Below, piece by piece: positions 1 to 64,000 of a DNA stretch of 64,000 nt (the first letter of the stretch is position 1; every line of letters starts with the position of its first letter). This DNA is from Peronospora farinosa (taxonomy: Eukaryota; Oomycota; Peronosporomycetes; Peronosporales; Peronosporaceae): positions 310,001-374,000 of the forward strand of contig CANTFK010000020.1 in NCBI GenBank assembly GCA_947646735.1, given 5' to 3'. The translations under genes were made by a program, and so were the position numbers. Below the pieces are notes generated by a model. It was not told the DNA's origin. It searched no databases and saw nothing but the letters and a program-made list of their open reading frames with translations.

Positions 1-381
1 GCGGTGCAAATGGACATGAATGCTGGAATCCAGTCGTTTAGGGCGACTGACTGTCGTTGCTGTATATTTCCATCATCACGCGACCGAATTTGGCTTGCCA
101 ATTTGACTGCCTAACACCTACGATTGCATCAGGTGTCGATCGCATCGTGGGGTGCCTGAACAACTACACTACACCATGCTTTTTTATAAAGTACAGCGTA
201 CTCCAGGCTGCGACGTTAGTGTGGACTTCGGACTAGCTTTGCTCAGCAGTCGTAGCTCTATACACATCGTAGCAGCAGATCTGCATTCGGTACGACTAAT
301 GAATCTCTTTCAAATAGGACAGCAAGCTTTGATGCAGCTGAGTCAGTCTTGATATATTGTCACAGTGCAGTTCAAGCACTT
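1..381. other. Gene-free flank downstream of the MYND gene
   Basis: I see no convincing gene here. Short open frames exist but show no domain, bias or repeat. It is the 3' flank of the MYND gene, which is transcribed towards the window edge. Confidence 0.5.
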
Positions 382-1233
382 TCAGTAAATCTCTTGTTTT
401 TCGGCACTTGGTTCTGCAGCAGCCATCTCTTTCCGAATGGCCTTGCAACTCGTCTTATGATTAGTCCAGTCCTCTACCTGATGCTCCTTGCAGCAGTAAA
501 ACGTCGCTTCACACGCACATTGCAACAACGTCGCCGCTCCTCCTCCTTCCACCTGACGAGTGGAAGAGCCGCAGTATCGACATCCAACTTCCGATGTACT
601 GACGTCACCTACCATCGTCTGTTTCAAAAACATCGTTTCAAATGTGTGCGCCACGTTCGTCAGGAACGTGAGGATGATCTGCTGTCGCATCTGCAGCGTG
701 AGCCACACGTCTGCTTCCATCAGCTTGCCCTGTTTGATCAAAGCTTTCTTTTCTTCTACAATCTGTGTTGATGCTGAGGGCAGCAAGGACTGAACATTAT
801 GCTCAGGGTCTGCCAGGTCAATGAAGGCCAGCGAGACGTGCATGAACGTCTCGCCTGAGAACGTCGGCATAATGTCGGTCGCACGCAACGACGTCAGATA
901 TAACAAGTCATGGCGACTGCATTGTTCTCTCTTGGTGGCACGTGCGTTCATCATTCGCAGCAACACTTTACCATTATCCTCTAAGAGCCCCTGAAGCGTC
1001 AATTCGGGCGTGAGTAGCTGTGTAGCCTGTGGTCTTGTTTCTTTACAGTTGTAGGACACGGGAATGTCAGGTGATGCATTGCGTAACAGAGAAACTTGCC
1101 CAGTGTAAGGAAGTGCTAGGAACCAGCGCATGAAGGCAGAAGCATTGGCACGCCAGAAGCGAGTCAGATACTCGGTGGGTGCTTCCTCGAGTGTCAAGGC
1201 TACGGTGGCACCTGTGCTACTAGCTCCAGCCAT
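382..1233 (-). CDS. MYND-type zinc-finger protein
   Basis: This is a single-exon frame of 283 residues. The C-terminal third (about residues 218-263) has a MYND-like zinc cluster: C218-x2-C221, C239-x-C241, C247-x3-H251 and H259-x3-C263. One position that is usually Cys (YCSKECQ in many family members) is His here (YCCKEHQ), which can still bind zinc. MYND domains in general bind proline-rich peptides and recruit partners. The first 200 residues are mostly helical with no SET or other catalytic motif I recognise, so this is not an obvious SMYD methyltransferase. The start at 1233 is the first in-frame ATG. It is the last ordinary gene before the retrotransposon block, whose first LTR begins about 370 bp upstream of the start codon. 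The biological role is unknown. Confidence 0.85.
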   Translation of the reverse strand: MAGASSTGATVALTLEEAPTEYLTRFWRANASAFMRWFLALPYTGQVSLLRNASPDIPVSYNCKETRPQATQLLTPELTLQGLLEDNGKVLLRMMNARATKREQCSRHDLLYLTSLRATDIMPTFSGETFMHVSLAFIDLADPEHNVQSLLPSASTQIVEEKKALIKQGKLMEADVWLTLQMRQQIILTFLTNVAHTFETMFLKQTMVGDVSTSEVGCRYCGSSTRQVEGGGAATLLQCACEATFYCCKEHQVEDWTNHKTSCKAIRKEMAAAEPSAEKQEIY

Positions 1234-1600
1234 TTCAATTGATCAATTCTTGTTATTTTTAACAGTGTCAAAACTGCGTTTTAATTTCTAAATGTGGAAT
1301 CTGACTGCAACAAATGTCGGGGCTCCATGTACGACCTCTAAATATTAGCAATTCGTTCTAGATAAATTTTTGCATGGTTTTTGTATTGATCTTGTAGCTC
1401 GATGATATCAAAGTAGCAAGATACAAAAAGGTGCCGAGAAAAGAGAATGTGCATCCTTTTCGTAGCTAAACGACTAAATTTAGATAGTAGCCGGGTCCAA
1501 TAAACGTCTGCCATGTACAGATACTCTAAATCCGACTAAGCAGGTTTCTAAATGTCAGACGATAGGCTCTGTCGCGCAAAGGTCTTCGGCAGAAAAGCTT
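1234..1600. other. Intergenic 5' flank of the MYND gene
   Basis: This AT-rich stretch must hold the promoter of the MYND gene. I found no clear initiator or TATA element. It ends in GCTT (1597-1600), the left copy of the target duplication of the adjacent solo LTR. Confidence 0.5.
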
Positions 1601-2859
1601 TGTGGTGGAGTGGGTTCTCAAAATTGTATGATGAGACCCCAAACCACTCACTGTGACGGACTGCCAAATAATGTCAATCTTATTTTAAAAATAAATTTTA
1701 TTTATAAAAAGGATACCCCGATGCCGCGTATGAACCTTCTCTCACCTTGTGTACCCGTCGGCTGGCGGGTTGCACTCTTCGGAGGACTTGGTGAAGATGT
1801 AGACGTCTGCCTTGAGGGAGGTAGACCTGGGGGGGGCCTCGAGTGGATATGCTTCACTCGGTGGGCCGGTAGGTGGCCACTCGATCGACCTTGTCGAGAG
1901 TGGACTTAGAGCCAAATTCTTCAGGGCGCTTATCCCTGGACTTTTCCTTCTGTTTCAGGGGTATCAACCACCTGACCTTTACGTTGCTCCCGAACCTTGA
2001 GGTGAGGGAGACCGCTTCTGATAGCGGGTCTTGGGGGGTGTTGCTACTCGAACGAGCTCACAGGCCAAATATATCCTGGAGCTCTATTCGCACTTGAACT
2101 TCGCTACACAACTGTCTTCGACGTGGGGCCAAAGTATATCCCTTCCCGGAACAGTGAGTAACTTAGAGCAAGTTCTTCTTGGTGACGGAGTCGTGCCACG
2201 TAGATCGCAAATTGAGTAGTAGTATTTAATATAGTCCTATCCTTTTTACTCCTTTACTCTATCCTTGCCTGAAGTTCTGATTCCTTGCGTCGACTATTCT
2301 GATCCTTGTATTAACTGGTCCGAAGTGGCTGAACCTCGAGGGGCCGAGGTCGACCAATGAGGGACCCAGGTCGACCAATGAGGGACCCAGATCTACCAAT
2401 GAGGGATCGGGTCTACCGACGAGGGACCCAGGTCTACCGATGAGGGACGGGTCGACCGATGAGGGACTGGGTCTACCGACGAGGGGCCGAGGTCGACCGA
2501 TGAGGGACCCAGGTCTATCTATGAGGGACCGGGTCGACCAATGAAGGACCGGGTCTACCGACGAGGAGCCGAGGTCTACCGATGAGGGACCCAGGTCTAC
2601 CGATGAGGGACCAGTTCGATCAATGATGGACCGGGTCGATCAATGAGAGCCATGGTCGACTCCCTTCGGTACCGGTTAAACAGTACCTCTCTTTGTTTGT
2701 CTCAAATTCTCAGCCAACGGTCGCTTCACTCCAAGGTTCCCTTTATCTCCGGTCCCTTCGCTCTGGTGCGTGGTCCCTTATCCCTAGTCCACGGCCCCTT
2801 GTCTCTTCAATCCAACTGGCCCCTGGTTTCTTCACAATTTAGGAAACCACTTCACCACA
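1601..2859 (-). repeat. Solo LTR of Gypsy family B
   Basis: It starts TGTGGTGG and ends CCACA, and is nearly identical through most of its length to the LTR at 11754-12896. It is flanked by GCTT on both sides (1597-1600 and 2860-2863), a perfect 4-bp target duplication, so this is an independent insertion reduced to one LTR by LTR-LTR recombination. Strand is assigned by comparison with element B. It differs from the 11754 copy by an AT-rich insertion at about 1671-1718 and by more units in an internal minisatellite. Confidence 0.85.
2338..2655. repeat. Minisatellite inside the family B LTR
   Basis: A tandem array of roughly 19-21 bp units, consensus like GAGGGACCCAGGTCTACCGAT, appears in about 15 degenerate copies. 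Units differ mainly at GACC/GATC/TACC positions. The second LTR copy (12458-12690) carries a shorter array, so unit number varies between copies of the same LTR family. Confidence 0.85.
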
Positions 2860-2880
2860 GCTTTGAGCTGTCACCATACC

Positions 2881-3438
2881 TGTAACGGGCTAAAAGTTAC
2901 ATGGTTTGTTAAGTATCGGATACTGAACGGGCAGGCCTAAAAGGGTACGAGGTACCTTAGGTTGGGTGCGGCACAACAATGTGACCCACCCTCGTATATG
3001 TGATATCCATGGATGGATTCACATTCAACGGGGATGACGCCAGTTGGGACTGGGCATCATAGTGACGCTTCAGACAGACGTCATCAACGAGCTCAAATAT
3101 ATCTAAGCTCGCACGTAAGGATACGATTCTAAAATGACGCGTATGCGATCTTTTATATTGGACCAATCAGTAGTTAGATTTATATTTAGCTAAAACCTGT
3201 TAGTGTAAGTCAGTCTTATATTTGCTACATCACACTCACTGCGCTAGGGAAGACTGGTACATTTTCCGTGACGCAGATAGGTGCTTGTTTTAGAGTTCTT
3301 TGCGTGGACTGCTTTAAGCGGCCGACCAACACCATCACCACCGCACACGGAGATAAGACGGATTGATCGCTTCCTCACGCTGATTGAAGGTGTGCCCGTT
3401 TAGTACGTGGCAGCTTCTTTACGAAGCGCACGTCTACA
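2881..3438 (+). repeat. 5' LTR of element A
   Basis: It begins TGTAACGGG and ends CGTCTACA. It aligns with 16671-17274 across the whole length with many substitutions and small gaps. A primer-binding-like TGGTAGCACT follows at 3441. Confidence 0.85.
3091..3112 (+). promoter_or_regulatory. TATA-like site in the element A 5' LTR
   Basis: The AAATATAT core lies between GAGCTC and AAGCTC, so the TATA-like core sits in an imperfect palindrome. The same arrangement is conserved at 16889-16910 in the 3' LTR, where the palindrome is better (GAGCTTA and TAAGCTC). It is a likely core promoter, inferred only from sequence. Confidence 0.45.
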
Positions 3439-3440
3439 CT

Positions 3441-3459
3441 TGGTAGCACTAGTCGTCCT
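3441..3459 (+). other. Candidate primer-binding site of element A
   Basis: TGGTAGCACTAGTCGTCC lies two bases after the LTR end. Its first ten bases equal those of elements C (29042) and D (47254), which suggests a shared tRNA primer. The tRNA was not identified. Confidence 0.55.
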
Positions 3460-3480
3460 TCCCACGACCCGTCTCTTTGA

Positions 3481-4609
3481 ATGTGCGTGTGGATACGGAT
3501 GTCCCTCAATATGGATTGGGGGAATTTTCCTCACCTCTCCGAACATCATAGGGAGTTGGCAGAGCATTTGGTGCAGGAACTTGGTGAACAAGCCCTGGCC
3601 AACATCTTTAAAAGATCCTCCTGAGCAACATGTTGCTCAGTCGAAACAATTCGAGGCGTATGTACTCGAACAGCATCGAAACGCGTCCAAGGCAAACAGC
3701 CAAGCCACGACTAAGTCCATTAGTAAGACTCAGTATGAGAATTTGCGTGATCAAGCTCGGAATGAGGCGCTCAACAGAACTGTTGAGACGCTCACTTCCC
3801 GGCCTAATCAGCCAAGGCCCATTCGAATGGCCCTTCCGAAGTCTGATGGGACTGCAGCACATACGATTGTCCACTGGCTATTAGCAGTGAATCAATGTGG
3901 TGTGGCGCAGCTCATCGAAGACGAAACCAGAATGGTGTCGTATGCCATGTCAAATTTGCGTGGCAAAGCGTCAGAGTGGGCATACTCTGGGCTTATGGTA
4001 AACGCCAATGCGTTTCCAACATGCCTTATCTTCTAGTCAAAGATTCGCACCATGTACCAGCTGCCTAACAATAAAATATTACTACAGGCGCGCTTCTTTG
4101 GAGCAAGACAGGCGAAACGATCTCTGCAAGAATTTGTGCAGGAGATGCGTTCGCTGTCGGCATCCATTAATGTGAGTCCGATACCGGGCCGCATCAAGGT
4201 GGCCACGTTCACGAATGGACTTAGGCACGGCCCATCGCGTCAGGCCCTTTTTAGAAAGGTGCCAGCGACGATGGAAGAGGCAATTGACATTGCATTAGTT
4301 GAGAAGCAATCCTACAACAGTGCCTCGGCGACAGCCTATTTCAGGCCGTCGTCCAAGAAGTCTTATGTCACTCCTATGGAGTTAGGCAGTTCAGATGTGA
4401 TCTGCTACAAGTGCGGCAAGCGAGGCCATATGATGGCTCTCTGCTATGCAAACTTGCTACTGATGCTAAGGCAGCCAGCAAGAAGTCTCCTGACCCGAAG
4501 GGTGGTTCGAAGAATCGTGCAAGTCGCACGGGTTCAGATTCGATCCCCGGCAAGTCGGAAAATGCGGGAGCGCAGTAGGGGCGGGATGCCCTACTGTCGC
4601 GGACTCTGA
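3481..4609 (+). pseudogene. gag: Gag of element A, broken
   Basis: This is the capsid/nucleocapsid precursor. A block containing FPHLSEHHRELAEHL near the start corresponds to the FPHL block at the start of Gag in elements C and D. The middle has the RGKASEWA block (compare GKAKEWAL in C and D). The C-terminus has one CCHC zinc knuckle, CYKCGKRGHMMALC (C-x2-C-x4-H-x4-C), near 4400. A frameshift lies near 3605 and a stop at 4034-4036, after which the frame resumes at 4052. It is no longer translatable as one protein. Confidence 0.8.
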
Positions 4610-4619
4610 AGCTACCCCT

Positions 4620-6068
4620 ATGATCAGGGCTATCGAACAAATGGGTAGCATAGTCCCTGAGGTACTGAAAGGTCGGACCTCAACTTTTTTGGTCTATAGC
4701 GCTCGTGTACGAGGATATGACCAAGTGATGACCCGTCTCGTGGATTTGGGTGCATCACAAAACTTTGTGTAACTTGCGGCTCTGAAAAAGAGTCCAACGA
4801 GTTATGAGTCGCTTTGCCAGGATGGCAAGCAAGAAGAGGCGACCGTTCTTTTAGCGAACGGCGCTCTCGCAAAATCGGAGGGAGTTCAAGTTGAACTCGC
4901 CTTCAGCTTTAGTAACTTCTCTTGTAAAGAGAAGTTCACAGTGCTAGGTATGGAGAGTCCGTATGACCTCATTTCTAGGAATGCCTTGGTTGGCTAAACA
5001 CCAACCATGGATAGACTGGAGTACACCCACAGTCTCTAGATCTACGCAGGACACCGGAAAGTATGTGCTCCTGCGAGAGGCTTATGTGGCTGATGCTGGG
5101 TCCAACACAGTCGAGGGTGCGATGAAGGTATGCCAATCGGCACCAGGAACTATCCAGCTCGAAAGGAGTGGTGTTGTTGGAAATGCCCTGGCAAAAATCC
5201 AGGTGACACAGATTCCTACCCAGGTCGAAAAGACTGGTGTAGTGAATGGGGCGACGACAGGTAGTCATGCGTCCAATAGTCCTGCACAGAGCCGAGAGCC
5301 TGTGGCAGTTGATGGTGGGCTGACAGGAAGTCAAGTGCCACAAGAACCGGCACAGAGCCATGAGCCTGGTGCGGTTGGAAGGAGTGCGTTAGCTGAGGCA
5401 GCAACGACACCTTCTTTCAGGTCAAAAGTCGTGGTGACTCGAAGAACGAGCATTAGACGTATCAAGACGATCAAGGGCACGTCGAAACGAGTGACCCTTG
5501 GATCAGTCTCGGTCCAAGAGGACGGACCTACGAACGAGTTGTTCGAGGCCGTCGAAGACAAAACGCCGGAGGCATCCTCAGTTGAGGTGCTCCAACTTGT
5601 CTTGGCATCTGCCGAGGAGATAGTAAATCTCTCGGAGATGACGTGGGATCTGTTCCTGTCCGAACTAAAGGAAGGAAAGATCCACGAGATGGTCGCACCA
5701 GTTCCAGAAGAGAACGTGGTGGACTGTTGCTCTTCATCCACAATGGATGAGAGCGTCTTGGGAACCGACAAGAAGAAACTGTCTGCTGTTTAAGGCTGGG
5801 AAGCCTCGAAGGACAGCCCGTTCGATGATGTTCTGTGGAAACACCGTGATGTGTTTCCAGCAGAAGTGCCGAGCCGCCTACCGGCCGATAGGGGCATCAG
5901 GCACGAAATTGACCTGGAACCTGGCACCAAGTATTGTGTGACCAGGCAATGGCCGTTGCCGAAGGAACAAGTCGATTACATCGATGAGTTCTTCGGCAAT
6001 TGAGTTAAAGCGGGACATGTACGTGAGATCAAGTCGTCTCACTGCAGTGCGTAAAGCAACAGGTGGGC
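4620..6068 (+). pseudogene. pol: Protease, linker and RT start of element A, broken
   Basis: The aspartic protease segment reads LVDLGASQNFV, where the usual D-S/T-G-A active site has become D-L-G-A, with MPWLAKHQPWIDW further on. A stop lies soon after the active site. Next comes an acidic, repetitive linker (open at 4963-5793). The RT amino-terminal block [17 protein letters not shown] lies near 5915-5965. A stop follows, then HVRE and KATGGL, where element A sequence stops against element B at about 6068. The rest of RT up to GVRADPEK is lost. Confidence 0.8.
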
Positions 6069-6911
6069 TCCAAAAATAATCAAACGCCGTCGCTCCAGTG
6101 GATCCAACAGGTCAAAGCCCAATAACATGCCCTCATATTCAGCTTCATATACCGTAGACTTGTCGAGATATTTCGATGCAGCTGCGACTATAGTCCATGC
6201 GGGGAGTCTCCACTCAATAGCGCTGCAGGCGCCCTTCCCTTGCTTCACCCTGGCCGACCCATCGAAACTCATCACATACAGTTCTTCATTTTGTTTCACT
6301 GTGGGCGTCGGTAGGTCTACCACTTGCCTGGATTGCTTCTTGGGAGCAATTGACGACAGAATGGAGTCCACATTTTCTCGAGGCGTGATGCTGGCGGCTA
6401 ACGCCCCCAGTACCTGGTCTTCGCCTTTCTTGCATTTCACAATCTCCAAAGTCCACTGTGACAACAGAGCGGCCCAATTTCCCAAGCGACCTTGCAACCC
6501 CGAAGACTTCACTAGCCAGGCTAGTGTAGAGTGCCTCGTCAGAACTTTGAGAGGTCGGGTGACCAACATCGTGAAGCAAGTTTCCAATATCCGTAGCAAC
6601 GCCAGCACTTCCTTTTCCACTGTGCTATAGTTCATCTCGTTTGACTTGAGGGTTCGGCTCGTAAACATTACCGGCATATACTGGCCGTCGTAATTCTGCA
6701 CCAACGACGCCGAGATGGCCCAATAACTTGCGTAGACAATAATAACTGCTTCTCTAGCCGGGTCGAAATGTCGTAGGATGGGCGCCGTAGCAATCTTGTT
6801 CTTGAGCATGGCAAACGCTACTTGTACCTTCGACCATTTTTCTTCGTCGTCTTCCTGGGCCGCCACGTCACCATTAGCCTTCAATTTGCACCTCCAAGCG
6901 TTAAAATCCAC
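6039..6911 (-). pseudogene. pol: RNase H plus start of second RNase H, element B
   Basis: It continues the RT frame after a single nonsense codon at about 6919. The first part is the standard Gypsy RNase H (VIVYASYWAISASLVQ, then TRHSTLAWL), but the usual D of VYxD is S. After a linker rich in PRENV and KKQSRQ, a second RNase H begins with SFDGSARVKQGKGACSAIEW (first catalytic Asp), then YEAEYEGMLLGF (catalytic Glu). The frame then runs into element A at about 6069, before the third and fourth acidic residues. The same domain is more complete in element E (26356-26901). The last codons (6039-6068) read element A sequence. Confidence 0.85.
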
Positions 6912-6920
6912 CTCTCTGAG

Positions 6921-7883
6921 TTAATAAAGGATCGACGCATATACGGCATATTCTTCGATGTACCTGCTGTAGTAATTTAGGCATCCTAGAAAGGATTGCA
7001 TAGCCTTCAGCGTTGTCGGTAGAGGTAGGTCGACCAAAGATTGAAGGTCTTTTGGGTGGGCCTCTAGTCCCTCCTTGGAAACTCGATGTCCAAGATACTT
7101 GACCTTCCGACATCCCCACATACTCTTGACGGCACTGACCGACAAATTCCAATAGTCACACACGTCTAGCAGCCTCTCCACTTTCTGGCATAATACGTCC
7201 CACGATTCGGCCGGAACAAGTATGTCGTCAATGTATGATCGTCGACCCAATATCGAGAGGCCCGATTTTGCATCTGGTTCCCCTGTTGCGAACAAATCCT
7301 CTGTTTCTTCTGTGGCAGCCCCTGGCGAAATCCGTATAAATCCATATAACACATTATCCAACAACCTTCGATATATTTGAGGCGCATTATTAAGCCCAAA
7401 AGGCTTCCTAAGCCATTCAAATAATCCCAGTGGCGTAACGAACGCCGAGAATAGTCTCGCCCTTTCGGTCACCCAAAAACCACTCGCCATGTCAAGAGAA
7501 CAGTACCACAAAGCTCCGTCCAAGTCTTCCAGTAATTCGTTAATCAACGGCATAGGGTATACCATAAGCTGGGTGAGATCATTCACTAAGCGATAGTCGA
7601 TACACAATCGAATATCGACCCTATTCTTCTTCACGATAATCACAATTGGGCTGGCCCATGGCGAGGAGGAAGGCTGAATGATCTTTGCCGATAACAGTCC
7701 CTTGATCAGGCCGGCTAACTTCTCTCTGAATTGAGGGGCTACCTTCCGTACGCGTTGCGCGATCGGTCTTGCGTTCCCCACATCGATATCGCATATCGCT
7801 CCTCGGGCGGCCGGGGGTAAGGCGTTACCTTTGCCCATCAGCAAATGTCGTTTCTTCCATATTATTTGTCGTAGCTGGTCCAC
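6921..7883 (-). pseudogene. pol: Reverse transcriptase of element B
   Basis: This is an intact-looking RT domain. It has the entry block GNALPPAARGAICDIDVG, the palm motif SSPWASPIVIIVKKN, DLTQLMVYPMPLINELLED, the catalytic YIDDILVP in place of YxDD, and the thumb end YLGHRVSKEGLEAHPKD. It is separated from the upstream linker ORF (stop at 7932) and the downstream RNase H ORF (start 6911) only by single in-frame stops, so gene loss here is recent. The product would copy element RNA inside virus-like particles. Confidence 0.88.
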
Positions 7884-7931
7884 CTCTTCAGGAGTGTTCT
7901 CATCTGGATCAGGAATCTGTATATCTTCTAA

Positions 7932-8414
7932 CTAAATGCCTTCGGATGAGGGGTCCACTTCCGGTATGACCGCCCATCCTGGTCTTATGTCCTCAGCCCA
8001 AAGCTCCCCACTCTCGAAAGAACACACCTGGTCATCTGTTTGTAACAAGTCTACCTCCTTCTCGTCGGTAGTGATCACTGCAGGTAGGTCTTCCTTAGCT
8101 ACACTCCGCTCCTGGATAGACCCCTCCTGCCAATTCACCCTCTCTTCGCACGGTTGTTCTTCTCTGTCGGGTAACGGTTGATGTGCCATATTCATCATTG
8201 GGGTTGGGGCCGCTGGTCGCTGTAAGATGTGTGACGGAGTCTTATACTCTGGTCTTTCCATTAGTGGTCCCTCTTCCTCTTCCGTTGGGTCGACCTGATG
8301 GTCTACTTGGTCAGTGGTAGATTCATAAGCCAGATTTAGCCATTCCGCATATCTTCGAGAGCCTACCGAGACAAACTCTGGCGTTTTCGGAACTTGATTC
8401 CTGGTCAACCGCAT
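7932..8414 (-). pseudogene. pol: Acidic linker between protease and RT, element B
   Basis: It is about 160 residues, rich in E, D, P and Q. It ends IPEVDPSSEGI at a stop, after which LEDIQIPDPDENTPEEVDQL continues in the same frame into RT. The SGELWAED segment is also found in E (SGELYAEN near 28650), so it is a conserved part of this family's polyprotein. I recognise no domain. Confidence 0.7.
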
Positions 8415-8440
8415 ACCTATCTTGGTATCTTCGTAAAATG

Positions 8441-9097
8441 TTAAGGGCGAGGGCTGACGTTAGTTATCTTCAAAATCTGTCGACGTCCTACCCGTATCAT
8501 GGTGGTCACCCATCGTTCGCCTCTCGTGACCCACAATTTCCACTGTTCTGAGGTCGACCTTTTAAGAGGTACTTCCGTACATTCTCCAACGGGTATCGGT
8601 ACATACCGACCCAATTTCACATCCGATACTCGAGTATTGTACAGCGTCCTTCGCCCGGTCAATTGTACGATAACTTCATCGGGGAGGCAGAGAGTTCCGT
8701 CGGCCAAGTCTAACCGGATACCGGCTGGGACCATGAAGTCCATCCCCAAAATTGCATCCTGGCCTACCATAGGTCCTACCCACACCTTATAGATGTACAC
8801 CAAGTTCCCATTCAGAGTGACCTTGATGCGAGTGCGTCCCTCCGTGGTGTATACGGCTTCCCCAATACCAATACATTCTTGTCGTTCACTTTCATCAATT
8901 TGGCAGCCTACCTTACGAGCAAAGGTGATATCCAGAATGGATATCTCGGCACCAGTATCGAACAACAAATTTGCATGGTCGTTGTTGACCTTTCCAGAGG
9001 CTTTCGCTTGCCTGAACCATTTAGTAGGGGCGTAGTATTTCCAGTACCCCCTATACTCGCCTGACTGAACTTTCTCGAACAAAATTATTAGGCTCAT
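8441..9097 (-). CDS. pol: Aspartic protease region of element B
   Basis: This is a retropepsin-like domain with active site LLFDTGAEISILD and the flap-side block DAILGMDFMVPAGIRLDLADG. It lies in a different frame from gag and RT, so expression would need a frameshift or the frame has been lost. Element E has the matching domain at 37343-37800 with MLFDSGAEVSIVD. The catalytic D-T-G-A is intact. Confidence 0.82.
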   Translation of the reverse strand: MSLIILFEKVQSGEYRGYWKYYAPTKWFRQAKASGKVNNDHANLLFDTGAEISILDITFARKVGCQIDESERQECIGIGEAVYTTEGRTRIKVTLNGNLVYIYKVWVGPMVGQDAILGMDFMVPAGIRLDLADGTLCLPDEVIVQLTGRRTLYNTRVSDVKLGRYVPIPVGECTEVPLKRSTSEQWKLWVTRGERWVTTMIRVGRRQILKITNVSPRP

Positions 9098-9245
9098 TCA
9101 AAGAAGCAACATGGAACACAGGGTAATTTACAATCTTCGATATATTTCCAATCTTAACTGGAATACCCGTGGCTGTTTCTCCACATATGCAAAGATGCAA
9201 CAATTAGAACGCTCGGCTCGTACCAGATTCAAACTGGCGAGCGTC

Positions 9246-10694
9246 CTAATTTGCCATCTTCTCGAGTTTCTCCGGGAACATCCCTGCATGCTTGGCTGGG
9301 TTGTACCATTGACGGAACAAATTGTAGAACTTCTCCATCTGGCACTTCCCAATCTCGTGAATCTCTCCACAACCCCGGCATACAAACAGGCAGCGATCTG
9401 ATAGGTGACCCTTCCTTCCACAGCGGTCGCAGGTCAATCTTTTCCAGCAATTCAGATCTCCATGTTTCTTGGACCCGCAATATGAACATCTCGTGTTAGG
9501 GGTCGCTGATGATGGGCAGGGTCGCTGGTCTACTGCCTGGTGATGTTGGTCGGCCTCCCTAGTCGGTAGATTCTTTGAGAACCTCACACTTGGGTCCCTT
9601 CCTGCTTCTTTCTCCATAAGGTAGACTCGTCTTAAATCTCCTTCGTTCTCCGAAGAGTCTGGGCTGGAATCTTCAGAGCTCGAGTCTTCCAGAGGCGTCC
9701 GTACTGCATGTATGGAGCGGCGATTCATATCTCTCGGCCTCTCGGGTAGTGCCGGTGCCTTCTGACGAAACTTGTTTGATCCAAACAGCATCTTGCCTCG
9801 TCTTGCTTTCGTCCGCTGACATGCTGTTAATACTTCCTCCAATTCTTCCACGTCCGCCAGACGCAGCATAGTCAACTTGTCTGCTAGCTCTGGGTCGTCC
9901 ACCGTCAAAATGTAGTGATCGACGTGATCCTTCTGAATCTTGGGCGACCCATCCTTAATCTTCATCTTCGCCCTGAGTCCAAGCACATTCAGGAGGTACA
10001 GATAATCCAGCGGGGTCTCTTCCGACCTTTTCTTCGCATGGTAGTACTGGCGGGCGACCGGTACCCCCGTGCCACAGAACCGAATCATGAACTCTTGGAT
10101 TAAGTCCTTCCAGTTTCCTCGTACCGAGCGACCCAGTTGACGGTACCAGTTCTGCGCCGGTCCAGTCAGCAATCCTCCAAAAATGAGACATCGTTCATCA
10201 TCTGGTGCTTGGTCTCTTATAAATGCTGTATTGACCGTTGATACCCAGCTGCGCGCTCTGTCTTCGTCTTGGTCTCTTCCATGAAATTCTTTAAGGTCCG
10301 AGGTCGCCGAGATTTCGATGCGAGGGACCATATTAGGCATCTGTCCCAGCGCTGCGTTCGCCATCATCGACTGAGGCCCCCTCAAATCCACGTTGTCAGG
10401 GTCGAACTCACAAGAACCGACAAATTCCATATCGACGTCGGTCATCGTGTGGCCTCTTGGCATTTGTATGCCTGGATGCTGGTCATGGTGAGCGGTCGTC
10501 CTTTGCGCCTCTGGTATTCCTCCTGCTACACTCCCGTTAGGGTGTGCCCGCGGTACTTGGCGTTCATTCAAAAATCTTGCCATCGCCGCGTCGAAGAGGG
10601 TCTGCAGATCACCTACCGGGTAGGTAGGTCCCCCCCCAGCATCTTCGTCACAGGGCAGAGCAAATTCCAACTTTTTCACTTGCTGATTTTCCAT
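9246..10694 (-). CDS. gag: Gag of element B, three zinc knuckles
   Basis: The 482-residue frame is open. A capsid-like part holds PAQNWYRQL and WKDLIQEF. The C-terminal nucleocapsid part has three Cys/His knuckles: CSYCGSKKHGDLNC, CDRCGRKGHLSDRC and CRGCGEIHEIGKC, the last with x3 before His. Multiple knuckles distinguish family B/E from A, C and D, which have one. An in-frame stop separates it from ORF1 just upstream (stop at 10716). Confidence 0.88.
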   Translation of the reverse strand: MENQQVKKLEFALPCDEDAGGGPTYPVGDLQTLFDAAMARFLNERQVPRAHPNGSVAGGIPEAQRTTAHHDQHPGIQMPRGHTMTDVDMEFVGSCEFDPDNVDLRGPQSMMANAALGQMPNMVPRIEISATSDLKEFHGRDQDEDRARSWVSTVNTAFIRDQAPDDERCLIFGGLLTGPAQNWYRQLGRSVRGNWKDLIQEFMIRFCGTGVPVARQYYHAKKRSEETPLDYLYLLNVLGLRAKMKIKDGSPKIQKDHVDHYILTVDDPELADKLTMLRLADVEELEEVLTACQRTKARRGKMLFGSNKFRQKAPALPERPRDMNRRSIHAVRTPLEDSSSEDSSPDSSENEGDLRRVYLMEKEAGRDPSVRFSKNLPTREADQHHQAVDQRPCPSSATPNTRCSYCGSKKHGDLNCWKRLTCDRCGRKGHLSDRCLFVCRGCGEIHEIGKCQMEKFYNLFRQWYNPAKHAGMFPEKLEKMAN

Positions 10695-10715
10695 TGGCTG
10701 AAAATCGGAATGATT

Positions 10716-11393
10716 TTAATTCTTGCCACGCGTCGCCGTTTCGAGACCACGTGGCTCTTGCTCCATGCTGCGCGCTCGGGCCTGGAGTAGCGCCGCTCCA
10801 GTAGAGCCTAGGGGTATCCTAGTGACCGACCCAGTTGAGGACGATCCTGGGGACCACGGAGCTGCTTCCCTCTGGCCGCTTGGCATCGGGTGTAGGGATG
10901 GGTCTTGATTCGCCCCTGGGCGGCAGGCGGCTCCGTACATGTGGGGATCCACCGTGATGTCTTGAAGCGTCATCTGGCTGTCCTTGGACCGTGTTTGTGT
11001 GGGTGTCGTCAGAGGTGGGTGTTCCTTTGCTGGCGTGGTACCCACTAGGATCGACAGACGCTTGTGTATATGCTCTAACGTTTTTGTGATTCTGTCGAAT
11101 CCCAGGGATAGCAGGTCGTCCGGGTCGAACCGTCCTGCGACCATGTTCGCTTCACGGAGAAGGGTGACCAGCGCTGTGATCGCGTCCGTGACGGTTTGCA
11201 GCCGTGGTAGGGTCGACACCGGCCCAGTGAGTTGACCCAGCTGCCGGACCTCCAGGGTCTTCGCGACGGAGTCGCTCTCCAGGAACGCGTTCAGCTTGCG
11301 TTGGTGGTAGGCCCTCGTGACATCAGCGTCTGTCCATGATGCCATTTCTGACTTCTCGGGACCTATCGACTTGGTGTTTTCGGGAGCGTTCAT
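10716..11393 (-). CDS. ORF1 upstream of gag in element B
   Basis: This 225-residue frame has the same phase as gag, ending 22 bp before the gag ATG. It has helical stretches (LEVRQLGQLTGPV, VTALVTLLREANMV) and a Pro/Ser-rich tail. A decayed homologue in element E at 39576-39767 (ALSGPMSTPGKAS, RKLLREAGVTL) shows that it is a real conserved part of the family. It may be the Gag N-terminus cut off by one stop, or a separate leader protein. I recognise no domain. Confidence 0.7.
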   Translation of the reverse strand: MNAPENTKSIGPEKSEMASWTDADVTRAYHQRKLNAFLESDSVAKTLEVRQLGQLTGPVSTLPRLQTVTDAITALVTLLREANMVAGRFDPDDLLSLGFDRITKTLEHIHKRLSILVGTTPAKEHPPLTTPTQTRSKDSQMTLQDITVDPHMYGAACRPGANQDPSLHPMPSGQREAAPWSPGSSSTGSVTRIPLGSTGAALLQARARSMEQEPRGLETATRGKN

Positions 11394-11735
11394 CCGGAAC
11401 TTGGTCGCCTTGGATTGCGCGATCTTTGTTTGTTGTTTGTTTGGGGACCTTGCATCTCGGTTTTCACCGTCGGCTGATGGTCCTCTGGATCATGATAGGC
11501 ATCATGACCCAAGGTGTCCTCAACGAGGACATAGGGAGGGTATTTAGGTTTCTCTTAAATAAGTTCAACCTCGACCATGTTGACAGGGCCCTTCCCAAGG
11601 TCCGGTCGGCCCTTCGATCATTTTTTGTTTTCTTCTTGAGTCACTGGCGATCGGTCTTCCAGTCTTGTGCTCCTTCTTGACATGAACATCTTTATCGTCT
11701 TGGAACTCGCGGTGAAATCCCGCGTCTTCCGAAGA

Positions 11736-11752
11736 TCAGGGCACGCGCACCA
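11736..11752 (-). other. Candidate primer-binding site of element B
   Basis: On the minus strand TGGTGCGCGTGCCCTGA begins just inside the LTR end. It starts with TGG, the complement of a tRNA CCA end, and differs from the A/C/D site, so another tRNA is used. Confidence 0.5.
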
Positions 11753-11753
11753 T

Positions 11754-12896
11754 TGTGGTGGAGTGGGTTCTCAAAATTGTATGATGAGACCCCAAACCAC
11801 TCACTGTGACGGACTGCCGACTGTCGGAGGGAGTACCCCGATGCCGCGTATGAACCTTCTTTCACCTTGTGTACCCGTCGGCTGGCGGGTTGCACTCTTT
11901 GGAGGACTTGGTGAAGATGTAGACGTCTACCTTGAGGGAGGTAGACCTGGGGGGGGCCTCGAGTGGATATGCTTCACTCGGTGGGCCGGTAGGTGGCATC
12001 TCGATCGACCTTGTCGAGAGTGGACTTAGAGCCAAATTCTTCAGGGCGCTTATCCCTGGACTTTTCCTTCTGTTTCAGGGGTATCAACCACCTGACCTTT
12101 ACGTTGCTCCCGGACCTTGAGGTGAGGGAGACCGCTTCTGATAGCGGGTCTTGGGGGGTGTTGCTACTCGAACGAGCTCACAGGCCAAATATATCCTGGA
12201 GCTCTATTCGCACTTGAACTTCGCTACACAACTGTCTTCGACGGGGGGCCAAAGTATATCCCTTCCCGGAACAGTGAGTAACTTAGAGCAAGTTCTTCTT
12301 GGTGACGGAGTCGTGCCACGTAGATCGCAAATTGAGTAGTAGTATTTAATATAGTCCTATCCTTTTTACTCCTTTACTCTATCCTTGCCTGAAGTTCTGA
12401 TTCCTTGCGTCGACTAGTATGATCCTTGTATTAACTGGTCCGGAGTGGCTGAACCTCGAGGGGCCGAGGTCGACCAATGAGGGATCCAGGTCGACCAATG
12501 AGGGACCCAGATCTACCAATGAGGGATCGGGTCTACCGATGAGGGACCCAGGTCGACCTATGAGGGACCCGGGTCTACCAACGAGGAGCCAGGTCGATCA
12601 ATGAAGGGACCGGGTCAACCTACGAGGGACCCAGGTCGACCTATGAGGGACCCGGGTCTACCAACGAGGGGCCAGGTAGATCAATGAAGGGCCATGATCA
12701 ACTCCCTTTGGTACCGGTTAACCGGTATCCTGATACTGATTTTTTCTTCGGTGGGTCCTGCGGATTGTTCTCCACCAACGGTCGCTCCCCTTCGAGGCCC
12801 CTGTCTCTCTGGTCCCCTGTCCCTGACCCACGGTCTACACTCCGAATCCAACTGGATTCTGGGACCTCCACATCACAAAAACAGCACTTCATCACA
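11754..12896 (-). repeat. 5' LTR of element B
   Basis: It is 1143 bp, with termini TGTGGTGG and ATCACA on the plus strand. It pairs with the solo LTR at 1601-2859 and more distantly with the E LTR, whose first 50 bases and the ACCTTGTGTACCCGTCGG block align. It contains a 19-21 bp minisatellite at 12458-12690. Confidence 0.88.
12458..12690. repeat. Minisatellite in element B 5' LTR
   Basis: It is the same 19-21 bp unit family as at 2338-2655, here in about 11 copies with a different order of variants. Confidence 0.8.
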
Positions 12897-15353
12897 GGTA
12901 CACATGGAGTACGAGCAGACCCAGAAAAGGTTTAGGATGTAAAGGAATGGCCAGTCCCACGTCATGTGAAGGATCTGCGCCAATTCCTTGGGCTCGCTAA
13001 TTACTTGCATAAGTACAGCAAGAATTATGCGGGGCAAACTAAGCCATTGTCTGATCTTTTAAAAATCGATACAGTCGAAGGAGCAAGAAGATGCGTTCAC
13101 TTCAGTGAAGCAATCTCTTGTAGAGGCACCGGTCTTGGCATTGCCAGACGCGGATAAGCCCTTTAGCGTCGTCTGCGATGCAAGAAATTTTGCAATCGGC
13201 AGCGCGCTCATGCAGAAGGATGACAACGGCGTTGACCATGTCATATCGTATCAGTCTCGGCTTTTAAAAGCTGCCGAGCTGAATTACCGTGTGCATGACA
13301 AGGAGATACTTTTAATTAAGTATGCTCTTGTGAAGTTTCGTGTGCACCTCTTGGGCACCAAACCTTTTGTGGTTTATACGGATGATGCATCACTGCGGAC
13401 CGCTATAAATTCACCTCACATCTCACCTAGGATGGCGAGATGGCTAACATTCTTCGTTGTATTTATTTCCGAAGCTGAATAGAAGCCGGGTAAGTCGAAT
13501 GTCATGGCTGGCGCTTTATCGCGAAAAGACCAGACTTCTAGGCAAGAAACCAGGAAAGTGTGTCTCGTGCGAAAGCACAAGTTGATTCGTCAACATTGGC
13601 AGACATGAAGGCCTACCATGTGACGAGCTCAATGGCCTCCGATATAAAGGAGTGCTACAGTCAGGACGAACATTGTCGCCTGCTGTTGGATCATTTTGGT
13701 GGACGAAAGGTTACCCTTCCGTCGCACCTCAAAGCGAAGTTAAATCGCTTTAGCTACAGTGATGGCCTGTTATGGCATCAACTGTCACCCTGTGATCCCT
13801 TGAGAATCTATGTCCCTCATGACACAGATCTCAAGCTGATGATACTTCACGAGTGCCATGATGCGCCATCTAGTGGGCATCTGGGCCGTGAAAAGACATT
13901 CTTACGAGTGTCAAAGGAATTTTGGTGGCCCCACCTATATCGGTGGGTATTCGCTCTTGTGAAGAGTGTCAGCGCATAAAGCCTGCACCTTCAAACAGTG
14001 CGCCACTGAAGCCACTGCCGGTTCCTACTGAATGTTGGAAGTCGGTCAGTTTGGACTTCATGTTTGGCTTACCGCCTGACCATAAAGGCAGGACGGGGCT
14101 CGTCGTCTTTGTAGACAGACTGAGCAAGATGGTGCATTTGGCACCATGTAGCACCAAGATCTCAGGAAAAGAGGCTGCCCTCTTGTTCCTGGATCACGTG
14201 TATCGACTACACGGGATGCCCGAGTCCATAGTATCGGACCGGGATCCGCGTTTTACGTCGGGTTTTTGGCGACATGTATTTAAGCTGCTGGGTAGCAAGC
14301 TCCACATGTCAACCGCTGATCATCCCCAGACCGATGGCCAAACAGAACAGGCCAATCGAGTCGTGGCGGATGTGTTGCGTACAGTAGCGACTCCTAAAGA
14401 ATGGAGCAAGCAATTGCCATTCGTGGAGTTCGCTATCAATTACAGTGTTTACTCCAGTACGGGTGAAACACCGTTTCCTTAAACGGACTGCGCCATCCTC
14501 GGACGCCAGTCTCGTTTGTGCGCAGGCCGAGTCTTAGTGGGGGGTACCCTCCCTTCGCTCGGTGCTAATGCCAAAGAGGTTCAAAACTGCCGTAGTGGCA
14601 CTGATAATGTAACAGTGGTCGCGACACCTATAGGTGTCAATAAGGAGGCACGTCAAGAAATGCCTGTGCTCCTTGACGATGACACTATCGTGTTATCAAC
14701 AGCGTCGACCCATGAACGACCTCTTGGAGTGTCCTAGGCGAGCTGGATGCTAAAAGCGTGAGTGAAGCTGAGCGCTTTGTGATGAGCGATTATCCATCAC
14801 ACGTAAAGTCCGTGACGCGATGGCAAGCGCACAGGACAAGCAAAAACAATATGCCGACCAACATGGTCGCAAGAACAATGAACACTTTAGTGTTGGGGAC
14901 AAAGTGATATTAAGTGCTGCTACCCTACCTAAAAATGCAATTTCTGTACTACCTGTTGGTACTACTAAGCTATTGCCCCGATTCATTGGGCCATTTACGG
15001 TGGTCGGGGAGGTTAGAGACCTAAATTATAGGCTCACTCTCCCACCTTATATGAAGACGCACCCCGTATTTTACGTGGGTCGTCTGAAACGGTATGTTGA
15101 TCCAGAAGAGATCACATATCCACATCAGTCTAACAAGACCGATGGTGACGTCGACTGTGAGTCGAGCGTCGTTGCCGATCAGGCGACGGGGAAGGTGAAC
15201 GACTTCCCGTATATGAGACAGGCGACAGAGGAATCGTCGATCGAGGAGGATTCCGCGTTTGACGTGGGTCTCTCATCACCAGTCGCTCATGCATGTCCAA
15301 ACGGAGTTTTATGCGGTCGTACCCCTGACGTTTCCTCTTTTTACAGCGCGTAG
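12897..15353 (+). pseudogene. pol: RT thumb, RNase H and integrase of element A
   Basis: It resumes at HGVRADPEK and LRQFLGLANYLHKY (RT thumb), then RNase H (VVCDARNFAIGSALMQ, with catalytic-type D; HDKEILLIKYAL; VVYTDDASLRTA). Integrase follows with the zinc-binding H-H-C-C (HECHDAPSSGHLGREK, then CEECQRIK). Its catalytic core has D in LDFMFGLPPD, D in VSDRDPRF and the QTEQANR block. The GPY/F-type C-terminus reads LLPRFIGPFTVV and FYVGRLKRY. Stops or shifts occur near 12942, 13090, 13480, 13940 and 14480. No chromodomain is visible at its end. Confidence 0.85.
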
Positions 15354-16614
15354 ATCCAAAATTAGTCGCGAGACTTGACTCGAAAGATCCGCATCCTCTT
15401 TCTTCATCGCAGCAATCTCCGCCTGCGACTGAACGACAACAGGATAGGCAGTCGCGAATATTTGGGCGTAATCGCCGCTCCTATCGCGAGCCACCTGTGT
15501 TGGAGGATGCGAGAGGGAACAAGTGCCCCGTTGGAAGGCTAATGTCCCACCGCCATGTGAATAAAAAGCTTCAGATCCTTGTCCAGTAAAAGGGATACTC
15601 GAAAAGCTTTGACTCTTGGGACCCGGTTGACGCGTTGCGTGTCGACGTGCCTGGGCTGGTGGCTGCTTACAAGCAAAAGCACCAGCTGCATTCGCTCTGC
15701 TAGGTCCTGATGGACTAGCAGGGGAAGCGTAGCGAGAAGGAGTAGGGGGTTTGTTATCACCCTGTATTATCCTTGCACGCGTCATAGCGAAGCTGATTCG
15801 CTGCAACCGCTGATTAACTGCATCTACATGCGGTGTAACACGGCGCAGGAACTATTCCTCGTATTCGTCGGTTGTTTCATTCGAACGCAACACGACGGGG
15901 ATAAGAAAGCACGACCTAGTGCTTTGCCCTGACTTTTCCACCATGAAAAGATGCTAAAAAGTTTATTAGCGTCAAAAGTGGCACGCTCTAGGAGCGTCGC
16001 ACTATTTAATAGCCAGCGTGGTCACTTGGATGGTGGTGGCATCGTTGGCAAACCATCACTCACGTAGCCACCCTCGCGACGGCGAGCTAGTGAGTCCGAC
16101 TGTGAAGTCGAAGGGGCTTTTTGCTCACCCTCGCCTAAGCCTGACTATCCATTGTGGATCGTCAAGACATCAGACGTAGAATTAACAGGGGCAGACGATT
16201 TAAAATCGACGACCTGCTGTTGAGCCGCGGCTGTTTATTTTGAAGAAGCGCGCTCAGTTATGGTCGCTGCGCTCGTTGGCGCAGACGACGAGGCATGACC
16301 CTCACTGTCAGGAAGTATGGAAGCTTCCTGAAGGTTGGGTGTCTCAAATGATGAGGACCAATGTACCATTAACGCACTGTGCTCATAAACACTTAGAGGC
16401 GATGGCAGTGAAGTACTCTCATGGTAGTCGACAATGAGAGACGGATCATCATCCACACTATAGTGGTGTTCGCTGCTGACAAGATCACATTAAATGCCGG
16501 CGTCGCCACGAGACAATGAGCGACGCCTGCGAGTTATCGCGGCGCGTTCGTTCTGTGCTAATCTGCATGGGCGCCTTTGCAGGCGACCCATCAGCCTTAC
16601 CACGTTGCTTTGGC
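15309..16614 (-). pseudogene. Antisense ORF of element A, broken
   Basis: Read against the element, a coding-like frame starts at an ATG near 16612 (MPKQRGKADG, then STERTRRDNSQ). It continues with acidic VDDDPSLIVDYHE (16456-16235) and a Ser/Pro-rich part. It ends in the frame open at 15806-15309: MTRARIIQG, a Ser/Pro/Ala-rich stretch and a coiled-coil-like tail (AEIAAMKKEDADLSSQVSRL). Frame breaks separate the three pieces. It starts about 60 bp inside the 3' LTR and ends overlapping the last 45 bp of sense integrase. The position matches antisense frames in C, D and E, but the sequence is not obviously related. The function is unknown. Confidence 0.6.
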
Positions 16615-16655
16615 ATCTCTAATTTGCGATGTTTTACAAAATTGTAAAATCGTTC

Positions 16656-16670
16656 TGAAGAGGGGGATGG
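16656..16670 (+). other. Polypurine tract of element A
   Basis: GAAGAGGGGGATGG sits directly before the 3' LTR, like AAGAGGGGGATGA before the C 3' LTR. It would prime plus-strand DNA. Confidence 0.7.
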
Positions 16671-17274
16671 TATAACGGGCCAGTAGTTACACGAGTCCGT
16701 TAAGTATATGATACTTAGCGGGGAGGTCTAAAAAAGGTACTTGGTACCTTAGACTTTCCTTTTGGGTGAGGCAGATCAATGTGACCCACCCTTTCAAATG
16801 TGATATCCATTTATGGGATCACATTCGACGGGGATGACGTCCAGTTCGGACTAAGCGTCATTACTACGTCACAGACGGACGTCATCAGCGAGCTTAAATA
16901 TATATAAGCTCTTACGTAAAGATACGCTTCCAAAAAGACGCATATCTGATCTTTACAAAAAAACCAATCGGTAGTTAGAATTATATTAAATGAATTTTCT
17001 ATCACATATAAGTCAGTCTTTAATTTCATAACTACTGCTTACTGCACAGTAGAAGCTTCAAGCTTCTTCATGTAGCAACAGAAGCACTTGCTTAACAGTT
17101 CGTTGCGCGGTTCGCTTCGGCGACCGGAAACCGTTGGTGCGACCGCTTAAGCGGTCTAACCAAATTTTCCACCACCGCGCACGGAGGTTAGACGGTTCAA
17201 CCGCTTCCTTACGTACTTGAAGGCGTGTGCTAGAGTAGAACGTCGTAAATTCTTTCGAAGTGCCCGTCAATGCA
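16671..17274 (+). repeat. 3' LTR of element A
   Basis: It aligns with 2881-3438, sharing the GTGACCCACCC, ACGTCATCA and GAGCT...TATATA blocks, but is diverged and slightly longer, ending near AATGCA. The open frame on the minus strand across it is a shadow. Confidence 0.8.
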
Positions 17275-18188
17275 TATCGGCTATAGCACCCATGAAATAT
17301 TCCACAACCTTGACTTTTATAAAGGTACAATAAGACCACGAAAAAGGGTAAGAAGCCGATTGGAGTGGATAGAGTGGGTGGGGCATAACAGATGAACCAT
17401 TTGAGCTGGTTGTAGCGCCGCAAATTTTTTATGGCACGTCCGTTACGTCTTCGCCAGCGCAAAAGCTTAGAATGCTCGGCGGATTGACGAATTTCTTTTT
17501 GTTAAGTTTGGTGTGGTGGTGTGGTGTTGCGTTTTGTTAATTAAACAAAAGTTATGGTGTGGTGAAAATAGCAATTCCCTATATATGTATAGGAAGAACC
17601 ATCCTATTCTACTGTTACCACTTCATGCTTCAAGTAGGGAAGAAATAGAAAAACGAGTTCGTAATAGCTAGTTACAATGGATACATGTAGGTGGTCTCCA
17701 TGCGTTACTCTTTACGCTCTCCACGTCTCCAGCCTTATTTTTCGTGATGTGCCTATTCTTGTCAGCTCTTGTTACTCTGCCCCTCATCTTCCAGCCATCG
17801 CGATGTAGCGTCATTCTTCCACAATGATTGGGCTCATAACCTGTCACACTTATCACTGCGCAATGGAGTGTCGTTTTTCTGTAGGGTGAACAATACAGAG
17901 TAAGGATAGAGAACACGAAACACTTGATTCCCACTGAGCAACTTTGGGATTGAGGAGGGCAAACCTCGTAGGTGACAACCCCCTCTGTTAGACTAGACTA
18001 CAGTAGATACCAACAGGTATACCTCAACTGACAACGGTAACGATGCGTCCCAGCATCATTCGACTAACTGTTCAGTGTCCCACCTAGAATCACGGACACG
18101 ACATCTTGTACTTCGTCACATCGTCACACTCCCACTTCGTTGTCTCTGATGTCTTGTGATGTGGTAGTCGTAGGAACTAATACAATAT
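17275..18188. other. No gene recognised between A and the Copia scrap
   Basis: The DNA is mixed, with a TGG/TG-rich patch near 17508-17560. It probably contains decayed Copia sequence belonging to fragment G. I found no domain or RNA gene. Confidence 0.4.
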
Positions 18189-18494
18189 TTAACATATGCC
18201 GTAACTTCTTAAATTGCGTAGGGCCAAGAGGCTTTGTGAGATATCTGCCAGCATGTCTTCTGACGGGCAGTATACCAAAGCAAACTCGTCGTTCTCCACA
18301 TAATCTCTTATCTTGTGGTACTTGAGATCTACACTCTTCACTTTGTAGTCCCCTGTGTTTGCTTCGATCACCTTTATAGCCGCTTGATTATCTTCATATA
18401 GAATAGTTCTTTTGCGACTCACCCCAAGCTCTTTACACATATTGTGCGTCCTTGGGATATTTACAGACCTTGAGAGACAAAGAAACAGTACCAC
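18189..18494 (-). pseudogene. Copia RNase H fragment (element G)
   Basis: The open frame reads as the end of a Ty1/Copia RNase H: CKELGVSRKRTILYEDNQAA, then the VKSVDLKYHKIRDYV and LVYCPSEDMLADI blocks. It differs from the RNase H of element F, so it is a separate older insertion, kept only as this scrap next to the F LTR. Confidence 0.8.
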
Positions 18495-18549
18495 TTACGC
18501 GGAGTGCGTTAAAGGGATCGGCTACCATATTTTAGTCGCAAGTTTCTCC

Positions 18550-18773
18550 TGTAGGCTTTATACGTATGGCAGTAGGAGGCAGTGGATGAACAATAGGATT
18601 TTGTATTCAAACTTAATGTATTTTCTTTAACTGCTGTGTTTTCCAAAGCTATCCAAATCACTTATCTTGCCCCCCAAGCAGCTGCTCAGCCCCCAATTAA
18701 ACTATGACGCTAATCGAAACATTGCGCCATTACTCCAACCAACCGAATTGTAAATCTCTCGCTTTCCTTTACT
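18550..18773 (-). repeat. 3' LTR of Copia F
   Basis: It begins TGTAGGCTTTATACG and aligns with 50691-50902 along its length (CAGGATTTTGTATTCAAA, GGCGCTAATCGAAACATCGC). It is moderately diverged and about 220 bp long. Confidence 0.8.
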
Positions 18774-18849
18774 CCTCCTCGGGTGCGTCTCCGTTTTCGT
18801 CCTTTCTCTCTTCCTCTCTCTTCTTCTATTTCCATCTCTTCTCCGACCT

Positions 18850-21058
18850 TAAGCGCCCTCGATCGTCTCAAGGTGACGCGCAAGAGGTCGCGCATACTGG
18901 CGAGCTTCATCGCATTTAACGCCTTATTTATCGAGTCGGCCAGCATCTCCGGACGAAGCCCGCGGCGGTTAACACGCGCCGAGAGAAGTCGCACAGGAAT
19001 GTGTGCTGCACATCGACGTGCTTCGCCTTTGAGCGACGACGACTCGCCCGAGATCTGCTAATTGCCGCCTGATTGTCCACGCGCAACTGAATCGGCAGCG
19101 CTGGATCGATGCCCACCTCGCGCATCATCTCCTGCAAGACCTCGCTCTCGACGACGAAATCAGCTTCCATCGAAAACAGCGACACGCCGCCCTGTTTGCG
19201 CGTGCTTCAGCTGACTGCCATGCCGTACAAACGCACCACTCCTCCCTTCACCGATCTTCTGTCCACCTTGTCAGCAGTAAAGCCCGCATCGCTAAACCTC
19301 TCGAATTGTGTGGCGCACCTCTTTCGAGAGATGACGCCATCACAATTTTCATCGTCGCTGTTCCTTTTAGGTAGCGCGCGATGCGCTTTGCCAGATTCCA
19401 GTACAGTAAACGTGGTGTTTGCATCTTCCGCGTCGCCTTATGGACCGGCGAATGTCCACGCTCGTGTGGGTGTCCTACCACACGAGCGATCCGACCGGCG
19501 ACTGGAACTCGCGCACAGTCGGTCCCGCCCGCTCGCGCGCTTGCCTTCTCGAGGAGTTCTGTGGCCCGCTTTGACCTCATACCAATCATCTTCGATTGGC
19601 GTGCGCGTCGAGTTTGCGTCGGCCATCCCATTGCCGCGCAGGAGATCACCTATCGCCTTCTCTTGATTTCAGCGTGTAGCCGCCTTCTTTGTCGAGCTCT
19701 ACGCGCATCTACATAAACTTACTCACACCTCCGTGCTCCTTGATCGATATCGACGCCAAGCTGTCAAAGAACCTCTCGACTGCTGCCGTGCTCGTCGCAG
19801 TGTCGGGGAGATCGTCTACATAGACACCAACGACGCTCAGTTTTCGACGTCTCGCTTCCAGTACAGGCACATGTCGCTTTTGCAGCGCGCAAACCCATCG
19901 TCAGACAGTTTGGTATGTAGCAGCTGTCTCCATAGCCTACCTGCCTGCTTGAGTCCGCACAGGCTATTAAGCAGCTCCAGCACAAGCTCGCTCGCGCTCG
20001 CAGTGTCTCCTCCGACCCGCTCATCCCGCGCGTAGCTGCAGGAAGATCCGCAGATGAGGCTTCTTGCGCGCCTTCCCAATGGGTGTTGGGGATGTCACAG
20101 TGCTTTGCAGGCACACACCACGTAGCGGCGCGCCAGGATCACTTTTACCGTCGACAGGTCCATTACAGCGTCGAAGGTGAGCGTGTAGCCGACGCAGAGC
20201 ACCTGCTCACTGCCGCAAGCGAGCAGATGCGCTTTCAGTCTCTCGAGGTCGCCACGCGCATCCGTCTTGTCTTTTAGACTCAGTTATTGTTCCGAGCACT
20301 CGTCCCAGGCGCGCTTTTGACGACTGTCCACACGTCATTTTGTTGAACCTCGGATATCTCCTCCTCCATCGCCTTCTCCCATCCGTCGCGCTTGCCACTG
20401 GTTTGCCATAATTTAGTGGATCGCGTTTAAAAGCTGCGCTCACCACTTTGACACCTCCAGATAACTCATCCTGTCGAGCAGCTGCTTGCGCGCGCCATGA
20501 CGCGCCACGCATTCCGTGCGCTGAACGAGTCCACGGCTTCGCGCTTGTTTTCCGAGCCGCATCACTTTCTTCTGCGCTCTCAGCTGTCGCTGACCTCGCT
20601 GCTCCTACCGATGATGCTGGATCCCCGGAGTCGTCCATTTGTTCGTCCACTCGTTGGTCCGCGTCCATCGCGCGCTGGAGCTGCGCGTTATGCGCTTCGG
20701 ACAGCGTTTCGATGTTCTTCACGTGTTGCGTCACGATCACCTTGTTCTCTCTCGGGAGAAGGACCTTGTAGCCCTTTGTCTCCGCGCTGACGCTGACAAC
20801 GATACCGCGCTGAGGATGATGCTGCAGGGAGTTTTTGCGCAGGTAGCGATATACACTGCATGGCGACCCGAAGAAAACGATGCCGTGCAGATCCGAAATT
20901 TTTACGGTCAGCACCTCGATAGGAAACTCTCTTTTCGCGTTCTTCCGCGTCGGACTCCGATTCGAGATGTGCAAGGAGTATTGCACCGCGTCTCCCCAGT
21001 ACTGCAGCGTCAGCGCGCATGCGAACATCATGCTGTGCGCGAGGTTCAGCACCATCCT
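18850..21058 (-). pseudogene. pol: Integrase end, RT and RNase H of Copia F
   Basis: It starts with the integrase end (QYWGDAVQYSLHISNRSPT, FGSPCSVYR). RT is present as LNSLCGLKQAGRLWRQLLH and a YVDD catalytic box (VGVYVDDLPDT) near 19815. RNase H has SMEADFVVESE, LRVDNQAAIS and SKAKHVDVQH, ending in KALNAMKLASMRDLLRV. The pieces lie in several frames, so at least four frameshifts separate them. Confidence 0.82.
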
Positions 21059-22129
21059 GTAATGAAGTGTATTCCACATAATTGCTGATGTGATTCCGAC
21101 TCTCCACTGGCGTCCGGACTACCGACTAAAGGAGGTGTTACCCCGATTTCGTGTGCAAAGCCTTCCTCACCTTGTGTACCCGTCGGTTGGGTGGGTTGCA
21201 CTCTTCTCGGTGGACTTGAGTCGATGCTGATCCGAATTGTGTCAGGGATAGGGGGTTTTAGCGATCGTGCGGAAAGCTTCACACGACCGACCAATTACTT
21301 GTTTGTTGATCTTCCCAATAGTCCAATATGGCGAAGCTTGAATCTTCTGACCACTTGAGCAGAACCTTCTGACCACTTGAGCAGAACCTTCCGACCACTT
21401 GATCCATCCTGCACTTGCTTGCCTTGCCTTTACTTGCTATTCCTGCTTTCGATCGCAGTTGATTTTCTGTGTTGAGATTTCCTTCGCCTGGCCAAAACAA
21501 TCTAGGGTGCACTTGTAATTGATATTCTAGGCGTCTGGAGGCCAAATATCCTGCCCGGAATAGAGAAGTCGACACGTGTATTTTAAAGCAAATTGAACTC
21601 TGTTTAATGTTAACCAATCAAATACCAAAACCTATGATCTTGCCTATCTGTAGCTCAGGACCTACTGCCACGCGTCGCCTTCTTGAAAATAAATCAGATT
21701 TCGCTATGTGGTCCACGTTAGCTGCCGTCGTGATCTCGTCGATCCGGATTTCAGATCGAGGTTACGGATCGATCCGTAACTGGTTACGTATCGCGATCCA
21801 CATTTCGGATCGAGGTTACTGATCTGTCGATCCGTCAATCCGTCAATCCGGATTTGTCGATCCGGATTTGTCGATCTGTCGGTCCGTCGTTCCGTCGATC
21901 CGGATTTGTCGATCTGTCGGTCCGTCGTTCCGTCGATCCGGATTTGTCAGAATGTGACTGTGGTGTGTGGCCCACACCCGATATACCTTTATCGGAATTT
22001 TGTGTTCCTGATCCTGTTGACCCCTCTTCCAACCGTATCGTACAGCTTATTGGCCAATACGAGAGCGGGATTTTGTCAACAGTGTTCACTTGATCGATCC
22101 ATTTCAGACCTCCGGATCGCTTTACCACA
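21059..22129 (-). repeat. 3' LTR of element E
   Basis: It starts TGTAATGAAG and ends ACCACA. The first 50 bases align with the start of the B LTR, and the CACCTTGTGTACCCGTCGG block is shared. Inside are three 22-bp units (CAGAACCTTCTGACCACTTGA type, 21343-21401) and a CGATCC/GGATTTGTCGATC array at 21826-21950, including a 38-bp direct duplication. Confidence 0.85.
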
Positions 22130-22218
22130 GCCGTTCCCTGCACTTATTACCTGCATACAGTGTTGGTGATCCGTGCATCTCGTAATTAGCTCCAACCTTT
22201 TACTCTACGTCCGACCTT

Positions 22219-24333
22219 TCAATGAAAGCACCTCCTTAGAATATCGCATCCTCCTCTATCTCGTCTGATATGACGGTTGATCTCGATAATCTGGCGATCC
22301 CGTCCAGCGATCCGGAATTTGGATCATCCGTTCCTATACTTATGATTCCAGGGAAATCGGAGACTTCCAATCTTGTCTTTCTAACCGTCACAGCCCCAAG
22401 ATCATCTGCTGCTTTTCCCAACAGTCAAGTCACAACTCTTCCCATAGTAGATCGGGCTTCATCGAAAGCCTAGATCGACAATTATTGTCTTGAACCTCGC
22501 CTGGATCCTTATGTACAAGATAGTTATGACTTGTTTCGTGAAGCTGTGCGCTTCCAAGAATTTTGGTGTGAACGCTTGGAGAACGATATCCGAACCGATC
22601 GCTAATTGGCAAAGTCTTTCGTGGCATACGCAAATCCAAAATATAATTCCATACGTCTCGAATTAGAAGAGGCTCACAAATTGGCGGACGACTATCGCAT
22701 CAAATTGGAAAAAGTGGAGGATGACTGCCAAGAGATCTCGGACTTACGTTCTTCCCTTCTCCAGACGATTGCAGCTTAGCATAAAGACCAATAAAAAATC
22801 CAATTCCAGTTAGCCGCCCTTGAGAACACGCTGACCAATGTGATCGCCACTATGAAGACTGCTGAAGATCAAGCGCCCCAAGCTACTGCCTCCGAGAAAG
22901 ATCACGCGGATCGTCACTCGAAGACCAAACGAAAATTAAAAGATTCACGACGCGCATACAAATGATCTAGGCCGAACGTGATCAACTCGTGCAGAAATTG
23001 GTGGATCGAGAAAACGAGCGCGATGAGGCTATCTTGTCTCGAGACTCTCTCCTCACCGTCTAACCGATTTGGTTTCGGGCGTGGGATTGACACCTTCATT
23101 TACATCTCCTGCTGTTCCATTTGGAGCATGTTCTCCTGGAACCAAGCGTCACCGAGATATTTCTGACCCAAGTATGCCCCAGCCAAACACGCTCGTCAGG
23201 AAGCGTCTTCTCCTGAACCCTACATTCCTCAGTCACCTACCCAATCTGAGGTTGCCATGAATGGACCGTTCTGGGACTCATCTCCCTCTCCCTCACTCGC
23301 AAATCCCGATGAGGAAGACCGGCTTGATGACTCCTCAGGCCAGAAGGATGACTCTTTGATAGCCGCGTTATCCTCTTCCCGGTCCACAGCACGTCGACAC
23401 ATGGCAAGTTCATCACCTCGATCGCCGATCGAAGTCGACACACCCAGCCCACTTCCTTCGCCTTCTCGAGTGTCAAAGGTAGCTTTGTTTGGTGAGCCTT
23501 CGAGTGACTCTGATGGTCCACTCAGCATCGGCAGCGATCCTCGAGACGATCGTAATCAGTTGTTAAGTGCAGATAAATTCTCGGCTCTCCCGGTCATCGG
23601 GTTAAATGTATGCCCGAATATCGGAGTCGAGTCCCTCGATCCTCTGCGGAAACTGCTTCATGGTCGTCTCGTCGGATCAGCTTGACCAGCGTTTCGGAGT
23701 TAGACGTGGAATTCTTTCACCGTCACTTCTCAAAATCTCCTGGATTTGCTTTTACCGTCTCTGGTAAATCATGTCGTCCTTCCGCGTCCGATAGGTCTTC
23801 CTCACTAATCATCTTTTTTCAGATCAATACATTGTACGATCGTCGACCTTGGGAAATTTATGCACGCCGGATTGATTCAATATCTTTCCAGCGTGTTATA
23901 TGGCTTAAGACCTTTCTTGCCCAGTATTACAATTTTGAAGATAGTCACCGTCAGGCCTTCTGGGAAGCTTCCCATTTTCTGCCGATTTCGGTTGCCCAGC
24001 GTCGATCTGATCCAGCTTTAGCGACCTTCGTCAAAGAACGGAAACAACGACGATCCAGATCTGTTCCCAAGTGGAAGAAAATTCTGCAGATAATACTCCA
24101 AGGTATAATTGTCGGTTATTGCGATCTGGATTCTTGTTGGATCCAATGTTTCTCCACTTTCCCGCACAAGTGAAACCAAGATGTGGTATCCGGGTTTAAA
24201 ATGCAGGACGGACCAGCATACCCAATCTGGTCACTGCCTCGTTCATGTGAAACACCGCAGAGCCTTGGAGGAACCATTTTCGCTCTTCGATCTCGGATCA
24301 CCCCGGATCGTCGATTCCTCGGCTAGCTGGTAG
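22219..24333 (+). pseudogene. Antisense gene of element E, coiled-coil, with intron
   Basis: It runs opposite to E, starting about 90 bp from the 3' LTR. One frame continues from ATG 22219 to about 22965, interrupted only by stops. Several of these (TAA, TAG, TGA) could come from CAA, CAG or CGA by C to T change. That stretch is charged and heptad-rich (LELEEAHKLADDYRIKLEKV, AERDQLVQKLVDRENERDEA). An acidic, Ser/Pro-rich region follows (23257-23600). A globular-looking part contains DRRPWEIYARRIDSISFQRV and FWEASHFLP. GTAAATC at 23764 and CTAAT...TTTTTTCAG ending 23821 fit a 58-bp intron. It ends tail to tail with E integrase. No known domain was recognised. Confidence 0.6.
23764..23821 (+). 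other. Predicted intron in the E antisense gene
   Basis: The donor is GTAAATC, a CTAAT branch-like site lies about 20 bases before the end, and the acceptor is TTTTTTCAG. Removing 58 bases joins FTVSG to INTLYDRRPW. The intron lies on the plus strand and is meaningful only if the antisense strand is transcribed. Confidence 0.55.
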
Positions 24334-24599
24334 ATTCGTAGATGTCGAGTAATTCCTTAGGTCATCATTATCATATCATGATCCTTTCATATAATTTCAA
24401 TCTCATTTACTTGGATCACGTTTCAACTCTTCCTCTTGTTTTTTTGATCATTCAATCCGAATCGGAATCGTCGATTCAAAGTCGTCGATCCAAAAATCGT
24501 CGATACAAAAACTCACTTACATTTATTACCTTCCAACTTCACTTGTAATCCTCTTACACATTCTTCCCACTCCTCTCTTATTGGATGTTTGCCCTTACT

Positions 24600-26352
24600 C
24601 ACGAGATACTTCCTCGTGGGACTGCATCACCTCAAATCGATTCCGACTGACTCGTTTGCGCTCAAATACTTCCAATAGCGCGCCACAATTCAGATCGGCC
24701 TATTCCACCCAAGATGGATCGCTGTATCCTTTTCAATGTACCAGAAATTGACGATGTACTCGTCAATAACGTGTCTATCACCCTGACCTTACGTCTACAA
24801 CTCTTTCCACCTCAAACTCGACTTCTTCCAAATCGTTCTCCCAGCTTTCTTCCGGCAGTAATTCTTCGTCAAAATTCACACGACTACTGTCATCCACATT
24901 TAAGTGCATTGCCGGGCGTTATGGAAATTTTTTAACCAACTTCAGTTTGAAACATGGACCACCGGAAATAGCCGATAGGGCGTACCTGCGATTTATAGCC
25001 GGACCTCATGATCACCACATCTATCAGCTACGCAAAACGGTCCATGCCAATTTCCTAGCATATATAATTTTCACACGATCCAGATAAAGCCATACTTGCA
25101 ATTTACGCTTTAAAATAATTAGATCGTGATCCGCATTATGCTGGTTGGCTCGATCTTGGATGGCGATTTTTAGTCGATCATTCACAATCGATCTTGCACG
25201 CTGATATTGGCGCTTTATGTGATACCTCCATCGTCGCAGGTTTTGTTCACTCGGTTTGGTATCCCTAAAAGTTGGGGGTTTCCAAAGTTGATCGCGGATC
25301 TCACCATGAATCAAGTAAAACGGTGTATCTCCTCGTACGCGATCATGTGCGGTGTTCGCGAAGGTTAGGCGTTCCGCATATTCATCCCATCCTTCTAGTT
25401 TTCATTGACCTTATACGTCTCGATCGCTCGTGTTAAAGTTTGCACCATGCGTTTCGCCGTGCCGTTTGCTTGTGGCCTATAGGCCATAGTAGCCCGCTGC
25501 CTCTTTCTTACGATCCGATTAAATGCTCGAAAAAAATCGGACATAAATCCAGGTTCTCAGTCGTGTCGTATGGCCTCGCTTGCACTAAATCGTCGAAATA
25601 CACTTTTTCGTACGTTCATGCAATTGTCTGTGTAGTTTAAAGCAAAATTTCTTTTGCGATCACATTGCCAGAAACAGATCGACCCGAAATAACAATCCGG
25701 TGTTTCCATTTTAAGACTGCTGCAATGACGGAATGTGATCCATAACCAGAATTTGAAATGAGCAAGTTGCCTGTAAATTACCTGGCGACCCGCCACGTTC
25801 ATATAGACGTCCTTTGCCCGTTTCATAATCCACACATTTGCCAATATACAATTGCACACTCCGGTACAATCCTTGCCAATGAAAATTCGCCCTGATAGGC
25901 TGTTAGGTTCGACCTATTTCTTGATGTCCACCTTCCAAAACCCCCTCCCAAACTCGTATGATAATGGTGTAAGAAATCTTGCTGCAGTAACTCCGAATCA
26001 CCAAAACAATCGATTCAGCACGTTCTCCAGACTTCCAAGTTGATTGTGAGCAGAACAACAGTGACCCACTCGGATCCACTTCGTAGTCCGGCGCGAGCCG
26101 GGTGCATATTTTAGCCTCATCCGCTTTTAGCCTGGCAACGTCCCCGATTAACAATATATTCAAATTGGTATCCACATTTCTTCATCTTGCGCTTGCCTTA
26201 TGCGATCAACTGTCACCCTTTGGACGACTTCTTCATGTAATGTTTTGGGTTGACAATGTCTTCTCGTAACAGATCGAGTGATCGCATCTATTTTCAGCCT
26301 GATTCAGAAGCAAAAACTCGTCCAATCGATTGAGCGTGATTAAGTCTAAGCG
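24600..26352 (-). pseudogene. pol: Integrase and chromodomain of element E, decayed
   Basis: Recognisable blocks in order are the zinc-binding LEGGHQEIGRT, core residues around CVFRRFSASEAIRHD, and the RRWRYHIKRQYQRARSIVNDRL block. The C-terminal LYLDRVKIIYARKLA and the AGTPYRLFPVVHVS block follow, then a decayed chromodomain (EYIVNFWYIEKDTAIHLG near 24760). Many stops and frameshifts separate them. Confidence 0.75.
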
Positions 26353-26355
26353 TTC

Positions 26356-28720
26356 TTAGTCAGTAAAATCGGTCACACCTTCCTCGCGCTGCAGAGCTTC
26401 GCTTGCCAATTGATCGGCACTATGGTTCCAATCCCGCTTCATATGTAGGAAAGCATGATTCGGCCACGGTCGTAATTTCTCAATAGTTTTATGTCGTAAC
26501 AATTGCAAACCTGGTGCTTTGCAGTCGATCTCGCCTCGCATTTGTCTGATCACTAGATTTGAGTCACCACCGATGGTCGCACGTCCCCTAGTCTAATTCC
26601 AAGAAAATCGAAGCTAAGTAGTAGCTCTCGATATTCCGCTTTCGTTCGCAATTAGATCAGTGGTGAACTCCGATGCAGTAGCTATGACAGTCCATTCTGG
26701 TAACTTCCAAATGATCGCACTATAGGCCCCACCTTTTCTTTTTAGTATAGCCGATCCATCGAAACTGGATACTAGGAGGTTTTCAGCCTTTTCAACTGTA
26801 GCTGGTGGCATGTTTATCGCTTGTCTTGGCTGCTTTCGCGGAGCGATGGCGATCAACATTCTATACACTTCTGCACGGGGCGTTACACTCGCAGCCAACA
26901 CACCGAGTAATTCGTATTCACCCTTTACACACCGGCAAATTTTAGAGACCAGTTCGAAAGTAATGCAGCCATCTTCCTAATCTTCCGTAAGGGCCGGAGA
27001 ATTGTAATAGCCAAGCTACTATCGAAAATCGCGTAAGAATTGTGATTATGCGTGAGACCAGCATGGTGTAACAAATATCCAACATCCGGAGGAGAGCCAA
27101 CAATTCTTTCTCTACCATCCCGTAATTGACTTTGCTGGGCTTCAACGTTCGACTTTAGAATGAAACAGGCCAATATACTCCATCATGCTCTCGAAGAAAT
27201 GCAGCTGATACTGGCATACACCACGATCACAGGCGATCGATCCGGTTCAAAATGTTTCAAGATCGGCGTTGCAGCTATCTTAGCCTTTAACAGCGTGAAT
27301 GCGATCATTGCTTTCTTCCAACGATTCCCGCCTTGTTTTCTCCCAACGATTCCAGCCTTCGGGATCCTGGTCGCCCCCAGTATTTGATTCGGGATAATGA
27401 TCGTCCCCATTTTGGAGATTGGATCGCGTTTGTATCCATCTTTGGAGAGTGGATCGCGTTTGTACCCATCTTTGGAGAGTGGATCGCGTTCTGGTGAAAC
27501 ATCCGTAATTAGTATCTGAGCGTCGCCAGAGCGGCTGATCTCATTAAAATCCGCTTCTCGTAGCTCATAGAGTATGGATGCATAAATCGCGAAATCATAA
27601 TAAATTGACTGTAATAATTAAGACTTCACAGAAAGGACTGCATCGATCGCAAAGTCTGCGAGAACGGAATGTTTACAAGCGATCCCAAATCTTTTAGGTG
27701 TGCTTCTAATCCTTCAAGTGAAACTTGATGACCTAGGTAATCCACCTTACTTCGTTTTCAAATCCTTTTAGCCAAACTGATTGACAGATTATAGCGTAAC
27801 ATACTTCCAGCAACCGCTTCACCTTGTCGTAAAACGAGTTCCACGAGGTAGCTGGGATTAATATGTCATCAATATGTGACCTCCTACCAAGCACTAAAGG
27901 ATTGTGGCTGGTATTTGGTTCCCCATGTGAAGACGCCGATCAACTTTGGCGATCCAGTAGTGATCTTATTCGGATCAGTGCCAATCTTAAGGTATCCATA
28001 CAGCGCATTGTCAATCAGACGTTGATAAATCTGTAGAGCATTTTTTAATCCAAACAGCATTTTTAACTATTCAAACAAGCCCGACGGCGTAATAAATGCA
28101 GAAATCATTCTCGCTCGTTCTTTCATTTCTACTACCCAAAATTGACTTGTCATTTCCAACGAACAATACCACATAGCCTTATCCATATCTTGTAACAGTT
28201 CGCTAATTTAGTGCATGGGATATACCATCAGTCTCGTCAATTGATTCACTCGTCGGTAATCAATACATAATTAAATATCTACACCGTATTTTATAATCAC
28301 GACGATTGGCGAAGCCCATGGTGATTTCGATAGTTGGATACTTTTTGCTGATAACATTCCTATAATTAAGTCAGCCAGTTTTTCGCGAAACTTATGCGCG
28401 ACTGGTCTTACTCGCTGTGCGATCGGACTTGCTCCACCAACATCAATATCGCATACCGCCCCTCGTGCAGCAGCGGGAAGGGCATTTCCTTTACCGATAA
28501 GGAAATGTCGACTTTTCCAGATCAACTGACGCATCTTCTTCTGATCATCCGATAATGATATTCCTGGGTTACCCCCTTGAATGTCCTCGATTGTAATTTC
28601 TGCTGTAGACGAAACGATCTCGGGCAAAACTGCCATATGTTGATCCACATTCTCAGCATACAATTCTCCACTTTCGTGATGATATGTAGACATATCATGT
28701 TGCTTGTCTTCACAGTCTTT
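26356..28720 (-). pseudogene. pol: Linker, RT and two RNase H domains of element E
   Basis: RT reads GNALPAAARGAVCDIDVG and SPWASPIVVIIK (near 28300-28500), followed by decayed palm blocks. The first RNase H lies near 26925-27410 (PVIVVYASI, then TILTRFSIVAWLLQFSG). The second RNase H starts with SSFDGSAILKRKGGAYSAI (first Asp, near 26780). It then has an AEYRELLL block (Glu), GDSNLVIRQMRGE (Asp) and WNHSADQLASEAL (final Asp), so all four acidic positions are traceable. Stops, including TGG to TAG in the FEW block near 28070, make it non-functional. Confidence 0.8.
28715..28720 (+). repeat. Left target duplication of element C
   Basis: GTCTTT here is repeated at 36645-36650 after the 3' LTR. 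Joining across the duplication restores the E linker frame (NILTKD continuing CEDKQHD), showing that C landed in E pol. Confidence 0.85.
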
Positions 28721-29039
28721 TGTAATGGGTCTACCTATTACATAAGTAGTTATAGGATTAATACATAATTACATAAGTAGGCATAGGGCAGTATCCGATT
28801 AGCGGATACTGCGCGTCATTTTATTATTGGTTTATTATTGGGGTGCCAGACCCAATAATTAGCCAATAATAAATTGACTTTCATATTGAGTGGTTCCCAT
28901 GAGCTAGGGAACATATTCGCACTTACTGCGAACTAAAACTAAAACAAAAATAAAACAGAGTAATATTTACGAGTTAATTAAGAGCGCTTCCTCAACGCCC
29001 TTTTAGTGTAAGACGGTAACGGGTCCTTAACCCGTTACA
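28721..29039 (+). repeat. 5' LTR of element C
   Basis: TGTAATGGGT to CCCGTTACA. Internally, a TTATTATTGG pair frames the middle. It is short for Gypsy but the same size as the D LTRs. Confidence 0.92.
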
Positions 29040-29041
29040 CC

Positions 29042-29060
29042 TGGTAGCACTTTGTAGTCC
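29042..29060 (+). other. Candidate primer-binding site of element C
   Basis: TGGTAGCACTTTGTAGTCC, two bases past the LTR, is identical to the site in element D. Confidence 0.65.
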
Positions 29061-29065
29061 TTCCA

Positions 29066-30106
29066 ATGACCAGATTCGAGATGAACATGGGCGAGTCTTC
29101 GGTGGCTCCAGCGGTCTCGCTGGAGCATTCTGATTTCCCACATCTTACCTCGGTGGAGTGGCAGGCACTACATCGCCTCGCGGCGGTGTCTGGTGAAACT
29201 ATTGTGACGTCGCTGCTGAGCACAGCGACGCCTGATGATCAACGTGCCGCCATCCAAGACTTTATGGTGCGCGAGCTCGCCGAAGCGAATCGGCGAGTAT
29301 TGACTCCCTCGCGCACTTCGCACCATGACGCTATCAAGATGGAGACGTCACCGTACTCCGGTGATGGTCCGGATCGTCTCCCTCTCAATCGCTGGTTTCG
29401 CGAGGTGGATATTGCAATAGCTTCAAGATTAATTGACGCTCCGACGGCCAAGGTCAATTTCCTGTTGTCTCGCCTTGCCGGTAAAGCCAAGGAATGGGCT
29501 CTCGGAAAGCTCGTCGTAGATGAGTCGGCGTTTCCTACGCTGGACGATTTCCAGCGTGACTTACGACTGGCTTTCGAGCCTCCTCAAGATGAATCTCGCT
29601 TGCGTGCAGATTTCTTCTCACTCCGACAGGGCAAGCTGTCGATGCGTGACTACGTGCAGAAGACACGTCATCTTGCTTCGTGCATTACCACGCAGCCAAT
29701 TGACATGGCTTCACAAGTCCATGTCTAAATCTTTGGTATGCAAGAGGGCATGACGCGTTACTGCCTCACACGTGCTGAGCCAAAGTCCCTCGAGGAGGCA
29801 TTTGCCCTCGCGCTTCGTGAGGATTACACTGTCGCGTCGTCGTACCTGCACGCAGCGTCACAACATTCCCGGACGTCTGGCCCAGAGCCAATGGAAATTG
29901 ATGCAATCGAGTCCTCTCGTGGTCGCGGCAAATCATTAAGCCGCGACATTCGCAATCCTAACACGATGAAGTGTTTTCGCTGTGGTAAAACAGGCCATCG
30001 TGCGGCTGTCGGTCGTGCACCTGCGCCGGTGACGATGAACACAGCTGTCTCACGAGGAGACGCTGTGTCGTCGGTGGTCCCGCCAAAAAACGAGCGGTTC
30101 CAGTAG
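29066..30106 (+). pseudogene. gag: Gag of element C, one nonsense codon
   Basis: The frame is 347 codons with a single in-frame TAA at 29726-29728, where element D has a coding triplet. The capsid part contains [16 protein letters not shown] and [15 protein letters not shown]. The knuckle near 29970 reads CFRCGKTGHRAAVG, so the final Cys of CCHC is changed to Gly. In D, gag and pol form one frame; here a one-base loss near 30086 separates them. Confidence 0.85.
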
Positions 30107-30108
30107 GC

Positions 30109-32636
30109 GTGGGGCGCCCTACTGGCAGAAATGGAGCTCCTAGTACTCAGGTGGCAGCTCGGGCTCCTAGCCCCAAAGTGATTCATACCCACTTCAATGC
30201 CACCACCATGCGCGATGATTCGAGACTGATTATTATCAGTCTCATCGTCGCTGGAGTGAAGCGACCACTTCGGAAATTGTTGGATTCTGGCGCTTCCAAC
30301 AACTTCTTTCGTGCATCCTGTTGGTCACTTCTCCCGTCAACTGTCACGGTTCGAGAAGGTCCAGGTGACATCGTTGTCAAACTTGCCGATGGACAACCAA
30401 AACGTGTCCCGCGTAAAACAGTGGTTTTACCGTACACTTTCGACGGTTTCCAGAGCAACGACGAATTTTTGGTGTACGAGATGAACTATGCATTTGATTG
30501 CATACTTGGGATACCGTGGCTGTCACGGTATCAGCCGAAAATAGATTGGCTATCTCGGTCCGTCAAACGACGAAGCGGTTATGACGTCAGTGAAGTGTTT
30601 ACTCATTTGTTGGTCGCTTCATCCGATTGGCCTCACGTCAGGGTCGTGAACGAACTCGCCACGACTAGTAGTCAACACAGAGAGAGCGATGGCCCTCTGT
30701 GCGTAGTATGTTCCGTTACACTGACGGAGCCACAGAACGAAGCGGTCGAACAGCGGTTCCCGCATACACAGACATCGGTCGAACAGGGGTTCCCGATGCA
30801 CAACGAGGCGGTCGAACAGCGGTTCCCGCATACACAGACATCGGTCGAACAGGGGTTCCCGATTCACAGCGAGGCGGTTGAACAGCGGTTCCCGCACACA
30901 CACATCGGTCGAACAGGGGTTCCCGATGCACAACGAGGCGGTCGAACAGCGGTTCCCGCATACACAGACATCGGTCGAACAGGGGTTCCCGATTCACAGC
31001 GAGGCGGTTGAACAGCGGTTCCCGCACACACACATCGGTCGAACAGGGGTTCCCGATTCACAGCGAGGCGGTCGAGCAGGGGCTCCCGCATACAAGCACA
31101 TCGGACGAGCAGAGGCTCCCGATCAATTTCGAGGCGGTCGAGCAGGGGCTCCCGCATACAAGCACATCGGACGAGCAGAGGCTCCCGATCAATTTCGAGG
31201 CGGTTGAGCAGGGGCTCCCGCGTACAAGTACATCGGACGAGCAGAGGCTCCCGATAAATATCGAGGCGGTCGAGCAGGGGCTCCCGCAAACAAGTGAAGC
31301 GGTCGAAGACGAGCTCCCGCTTTTGATTGACGAGAATGGGCGGACTACGGATCCGCATGAGACCGACGTGGTGGAGACAGAGCTCCCACGTCTAGAGGGG
31401 GGTACATCATCCTCTTGTGATAGCGACGTGCCAGTCTCGAGTAGGGGCTCGAGCCGCAAGAGAAAACGCAAGAAAGGAGCACGCCGATTACCGAGACGAC
31501 AAAATTCACATCAAGATGCTGATGCATTTGATTCCGTAGTGACGGAATCCGTATGCGCGCTTGAATATGTGGAGGGATCCCCACATCGTGGCCGCTATAT
31601 TGAGGTAGCGAGTCCACCGTGCACTGCTGCAGATATCACATCTCTGCCAGACCTTACATGGAAAGACTTCCTTCATGACCTCAAGGCCGGCGACATCGAG
31701 CAAGTGTGCATCTTTTTAGCCACCGAAGCAGCCAGTGAAGAGGTTCTGGAGGCTCGCCCGAAGAGCGCCGAGCCTAGATCAGCGCGCGAAGAACGCTTCG
31801 CGGCAAAGTCTTGGGATGCTCTTCGTGCTTCGGGCAACCCTGTATACGATATCGCCCGTGAGTACGCCGACATTTTCCCGGAGAAAATTCCAGCTGAGCT
31901 TCCGGCGGATCGTGGTGTGCGGCACGAGATAGATCTCGTGCCAGGATCAAAATATTGCGCGACACGGCAGTGGTCGTTACCGCGCGACCAAGTTATTGCT
32001 ATTGATGAATTTTTCGAGGGTCGCCGCAAGGCTGTCCATGTCCGCGAGAGTATCTCGCCACATTCAAGTCCGACTTTCTGTGTGAAGAAAGCCACCGGCG
32101 GTTGGCGCAATGTGCACGCCTTCAACAAGCTGAATGACGCCACGATCCCGGCTCAAACGCCTATCCCTCGAAAAGACATGGTATTAAATACCATGTCCGG
32201 GAGCGAGATCTACAGCGCCATAGATCTGACAGACGGTTTCTATCAGATCCTCATGAGGGACAGTGACATTCCGTTCACTGCGGTCAGTACCCCAAGCGGG
32301 ATGCTTTGGGAGTGGCTAGTCATGCCACAAGGCCTTAAGAATGCTCCAGCTACGTTCAATCGGATGGTGACACAAGTACTTCGCCCACTTCGCGACTTCG
32401 CACCGAGCTACTTTGACGACATTTTCGTTCACAGCCGCGCTGAGCAAAAGCTCAGCGCTACGGAGGTACACCTTCGACACTTGAAGCAGGTGTTTCAAGT
32501 TATGCGAGAGAATAAATTGTATGCGAATTCGAAGAAATGTGTCTTCTGCGCTCCCGAGATTCCAGTACTCGGTTGCTACGTCAGCAAGGAAGGTGTCCGC
32601 GCTGATCCTGAGAAGATCTCAACGATCTGTTCCTAG
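30109..32636 (+). pseudogene. pol: Protease, repeat linker and RT of element C
   Basis: The protease has LLDSGASNNFF (intact D-S-G-A) and the IPWLSRYQPKIDWL block. A repeat linker (30736-31300) contains two 2-bp losses, so the frame breaks at about 30895 and again at about 31028. RT restarts in the frame from 31008: [45 protein letters not shown], and catalytic SYFDDIFVH (F/Y-x-D-D) with the GVRADPEK thumb block. It stops at 32636. Confidence 0.85.
30736..31300 (+). repeat. VEQGFP-type tandem repeat in C pol linker
   Basis: Two related 33-bp units alternate as a 66-bp period encoding EAVEQRFPHTQ and TSVEQGFPIHS. A block of about 130 bp (30741-31020) was itself duplicated, carrying the same 2-bp loss twice. 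The second half changes to a 66-bp variant (EAVEQGLPHTSTSDEQRLPI). Element D has a diverged, non-tandem version (VVEPGFP, VVEQGLP). Confidence 0.88.
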
Positions 32637-35029
32637 CCAACGCCCAGGAACCAAACTGAATTACGTCAATGGCTCGGTCTGGCGAATTACTTGCATAAGT
32701 ATACGAAGAACTATGCTAAGCTAATTCAGCCATTATCGACTTTGCTCAAGAAAGATGCAGTATGGTTATGGACGGCAGAACATCAATCTGCCTTCGACTC
32801 CGTAAAGAAGAGCTTTTCCGAGGCACCGGTGCTGATGTTACCTGATGCTCTAAGCCATTCCACGTCGTGTGTGACGCGAGCAATTTCGCTATAGGATGTG
32901 CCCTCATGCAATTTGATGACGAGGGTCGAGAGCGCGTCGTGAGTTTTCAATCACGACAGATGAAACCTGCCGAGAAAAACTATCCGGTACACGACAAGGA
33001 ACTTTTGGCTATGCGTTACGCGCTAATCAAGTTTAGAGTATATTTGCTCGGTGAAAAGATGTTTTCTATCTACACAGATCACGCATCATTGCGTACCGCC
33101 GTCAAGAGTCCTCACTTGTCCCAGCGTATGGCACGGTGGTTGTCATTTTTTGCGGAGTATAATTTTGTGGTGCATTACAAGCCTGGCAAGAATAACATTC
33201 TCGCCGATGCGCTTTCTCGTCGTCCTGATTACGATCCTCGGCGTGATATGGGTCATCAAACGGAGTATGTTGATGACGACGAAGATATCTGTGTGTGTTG
33301 TATTGAACTGGGACTTAATGCGATGATTTCGACCCCCGTGCTTTCGATCCGAACTCAGATCGCTGAATCCTACGCGAATGATTCCTTCTATGCAGGAATC
33401 ATCAGCTATCTCAGGGACCCGAGCGAAAAATTACTCGCGAAGTTGACGAAACCAACACGCGACAACATCAAGAGTAACGCGCTTGACGGTCCGTTGCTGA
33501 CGTACACGATGGACGTCTTTGATTCCCCGCGTGTCGTCATCCCTGCTGATGACAATCTTCGAGCCCGATTGGTTCATGAATTTCACGACAGCCCAGCTGG
33601 TGGACACCTGGGTCGCGAAAAGACGTGTGCAGCTATTTCTCGCGTATTCTTCTGGCCGCGAATGTATAAATACATCCAGAAATGGGTGCGCTCCTGTGAA
33701 ACCTGTCAGCGTGTGAAGCCTGCGCCGTCTTCACAAGCCCCATTGCGTTCGATTCCGATTGCTACGGAAGCCTGGCGCTCGGTCAGCATGGATTTTATCT
33801 TTGGCCTTCCACCGGATGAACAGAAACGCACGGGCGTATTGGTTCTAGTGGATCGATCGATTCAGCAAAATGGTGCATTTTGCTCCGGTCTCCGCCAACA
33901 TTACGGCGGAGACGACAGCGAAGATCTTCATTGATCTTATCTTTAGGCATCACGGCTTGCCAGAATCTATTGTTTCGGACCGTGACCCGCGTTTCACTTC
34001 GGCTTTCTGGGCCGAATTATTCCAGCTATTAGGCACGCGGTTTCTTATGTCTACGGCGGCCCATCCAGAGACGGATGGGCAAACGGAGCGTGTGAACAGA
34101 GTGCTCGAAGATGTCTTGCGCAGTTATGCAACATCTTTCTCATCATGGAGTTCATTTCTCCCACTTGCAGAGTTTGCAATCAACAATGCTGTCCACGCGT
34201 CAACCGGGTTGACGCCCTTTTTCGTTAACAACGCGAGGCATCCTCGCGTTCCGGCGCTGCTTGCTCTCTCAGCTTCAGAACACCCTGTCTCCAAGCTTGG
34301 TGGGGGAGTATCTACGGATGGAATTGCGCCGGAACTATTGATGATTGATTACGATGCGCATAAGGTTGCTGCCTATGCACCTACTACTGGTAATTTTGTG
34401 GCCAACGGCATATCGACTCCTGGCGCGATGCTTTCCATCGCGTCTTCCGTTGCCAATCTTGCTCCAAAAGAACATACGTCGCCTGTAAGTTCGGCTGCAG
34501 TAACCGAATTTCTACTATTACGACAAGGAATCACGCGTTTTGTGCGTGATGCATTACAAGATTTAGTCGACAAGCAAAAGGAGAATGCAGACAGAAGAGG
34601 TCGAAGAATATGTTGATATTTCGAGAAGGTGACAGAGTATTGTTATCAACAAGTGGATTAACAAACACCTCAGTGACGAATTTGAGCGCTAATAAGTTAG
34701 CGCCAAGATATATTGGCCCACTTCGGGTTGTTAAGGTGCATGGTGACGCTTACACGCTAGACATACCTACATCTATGCGTTTGCACCCGACGTTCTACGT
34801 CGGGCGCCTCAAGGCTTACCTGCCGGCGGATCTCCCTTCGAATCTTTCCCGCTCTTCTGTGCCGGCTCGAAATCCGACATCCCTTGACGACGACGTTGAC
34901 GACGACTGGGACCAAGTCCTGCCCGAACGCGTGCAGACTCGATCTGCTGGGGCCCTCCGAACGCAGTCGTCTCAAGTTGACGTAGGCGCTCAACCAGTAC
35001 CAGCTGCTCACGTCGAGTCCATTCAGTAG
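32637..35029 (+). pseudogene. pol: RNase H and integrase of element C, broken
   Basis: RNase H is seen in CDASNFAIGCALMQFDDEG, the NYPVHDKELLAMRYAL block and YTDHASLRTAVKS. Integrase zinc-binding is HEFHDSPAGGHLGREK and CETCQRVKPAPSS. The catalytic core has D in MDFIFGLPPD, D in IVSDRDPRFTSAFW and the ETDGQTERVNR block. The GPY/F-like tail is LAPRYIGPLRVV and FYVGRLKAYLPA. Frameshifts lie near 32636-32690, 32855, 33865 and 34610. Confidence 0.85.
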
Positions 35030-36213
35030 CCTCAGTCGCAGCATCCGCACGATCTTGAGCTCTATCAGTCATCTCGCGAGCATCAAGTAAGGCATTCTTT
35101 GACTCCTCGAATTCAGCGCAAAGAAGGCGCAGCTCATCATTCGACTGTACAGGCGCCCGATTACGAGAATCGGCGCTCATCGCCAGAGGCCTTCCGTCGT
35201 GATGCTCCTCCTCCATTAGTCGATGCATCGGGTGCGCGACGCTGGATTGTCGACCGGATTGTCGATCACGAGGATCACAAGTCCCAGGCGCCGAGTAATA
35301 ACTCGGCGCCCATGAAGAAGCGTGTCGAGAAACATTACAGGGTTCGCTGGTTGGGATATTCCCCGGTGGACGATACATGGGAGCCATCGAGTACGCTGTC
35401 CCAAGATGTCCCGGACGTGGTCGAGGACTACGAGTCCCGTAGAAAGACGGTGATCGCGACCGACGCTGACGGTTCCATCCCCGATCTCGCGAGCCGTAAT
35501 GCTCGCGAGCAACGAAACCGCGACGACCTCCCGAGCGACTCCGAGACCGAGACCTATTACGAGGCTCGGGAGCATATGGATGATACGGTTGACGACCTCG
35601 GCTACGTGAATGCCGTCGGCGATCGTAAGGACGCGTTCTCACTCGCCGTAGCTCGGACACCTGGAGCTCCGAAAGGCTTCTCTCATAACGGGCAATCCAT
35701 GGACGAATATGGTCGGGCATGCCTCGCGCACACACTAAGTCGTCCCATTCCTGCCGGACCGGTCGCGACCTGCCCACGTTGCACGTTGTACATCCCTCAC
35801 GAATGTGGACGTAACAAAGGTGATACTCGTCACAAGTCATACGACAGATGCGCCGGCAGGTCGCCAATAGCGTGTCTATCACGCGTTCCCTCGCGACCGT
35901 CTAACCAGGACGTGAAGGACGTTCCTTCACGTCGGCTCGCGCTCCAGCGCCTGATGAAGGCACACCAAGACCTCTGCAACGCATCGTCGGTATATGCGTT
36001 GTTCGTCGCCTTGCCTCTCACTGTACGGTATCGCGTGAAAAGTTTCTTCATGACCTCCAGTGGCTCGGGTTCGACAGCACCTTCAAGACCATACAAGCGC
36101 CACGGTTTCAAGTCCCCATCCATGACCTGCGGCGCCTGCTCTCTACGGATTGTCGCTTGGTGTTCCCAGTTATGGCTGTCAGAGACATTGTTTCGTGGGC
36201 GCCTAGTGTCCAT
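34809..36213 (-). pseudogene. Antisense ORF of element C, RS-rich, zinc-like motif
   Basis: Two overlapping open frames (36213-35830 and 35882-34809) read opposite to C with one frameshift between them. The N-terminal domain shares ALQRSWCAFIRRW with ALQRSWCAFIQRW in element D, and WRLYGLEGA with WSLYDLSGA. Next is LCYVHIREGCTTC, a C-x2-H-x4-C-x2-C motif also in D. An Arg/Ser-rich region follows (RSRSRSRSGGRR), and a heptad-like C-terminus (LRLLCAEFEESKNALLDARE). It starts about 110 bp from the 3' LTR and covers the sense chromodomain and integrase tail. The function is unknown. Zinc or nucleic-acid binding is inferred from composition. Confidence 0.72.
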
Positions 36214-36226
36214 GCTGCTCAGTTAA
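35099..36226 (+). pseudogene. pol: Chromodomain region of element C pol
   Basis: This is an open sense frame of 375 codons. It contains PPPLVDASGARRWIVDRIVD, then chromodomain core HYRVRWLGYSPVDDTWEPS at about 35331-35390. In chromoviruses this domain steers integration by binding modified histones. The last 250 codons after the core show no domain and probably stay open because the antisense ORF is under constraint on the other strand. It is separated from integrase by a stop at about 35027. Confidence 0.7.
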
Positions 36227-36312
36227 ATCTAACTGAGCAGGTTCGGAGTTACGCCGTTGGTCGAGAAGAAACTTTCTGCGATTCGCGCTTACGTTGAGGT
36301 AAGCGCAACTTA

Positions 36313-36325
36313 AAGAGGGGGATGA
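36313..36325 (+). other. Polypurine tract of element C
   Basis: AAGAGGGGGATGA lies directly before the 3' LTR. Confidence 0.75.
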
Positions 36326-36644
36326 TGTAATGGGTCTACCTATTACATAAGTAGTTATAGGATTAATACATAGTTACATAAGTAGGCATAGGGCAGTATC
36401 CGATTAGCGGATACTGCGCGTCATTTTATTATTGATTTATTATTGGGGTGCCAGACCCAATAATTAGCCAATAATAAATTGACTTTCATATTGAGTGGTT
36501 CCCATGAGCTAGGGAACATATTCGCACTTACTGCGAACTAAAACTAAAACAAAAATAAAACAGAGTAATATTTACGAGTTAATTAAGAGCGCTTCCTCAA
36601 CGCTCTTTAAGTGTAAGACGGTAACGGTTCCTTAGCCCGTTACA
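36326..36644 (+). repeat. 3' LTR of element C
   Basis: It is 319 bp, about 98% identical to 28721-29039. It is followed by GTCTTT, the right target duplication. Confidence 0.92.
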
Positions 36645-36650
36645 GTCTTT

Positions 36651-37800
36651 CGTCAATATATTTTCATCTTTCACAATGGGCAACTTATTAGCCACTTCTC
36701 GTGGCATCAAATCGTGATCATTAATTTTCGGCTTGGAATAAACATCTTGACAATCGTGGTCAATAAATCGATCCTGTTTCGGATCGGTCCCTTTGACCAT
36801 TGACCACAAATGGACATTGCGTCTTATCTTCGATCTCCTTTTCTTCTGTGACCTCATTGCTAGCATTTTATTCTGGAACACTTTCGTCCTCCGATTGTGA
36901 TACGATCTTCATGCTTTCCATTACCTTTCCTGTATTTTCCTTCTTTGGACGTGTTAGGATTTTCTTTGGCGTAAAATATGATCGGTGATCCACTAGTGGT
37001 CCCGTATATTCTTCTAGCTATTCTTTTGGCCGATCCGTTGTGGCTTCAAACGCTTATGTATGCCATTCATTATATCGACGTGATCCGACTGAGACATAAC
37101 CTAGAGAACGAGGGATCATATCTGTAGCCATCTACATACCCAATGATATGCCGTGCTTAAGAACTATCTCTTTAACACTGAGATTCGTGATCTGCAGGTA
37201 TTTTCTCATGCCAGGTCCGGAAATTACAGTAGGGACCCAATTGGGACCTCGCGTTACCCATAATTTTGCATCCGGACGACCAAGGCTAATCGTTACTTCC
37301 GCTGAAAACCCCGCTGAAATATTCACATATTGTTTTTTATCACTAATAACTTAAATAAAAATCATATGGGGGTCGTCGTCCTGAAAGATGGATACGAACT
37401 TCATCCGGCAGACAAAGTGCTCCATCAGCGAGATCGAGGCGAATTCCAGCCGGGACCATAAAATCCATCCCGAGAATGGCTTCTTGGCCAGCTTGATCAC
37501 CAACCCAAACATCGAAATAATACACCAGCGTTCCTGCCAATGTGACTTTGATCTTTATACGCCCAATTGTCTCGTACGAATTTTCTTTAATTCCCACATC
37601 TGACTTTCGTCAATGACACAGCCAATCTTTCGAGCAAAGGTCGTGTCAACAATTGAGACTTCGGCGCCGGAATCAAAAAGCATCGTGGCTATTTCATTAT
37701 TTATCTTGCCTGTGGCTTTCGCTTGCTTATACCATTTAGCAGGCGCATGATATTTCCAATATCCACAAGATTCGCCTGAAGCCAGGTTTAATCCCATCAT
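36651..37800 (-). pseudogene. pol: Linker and protease of element E
   Basis: The protease lies at 37800-37343 with active site MLFDSGAEVSIVDTTFARK and the block AILGMDFMVPAGIRLDLADG, nearly the same as in B. A frame change lies near 37590. The C-terminal part continues at 37326-37132 (LWVTRGPNWVPTVI). The acidic linker towards RT (about 37100-36651) is decayed and ends at the element C target site. Confidence 0.78.
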
Positions 37801-37806
37801 ACTTTC

Positions 37807-39835
37807 TTATCGTAGAAATTCATTAACTCCCTTGACGCTGGAAACGAAAAATGAAGTATTCGAATTCAATACACATATATTGTTATTTATGTTTTCCGTT
37901 TCATCAATCTCGCAGTCATCCCTCCTTTCGATATATGCATAAGTGCAGAGCCTAGAACGCTCGGCTCGTACCAGATTCCAACCTGGCAATCGCCCTAATT
38001 TATCATCTTTTTCGCCTTTTCTGGGAGCATTCCTGCATGTTTGTTCGGAACATACCATTGGCGGATCACGTTATAGAATTACTCCTAGGACACTTTTCCA
38101 CCTCATGCAACTCCCCACAAGCACGGCAAACGAAAGAAATTTTCTGATGGATGTCCTTTGCGGCTGCATTTCTGGCATGTTAACCTTTTCCAATAGCCTC
38201 GATCATTATGTTTGATGGAACACCAATGGGTGCAAGGTTTCATCTGCACGTTAACGACCGTGCGACCATCTTGATCCATTGTATCTAGACGATTCCCTTG
38301 ATCACGCAAAGATTTCGGAGGATCTGGTCGCGCAGTCGAATAAATCTGGCGTTGGTCGCCATCGGGCTCGGATCCGCTAAGATATGATTTCGATTCACTG
38401 CTCGCCATTTCCATGCAAATCGCATTACCCGCTCGAGTTGGTTTAAAGTGAGATGGAGTAGGAGGTGTTATCACATTCTGTCGAAAATTTTCCGATCCCA
38501 TTGAAGCCTTACCGCGACGATCGCGGCCTCGCTGATATGCACGAAGAGTTTCTCTCAAAGCTATAGCATCTTCCAGATGCAATAATAAGAGCTGGTCGGC
38601 CAATTCCTAGTTATACATAATTTCAATGTAATGCTCCACATGTTCACGATTCACTTCGGGAGTGCCATCTAAAACTTGAATTTTTGCTCGCATCCCCGCC
38701 ACATTCAGTCGGTAGAGATATATAAGTGGCGATTCATCCGAACGCTTCCGCGCATGATAATATTGTCGCCCAGCGGAAGCTCCCTGTCCACATAATTCTT
38801 CCACGAAAATTTCCAATAACCTTTTCCATGAGTTCCTCGTTGATCTGCTCAATTGACGATGTCAAATTTTAGCTAGTCCAATTAGCAGGTCGCCGAACAC
38901 TAGGCATTTTTCGCTGTCTGGGGCCTAATCGCGTAAGAAATCAGACTAAACCTTACCGACACTGTATCGCTCGGTCTTTGTCTTTCCCTGCAAACTCTTT
39001 TAGATCCGAGATTGCTAACACGCGAATGCGTGAAGAGGAATTTCCAATCCCGATGACATCTCCGTAGTTGACACCAAAGGTCGTCTCGATTCGTCAATCT
39101 TTAAATCATCAGGGTCGTACTCCATAAGTTGGCTATGGTGCGATCCTACAGACTCCATATCCACATCTGAATATGCTTGACCTGTTTTTTTAGTCGGTGT
39201 CTTATTCACGCGGTCATTGTTCCCACCTTGATGTTTCTGCTCCTCGATAAATTTCTCCATGGCTACATTGAAAAACTGCTGCATATCTTCAAAATTTATA
39301 TTTTTTGTAATATCAGAGGTGATCACGGGCGCGATCGTAGGAATAGGCTCCGTCTTGATACTTGCCATGTGATCCTGTAGAAAAGCTGCACAGTTCGGGC
39401 CCCAGCGACATCCGGCTTAGATCCAATGAATCCTCTCACATGGCTTCAGCCTCAGCTGACGCATATCGTGACGATCCATTCAGATAATCCTTGTAATCAT
39501 CGATCTCCAATTTGTTTATCGTGTCGTCCAGATCACATATACCCATCAGTGGAATTAGCTTCAATAAAAGAAGATTCACCGTGGTCGTGATACGATATTC
39601 GCCGAAATCCAGGGTGTCATCAACGTCAAAAATTTTAACGTGACACCGGCTTCTCTCAGTAATTTTCTCATTCGTCGGATCGCATCAAATAGACTGGATG
39701 CTTTCCCAGGTGTTGACATTGGTCCACTCAACGCTTCAATCAGTTTCGGACGTAGCGTCCTCAACACAGGGTCTTCCGATAAAGTCCGTCTTAGTTCCTT
39801 CTAGTATAATTGATTCTCCAGCTGATCTCATTGAA
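37807..39835 (-). pseudogene. gag: ORF1 and Gag of element E, decayed
   Basis: It corresponds to B ORF1 plus gag. The ORF1 remnant is at 39767-39576. Gag begins near 39368 (MASIKTEPIPTIAP), the capsid part has GRQYYHARKRSDESPLIYLY (B: ARQYYHAKKRSEETPLDYLY), and the nucleocapsid part near 38200 keeps WKRLTCQKCSRKGHPSE with the last Cys of that knuckle lost. At least four stops or shifts are present. The 5' untranslated region and primer site beyond 39890 are missing because element D abuts here. Confidence 0.78.
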
Positions 39836-39900
39836 AACTTACTGATTTTTGTTTCTTAATCGCGATTTTAACTTGTCTTGATCGCTATTCGAGTTGGGGG

Positions 39901-40237
39901 TGTAACGGGGCTAGAACGTACCGTCACTAGCTTACACGTGCGCTTGAGGAAACTCAAGCCCAAGTATTAGATATTAAGTAAATTTAACTCTGATTTTTAT
40001 TTTGGTTTTAATTCGTACTAATTACGAAGATTTTAGTCGTAATAAATACGACAGTGTTCCCACCTTTCGGGAACCACACAATTTCAGGTTGATTTATCAT
40101 TGGTCCATATTGGGGACTTTAGGCCCAATAATAAACCAATAATAAATTACCAAGCTGTGCCCGCTATTCGGGCCCAGCACCTGCCTACATATGTAGTTGT
40201 TTATTCATATTAATACTATGTAATGTAGCCCATTACA
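39901..40237 (-). repeat. 3' LTR of element D
   Basis: TGTAACGGGG to CCCATTACA on the plus strand. The minus-strand polypurine tract AGAAGGGGGTGA (40238-40249) lies directly beside it. Confidence 0.9.
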
Positions 40238-40249
40238 TCACCCCCTTCT
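40238..40249 (-). other. Polypurine tract of element D
   Basis: On the minus strand AGAAGGGGGTGA adjoins the 3' LTR. Confidence 0.75.
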
Positions 40250-40250
40250 C

Positions 40251-41715
40251 ATGACAGCGCTCACCAACCGTGAGCGCTCAACTGTCGAAAACCCTTCGCC
40301 TACAAACGAACAAGCAATGTCCGGAGACCCAACACCCAGTCCAGCAGCACTCCCAAGGAACGTCAGCGGGAGTGCATCAACCAACATCATGGCGCGGCAG
40401 CTCATACCTTGGTCGCTGTACGACTTGTCCGGAGCTCACGCTCCGGACTCACTGGACATGATGCGGGACTACTTCCGCCGATTTCGAAAACTGCGCGGGA
40501 AAGGTCTTGATGGAATCGAGCATGAAGCTCTACAACGTTCTTGGTGCGCCTTCATCCAACGTTGGAATCGGATGCTTGAGGATGGTAGCAGCTTTCAGTT
40601 ATGGCTCGCCAATCGAGAGGAGCTTCGCGCCGATCACTCCATCGGCACGCTACGCGAAAGAGTGTGTGAGGATGCTTGGAATGAGGACCGTCTCTGCTTC
40701 GTCCATGTCAATGAAGGATGCCAATCTTGTGACTCGACTCCACGCCCAACTCATGACGAATGGCGACGACACATCGCTGAGTGTACACTCAGTGATCGCG
40801 AACGAAGTTGGATTACGAAGTATGAGCGAAGTCTGGGCGAACGGAGAAGCGCAGTTATTCGTGGTGCGCCCCGCTGGCGGCACCACTCACGACAGCGGAG
40901 TCAATCTCCGCGGGATCATCAGCGCAGGGCAGCGACACGTTCGCCTGCCCGTCCAGTTGCGCGATTCTCGCCTCGCAATCGTGATATGTATTCACCGCGA
41001 CATTCTCGATCACGGCATCGATCTCGTTCGCGACATCGTTTGCGTTCGCGACATCGTTCTCGTTCGCGTCATCGTTCTCGTTCCCGACGACGTGGACCTC
41101 CTTATCGCTCTCGTTTGTCACGAGATCGTTCGCGTGCTCGCCCGCCTTGGAATAGTCCGACTTCGTGGCTTCATACGACAGAATCACATCTGGAACGTCA
41201 CGAAGGAGCGAGGAACGTGGTTCCCATGTATCCTGCTCGGGAGGGAATCCAAGCCAACGTACTCAGTACCTACGCGCGGATGGAACCGCACGCTTCTCAT
41301 GAGCCGAACTGCAGTAATGGTTGTGGAGGGTCCTCGTGACCCACAATGCGGTCTACAATCCAGCGCACCTGTCCCTCCGCATTAACAAGCGGAGGAGGGC
41401 CATCGCGGTGGTAGAGCTGGCGTCCTGGTTGCTCAGAACGATGTTGATCAGGCCGTGAATATAGCTGCCGATGCTCGGCTGGAGGCTGAGGCTGCCAGTG
41501 AACGTGCTGCCCAGGCGGAGAAGACTTCGAGTGAGACCCGGCAGTCGAACCGTGAACTGCTCGAGCGGATAAGGATTCTGGAGCGCCAGATGCTTGGTCA
41601 GGTTCAGACGGGATCGAGACCCCGCCCCATGTCATCGGCGCGTCGAGCACGACGGGAAGGCCGTTCGACTTACGAACCCCTGAAGCCGGCGTCGGAGCCA
41701 AACCGTGAAGCGTAG
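40251..41715 (+). pseudogene. Antisense ORF of element D, RS-rich, zinc-like motif
   Basis: The open frame 40251-41339 (362 codons) begins 14 bp from the 3' LTR, and a tail frame at 41455-41715 corresponds to the C-terminus of the element C version. Domains in order: LIPWSLYDLSGAHAPD and ALQRSWCAFIQRW; C-x2-H-x4-C-x2-C as LCFVHVNEGCQSC; an Arg/Ser/His-rich segment made of short tandem codon repeats (RSRHRSRSRHR, 41000-41100); then a helical tail (RAAQAEKTSSETRQSNRELL) and RRARREGRSTYEP (C: RRQRRRQGMSDFEP). A stop/frameshift lies between 41339 and 41455. The tail overlaps sense integrase coding. The function is unknown. Confidence 0.75.
41000..41100 (+). repeat. RS-codon tandem repeat in D antisense ORF
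   Basis: Units such as CATCGTTCTCGTTCGCGA recur about five times, encoding alternating Arg-Ser/His-Arg. It looks like recent expansion by slippage within the antisense frame. Confidence 0.7.
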
Positions 41716-42119
41716 CCGGACGATATTCCTTCAGCCGCCCGACATAGAATGTCGGGTGGAGTCGCAGTGAAGAGGGGACGTCGAGTGTATAAGCGTCGCC
41801 AATTGCCTTCAGAACCTTGAATGGACCGATGGAGCGTGGCGCGAGTTTACTCGCGCCCAGATTAGTGACCGCAGAATCCCTTAAACCTTCCGTAGATAAT
41901 AATACACGGTCACCTTTCTCAAACTTGCTCATGTTCTTTCTTCCATGTTTGTCAGCGTTCTCCTTCTGTTGGTCTACAGCAGTTTGTAGTGCGTCGCGTA
42001 CAAACCGGGTGATGGCTTGACGTTGGAGTATAAATTCCGACACGGCCATGTCATCAATTGGTCGCGCCGACTCAATCGGCGCGTAGTTGGCAGTAAGGGA
42101 ACGCTTACCCGAAGACGGG
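41297..42119 (-). pseudogene. pol: Integrase C-terminus of element D
   Basis: The frame continues after a break at about 42120: FILQRQAITRFVRDALQ, KFEKGDRVLLSTEGL, LAPRSIGPFKVL and FYVGRLKEYRPA (GPY/F-type tail). Then RWIVDRIVGHED precedes a stop. Element C continues from the matching RWIVDRIVDHED into a chromodomain; D has none, so it was lost or replaced. Confidence 0.8.
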
Positions 42120-44309
42120 TCAACTCTGCGCAGTCCATCTAGCTAATGGGGACGCCACGTCTGATGGCGTCAAAATGGCCGTCTTTGCCTTGGATCGGGT
42201 TACTGCATTCGCGCTCAAAATACCGTGAGCTGCACTCGATCCTTGTTTATCACCTTTATTCCCCCCCAGAGTGGAGCCACTAGGTGTTGTGGGTCGCCCC
42301 ACGGCCAAGACAGTAGGAATACGAGGGTGACGAGCCGAATTCACAAAAAATGGTGTCAACCCTGTTGACGCGTGTACGGCGTTGTTGAGTGCGAACTCAG
42401 CGAGTGGTAAAAATGCACTCCAACTTGTTAATGACGTAGCATAACTCCGAAGAACATCTTCGAGGACTCGTTTCACGCGCTCGGTCTGCCCATCCGTTTC
42501 CGGATGGGCTGCCGTCGACATCAGCAGTTTTGTCCCGAGGAGCTCGAAAATTGATGTCCAAAATGCGGACGTAAATCGCGGGTCACGGTCCGAAACAATG
42601 TTTTCTGGAAGGCCATGATGACGGAACACCGCGTCGATGAAGTGCGCCGCGGTCTCTGCCGCGGAGACCTTAGCGTGAACAGGCACGAGATGTGTCATCT
42701 TGCTGAATCTGTCAACAAAGACCAAGATGCCCGTTCGAGCTTGGCTATCGGGAGCAAGCCCGAAGATAAAGTCCATCGAAACTGATCTCCATGCCTCTGC
42801 TGCAATTGGCAACGATCGCAAGGGAGCCTGTGACGATGGAGATGGCTTCACACGCTGGCATATTTCGCACGTTCGGATCCAGTTGCGTACCCACTTATAC
42901 ATGTGGGGCCAGAAGAAGTCTCGAGACACAGCCGCGAAAGTCTTTTCGCGGCCTAAATGGCCGCCAGCAGGAGCATCGTGATACTCGTGAATGATTCTTG
43001 CACGCAAATCCATGTCATTGGCAATCACCGTGCGAGGAGAATCGAATTGGTCGATGCTATACAGAAGCAAATCGCCATCTAAACTGTATCGATGAATATG
43101 GTCGCGCTTGGTACGGGATAATGCTCCCAGTGCAGCATCGCTGGGAGCACGCAGATACTCGATAATGTCTGCATAATCTGAGTCACCCTTGTACGCTGCG
43201 ACGATCTCATCAAATAAACACGGCTCGGGTGTAACCCGAGTTAAGTTCAGCGATACACACATTGCACATCGGTCATCATCGTCCTCGTCATCAGTAGCCT
43301 GGCGACTCAGAGCAGTCCGAGGATCGTAGTCGGGACGTCGTGACAAGGCGTCAGCGAGAATATTGGTCTTGCCTGGCTTGTAATGCACGACAAAGTTGTA
43401 CTCATAGAAGAATGAGAGCCATCGTGCCAACCGTTGGGACAGGTGTGGGCTCTTCATCGCTGTGCGCAGCGATGCATGATCGGTGTACAAAGCAAACGTA
43501 CTTTCACCAAGGAGATGCACGCAAAACTTGATGAGTGCATAGCGCATCGCTAATAACTCCTTGTCGTGAACCGGATAGTTCTTCTCAGCTGGCTTCATCT
43601 GTCGCGACTGATAACTCACGACTCGTTCACGGCCCTCATCATCAAATTGCATGAGGGCACAACCGATTGCAAAATTACTGGCGTCGCAAACCACGTGGAA
43701 CGGCTTGGAATCGTCTGGTAGGACCAGGACTGGCGCTGACGCCAGGCTCTTCTTTACTGCTTCGAAGGCTGCTTGGTGCTCGGGACTCCACAACCACGTG
43801 GCGTCTTTCTTCAAGAGTGACGACAAAGGCTGGATATAACCAGCATAATCCTTCGTATACTTGTGCAAATAATTAGCCAAGCCGAGCCACTGGCGCAACT
43901 CCGTAGGTTTCTTGGGGGTGGGCCAAGAACAGATGGACGACACCTTCTCTGGATCAGCTCGAACTCCCGATTTACTCACATAGCAACCTAACACCGGAAT
44001 CTCCGGTGCAAAAAAGACACACTTCTTGAGATTCGCGTACAACTTGTTGTCCCGCATAACTTGAAACACTTGCTTCAGGTGTTGAAGGTGAATTTGGACA
44101 TCGTTGAGGTTGCCCTCGGCGCGACTATGGACGAAGATATCGTCAAAATAACTTGGGGCAAAGTTCCGAAGAGGTCTCAACACTTGAGACACCATGCGAT
44201 TGAAAGTGGCCGGGGCGTTCTTCAACCCTTGTGGCATTACCAGCCACTCCCATAACATGCCACTCGGGGTGCTCACCGCGGTGAGTGGGATATCGCTCGG
44301 GCGCATCAA
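42120..44309 (-). pseudogene. pol: RT, RNase H and integrase core of element D
   Basis: The frame is 729 codons. It holds RT catalytic SYFDDIFVHSRAE, GVRADPEKVSSICSW, RNase H (VVCDASNFAIGCALMQ, HDKELLAMRYALIKF, LYTDHASLRTAMKS) and integrase zinc-binding HEYHDAPAGGHLGREK with CEICQRVKPSPSS. The integrase core has D in MDFIFGLAPD, D in IVSDRDPRFTSAFW and the DGQTERVKR block. All expected catalytic residues are visible. It is cut from the upstream frame by one missing base in the FYQIL codons near 44309. Confidence 0.87.
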
Positions 44310-47230
44310 ATCTGGTAAAAGCCATCGGTTAAGTCGATGGCACTGAAGATGACACTACCTGACATGGAATTCAGCACCATGTCCTTCCTGGGAATTGGCG
44401 TTTGCGCAGGAATAGTGGCATCATTCAACTTATTGAACGCATGCACTATCCGCCAGCCTCCCGTAGCCTTCTTCACGCAGAAGGTTGGACTCGAATGTGG
44501 TGAGATACTCTCCCGCGAATGACCCGCTTTGCGCCGCCCTTTAAAGATTGCGTCAATAGCTTCGACTTGATCTCGAGGCAACGGCCACTGCCGAGTCACA
44601 CAATACTTCGACCCTGGCACGAGATCAATCTCATGCCGAACACCGCGGTCTGCAGGAAGTTCAGCCGGGATCTTGTCCGGGAACACGTCTGCATACTCAC
44701 GAGCAATGTCGTAGACGGGGTTACCAGACTCTCGCAGGGCCTCCCATGACTGTGATGCAAACCTTTCTTCACGCGCAGACTTCGGCTCAGCGCTTCGAGG
44801 ACGCGCCATATGCTTCTCGTTTGCCACGGTAACCACCTCGTTGGTGATTAGACACACTTGTTCCACAGTGCCTCCCTTAAGGTCACGTAGGAAATGCTTC
44901 CAGGAAAGCCCTGGAAGACTTGTAATGGAAGACGCATTACGTGGAGGACTCTCGACCTCGATATATTGGCGCCTTTGTGGACTCCCTTCCACGTACACGA
45001 TAGCGTGGACACATTCCAACGCTAAATTCTCGGTGCTGCTGTCCCCATCGTGCTTCGAGTCACTACTCGAAGCTGGCGAACCGCAGTCAGGTGATAAACC
45101 ATCACCCCCCTCTAAGAACTGGATGTCGTCATCCAAGATGCCGGAAACACTGGACGGGAGTACCCCAAACTCGACCGTCGACACTTGATGCGGGAGCTCC
45201 TGCTCGGCCGCCGTAAACCCGCGTAGGAGCCCCTGCTCAACCACAGTATGCCCATGTGGGAATCTCGGTTCGACCACAGTGGGTGATGATGGGAACCCCG
45301 GTTCGACCATCATGCTCTCGCGTGGGGACTCCTGTCCGTCCACGTCACACTCGCTGGCGAGCTCTTGTTCGTCGCCACAATGCCCTTGTGGGAGCCCCTG
45401 CTCGACCACAATAGATGCAGATGGGAACCCCGGTTCAACCACTGCATTCACGTGCGGGAACCCCTGTTCAACCGCATTAATGACGCGCGGGAACCCCTGT
45501 TCGACTGCGTCGTCCTCGTCGTCCTCTTCGCTCTGTAGCGAGGAGTCACTGTCACTTGTGTCTCGAAGAACAGCACACGCAGTGCAGAGAGGGCCATCGC
45601 TCGCTCTGTGCACCGCCAACGTCGTGGAATCACACTCCACAACTGTGACGTTCGGCCAGTCACTTAGAGATACCAAGAGATGGGTAAACACTTCACTGAC
45701 ATCGAACTTGCGTCGACGTCTCACTGATCTGGCTAACCAGTCGATCTGGGGCTTATAACGTGCCAACCATGGCATGCCCAGTATGCAATCGAATGCATAA
45801 TTCATTGCGATCACCAGGAAATCATCATTACTGCGAAAACCATCAAATGTGTACGGCAACGACACTTCGCGCCGCGATACGCGGTGTGGTTTCCCGTCAG
45901 CCAACTTGACGACGACTTGGCCAGGTCCCTCACGGACCTGAATGCTGGGAGGCAGCATCGACAAACAAAATTCACGAAAGAAATTTTTTGTTGCTTCTGA
46001 GTCCAGGAGTGCTCGCAGAGGTCGCCGGACGCCGGCGACATGTAAACTGACAATAATCAGACGTGAATCACCACTCGTAGTGGTGGCATTTAACCGCGCG
46101 CGTAGCGCAGGAGGACTGGAAGGTTGGGCTGCCACCGGGGGACCCGGACCTCCGTTCCAACCAGTAGGGCGCCCTGCACCTACTGGTCCCGACCGTTTTT
46201 TTGGACGTGCGGCCGGTACAGCACCCTCATGATGGGCGTCCACTACTTGCACCGATAATGGGGCTGGCGCACGGCACTCTACCGCGCGATGTCCTGGCTT
46301 GCGACAACGAAAGCAAACCATTGGACGCCCGGTGCGAGCGTCAACTTTATGATGAAAGACACGTCGCCGGTCATCCGACGACTCAATCACGTCGATTTCC
46401 ATAGGTTCTGAACCAGAAGGCCGGGGAACGGTGACGACCGAGGGTTTGGCATATGCCTTTGTGACCCTAAAGTCTTCACGGAGTGCGATGGCAAATGCCT
46501 CCTCCAATGTGGCAGGCTCGGCGCGCTCCAGCGATAAGCGGGTCTGCCCCTCACGCATTCCATCCACAAAGACATTCACCTGCGTGTACATGTCCATGGG
46601 GTGCGTGATAATACACGACGCCAGATGCCTAGCCATCTGTACGTAGTCGCGCATCGCCATTTTACCCTGTCGCATCGACAGGAATCTTGATCGCACCAGT
46701 TTCTCCTCTTGTGGTGGCTCGAAGGCAAGACGGAGATCGTCCTGGATGGTATCCAAGGTGGGGAATGCGTGCTCGTCCACAACGAGTTTACCAAGGGCCC
46801 ACTCCTTGGCCTTCCCGGTGAGGCGGGAAAGAAGAAAGTTGACCTTCGCCTGTGGAGCCTTAAGAAGTCTCGAGGCGATGGCGATATCAACTTCTCGGAA
46901 CCACCGATTCAGCGATAACCGGTCCTTACCTTCTCCAGAGTAGGAGGAGGTTTCCATCTTCACGGCCTCATTACGTGAAGGGCGCGAGGGAGTTAAGCCT
47001 CGCCGGTTGGATTCGGCGAGCTCGCGTGCCATAAACTCATGTATGGCGAGACGTTGCGCGTCAGGGGTCGTTGATCTCATCAGCGACGCGACGAATGCCT
47101 CTCCCGATATCGCCGCGAGGCGATTAAGGGCATCCCACTCAACACCAGTAAGATGGGGGAAGGTCGCGTGCTCCAGAAATAAATCTGGAGCGTCAAAGTA
47201 CGACGATTCGCTCATCCCAAACTCGGGCAT
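44306..47230 (-). pseudogene. gag-pol: Gag-protease-RT start of element D, single frame
   Basis: This 974-codon frame has Gag ([31 protein letters not shown]), one CCHC knuckle [14 protein letters not shown], and protease with [13 protein letters not shown]. There the catalytic D-S-G-A has become D-S-E-A, expected to kill the protease. A linker has diverged VVEPGFP/VEQGFP repeats (about 45180-45500). The RT entry is [14 protein letters not shown] and [20 protein letters not shown]. Gag and pol are fused without a frameshift, as in other single-ORF Gypsy elements. It ends at the frameshift after GFYQI. Confidence 0.88.
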
Positions 47231-47235
47231 AGGAA

Positions 47236-47254
47236 GGACTACAAAGTGCTACCA
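47236..47254 (-). other. Candidate primer-binding site of element D
   Basis: On the minus strand TGGTAGCACTTTGTAGTCC, identical to element C. Confidence 0.65.
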
Positions 47255-47256
47255 GG

Positions 47257-47594
47257 TGTAAAGGGGCTAGAACGTACCGTCACTAGCTTACACGTGCGCT
47301 TGAGGAAGACTCAAGCCCAGGTATTAGGTATTAAGTAAATTTAACTCTGATTTTTATCTTGGTTTTAATTCGTACTAATTACGAAGATTTTAGTCGTAAT
47401 AAATACGATAGTGTTCCCGCCTTTCGGGAACCACACAATTTCAGGTTGATTTATCATTGGTCCATATTGGGGACTTTAGGCCCAATAATAAACCAATAAT
47501 AAATTACCAAGCTGTGCCCGCTATTCGGGCCCAGCACCTGCCTACATATGTAATTGTTTATTCATATTAATACTATGTAATGTAGCCCATTACA
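47257..47594 (-). repeat. 5' LTR of element D
   Basis: It is 338 bp and matches 39901-40237 with about 7 substitutions and one 1-bp gap. Confidence 0.9.
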
Positions 47595-48341
47595 AGAACC
47601 TTCTGACCACTTGATCCGTCCTGCGCTTGCTTGCCTTGCCTTTACTTGCTATTCCTGCTTCCGATCGCAGTTGATTTTCTGTGTTGAGATTTCCTTCGCC
47701 TGGCCAAAACAATCTAGGGTGCACTTGTAATTGATATTCTAGGCGTCGGGAGGCCAAATATCCTGCCCGGAATAGAGAAGTCGACACGTGTATTTTAAAG
47801 CAAATTGAACTCTGTTTAATGTTAACCAATCAAATACCAAAACCTATGATCTTGCCTATCTGTAGCTCAGGACCTACTGCCACGCGTCGCCTTCTTGAAA
47901 ATAAATCAGATTTCGCTATGTGGTCCACGTTAGCTGCCGTCGTGATCTCGTCGATCCGGATTTCAGATCGAGGTTACGGATCGATCCGTAACTGGTTACG
48001 TATCGCGATCCACATTTCGGATCGAGGTTACTGATCTGTCGATCCGTCAATCCGTCAATCCGGATTTGTCGATCCGGATTTGTCGATCTGTCGGTCCGTC
48101 GTTCCGTCGATCCGGATTTGTCGATCTGTCGGTCCGTCGTTCCGTCGATCCGGATTTGTCAGAATGTGACTGTGGTGTGTGGCCCACACCCGATATACCT
48201 TTATCGGAATTTTGTGTTCCTGATCCTGTTGACCCCTCTTCCAACCGTATCGTACAGCTTATTGGCCAATACGAGAGCGGGATTTTGTCAACAGTGTTCA
48301 CTTGATCGATCCATTTCAGACCTCCGGATCGCTTTACCACA
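47595..48341 (-). repeat. Truncated 5' LTR of element E
   Basis: It matches 21386-22129 with only about 5 differences, all in the first 170 bases. The first roughly 0.3 kb of the LTR is absent at the element D boundary. It ends ACCACA, followed by GTCC and Copia F integrase. Confidence 0.87.
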
Positions 48342-50493
48342 GTCCTGTGCATATTTTCGTCCTTGCCGTTCGAAGCCTAGTTCGTCGCCTCGCTCCTTTG
48401 CCGCGCGAAGCCTATCCACTTGCAAAAGAGGTCCACTTTGGCATACTTGCCGCCCCCATCGGTGCTCAACACGTGACCTTGAAGCCGAAGAGCTTTTCGA
48501 AGTGGGCGGTGAAACTCTCATCTGCCTTTCCGCCGTGTCCTTCGTGCGCACGAAAAACACGCGGTAGAAGTTCGAGTTGAGGTCAACGAAGCTGACCAGG
48601 TATCGATTGCTTAGTCGATACCGCGGCGTCGTCGGTCCCTTGAGGTCTAATCAGATGACGCCGCCGATCCTGTTGATGGGCGAGTCGGCGCTGCTGTCCC
48701 GATGTGGCTGTGCGTTGCGCGTCTGCTTGCCCTCGAGGCACGACACACATTCCATGCGCTTGTTGCTGGTAAATCGGATTTTGGATGCGAGACCACGGGA
48801 CATGCGCTCGATTGTGTCAAATGCAAGGTGACCTAGTCGCTGGTGGAAGTGCAAAAACATGCCTTCTTGCACCGCGAATGCATCCGTTTCAATCGCGTGC
48901 ACTTCGAAATCAGCCATGATGGCGTCGCCAGCTCTGTGCCTCCCTCGCGCCCCCATCGTCTCGACGTACAGCACGTTGCTGTTAATCGCGACGTCGAACG
49001 TGACTGCGCCCTCGCTCCGTCGAGCCAGCGCGCGCTTGTCACCGTCGTACAAGAGATAGAAGCTTTGCTTTTCAGCTTTCTATAGGACACGATGTTCTTT
49101 GCCAGACACGGCGCGAGGTACACTTCCGTGAGTGTCACCGTCGCCACGCGCCGAGGACCTTGATATGCACGCTTCCGCGCGCGTCAATTGCAGCGTCTTT
49201 CCGTCGGCCATGGCAATTTGATGGCTGCAAGCTGTCAAGCTGAAAACAGTGACTCGTTGCTTACTAGATGCCGACTAGCTCTGCTATCGAGGATCAGATC
49301 GCCTCGTTCGATACCGACAGCGTCGTTCGCTGCGAGCGCAAAGCCGATCGCGCCGCCTGCAGCCGACGCCTTGTGGTCCGTGCCGCTCGCATCAGAAATT
49401 TTTCCGCGCGAGCTCTTCTTCTTCTTGCCCTTGCGTTTTTGCGACCTCCGTCAGTGCACGCACCATGTTGCTCCCGCCGTTCGCGTCGCCCGATTCGTCG
49501 TCGTGCACGACCCTCGCCTTGCATTCGGCTACGACGTGTCCCTTCCTGCCGCACCGGAAACACGTTCACTTGTTCAGGCGCTTCGCCTTAACGTGAGTCG
49601 CAACGAAATCGCGTCCGAATGCGCCGCTGCCGAGCTCAATAGACTGAGCGAAGTGCGCGAGTTCCTCTGCGTGCCGCAAGTAGTCGACTCTCGTACTTCG
49701 CGCGCATGACATTCATCAGCTCCGGCGACGCGTGGCGAACTATGTTGTCGAGCACAAGCGATTCTACGCCACGGCGAGCGTCGCTGGCCGCGACTAAGTA
49801 CAGGAAGTGGTCGTTCCGGGTACAATTTGCGTCCTTCTTTTGCATAAACAGCTTCATTGCCTGACTTGCTGTGATCGTCGTCTTGAATGTCGCGTAGAGC
49901 TGCGTCATCACGTGCTCGAGCGTCGGCTGTTGGACCCACCAAGCGTCCACCTGTTTGTGGTAGTACCTCCGCGGTACCGACCAGGAAGTGGCCAAGAAGA
50001 TCGACCTTGACGTCTTTCATCCACGCGAAGCCGCACGACGCCTCTGCGAGGTTCACTGCGCGCAAGAAGGCACGTTCCCAGTCGTAGAATCCGCTACCGA
50101 CATCCTTGTACAGCTCGGTCCCGTCATACTCCCGAACCGACAGCTTGCGCTGACTCGCGCTCGGCATCTCGTAGTACTCGCTCCCTACCGCGGCGTACGT
50201 CGCAGGAGCCGCTGCATCCTGAAGCGGCGCGGGCGAGGGAGCCGATGCTGAGGCGGCACTGGCTCACGCGTCAGTGCCAGTGATGCAAACATCGAGACGA
50301 CAGCGTCGACTGTGCGTACGCCCGTATGCGGGACCGCTGGCTTCTGCTCGGACGAGCCGAGCGCGTCGATCGTCATCAATCGGCCGCGCGTCTTCGCCCT
50401 AATCACTGAGGCGAACATATCGCTCTTAACCGCGCCGAGAATCCGCTCGTCTTCGTTGCGAACGCGCTGTGAAGACTCCAATTTGACAGGCAA
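48342..50493 (-). pseudogene. gag-pol: Gag, protease and integrase start of Copia F
   Basis: Gag includes KLSVREYDGTELYKDVGSG, FLRAVNLAEASCGFAW and a CCHC knuckle CFRCGRKGHVVAEC (near 49540), preceded by a stop. Protease has LILDSRASSK, a damaged D-S-G-A site. The GAG-pre-integrase motif is HFHQRLGHLAFDTIERMSR followed by CVSCLEGKQ. The integrase core starts RYLVSFVDLNSNFYRVFFVR and ends MHRT at the E insertion. Frame breaks occur near 49990, 49560, 49080 and 48650. Confidence 0.82.
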
Positions 50494-50674
50494 TTGATCA
50501 CGGCGTCCAGGGCCGCGAGAATCTTGTCGTCAGTCGCCTCGCTCCTTTCGTGAGAGGGTGGGACATCGACGACTGCGGGCGCGGAGACCGGGACGGAACG
50601 CGCGCTGACAAGCCGCTTCCTGGTGCAGCTCGTGCGACTTTGCCTGTGTCTATGCAGTTGCTCGGTAGCTCCTG

Positions 50675-50690
50675 CACTGGGCTCATAACC
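50675..50690 (-). other. Candidate primer-binding site of Copia F
   Basis: On the minus strand GGTTATGAGCCCAGTG adjoins the LTR. It resembles the initiator-tRNA-Met type site common in Copia elements, but the tRNA was not checked. Confidence 0.5.
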
Positions 50691-50902
50691 TGTAGGCTTT
50701 TATGCGTGTGGCAGTGGATAGACAACAGGATTTTGTATTCAAATTTGATGTCTTCTCTTTACCTGCTGTGTTCTCCAAAGCTGACCACACCACTCATCTT
50801 GCCAAGGCAGCTGCTCTGACCCCTACCAAAACGGATGGCGCTAATCGAAACATCGCGCCAAATCCTTGACCAACCGAATTGCAAATCCCTCGCATTCCTA
50901 CA
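50691..50902 (-). repeat. 5' LTR of Copia F
   Basis: TGTAGGCTTT to CCTACA, 212 bp, pairing with 18550-18773. It ends about 105 bp before the MEMO1 start codon. Confidence 0.8.
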
Positions 50903-50967
50903 CCTTTATCATCCAATTTCGACTTCAAACAAACGAGCTCCAAATCCTCCAGATCAGTAGATTATTC

Positions 50968-50974
50968 TCATTTC
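50968..50974 (+). promoter_or_regulatory. Initiator-like element of the MEMO1 gene
   Basis: TCATTTC fits the oomycete initiator consensus TCAYTYY and lies 40 bp before the start codon. With the F LTR ending at 50902, nearly all remaining native promoter is within this 105-bp gap. Confidence 0.5.
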
Positions 50975-51007
50975 TTCCATCAAAAACATAATCTTAACCA
51001 ATTAATA

Positions 51008-52572
51008 ATGTCGAAAAAGCCCGAACCAAGCTCCGTACGCGTCCGATTATCCACCCACGCCGGTTCTTGGTACTCGCATGACGAACATGAACTCAATGAC
51101 GAACTCACAGGTGCGTCGCACCCAATTTATTTACCGTATACAAACAAAAAAGACCTCTTAACCTCACAATCGAACGGACGATCATCATTTTTCAGGCTGG
51201 TTAAGTGCAGCACAAGACGACAAGACGCAGCAAAAACAGCCAAGTATCCGTGCAATCATCGGACCTCATGCAGGTTTCCGGTACGCAGCAAGAGAGAGAA
51301 GGGGGAGGGGGTGGACTTTTTTGCTACGAAGAGAGCTGACGGTTTTTGTCGTTCCTGCAGATACTCGGGCCCTACAGCTGCGTACGCGTACCATCAATTA
51401 TTGAATTTGGATCGTATTAAGCGTGTATTTATCCTTGGACCATCACATCACTTCTATCTACGGCAAGTGATATCCAAAAATGGAAGTGAGCTGATCGATC
51501 GATCAGTCGATACTGATTTTATTTGTTTATGGTGATATTGAGATATGTAGTGGATGTGCTGTATCGACTGCTCATGAATATGAAACACCATTAGGCAACA
51601 TTATAATTGATCGTCAAGTTAATGAGAAACTTGTGGATTCGGTAGGTTGAGAGTTGGCGAACTTGAAAGGATTGTACTGATGTTAGATACTTTGAGGGGT
51701 ATAGGGAAAATTTGCGACCATGTCGATGGATGTTGATGAGGATGAACACAGCATCGAAATGCATCTTCCGTTCATTTATAAGGTAAGTCATTTCGTAGAT
51801 AATGAGAATACGGTACATTGTGTTTTCTTGCTGACTGGATTGATGCTGTGCTTTGTATATTTTTGTAGGTGATGAATGGCCGTAAATTCACAGCGATCCC
51901 GATCTTGGTTGGTAATACCAAGAGTAAATTGGACGAGGAATACGGAAAGTATGACATTAGATGAGGTTTATTGTTGATATGAAAAGCATTGTAGCTAAGA
52001 AGGTTGCTGATGCATTCGTTGTTGTTGTGGGTTTGTAGAATTTTAGCTCCCTATCTGGAGAATGACGAAAACCTGTTCGTGATCAGCTCTGACTTTTGCC
52101 ATTGGGGCCCACGGTAAGCTAGTAGTCAATACAGTAAGTAATGTTTGGATAGCTGAACGATAGACTGAAATTCTTGTGCTCCCTCGATTACTTTTAGATT
52201 TCGGTACCAGCCGCATGACTCTACGTACGGCGAGATCCATGAATACATCAAATATTTAGATCATCAAGGCATGGGTGTACGTGATCAATACTCTGTGCAG
52301 TTACGAGTTCGTTTCAGAGGCTGACCTTCGCTCTGTTTTGAATACAGTTCATTGAGCGCTTGGACGCTGAAGGGTTTACCAAGTACCTGGATGAAACACA
52401 CAATACGATATGTGGTCGTCACCCGATTTCGTTGCTGTTGCACAGCATCTTAGCCTCACAAAAGCTGAAGTGCAGACTAAAGTTTGTCAAGTATGCGCAG
52501 AGCAGCGCATGCATGCGTCGCGGCGACTCTTCCGTGAGCTACGCCTCTGCCATCGTCTACAGCGAACCGTAA
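51008..52572 (+). CDS. MEMO1: MEMO1-family protein, nine exons
   Basis: Exons: 51008-51110, 51196-51280, 51361-51462, 51551-51641, 51705-51782, 51869-51948, 52039-52113, 52198-52276, 52348-52572. Phases agree throughout and give 305 residues; the human protein is 297. Conserved blocks are [91 protein letters not shown] and [10 protein letters not shown]. The family resembles class III extradiol dioxygenases with a His/His/Cys metal site. In animals it links ErbB2 signalling to microtubules and copper/redox balance; its role in oomycetes is not established. Intron 3 uses a GC donor (GCAAGT). It converges with DHTKD1, whose stop lies 187 bp away. Confidence 0.93.
51463..51550 (+). other. GC-AG intron in MEMO1
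   Basis: The donor GCAAGT and acceptor ATGTAG join CTACG to TGGATGT, giving the conserved FYLRGCAVS. Using the nearby GTGATA instead does not keep this frame. Confidence 0.75.
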
Positions 52573-52759
52573 ATGGTAGCAACTATCGTAGCATCGTTAT
52601 CTCTTCATTTGCTTATCCTGAGTAATCTACACATACGCATTGTTTGGTTCATGATGCTAAAATCCTCATATCGAATGAAGCTCGTCATTCAAATTGTGTT
52701 GTGTGTAAATGGACATCTGACCGTCCACTTGTATCGTCTAGCGTTCGTTGTCTGCTCGT

Positions 52760-55546
52760 CTACTTTGGTGGACCAAATGCTTCGGTCAACACCACCTGTA
52801 GCTGCTCATGTGAGCGCTTGGACAAGCCGACGGCCGGAGCCGCAAGGGTTTCCCGGCCAATGTACTCAAGGTGCTGCTTCTTGCCCAGCAACTTCTCAAT
52901 GTGAGCCTGGGCGTACGTCCAGGCACCCTGGTTGATTGGCTCTTCTTGAACCCAGACAAACTTCTTGGCTTTCTTGAACTTCGCGAGTTCGTCGGTAACC
53001 TGCTCGAAGGGAAACGGCGCCAGCTCTTCTAAACGGACAAGCGCAATCGTCTCAGGATTCTCGCTGCGTGCGAGACGCTCCTTTGCAAGCTCATAGTAGA
53101 ACTTGCCCGAACAGAAGTAGACCTTCTTGACCTGCGAGGCGTTTGTGATTGTTGGGTCTGAAAGAACTGGCTGGAACGTGGTGCTTGGTCCCATCTCGGA
53201 CAGTGGAGATGTTGCATCGGCAAGGCGTAGCAGCATTTTGGGTCCCATAACGACTACGGGTTTGCGGAATGTACGCTGCTGTTGACGACGAAGCAGGTGG
53301 AAGAAATTGGCCGGTGTAGTCACATTTACCACAATCATGTTGGCGTCGTGTTGGAACTGCTTCCACACGGGCTCCGTGTCCGATTTATCTACAGACGAGC
53401 GCGGGGTCAGTGCTGGAGTGTCAACCAATTGCAAGAAGCGCTCAACCCGACCGCTAGAGTGATCAGGACCAGCTCCATCGTTGCCGTGAGGCAGTAACAG
53501 CATGAGACCCGACTGACGCATCCACTTTGATTCTGCACTCGACAAGAGTTGATCAATGACGATCTGGGCACCATTGAAGAAGTCACCAAACTGCGCTTCC
53601 CAGATTACGAGATTGTTAGGGCTCTCCACTGAGTAGCCATACTCATACCCCATGACAGCAAGCTCTGACAGATTGCTGTTGACAACACTCAGCTTACCAA
53701 CGGTATCAGACTTCTTGGGCAAGTGGTGCTGTAGCGGGAAATAACGCTCCTCGGTTTCCTGGTCCGTGAACGAGGCGTGCCTTTGACTGAAAGTGCCGCG
53801 GCGGCAGTCTTGCCCGGAAAGACGTATCGAGTGACCGTCTTGCATCAGCGTGCCGAACGCCATAGCTTCAGCTGTGGCCCAGTCGACACGCACATCCTCA
53901 GGATTTTGGTCGTCCTTCACTTGCAGCAATTTTTTTTGCCGCGATTTAATATGCGTGCGCTGCAGACGGCTGTGAGGTTGAATACGATCGGGAAGCTCTA
54001 CGGATGCAAGACCGACTTGAATGAGGTTGTCGATATCAACACCAGTTGCATCGTTAGCGTACAGATCTTCAGGATTTGGCTGCGCCATAGTTGCCCACTT
54101 GCCCTTGAACGCATCGATCTCCGTGGGCACGTAAATAGGTTCAACAGTGACGAGTTTGAGCTCGCTTTCAAGGTGCTCGTTCAAGATTTCGACAGTCTTT
54201 TCGAAAGTGGTGCGCGAGACGAGGCCACTTTCTTCCAGCTCGTGGGCAAATTTGATTGGGAATCGCTCAGCCTGATCAACACGTTCGTACATCTTGGGCT
54301 GCGTGAAGCGCGGCTCATCTACCTCGTTGTGTCCATGACGGCGGAACGTTATCAAATCGATGACAATATCCTTATGAAAATGGTTACGATACGCTACAGC
54401 AAGACGACATGCACGAATCACGTCGATCATGCTTTCACCATTGACGTGCAACACCGGTGCTTCGATGCTCTTTACAACATCCGAAGCATAGCGTGTAGCA
54501 CGTGCATCGGGGTACGTGGTCGTATAACCCACCTGATTGTTAACCACAATGTGCACTGATCCGCCAACCTGGAAGTCGGGTAGTTGCGAAAGCGCTAAGG
54601 CTTCCGGAACACACCCTTGTCCAGCAAATGCCGCGTCACCGTGCAGCAGCAACGCCATTGCGTTTGTATTGGTATCACCATCGTTCTTGGCACGTACTTT
54701 TCCTGCGACTACCGCATTGATGATCTCCAGGTGCGAAGGATTATGCACGAGCGACACATGCACCTGCTTGTCTGCATACTTCTTGTCAATTGTCGTGGCA
54801 ATGTGCGACGAAACGTCATCAATACCACGAAAATTGTTAGGAAACTCTGAGTTTCCACGGACCTTGTGGAAGATTCGATGCACCGGATATTCCAGTGGTC
54901 CAACTAGCAGTGCTAGGCGTCCACGGTGTGGCATGCCAATCACAACATCCGTGACACCTGACATCGTGCAAGCTTGGAGCACTGTTTCGACTGCTGGGAG
55001 CATGGATTCTGCTCCTTCACCTGAATATCTCTTGAAGGACGCAAACTTCTTGGCCATAAAGGTCTCAAACACATCAGCACGCATCATACTGTAGTAGGAA
55101 TTACGTAGATCCGAAGGAGATACTTCTATACTTGATAATGTCTCAGCTGCATTGGCCAACCACTTTTTCTCCTCCATTGACGTCAAATGTTCGAATTCAA
55201 AGCCAATTTTACTGCAATAGACACGATGTAGTTCATCATAGAGTTGCTGTCCATTGGCCGCTGATACGGACACGACTCGAGCCAAGTCTGCAGTAGAAAG
55301 AGGACGATCCAGCAATGGCTGGAAGTTGGCTGCAGTGAGACTGGCAACAGCGGAGCGTGACTGAAGCTGCAATGGATCCAGATCAGCCTGTAGATGACCG
55401 GATTGACGGAAGGCCGTGGCCATGGACTGCACCGCTAAAGTTTCAAGGGATGATACTGATGAGAAAAGTGCCTTTGGAAGAAGTACAGTGGTTTGCTTTA
55501 CTGGAATGAAGCAGTGGCGTGTCAGGAGACCCGGGAGACGCAACAT
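52760..55546 (-). CDS. DHTKD1: 2-oxoadipate dehydrogenase E1 (DHTKD1-like)
   Basis: This single exon encodes 928 residues (human DHTKD1 919; OGDH about 1020). It is a thiamine-diphosphate E1 that decarboxylates 2-oxoadipate in lysine/tryptophan breakdown, working with the E2/E3 of the 2-oxoacid dehydrogenase complex in mitochondria. The N-terminus is Arg/Ser/Leu-rich without acidic residues, like a targeting peptide. Cofactor motifs are GDAAFAGQG and NNQVGYTT. DHTKD1-type features are FKRYSGEGAESM, TDVVIGMPHRGRL, RGNSEFPNNF, WEAQFGDFFNGAQI and DGAGPDHSSGRVERFLQ. OGDH in the family has GCEVLI and GMGPEHSS instead. The catalytic SGQDCRRGTFSQRHA block is present. The start at 55546 follows an initiator-like site by under 30 bp. 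Long frames on the other strand are shadows. Confidence 0.93.
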   Translation of the reverse strand: MLRLPGLLTRHCFIPVKQTTVLLPKALFSSVSSLETLAVQSMATAFRQSGHLQADLDPLQLQSRSAVASLTAANFQPLLDRPLSTADLARVVSVSAANGQQLYDELHRVYCSKIGFEFEHLTSMEEKKWLANAAETLSSIEVSPSDLRNSYYSMMRADVFETFMAKKFASFKRYSGEGAESMLPAVETVLQACTMSGVTDVVIGMPHRGRLALLVGPLEYPVHRIFHKVRGNSEFPNNFRGIDDVSSHIATTIDKKYADKQVHVSLVHNPSHLEIINAVVAGKVRAKNDGDTNTNAMALLLHGDAAFAGQGCVPEALALSQLPDFQVGGSVHIVVNNQVGYTTTYPDARATRYASDVVKSIEAPVLHVNGESMIDVIRACRLAVAYRNHFHKDIVIDLITFRRHGHNEVDEPRFTQPKMYERVDQAERFPIKFAHELEESGLVSRTTFEKTVEILNEHLESELKLVTVEPIYVPTEIDAFKGKWATMAQPNPEDLYANDATGVDIDNLIQVGLASVELPDRIQPHSRLQRTHIKSRQKKLLQVKDDQNPEDVRVDWATAEAMAFGTLMQDGHSIRLSGQDCRRGTFSQRHASFTDQETEERYFPLQHHLPKKSDTVGKLSVVNSNLSELAVMGYEYGYSVESPNNLVIWEAQFGDFFNGAQIVIDQLLSSAESKWMRQSGLMLLLPHGNDGAGPDHSSGRVERFLQLVDTPALTPRSSVDKSDTEPVWKQFQHDANMIVVNVTTPANFFHLLRRQQQRTFRKPVVVMGPKMLLRLADATSPLSEMGPSTTFQPVLSDPTITNASQVKKVYFCSGKFYYELAKERLARSENPETIALVRLEELAPFPFEQVTDELAKFKKAKKFVWVQEEPINQGAWTYAQAHIEKLLGKKQHLEYIGRETLAAPAVGLSKRSHEQLQVVLTEAFGPPK

Positions 55547-55550
55547 CAGA

Positions 55551-55572
55551 GACTCGGGAAATTGTGAAATGG
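55551..55572 (-). promoter_or_regulatory. Initiator/FPR-like core promoter of DHTKD1
   Basis: On the minus strand CCATTTCACAATTTCCC resembles the oomycete initiator followed by the flanking promoter region (CAATTTC). It lies 5-26 bp upstream of the start codon, implying a very short leader. Confidence 0.5.
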
Positions 55573-55847
55573 CAAAGGCGAGGAACGGAGCTGTTCAGAA
55601 TTGGGTTTTTTGAGTTATTGAGGTGAGATGGCGACAGGTATTCCTTGGTATGCTGTAAATAACCCAGTCTTTCTTGTCTCTTTTTGCGAGACTAAACTGT
55701 TTGCAGGGTGATGGGAATATTGAAATCCAAACGCAAGATAGGATGTTGACCGACGCAATACGGAAATCAAGAGAAAACCTGACATTGAAGCATGAATGGG
55801 GACAAAGACGGGTCAAACAGATGTTTATCGGTATGTCAAGTTAGAGT

Positions 55848-55950
55848 GCGTCGTCCTATTCGTCCTGCGTCGTCCTATTCGTCCTGCGTCGTCCTATTCG
55901 TCCTGTTTGTCCTGCTCCGTTGTCCAGCGTCGTCCTGTCTGTCCTGTTCC
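55848..55950. repeat. 19-bp tandem repeat
   Basis: GCGTCGTCCTATTCGTCCT occurs three times in a row, followed by degenerate TCGTCCTGTC-type units, upstream of the DHTKD1 promoter. Confidence 0.85.
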
Positions 55951-56123
55951 GTTACCCAAGACTTGTTCGTGTTTATTGACGTTTTATATGACTTGCTCGA
56001 TAATATGTACGCACGTACCCATTGGTGATGGCATAGCTTCAGGAAAATCTCGTACTGATCTGTTTGGTTAAGCATTTGTGCTGCGACGTCACAAAACTTA
56101 TAGAGGATAATTAGGTACTGGCA

Positions 56124-56190
56124 GTAATGTTGACAGTGAACTGTGCTAAGCAGTATGGTACTGCTTAGCATAGTTCACAGTCAACATTAC
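56124..56190. repeat. Long near-perfect hairpin
   Basis: The 32-base arms 56124-56155 and 56159-56190 pair with two mismatches around a 3-base loop (TGG). The left arm begins GTAATGTTGACAGTGAA. It may be a small-RNA precursor, a foldback transposon remnant or a terminator; there is no direct evidence for any. Confidence 0.85.
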
Positions 56191-56489
56191 TAGCTTGACG
56201 ATGCACCGGGTGCAATGTCCCCGGCTTCTGGATGTTCATACCGACAAGCTGCCGTCGAGGAGTGCAAGCATTTCGTCAGTGCTCAAGGTGCAGACAATTT
56301 ACATAATTCGATTCTTGTCAGAGACAGCGCTGATGTGATTGAAGGTGATGAGGTGCTCAGCGAAGCTTGGAGCAGTTTAAATGCCCCCTTTAGCCGAGTA
56401 CGGTTCGTCTTCAGCACACTGACTCCGTATGCCGCTTTGCCAGCTACTGTAATGGCTCGACTGAAATTGCAATAGCTGGCATGGAGCGA

Positions 56490-56620
56490 GACATCCCAGA
56501 CGATGACCATGCTGCGACATCTCGCTCTACGCTTTCAAGTGCCATTACAATTCGAGCCATTGACATTTATTATGCTGCGCGACATTTGCCATGCGCAGCA
56601 TCGTAAATGTCTGGGACGTC
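56490..56620. repeat. Compound inverted repeat
   Basis: The inner arms GACATTTATTATGCTGCGC (56562-56580) and 56593-56611 pair at 17 of 19 positions. The outer arms GACATCCCAGAC (56490-56501) and 56609-56620 pair at 11 of 12. It may be a decayed palindromic mobile element. Confidence 0.65.
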
Positions 56621-57321
56621 ATGCTCATAAGTTAGAGCACAACACTTGATAATAATTTCCTCAAAACACTCTTGTCGTCAGTCCGAGCACTTGGCCGGTG
56701 ACATCTCCCGCTTACTTGGGCAGATATTAGCATTTCTGCTTGTTTCCGTCACAGTAAAGTTATATCATGCGATAGAGACCTTCTTGATTTAGCTCTCGGT
56801 GTCATCAGCACTTGTTTTCGCTTCGTCCTAACTTTGCATCACTCTGGTGCAAATATGCAAAGCCTCTCTTGACATCGATATTATATGATTAACTAAATGT
56901 CTTGCCTCTCACTGACAAGGCCGCGTTCGTGTCGAACACCGACATTCCTCGTGCCATAAGTAAAAAACATACAGAGTCGTCGCTACGTCGAAAAGAGCTT
57001 CTTACGAGGACTTTACCGAAACATCTTCTTGGAAACTTCCGGAGAGGCTCCTCCCACTCTTGATATGACACGCACAATGCGCGACTCAACTTGCAGCTTT
57101 TTTTTGATGCGCTTCCTGGTGCATTCAACGGTGCAAAGTACTTGTTCATGCTAGTGCAATCATGCAAGAAAATCTTCCGTTATTTCTCGCCTTGTGTCCT
57201 CACGACCAACAGATCAAACGGACTTGGCTCACCAGCTCTCATACTTCATGTTGTCATTGTTTCATTTGCTCTTTGGTCAGCACAAGTAGCTCAATCAATT
57301 CTCAATTCCTTTGGCACTACA

Positions 57322-58869
57322 ATGTGGTCAAGCGCAAGTCACGACGGAGCTCAGCAGTCTGTCCTGCTCGCACTCGGCACATTAACCGCTTGCTACGTAT
57401 CGTGGAAGCTCTTAAACCTACCCGTTCCATCGCCGGATCCAGGCATGGAAAACCTCTTCCGCCCTGCTTCGACATTGCCGATCCTGGGCAACACTTTGGA
57501 TGTGATGCGCTCTCGCTATCGGATGAGTGACTGGATTAACGACCAGACTGACGCAAGTGGAGGTCAGCCGTGGATCCTTCAATTGATGTTTCAACCACCC
57601 TGGGTTGTGCTCTCCATGCCCAACGACCTCAACGACGTGTTTGTGGATAGTTTCGATGTGTTTGAAAAGAGCGGAGTCCTTGGAGACATCTCGTTCGATG
57701 TATTGGGCAATGGGTTACTCAACGTCAATGGGGACAAGTGGAAGCAGCAACGTCGAGCTGCCAGTCATCTCTTCTCGACAAAGAGCATTCGTCAAGTTAT
57801 GGAGCCGGTGATCCGCGAAAAAACACTGCAGCTTCGAGACGTCCTTGCACAATGTGCCGGTCGTGATCAGATTGTTAGTATGAAGCCACTACTAGGCAAG
57901 TTCACTAGCGATGTTTTCACACGCATTGGTTTCGGCGTAGAGCTCAACCAACTTGGTGGAGACGTTCTTGTTGACGAGATGCATCCGCTGGACATTGCCC
58001 TACACGCTGTGCAGAACCGTTTCCAGACTCCAATGTGGATGTGGAAGCTTGCGCGATTCCTTAACGTCGGCCCTGAAAAGCGTCTCCGAGACAGCATGAA
58101 AATCGTCAATGACATGGTGCGAAACATTATGTTGCGATCTGTGAGCGAGAAAACACGAGGAGATGAGAAGAAAAGTTTGCTGACGTTGTTGATGACAAGC
58201 AATCCGAACGCAAAGCCGCGCGAGCTTCAGGACACGGCTGTCAATTTCTTTATCGCTGGGAAGGACACGACATCTTTTAGCTTATCGTGGCTCATTGTGA
58301 TGATGAATCGGTACCCTCGTGTTCTAGAAAAGATTCGCGAAGAGATCCGATCAGTGTTACCGGGCCTTTTAACTGGAGAGACGGATGCACCAACTCTCGA
58401 GGACACGCACAAACTCGTATACTTGGATGCAGCAGTGAAAGAAAGTGTGCGTTTGCAGTCCGTTTCCACATATCGATACACGACTCGAGATACGACGCTT
58501 ACGGATGGTGCATTCATTAAGAAAGGCACAGTGGTGGTCGTGTCCAAGTACGCTGCTGCCCGACGCAAAAATGTATGGGGGGACGATGCCGCTGAATACA
58601 GACCCGAGCGCTGGTTAGACGAAACAACCGGAGAGCCCAAAAATATCGCACCACCACAATTCATCTCTTTCAGCACGGGACCGCGCAAGTGCATTGGAAT
58701 GCGTCTTGCCATGCTTGAAATGAAGACTGTCATGGCTGTGCTTTTCAGTCGCTTCGATATTGAAACATTGGAGGACCCTTTCAAGATCACATACGACTTC
58801 TCTTTTGTACTGCCGGTAAAAGGACCCTTAGCCGTGCGCGTCCGTGACCGCATCGCATCCTGTATGTAA
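57322..58869 (+). CDS. Cytochrome P450, CYP86-like
   Basis: The frame is 515 residues from the chosen ATG; it stays open upstream to 57091. The N-terminal membrane anchor is SVLLALGTLTACYVSWKLL (about residues 10-30), followed by a Pro-rich hinge LPVPSPDPG. Motifs: I-helix AGKDTTSFSLSW (about 311-322), K-helix ESVR (about 374), RPERW (about 426) and heme loop FSTGPRKCIGMRLA with axial Cys about 456. PILGNTLDV and the fatty-acid hydroxylase-like overall pattern suggest CYP86/CYP94-type omega-hydroxylation at the ER, but the substrate is not known. I chose M at 57322 because the anchor follows directly; a start at 57091 would add a second hydrophobic stretch. Confidence 0.92.
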   Translation: MWSSASHDGAQQSVLLALGTLTACYVSWKLLNLPVPSPDPGMENLFRPASTLPILGNTLDVMRSRYRMSDWINDQTDASGGQPWILQLMFQPPWVVLSMPNDLNDVFVDSFDVFEKSGVLGDISFDVLGNGLLNVNGDKWKQQRRAASHLFSTKSIRQVMEPVIREKTLQLRDVLAQCAGRDQIVSMKPLLGKFTSDVFTRIGFGVELNQLGGDVLVDEMHPLDIALHAVQNRFQTPMWMWKLARFLNVGPEKRLRDSMKIVNDMVRNIMLRSVSEKTRGDEKKSLLTLLMTSNPNAKPRELQDTAVNFFIAGKDTTSFSLSWLIVMMNRYPRVLEKIREEIRSVLPGLLTGETDAPTLEDTHKLVYLDAAVKESVRLQSVSTYRYTTRDTTLTDGAFIKKGTVVVVSKYAAARRKNVWGDDAAEYRPERWLDETTGEPKNIAPPQFISFSTGPRKCIGMRLAMLEMKTVMAVLFSRFDIETLEDPFKITYDFSFVLPVKGPLAVRVRDRIASCM

Positions 58870-61227
58870 ATCTCCTTCTTCCGATCGAGTACATGTGAGG
58901 CAGTTAGCAACCACCGATATAGCTAAAACAACACCCCCATAGATCAAAACCTAAGGCATTCCTGCTACTTCCGACCTCAACAACTTTTACGAGTTTGCAT
59001 TTCTCTCTCTCGTGTTTGATCTTACGCACCACCTTGAGCGATACCCAAAGATACATTGCAACTGGAGCTTTAAGTCGTTGTCTGTGTGTGTTTTGGACAG
59101 CTACATGATAATCTGCCAAGACAGTTCAGTAGCGCTACATTAGCACTTTTGTTGCTCTTAGCAGTTGAGATTCCTGTGCTCGATATCTAGAAGAATAATA
59201 TGTTGGTAAGGTAGTGTACCTTAGGCTACGGGCACCCTGGGCTTTTCATTGCTCTGCAAGAGGACTGTCATCATCCGGCAGTCCTCTAGCAAAGCAATGT
59301 AACTTCTTTTGGTCGCAGCCGCCGCTAAATCAGAGTTTGTCTCTTGGGCCATAGCCTTGTAGATCAACATTTGTTGCCGTGATTCCACGAGCGAATTGAG
59401 AAAACAATCGGTGAAGCAAGGGGTCGCATGTTGTCGCAAAGCACACTTTGTCCCCTTTCAGTGTTGACCTCATTGTTGAGTATCTGAAATATCCTCGTGA
59501 ATGAACAAGATGATCAAACACGCAAAGTCCTTTCAGCTTCTAAATGACAGCAAAGCTAGCACACGCCGAGCGCACTGTCGGCTTATCCGACATCAAAGCG
59601 ATTGGTGCAGCATCCACTACTGCAAGAAAAAATGATGAGTTCGGAAAAGCGTTTCAGAACATGATAACGTAATTCGACAGTAACCCCAACTCAACGTGCG
59701 CTGCATTATTGAGTAACGTCAACAGCGAGAGCCTGTATCATACGTATTACAAATAGCACTGAGATAAATTCCCCAAAAAAGAAGATAATGCGTTGTAATC
59801 GACGCTTCTTAACGGACTGATTTTCTTGCTCGAGATGGGGAGAAGGTCCAGAGCCGTCCGTATCCAGGATGCTTGAGCGGATCACGAATGCGTCAGTCTT
59901 CAATGGAGAAACTACATGATTACTGCTTTTCTTCTTTTTCTTCTTTAAGGAATCTCAATGGAGGGCAGCCAGCTGGACGTTGATACGTACGACGCCAGCG
60001 GTAATTTTGACGAGCGTGGTGAATACTGGAACAAATTGAGTCAAGCAAGGGTTTTGTTGCTTACCTGAGGAGCAAGATAGGCCCCCAGATGTTTTCTCCT
60101 GCTTCGTAAGCCTCGATGAAAGCTAACAGGTACCTAATCGATGCGCCTAACGTAAGCACACAGCATCGTTCAGCGTCATTAACTTCAAACCCCTACACGA
60201 CTGACTGGTATCAATGGAGATTGCTGGATCCATTAAAAGCACACATGTGACTTGATCTCCAACCGCTTGTGCTCTGGACGAGGAGTGGAAACAGAGGGAG
60301 GATTCGCGTCGGCTAGATGTGTTTCAATTAGCTTGGTTATTACTTTGGTTCGATAGGCGTAGTTCCAATTGATCGTTCATTCGGTATTTCGCGTGGTACT
60401 GCATACTTTCTAAGAAAAGATCATTGTCGTTATCCAGCCAAGAAAGTATCAACGAAACGAAGATAAGAGAGCATCAAAGAGTCGAAAGTGAGTCGAGGTC
60501 GACGAGAGTTGAAGACAGTTGCTGCATACTTTTTCCAACAGTTTGTCGGCCCAACATTCCATAGTAGAGCACACCCTCGTAGCTAATATAATAGTCTTAG
60601 AGTGACTAAGTGTGTTATACGCAAAGACTCATGAAGTGATTGAAAGAAGCCCGATGTGTATCAAGTCAAGGGTAGTTGTCTTTGCTGTCTTCCGATTCTA
60701 GCGGACGAAAGTGTTGAAAAGCACGACCAATGCACAAATTCCAAAAAGATTACTGGGTTTGACGGGCTGCTTCATGTTAAGTTCTCTGACTGATACTATG
60801 AAAATCTGCCATTGCACGAGCTATGTAAATATGAACAGCTAGCATGGAAGGCGATCAGCATGCACTCAACACCACCAAGTTCGATATATTGAAGAAGTGG
60901 TTGACTTCATAAGTTATTCCATTAGCTTTATCTTCCTCTGCAAATTTCTGTAGCGACTTCTTGAGAAACAAAAATGCTGTGCGGTAGTAGTCTTTTGTTG
61001 TGCTGTGTACATATTGAAGGCAGAGCACGGTCCAAGGCAAGTGCTTTGAAGTTTCTCTAGTCTTTGCCGCCATCAAGACGTCGTATTTCCAGTATTGGTA
61101 GAAGTTGCTATGCAAACCAGCGCTAAATCACCATGTCTACATTTTTCGTATCCATTGTGCAGACATAGGTGCTACGCATCGTAAAAAGGAGACAGATGAA
61201 AAAATTCGTAGTACTCGACTGAAAATC
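58870..61227. other. 2.4-kb intergenic region, no gene recognised
   Basis: Several short frames exist: 59221-59521 (-); 59706-59903 (-) with a hydrophobic stretch FFFGEFISVLFVIRMI; 59958-60068 (+) starting MEGSQLDVDTYDASGNFDE; and 60855-61115 (-). None shows a known domain or clear splicing, so they may be pieces of a decayed gene or chance frames. Confidence 0.4.
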
Positions 61228-62488
61228 CTACTTACCATGGAGGTTAACGCCATTGCCAAGTTCAATTTGTGAGAGCTCTTCCAGGACTTGGTCGCCCGCA
61301 AGAATAGGCGGATACTTCTCTACAGCCTCGGGTGTTGCAAAGTGTCCCAACGGTTCCAGTGTCTTATCGGATGCTGTGTGCGAGAAAAGAGTAGACGACA
61401 CACGCCAAAGGCTCTTGCCAGCATTCTTGCGCTGCGCAATCGTCTCGAGGGTCGTGTCCGCTACCACAACTTCATGGAAGCCCGCTTGAACGTACCCGCC
61501 AGTCAGATACTCCATCTGCTTGCCCGCCTGAACGAGCAAACAGCCGTCAGGAACTTTCACAGCCGTACGTGTACCATCCCGAAGCCAAATGTACAGTCCC
61601 GGAAAACGAGACTTGCCATGGATCGTCAGTAGGTTTAGATCTGTAGCATCATGCACATGAAACGTGAGTTTCCTTGCACAACTCATAAAGATGTTTACAC
61701 GTTCTGAACGTACCGTAATGGTACGCCGCAAGAACGTCGTTTAACTTGTTGAACACGTTGAAATTACTGCCCGTAGGTGCCAGCAAATGCGGGCCGTATT
61801 TGATACATTTTTTCAGTGAATCTTTCTCCAGACCGAGTCCGAGGGCAATCATCTCCATAAGGTCCGAAACAGTGTCAAGCATCTTACCACCCCACATGTT
61901 CATAACATTCTCCCATTCAGGAAATGTCTTGGGGATCACAGGTTCCGCATTTAACTCGTCAAACTTGGTATTCTGGACAAAAATTCAGCAAGGGTGTTCA
62001 CCTCAGTCATGAGCACTCTTATTATTTTCAAAGCTTCTATTTTACTCACCACAGGGCGTTCACCAATCCGCCAAAAGAAGCGACTCTTCTTGTCCGCCTC
62101 AGGAGGACATAGAGACACTGGAGCGAAGCGCTTATCCAGCGTCGCAGCACGAGCGCAGTGATTGCGAGCACGTTCCTTACGCTCGGGTGTCACGCCCACC
62201 TGGTAGTGATATTCCGGCCGTGCGTCTTCCACAAAGTCCGTCGATTCAAAGTATCGCTCCATCATGTCCAAGAACGTGTCATTGTCACTATCCGCTGCTC
62301 GCTTTAGAGATGCATGAGGAATCCGTTCAGTTTTTTTTTAGATCGAAACATTAAGAAAGTTTTCGTTTTACCTCATCACGAACACAAAAAACACCAAAAT
62401 TGTAGAGCGATTCGGCAGCTTTATTGCACTCGCCCTTGTCACCTGTGACCTTGTAGTGCTTGAGGTCTATTACGGGGATATTGAGCAT
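61228..62488 (-). CDS. 2-oxoglutarate/Fe(II) dioxygenase, four exons
   Basis: Exons on the minus strand: 62488-62372, 62301-62050, 61972-61714, 61640-61228; introns of 70, 77 and 73 bp; 346 residues with agreeing phases. The isopenicillin-N-synthase/plant dioxygenase fold is recognised from the N-terminal IPVIDLKHY, the iron ligands in AYHYDLNLLTIHG (H-x-D) and the distal His in GGYVQAGFHEVV. WRVSST provides the R-x-S that holds 2-oxoglutarate. The first acceptor has a weak pyrimidine tract. GTAAGT overlaps the stop (HGK-stop), so a further 3' exon is possible. The substrate is unknown. It shares a 129-bp divergent promoter region with PRIM2. Confidence 0.88.
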
Positions 62489-62617
62489 TGCGATTGGGTG
62501 CTTCCTTGAGACTGACTGTCAACTTTCGGATGTTTGCTTTTTAATACCAAAAGGCTTAAATTAACCGACACTTTGGTTAGTAAAACTTCAGTACAAAAAA
62601 TAATTTCAAGCAAAACA
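62489..62617. promoter_or_regulatory. Short divergent promoter region
   Basis: 129 bp separate the dioxygenase start (minus) and the primase start (plus), so both promoters must lie here or overlap. No TATA box is visible. TCAACTTTCGG at 62519 is a weak initiator-like candidate for PRIM2. Confidence 0.5.
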
Positions 62618-64000
62618 ATGTCGTCAACTCCAGCAGTCAGTTTGCTAAGTTTTTATCGCTCCGCTCCGCAGCAACGCGTAGCTTTAGATGATTTTGCTGC
62701 ATTAGGATACAAACGTCTAAAGTTGTTGAGCTACGTTGACTCTCAATGGCGCTTCGATTCGATACTTAAAAAAGTGCAAAACAATCTCATGGACGATATT
62801 GTAGAATTTCAACAGCTTGTACCAAATTCCAACGCTGATCGATTGTCACATTATGCTCTACGCCTTGCGTTTTGCAGGTACTTCATTCGTGCAATTCGTA
62901 TTGCTATGTAGATTATCTAATACAACAAGTTGATTTTATTTTTTATCGTTGTGTGCAAAGGCACCGAGGTTCAAATGGTTGGAAGTGGTTGGTTACGGCC
63001 GAAGAAAAACTTCAAACGATTCGTCTTGGAAAGTTACCACCTTTTGCAGCGGTTGCATTGCTCTCAAGTGAAGGAATCAAGTATGAGCTCGTAAATGCCA
63101 GCAATTATGAGCTTGATACAACGCAACAAGGCACTTATCGTGTCCCGTTTGCTGATGCACCTGCCTTGGTGAAGTATCGTGAGGTGGTTATTCACAATGG
63201 TTTCTGCTTGGTGCCTCTGCACAGAATGAACTTTGTATCTGTTTATCGCTTTCGAAAGAGTCTAGAGGAGCAAATGCGTGACCTGCACTGCGCCATACCC
63301 GCACAGCCATTGGAGTTGGAACGGTTGACGCCGATCCTCGATGGTTTTGTTGTAGAAGCTCGTGTTTTAGTCGGAACAGGGACAGGAACAAAGAAACCTG
63401 GTAGGTCAAAGCTCGACGTGGCAGAGATCGATCACGTTGCGGAGAAGCACTTTCCGCTGTGCATGAAGCAACTGCATCGAAAGTTACGCGAGAATCATCA
63501 TCTCAAATACGACGGACGTGTGCAGTACCGCATGTTTCTCAAAGGTGCGGGATTCTCAGTCCACGAGTGCATTCAATTCTTCCGAAGCGAGTTTATCAAG
63601 AAGATTCCAGCTGCCACGTTTGACAAGGAGTACACGTACCACATTCGTCACAGTTACGGACTAGAGGGCTCTCGGAAACACTATGCACCTCTGGATTGCG
63701 AGCGTATAATTTCTGGTAGTGCACCAAGTCATGGACAATACCACGGCTGTCCGTTCAAGCATTGGGGTCGTGTATCCTTGCAGGACGAATTGCGCCGCCT
63801 AGGTCTATCGATGCACACATCCATGGCTATCACGCAACTAGCGTCCATGGGTCACTGCCAAAGCGCGTGCAAAGCACTTTTCAATGAAACACACCCATCA
63901 AGTGTTGCATACAACACTGTGTCTACGTGTCATCAAGATACTTTGGCATTGTCAGGTCAGGTTCCCAATGAAGACATTGTCATACATCCGAACTTGTATC
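62618..64000 (+). CDS. PRIM2: DNA primase large subunit, 3' end beyond window
   Basis: Exon 1 is 62618-62877; an 83-bp intron (62878-62960) is followed by exon 2 from 62961, open to the window end. It is the regulatory subunit of DNA polymerase alpha-primase, needed to start RNA primers. The N-terminus has ALDDFAALGYKRLKLL and RLSHYALRLAFCR; the C-terminal iron-sulfur domain has its four Cys ligands visible in HFPLCMKQLH, LDCERII, HGCPF and QSACKALF. The signature YHIRHSYGLEGSRKHYAP precedes the second Cys. The protein reaches about 432 residues here and is near its usual end. Confidence 0.95.

Follow-up and report, generated by a model that had tools for sequence, protein, structure and literature searches.

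Antisense genes are known in LTR elements from the retroviruses and from some lineages of plant Gypsy elements, and their function is mostly unknown. SR proteins and the retroviral Rev and Rex proteins carry RS-rich low-complexity or basic stretches, with a possible oligomerising helix, and work on RNA in the nucleus. HBZ and APH-2 of HTLV and ASP of HIV-1 are encoded opposite the gag-pol strand; hbz is described as being expressed from the 3′ LTR (PMC10186651), and the HIV-1 antisense gene as overlapping env. The plant aORF-3R of Retand, associated with TRP28, is antisense and lies between pol and the 3′ LTR; many copies and related species share it, and it is suspected of a regulatory or nuclear role (PMC11963269, PMC7264820). 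Retand is reported to be a non-chromovirus lineage with 2.9–6.6 kb between pol and the 3′ LTR (PMC11963269). Among oomycetes, the Ty3/Gypsy group Chronos, found in the Peronosporales, has a dual RNase H, and its pol carries a chromodomain at the 3′ end; the main text of the paper that describes it makes no use of the word antisense (PMC5348765). Our literature search, which covered mainly open-access journal papers, found no description of an antisense ORF in an oomycete Gypsy element.

The window (the whole stretch of 64,000 nucleotides that was analysed) contains element C on the forward strand and element D on the reverse strand, with LTR pairs that match at 99% and 98% respectively. The gag-pol of D includes Retrotrans_gag, zf-CCHC, RVT_1, a Ty3-type RNase H, integrase and SH3_Tf2-1 domains, with RVP_2 slightly below its cut-off. 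A chromodomain (PF00385) is matched in C with E = 1.1e-11 in Pfam; there is no match in the scanned D window pieces, and similar sequence is aligned in the D-type copy L024. Judged by these domains, C and D belong to oomycete Ty3/Gypsy families with a pol that ends in a chromodomain, in which they resemble Chronos. However, the D pol piece from RT through integrase matches only RT_RNaseH and RT_RNaseH_2, and a second RNase H of the archaeal or plant type was not found there (one window copy, E ≤ 0.01). Membership of Chronos was therefore rejected.

On the strand opposite pol both elements carry an antisense frame of the same layout, as the original prediction had proposed. The intact proteins, of 468 aa for the C type (L032) and 487 aa for the D type (L004), are homologous, and the C and D sequences are 35% identical. 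The predicted spans, 36213–34809 in C and 40251–41715 in D, do hold these frames, but each window copy is split by one frameshift. Compared with the intact type, C runs from 36213 to 35857 in one frame and from 35855 to 34812 in another, and D from 40251 to 41309 and then from 41308 to 41712 (Table 1). At its 3′ end the antisense gene runs into pol as far as the region facing the linker that joins the integrase SH3 domain to the chromodomain, an overlap of about 860 nt in D and 1060 nt in C.

Table 1. Positions in the window of the LTRs, sense and antisense frames and antisense protein elements of C and D.
Feature	Position	Strand	Remark
5′ LTR, element C	28721..29020	+	
3′ LTR, element C	36326..36625	+	inner edge 112 nt from antisense ATG
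Element C sense ORF with chromodomain	35099..36226	+	usual C-type pol stop at about 35870
Antisense ORF of C, first frame (codons 1-119)	35857..36213	-	
Antisense ORF of C, second frame (codons 121-468 of L032 type)	34809..35855	-	with stop
C protein four-cysteine motif, aa 124-145	35781..35846	-	
C protein long predicted helix, aa 359-419	34959..35141	-	
3′ LTR, element D	39952..40237	-	inner edge 13 nt from antisense ATG
Presumed polypurine tract, element D	40238..40250	-	adjoins antisense ATG; read by eye
Element D gag-pol pieces	40855..47230	-	interrupted in window copy; 3′ part overlaps antisense gene
5′ LTR, element D	47309..47594	-	
Antisense ORF of D, first frame (codons 1-353)	40251..41309	+	frame left near 41308
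Antisense ORF of D, other frame (codons 353-487 of L004 type)	41308..41715	+	with stop
D protein helical N-domain (predicted), aa 52-205	40404..40865	+	almost wholly beyond pol stop at 40855
D protein four-cysteine motif, aa 139-160	40665..40730	+	
D protein disordered middle, aa 209-393, first part Arg/Ser-rich	40875..41430	+	end approximate because the frameshift falls inside
D protein long predicted helix, aa 395-449	41434..41598	+	block pLDDT 97, residues 411-440

Genome searches scored 113 places for the D protein and 114 for C; of the 66 loci fetched, 65 have pol on the opposite strand. Among the best-scoring 30 loci of each search, window copies included, the antisense frame is at least 460 codons long in 17 of the D type and 8 of the C type; 11 of the 30 C-type loci reach at least 440 codons. 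The frame is thus not broken in nearly all related copies. The ORF begins beside the 3′ LTR as predicted, 13 nt from it in D and 112 nt in C. The further suggestion that this LTR could act as an antisense promoter did not gain support. On the antisense strand neither window LTR contains the oomycete promoter patterns INR, FPR or INR+FPR, and a core promoter there is at best a weak candidate. That strand has two DPEP patterns in D and one in C; shuffling gave P values for the DPEP and CCAAT/ATTGG matches of 0.03–0.05 in D and 0.06–0.43 in C.

Plant Gypsy antisense genes occupy the same position, yet they have no detectable relationship to the oomycete family. The C- and D-type proteins do not match TRP28 (PF04195), and their RS-rich ORF differs from the plant aORF-3R in overlapping the end of pol, in its start close to the LTR and in belonging to a chromodomain element.

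The position of the pol stop is nearly constant, being opposite antisense codon 201–202 in 29 of 30 D-type loci and codon 114–115 in 28 of 30 C-type loci. Antisense codons 1–201 of D are beyond it. It had been predicted that the N-terminal half lies outside recognised sense domains; this is correct, although sense ORFs do extend into that half. In D (L004) the antisense frame is free of stops throughout the 604 nt outside pol, while the other five frames contain 2, 12, 7, 6 and 4. Matched against the pol-free stretch of C, this frame gives E = 1e-27 and the best other frame 4e-13, values calculated for a one-sequence database, so that only their ranking counts. Over 157 pooled codons of this comparison the changes by codon position number 67/59/104, most at third positions (Fisher p = 1.1e-7); dS is saturated, with pS 0.82 and pN 0.39. 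Beyond the pol stop, D (L004) and the third family L063 differ with dN 0.153 and dS 0.90 over 154 codons, i.e. an omega of 0.17, far below 1. The codon-position pattern and the dN/dS ratio point to selection on the protein; in the pol-free part the sequences show purifying selection.

Variants were counted in the 30 loci per family, each against one reference copy, leaving out variants in exactly two copies and tallying stop gains apart. In the pol-free part of the C family the N:S ratio of shared variants is 0.27 of neutral (8 synonymous, 6 nonsynonymous, p = 0.015) and that of singletons 0.92. In the D family the shared variants have a ratio of 0.61, with no significant departure from neutral (p = 0.12), and the singletons have the same value. 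One shared stop gain is found in the antisense frame of the D pol-free part. Within the overlap the antisense and pol frames cannot be separated: antisense omega against L063 is 0.68, the sense-guided alignment places most changes at sense third positions (130/126/181), and every protein-guided alignment favours its own frame. In the overlap of C, however, it is the antisense frame that the shared variants favour (0.44 vs 0.92).

An ORF that lies partly opposite pol, and is frameshifted in both window copies, could be a side effect of composition and of the codon constraint on pol. In the C overlap three shared variants introduce a stop into the antisense frame, which fits that view, and none does so in the pol frame. 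Yet the predicted N-domain is beyond the pol stop of D in 29 of 30 loci, and the pol-free part is open only in the antisense frame, which is also the best conserved; with the omega of 0.17, these findings uphold the earlier claim that conservation is not a by-product of pol, and this already disfavoured explanation is hardly credible. The same codon-position pattern and dN/dS argue against a role for the antisense RNA rather than its protein, whereby double-stranded RNA would limit the element and the open frame be secondary. In P. infestans, small RNAs of both orientations are reported along Gypsy Pi-1a and Albatross (PMC3522703), which counts in its favour, and an RNA role could be additional to that of a protein; as a replacement for it we consider this quite improbable. 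The antisense frame thus appears to be a hidden accessory gene of C- and D-type elements, kept by selection in many copies. The original prediction of a conserved accessory protein of oomycete Gypsy elements withstood both tests that could be run against it, on frame integrity and dN/dS.

Both proteins contain the LYxL and ALQRSWCAFI blocks, LCYVHIREGCTTC (C) or LCFVHVNEGCQSC (D), an RS-rich stretch and a basic tail, as had been foreseen. The zinc motif C-x2-H-x4-C-x2-C, though present in C and D, was rejected as first written, since its His is variable and the motif occurs in only 16 of 36 proteins (34 homologues with P0001 and P0002). A four-cysteine pattern C-x9/10-C-[YF]-x6-C-x2-C is found in 27 of the 36, the full pattern being absent from 9; in an earlier set of 18 proteins, mostly longer homologues, it was present in 17. 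A retroviral CCHC zinc knuckle is not indicated, as the required spacing is not conserved among the 36 proteins and no zf-CCHC match was found for P0001 or P0002 (Pfam, E ≤ 1).

Structure prediction for C and D gave models with the same element order, which are not independent, as the underlying alignments share members. The predicted layout is a helical N-domain with the conserved cysteines, a disordered Arg/Ser-rich middle, a long helix that is probably a coiled coil, and a basic tail. The RS-rich domain that marks the SR family was found in 17 of 18 antisense proteins examined, with at least 8 RS/SR dipeptides per 110 residues (range 8–24); the other has 3. Over all 36 proteins the total RS/SR count runs from 2 to 39, some homologues being short or RS-poor, and net charge is positive in every one. 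Pfam scans (22 of the 36 proteins at E ≤ 0.1, and P0001 and P0002 at E ≤ 1) assigned the proteins to no family: there was no RRM or other RNA-binding family, no gag family, and above cut-off neither bZIP nor TRP28 nor any other family of DNA-binding proteins. A fold search with the predicted models gave no confident match.

We propose that the antisense-encoded accessory protein is a nuclear SR-like RNA regulator of expression of its own element, a reading to which we give a probability of about 0.45. The antisense transcript would begin within the 3′ LTR or further out, since the start codon in D leaves no room elsewhere. The RS and basic stretches would carry the protein into the nucleus, where it may pair via the long helix and bind element RNA or the host's factors for splicing and export, thereby controlling the amount of unspliced gag-pol RNA that is made or exported. 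Such a role would be comparable to that of retroviral accessory proteins. The likeness to SR proteins and Rev/Rex, in RS-rich and basic stretches, a possibly oligomerising helix and possible nuclear RNA work, is one of role only; the antisense protein lacks an RRM or recognised RNA-binding family, and no homology was found. RNA binding is suggested by composition only, because there is neither an RNA-binding family nor a confident fold match. A bolder and rather doubtful version is that the Gypsy elements of the Peronosporaceae carry an ancient antisense-encoded nuclear regulator that is SR-like and has a new fold, and that the DNA common to this gene and pol is shaped by the former and not by pol. 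If so, the pol tail that follows the chromodomain, itself poorly conserved, would be a shadow of the RS domain, and a retrovirus-like regulatory gene would have arisen independently in stramenopile LTR retrotransposons.

The protein might instead be directed at DNA or chromatin and regulate LTR transcription or integration through a possibly zinc-bound N-domain and a coiled coil, in the manner of HBZ in HTLV-1 or the proposed plant TRP28 proteins, the RS stretch serving for nuclear targeting only. The four-cysteine pattern within a predicted folded domain and the long predicted helix are consistent with this, HBZ is reported to lower HTLV-1 5′ LTR expression (PMC10186651), and some plant antisense proteins are described as located in the nucleus or as predicted DNA binders (PMC11963269, PMC7264820). 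But despite the helix there is no bZIP match, and none to another DNA-binding family, and the RS-rich middle would exceed the length needed for a localisation signal; we think this reading unlikely. HBZ differs further in that its antisense transcription has been shown, while that of the C and D gene is putative. Less probable again is a structural or life-cycle cofactor, acting in import of the pre-integration complex or as a component of the particle. The basic tail, the long predicted helix and the linkage to a chromodomain element would suit it, and a nuclear-import link is discussed for plant aORFs (PMC7264820). It would, however, require a separate transcript in matched amounts, and no gag family is matched. 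We therefore keep to the SR-like regulator of RNA as the preferred reading.

The homologue searches returned 34 proteins. All 32 that are named are uncharacterised proteins of Phytophthora, with eleven species represented, or Peronospora, with two, and a recent capture of a host gene is not supported. Elsewhere, viral contigs gave four pattern matches of which none was confirmed, PHROGs no match to the antisense protein, and the PDB sequences, with P0002 as the only query, one match at E 0.87. The antisense gene is present in C, D and a third family, and occupies more than 100 places in one genome without detectable relationship to known antisense genes. With a pol-free stretch in which selection can be measured, this wide distribution makes it testable whether antisense ORFs of Gypsy elements yield proteins under selection, and what such proteins do. 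The tails of P0009 from P. ramorum and P0025 from Peronospora destructor run into sequence antisense to pol, and the analysis suggests that some of the hypothetical proteins annotated in Phytophthora are retrotransposon antisense products.

Elements C and D are Ty3/Gypsy elements in opposite orientations within the window, and just inside the 3′ LTR of each there is a frame opposite to pol, as the original prediction described. Pfam scanning of eight pieces from the two elements identified gag, CCHC, protease (a match just below the cut-off), RT, Ty3 RNase H, integrase and SH3_Tf2-1 domains in D, and RT, RNase H, integrase, SH3_Tf2-1 and a chromodomain in C. Pfam matched no chromodomain among the D window pieces; in alignment the D-type copy L024 has a sequence resembling one at the corresponding place. 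The 13 nt between the D LTR and the antisense ATG look like a polypurine tract.

Features of elements C and D (window coordinates) and of the predicted antisense proteins (residue numbers)
Feature	Position	Strand	Remark
Element C LTR pair	28721-29020 / 36326-36625	+	99% match over 300 nt
Element D LTR pair	47309-47594 / 39952-40237	-	98% match over 286 nt
C antisense ATG	36213	-	112 nt from LTR
D antisense ATG	40251	+	13 nt from LTR
Helical N-domain	about aa 52-205 (D) / 39-195 (C)		ten-residue pLDDT means 63-91 / 76-95, 60 at end
Disordered middle	aa 209-393 (D) / 201-353 (C)		AlphaFold models
Long helix	aa 395-449 (D) / 359-419 (C)		block pLDDT up to 97

Both window copies carry one frameshift relative to intact copies, near 35856 in C and near 41308 in D. 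A search of the genome (46.85 Mb, 274 contigs) scored the D protein at at least 113 places among 717 candidates and the C protein at at least 114 among 676, these being lower bounds that include fragments. Read from stop to stop, the antisense frame has at least 460 codons in 17 of the best 30 loci for D and 8 of the best 30 for C (at least 440 codons in 11), each set including the window copy; it is thus not broken in nearly all copies. The SH3 region of pol lies on the opposite strand at 65 of 66 loci, and no SH3 was found at the remaining one. At seven of the 30 D-type loci (L007, L010, L017, L018, L020, L023 and L027) the longest frame begins 63 nt past the usual ATG and behind an early stop (codon 21 in L027); its second residue is an in-frame Met. 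The first 22 residues of the D protein may be dispensable.

In alignment to L024, 29 of 30 D-type loci have the pol stop facing antisense codon 201-202, so that in D antisense codons 1-201 have no pol opposite; this pol-free part coincides with the antisense N-domain. In C (reference L032, the intact C type) the stop faces codon 114-115 in 28 of 30 loci, and about 114 codons are therefore pol-free in both elements. Pol overlaps the remainder, about 860 nt long in D and 1060 nt long in C, where some intact copies have open frames on both strands. Past the chromodomain, C and D share only 19% identity over the 89 codons of their pol tails. Such weak identity suggests that the antisense protein, rather than pol, may shape the DNA here, but changes in this stretch too fall mostly at sense third positions (48/44/61), which speaks for pol.

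We consider that this is a real antisense gene under selection (probability about 0.95). Between the intact C type (L032, 468 aa) and D type (L004, 487 aa), 48% of residues agree in the core that is pol-free in both (85 codons), where codon positions 1/2/3 differ 33/32/52 times; where only C has pol (72 codons) the differences are 34/27/52. A pooled Fisher test of position 3 against 1+2 gives an odds ratio of 2.9 (p = 1.1e-7), with pS 0.82 (saturated) and pN 0.39. These codons were paired through the antisense protein alignment, which favours its own frame, so that a six-frame translated search is a less biased test. For the D stretch this gave E = 1e-27 for the antisense frame and 4e-13 for the best other frame, and only the antisense frame lacks stops. 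In control comparisons of C with D, the differences are 117/79/209 over 355 codons of pol outside the overlap, and 130/126/181 over 268 codons of overlap paired by the pol proteins.

The original prediction proposed calculating dN/dS outside the pol overlap. Between D and L063, a member of a third family, omega is 0.17 past the pol stop (154 codons, 73% identical, dN 0.153, dS 0.90) and 0.68 inside the overlap, although the comparison includes some neutral decay because two stops interrupt the distal part of the antisense frame in L063. The corresponding values for the closer copy L066 are 0.41 and 0.57. Variants at 30 loci per family were also counted against neutral expectation; the loci are related, so the p-values are only indicative. 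In the pol-free part of C, the N:S ratio of shared variants is at 0.27 of neutral (8 synonymous, 6 non-synonymous, p = 0.015) and singletons at 0.92; in the overlap the shared values are 0.44 (p = 0.004) for the antisense frame and 0.92 for pol, with three shared stop gains in the antisense frame and none in pol. The evidence is less clear in D, where the pol-free part has shared variants at 0.61 (p = 0.12), one shared stop gain and singletons at 0.62 (p = 0.04), and the overlap has shared values of 0.71 (p = 0.18) for antisense and 0.63 (p = 0.10) for pol.

Protein searches giving 18, 11 and 12 matches, the first limited to scoring the 7989 candidates with the most words in common, yielded 34 distinct homologues. 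All 32 that are named are uncharacterised proteins of Phytophthora (capsici, ramorum, rubi, fragariae, nicotianae, megakarya, cactorum, infestans, palmivora, fragariaefolia and idaei) or Peronospora (matthiolae and destructor). Viral contigs yielded no confirmed relatives. P0025, from Peronospora destructor, is clearly C-like (62% to P0002, against 33-34% for P0001 and P0003-P0004), and some P. fragariae and P. rubi homologues reach 38-41% to P0002, which suggests that the C-D split predates these species. At their tails, P0009 (from P. ramorum) and P0025 run on into window sequence that is antisense to pol but in a different frame (56% over 25 residues for P0009, 76% over 21 for P0025), so at least these two seem to be likewise arranged. 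P0035, from Phytophthora fragariaefolia, has in its annotation a long, unrelated N-terminal extension that precedes the antisense N-domain and may come from a fused gene model or from insertion beside a host gene.

The D-type and C-type proteins are 35% identical, and their AlphaFold models, whose alignments have members in common, show the same order of helical domain, disordered middle and long helix. Whole-model confidence is low (mean pLDDT 59 for D and 64 for C; pTM 0.30 and 0.33). The protein could not be assigned from Pfam, PHROGs, PDB sequences or fold libraries; the long helix accounts for an Alanine_zipper match below the threshold. All 36 proteins examined (the homologues, P0001 and P0002) are net basic. 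The C-x2-H-x4-C-x2-C motif of the original prediction is not general, occurring with its His in 16 of the 36. A four-cysteine pattern in the N-domain, C-x9/10-C-[YF]-x6-C-x2-C, is found in 27; three of the other nine have Tyr at the third cysteine, and the rest are short or divergent there. The Arg/Ser-rich stretch is borne out: of 18 proteins, mostly the longer ones, 17 have an RS-rich middle.

Taken as a whole, a nuclear, self-associating regulator of element RNA transcribed antisense is a tentative reading, to which we give somewhat less than an even chance. Transcription would start within or beyond the 3′ LTR, because D leaves no room elsewhere. The protein would enter the nucleus and self-associate through the long helix, and the RS-rich part might control the RNA of the element. 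Neither window LTR has the oomycete INR or FPR pattern on its antisense strand; this counts against a promoter there but does not refute it, because according to PMC3599244 none of the three core motifs occurs in 46 of 121 high-confidence P. infestans promoters. DPEP and CCAAT/ATTGG matches are present on that strand and weakly significant.

Antisense genes of LTR elements are already known; what is new is an oomycete protein without detectable kinship. From the available parts of the sources, 97% of recent Retand clusters carry antisense ORFs for TRP28 proteins (PMC11963269), and HBZ is a well-studied retroviral case (PMC10186651). The oomycete gene matches these in position and orientation, but differs in its long pol overlap and host group, and its protein shows no detectable relationship to them as far as tested. 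Unlike the oomycete Gypsy element Chronos, as described in the available text, C and D do not show a dual RNase H; the word 'antisense' is absent from that main text (PMC5348765). Within an incomplete coverage of the literature, we found no published account of an oomycete gene of this kind.

The C and D LTRs have in common an 80-nt block (28795-28874 / 40092-40171; 73%) in which CCAAT/ATTGG boxes occur in both orientations. Between protease and RT of the C sense polyprotein, a 33/66-nt tandem array (30700-31353) encodes VEQ[GR]FP-type repeats, which recur more diverged in D at about 45300-45750; the region is possibly a fast-evolving spacer common to both families. Between C and D, minus-strand ORFs at 37343-39368 resemble, by eye, fragments of gag and protease from another LTR element. 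A further LTR-like direct repeat pair, 1714-2013 / 11834-12133, is 98% matched and 10.1 kb apart, with 20-21-nt tandem repeats after each member.
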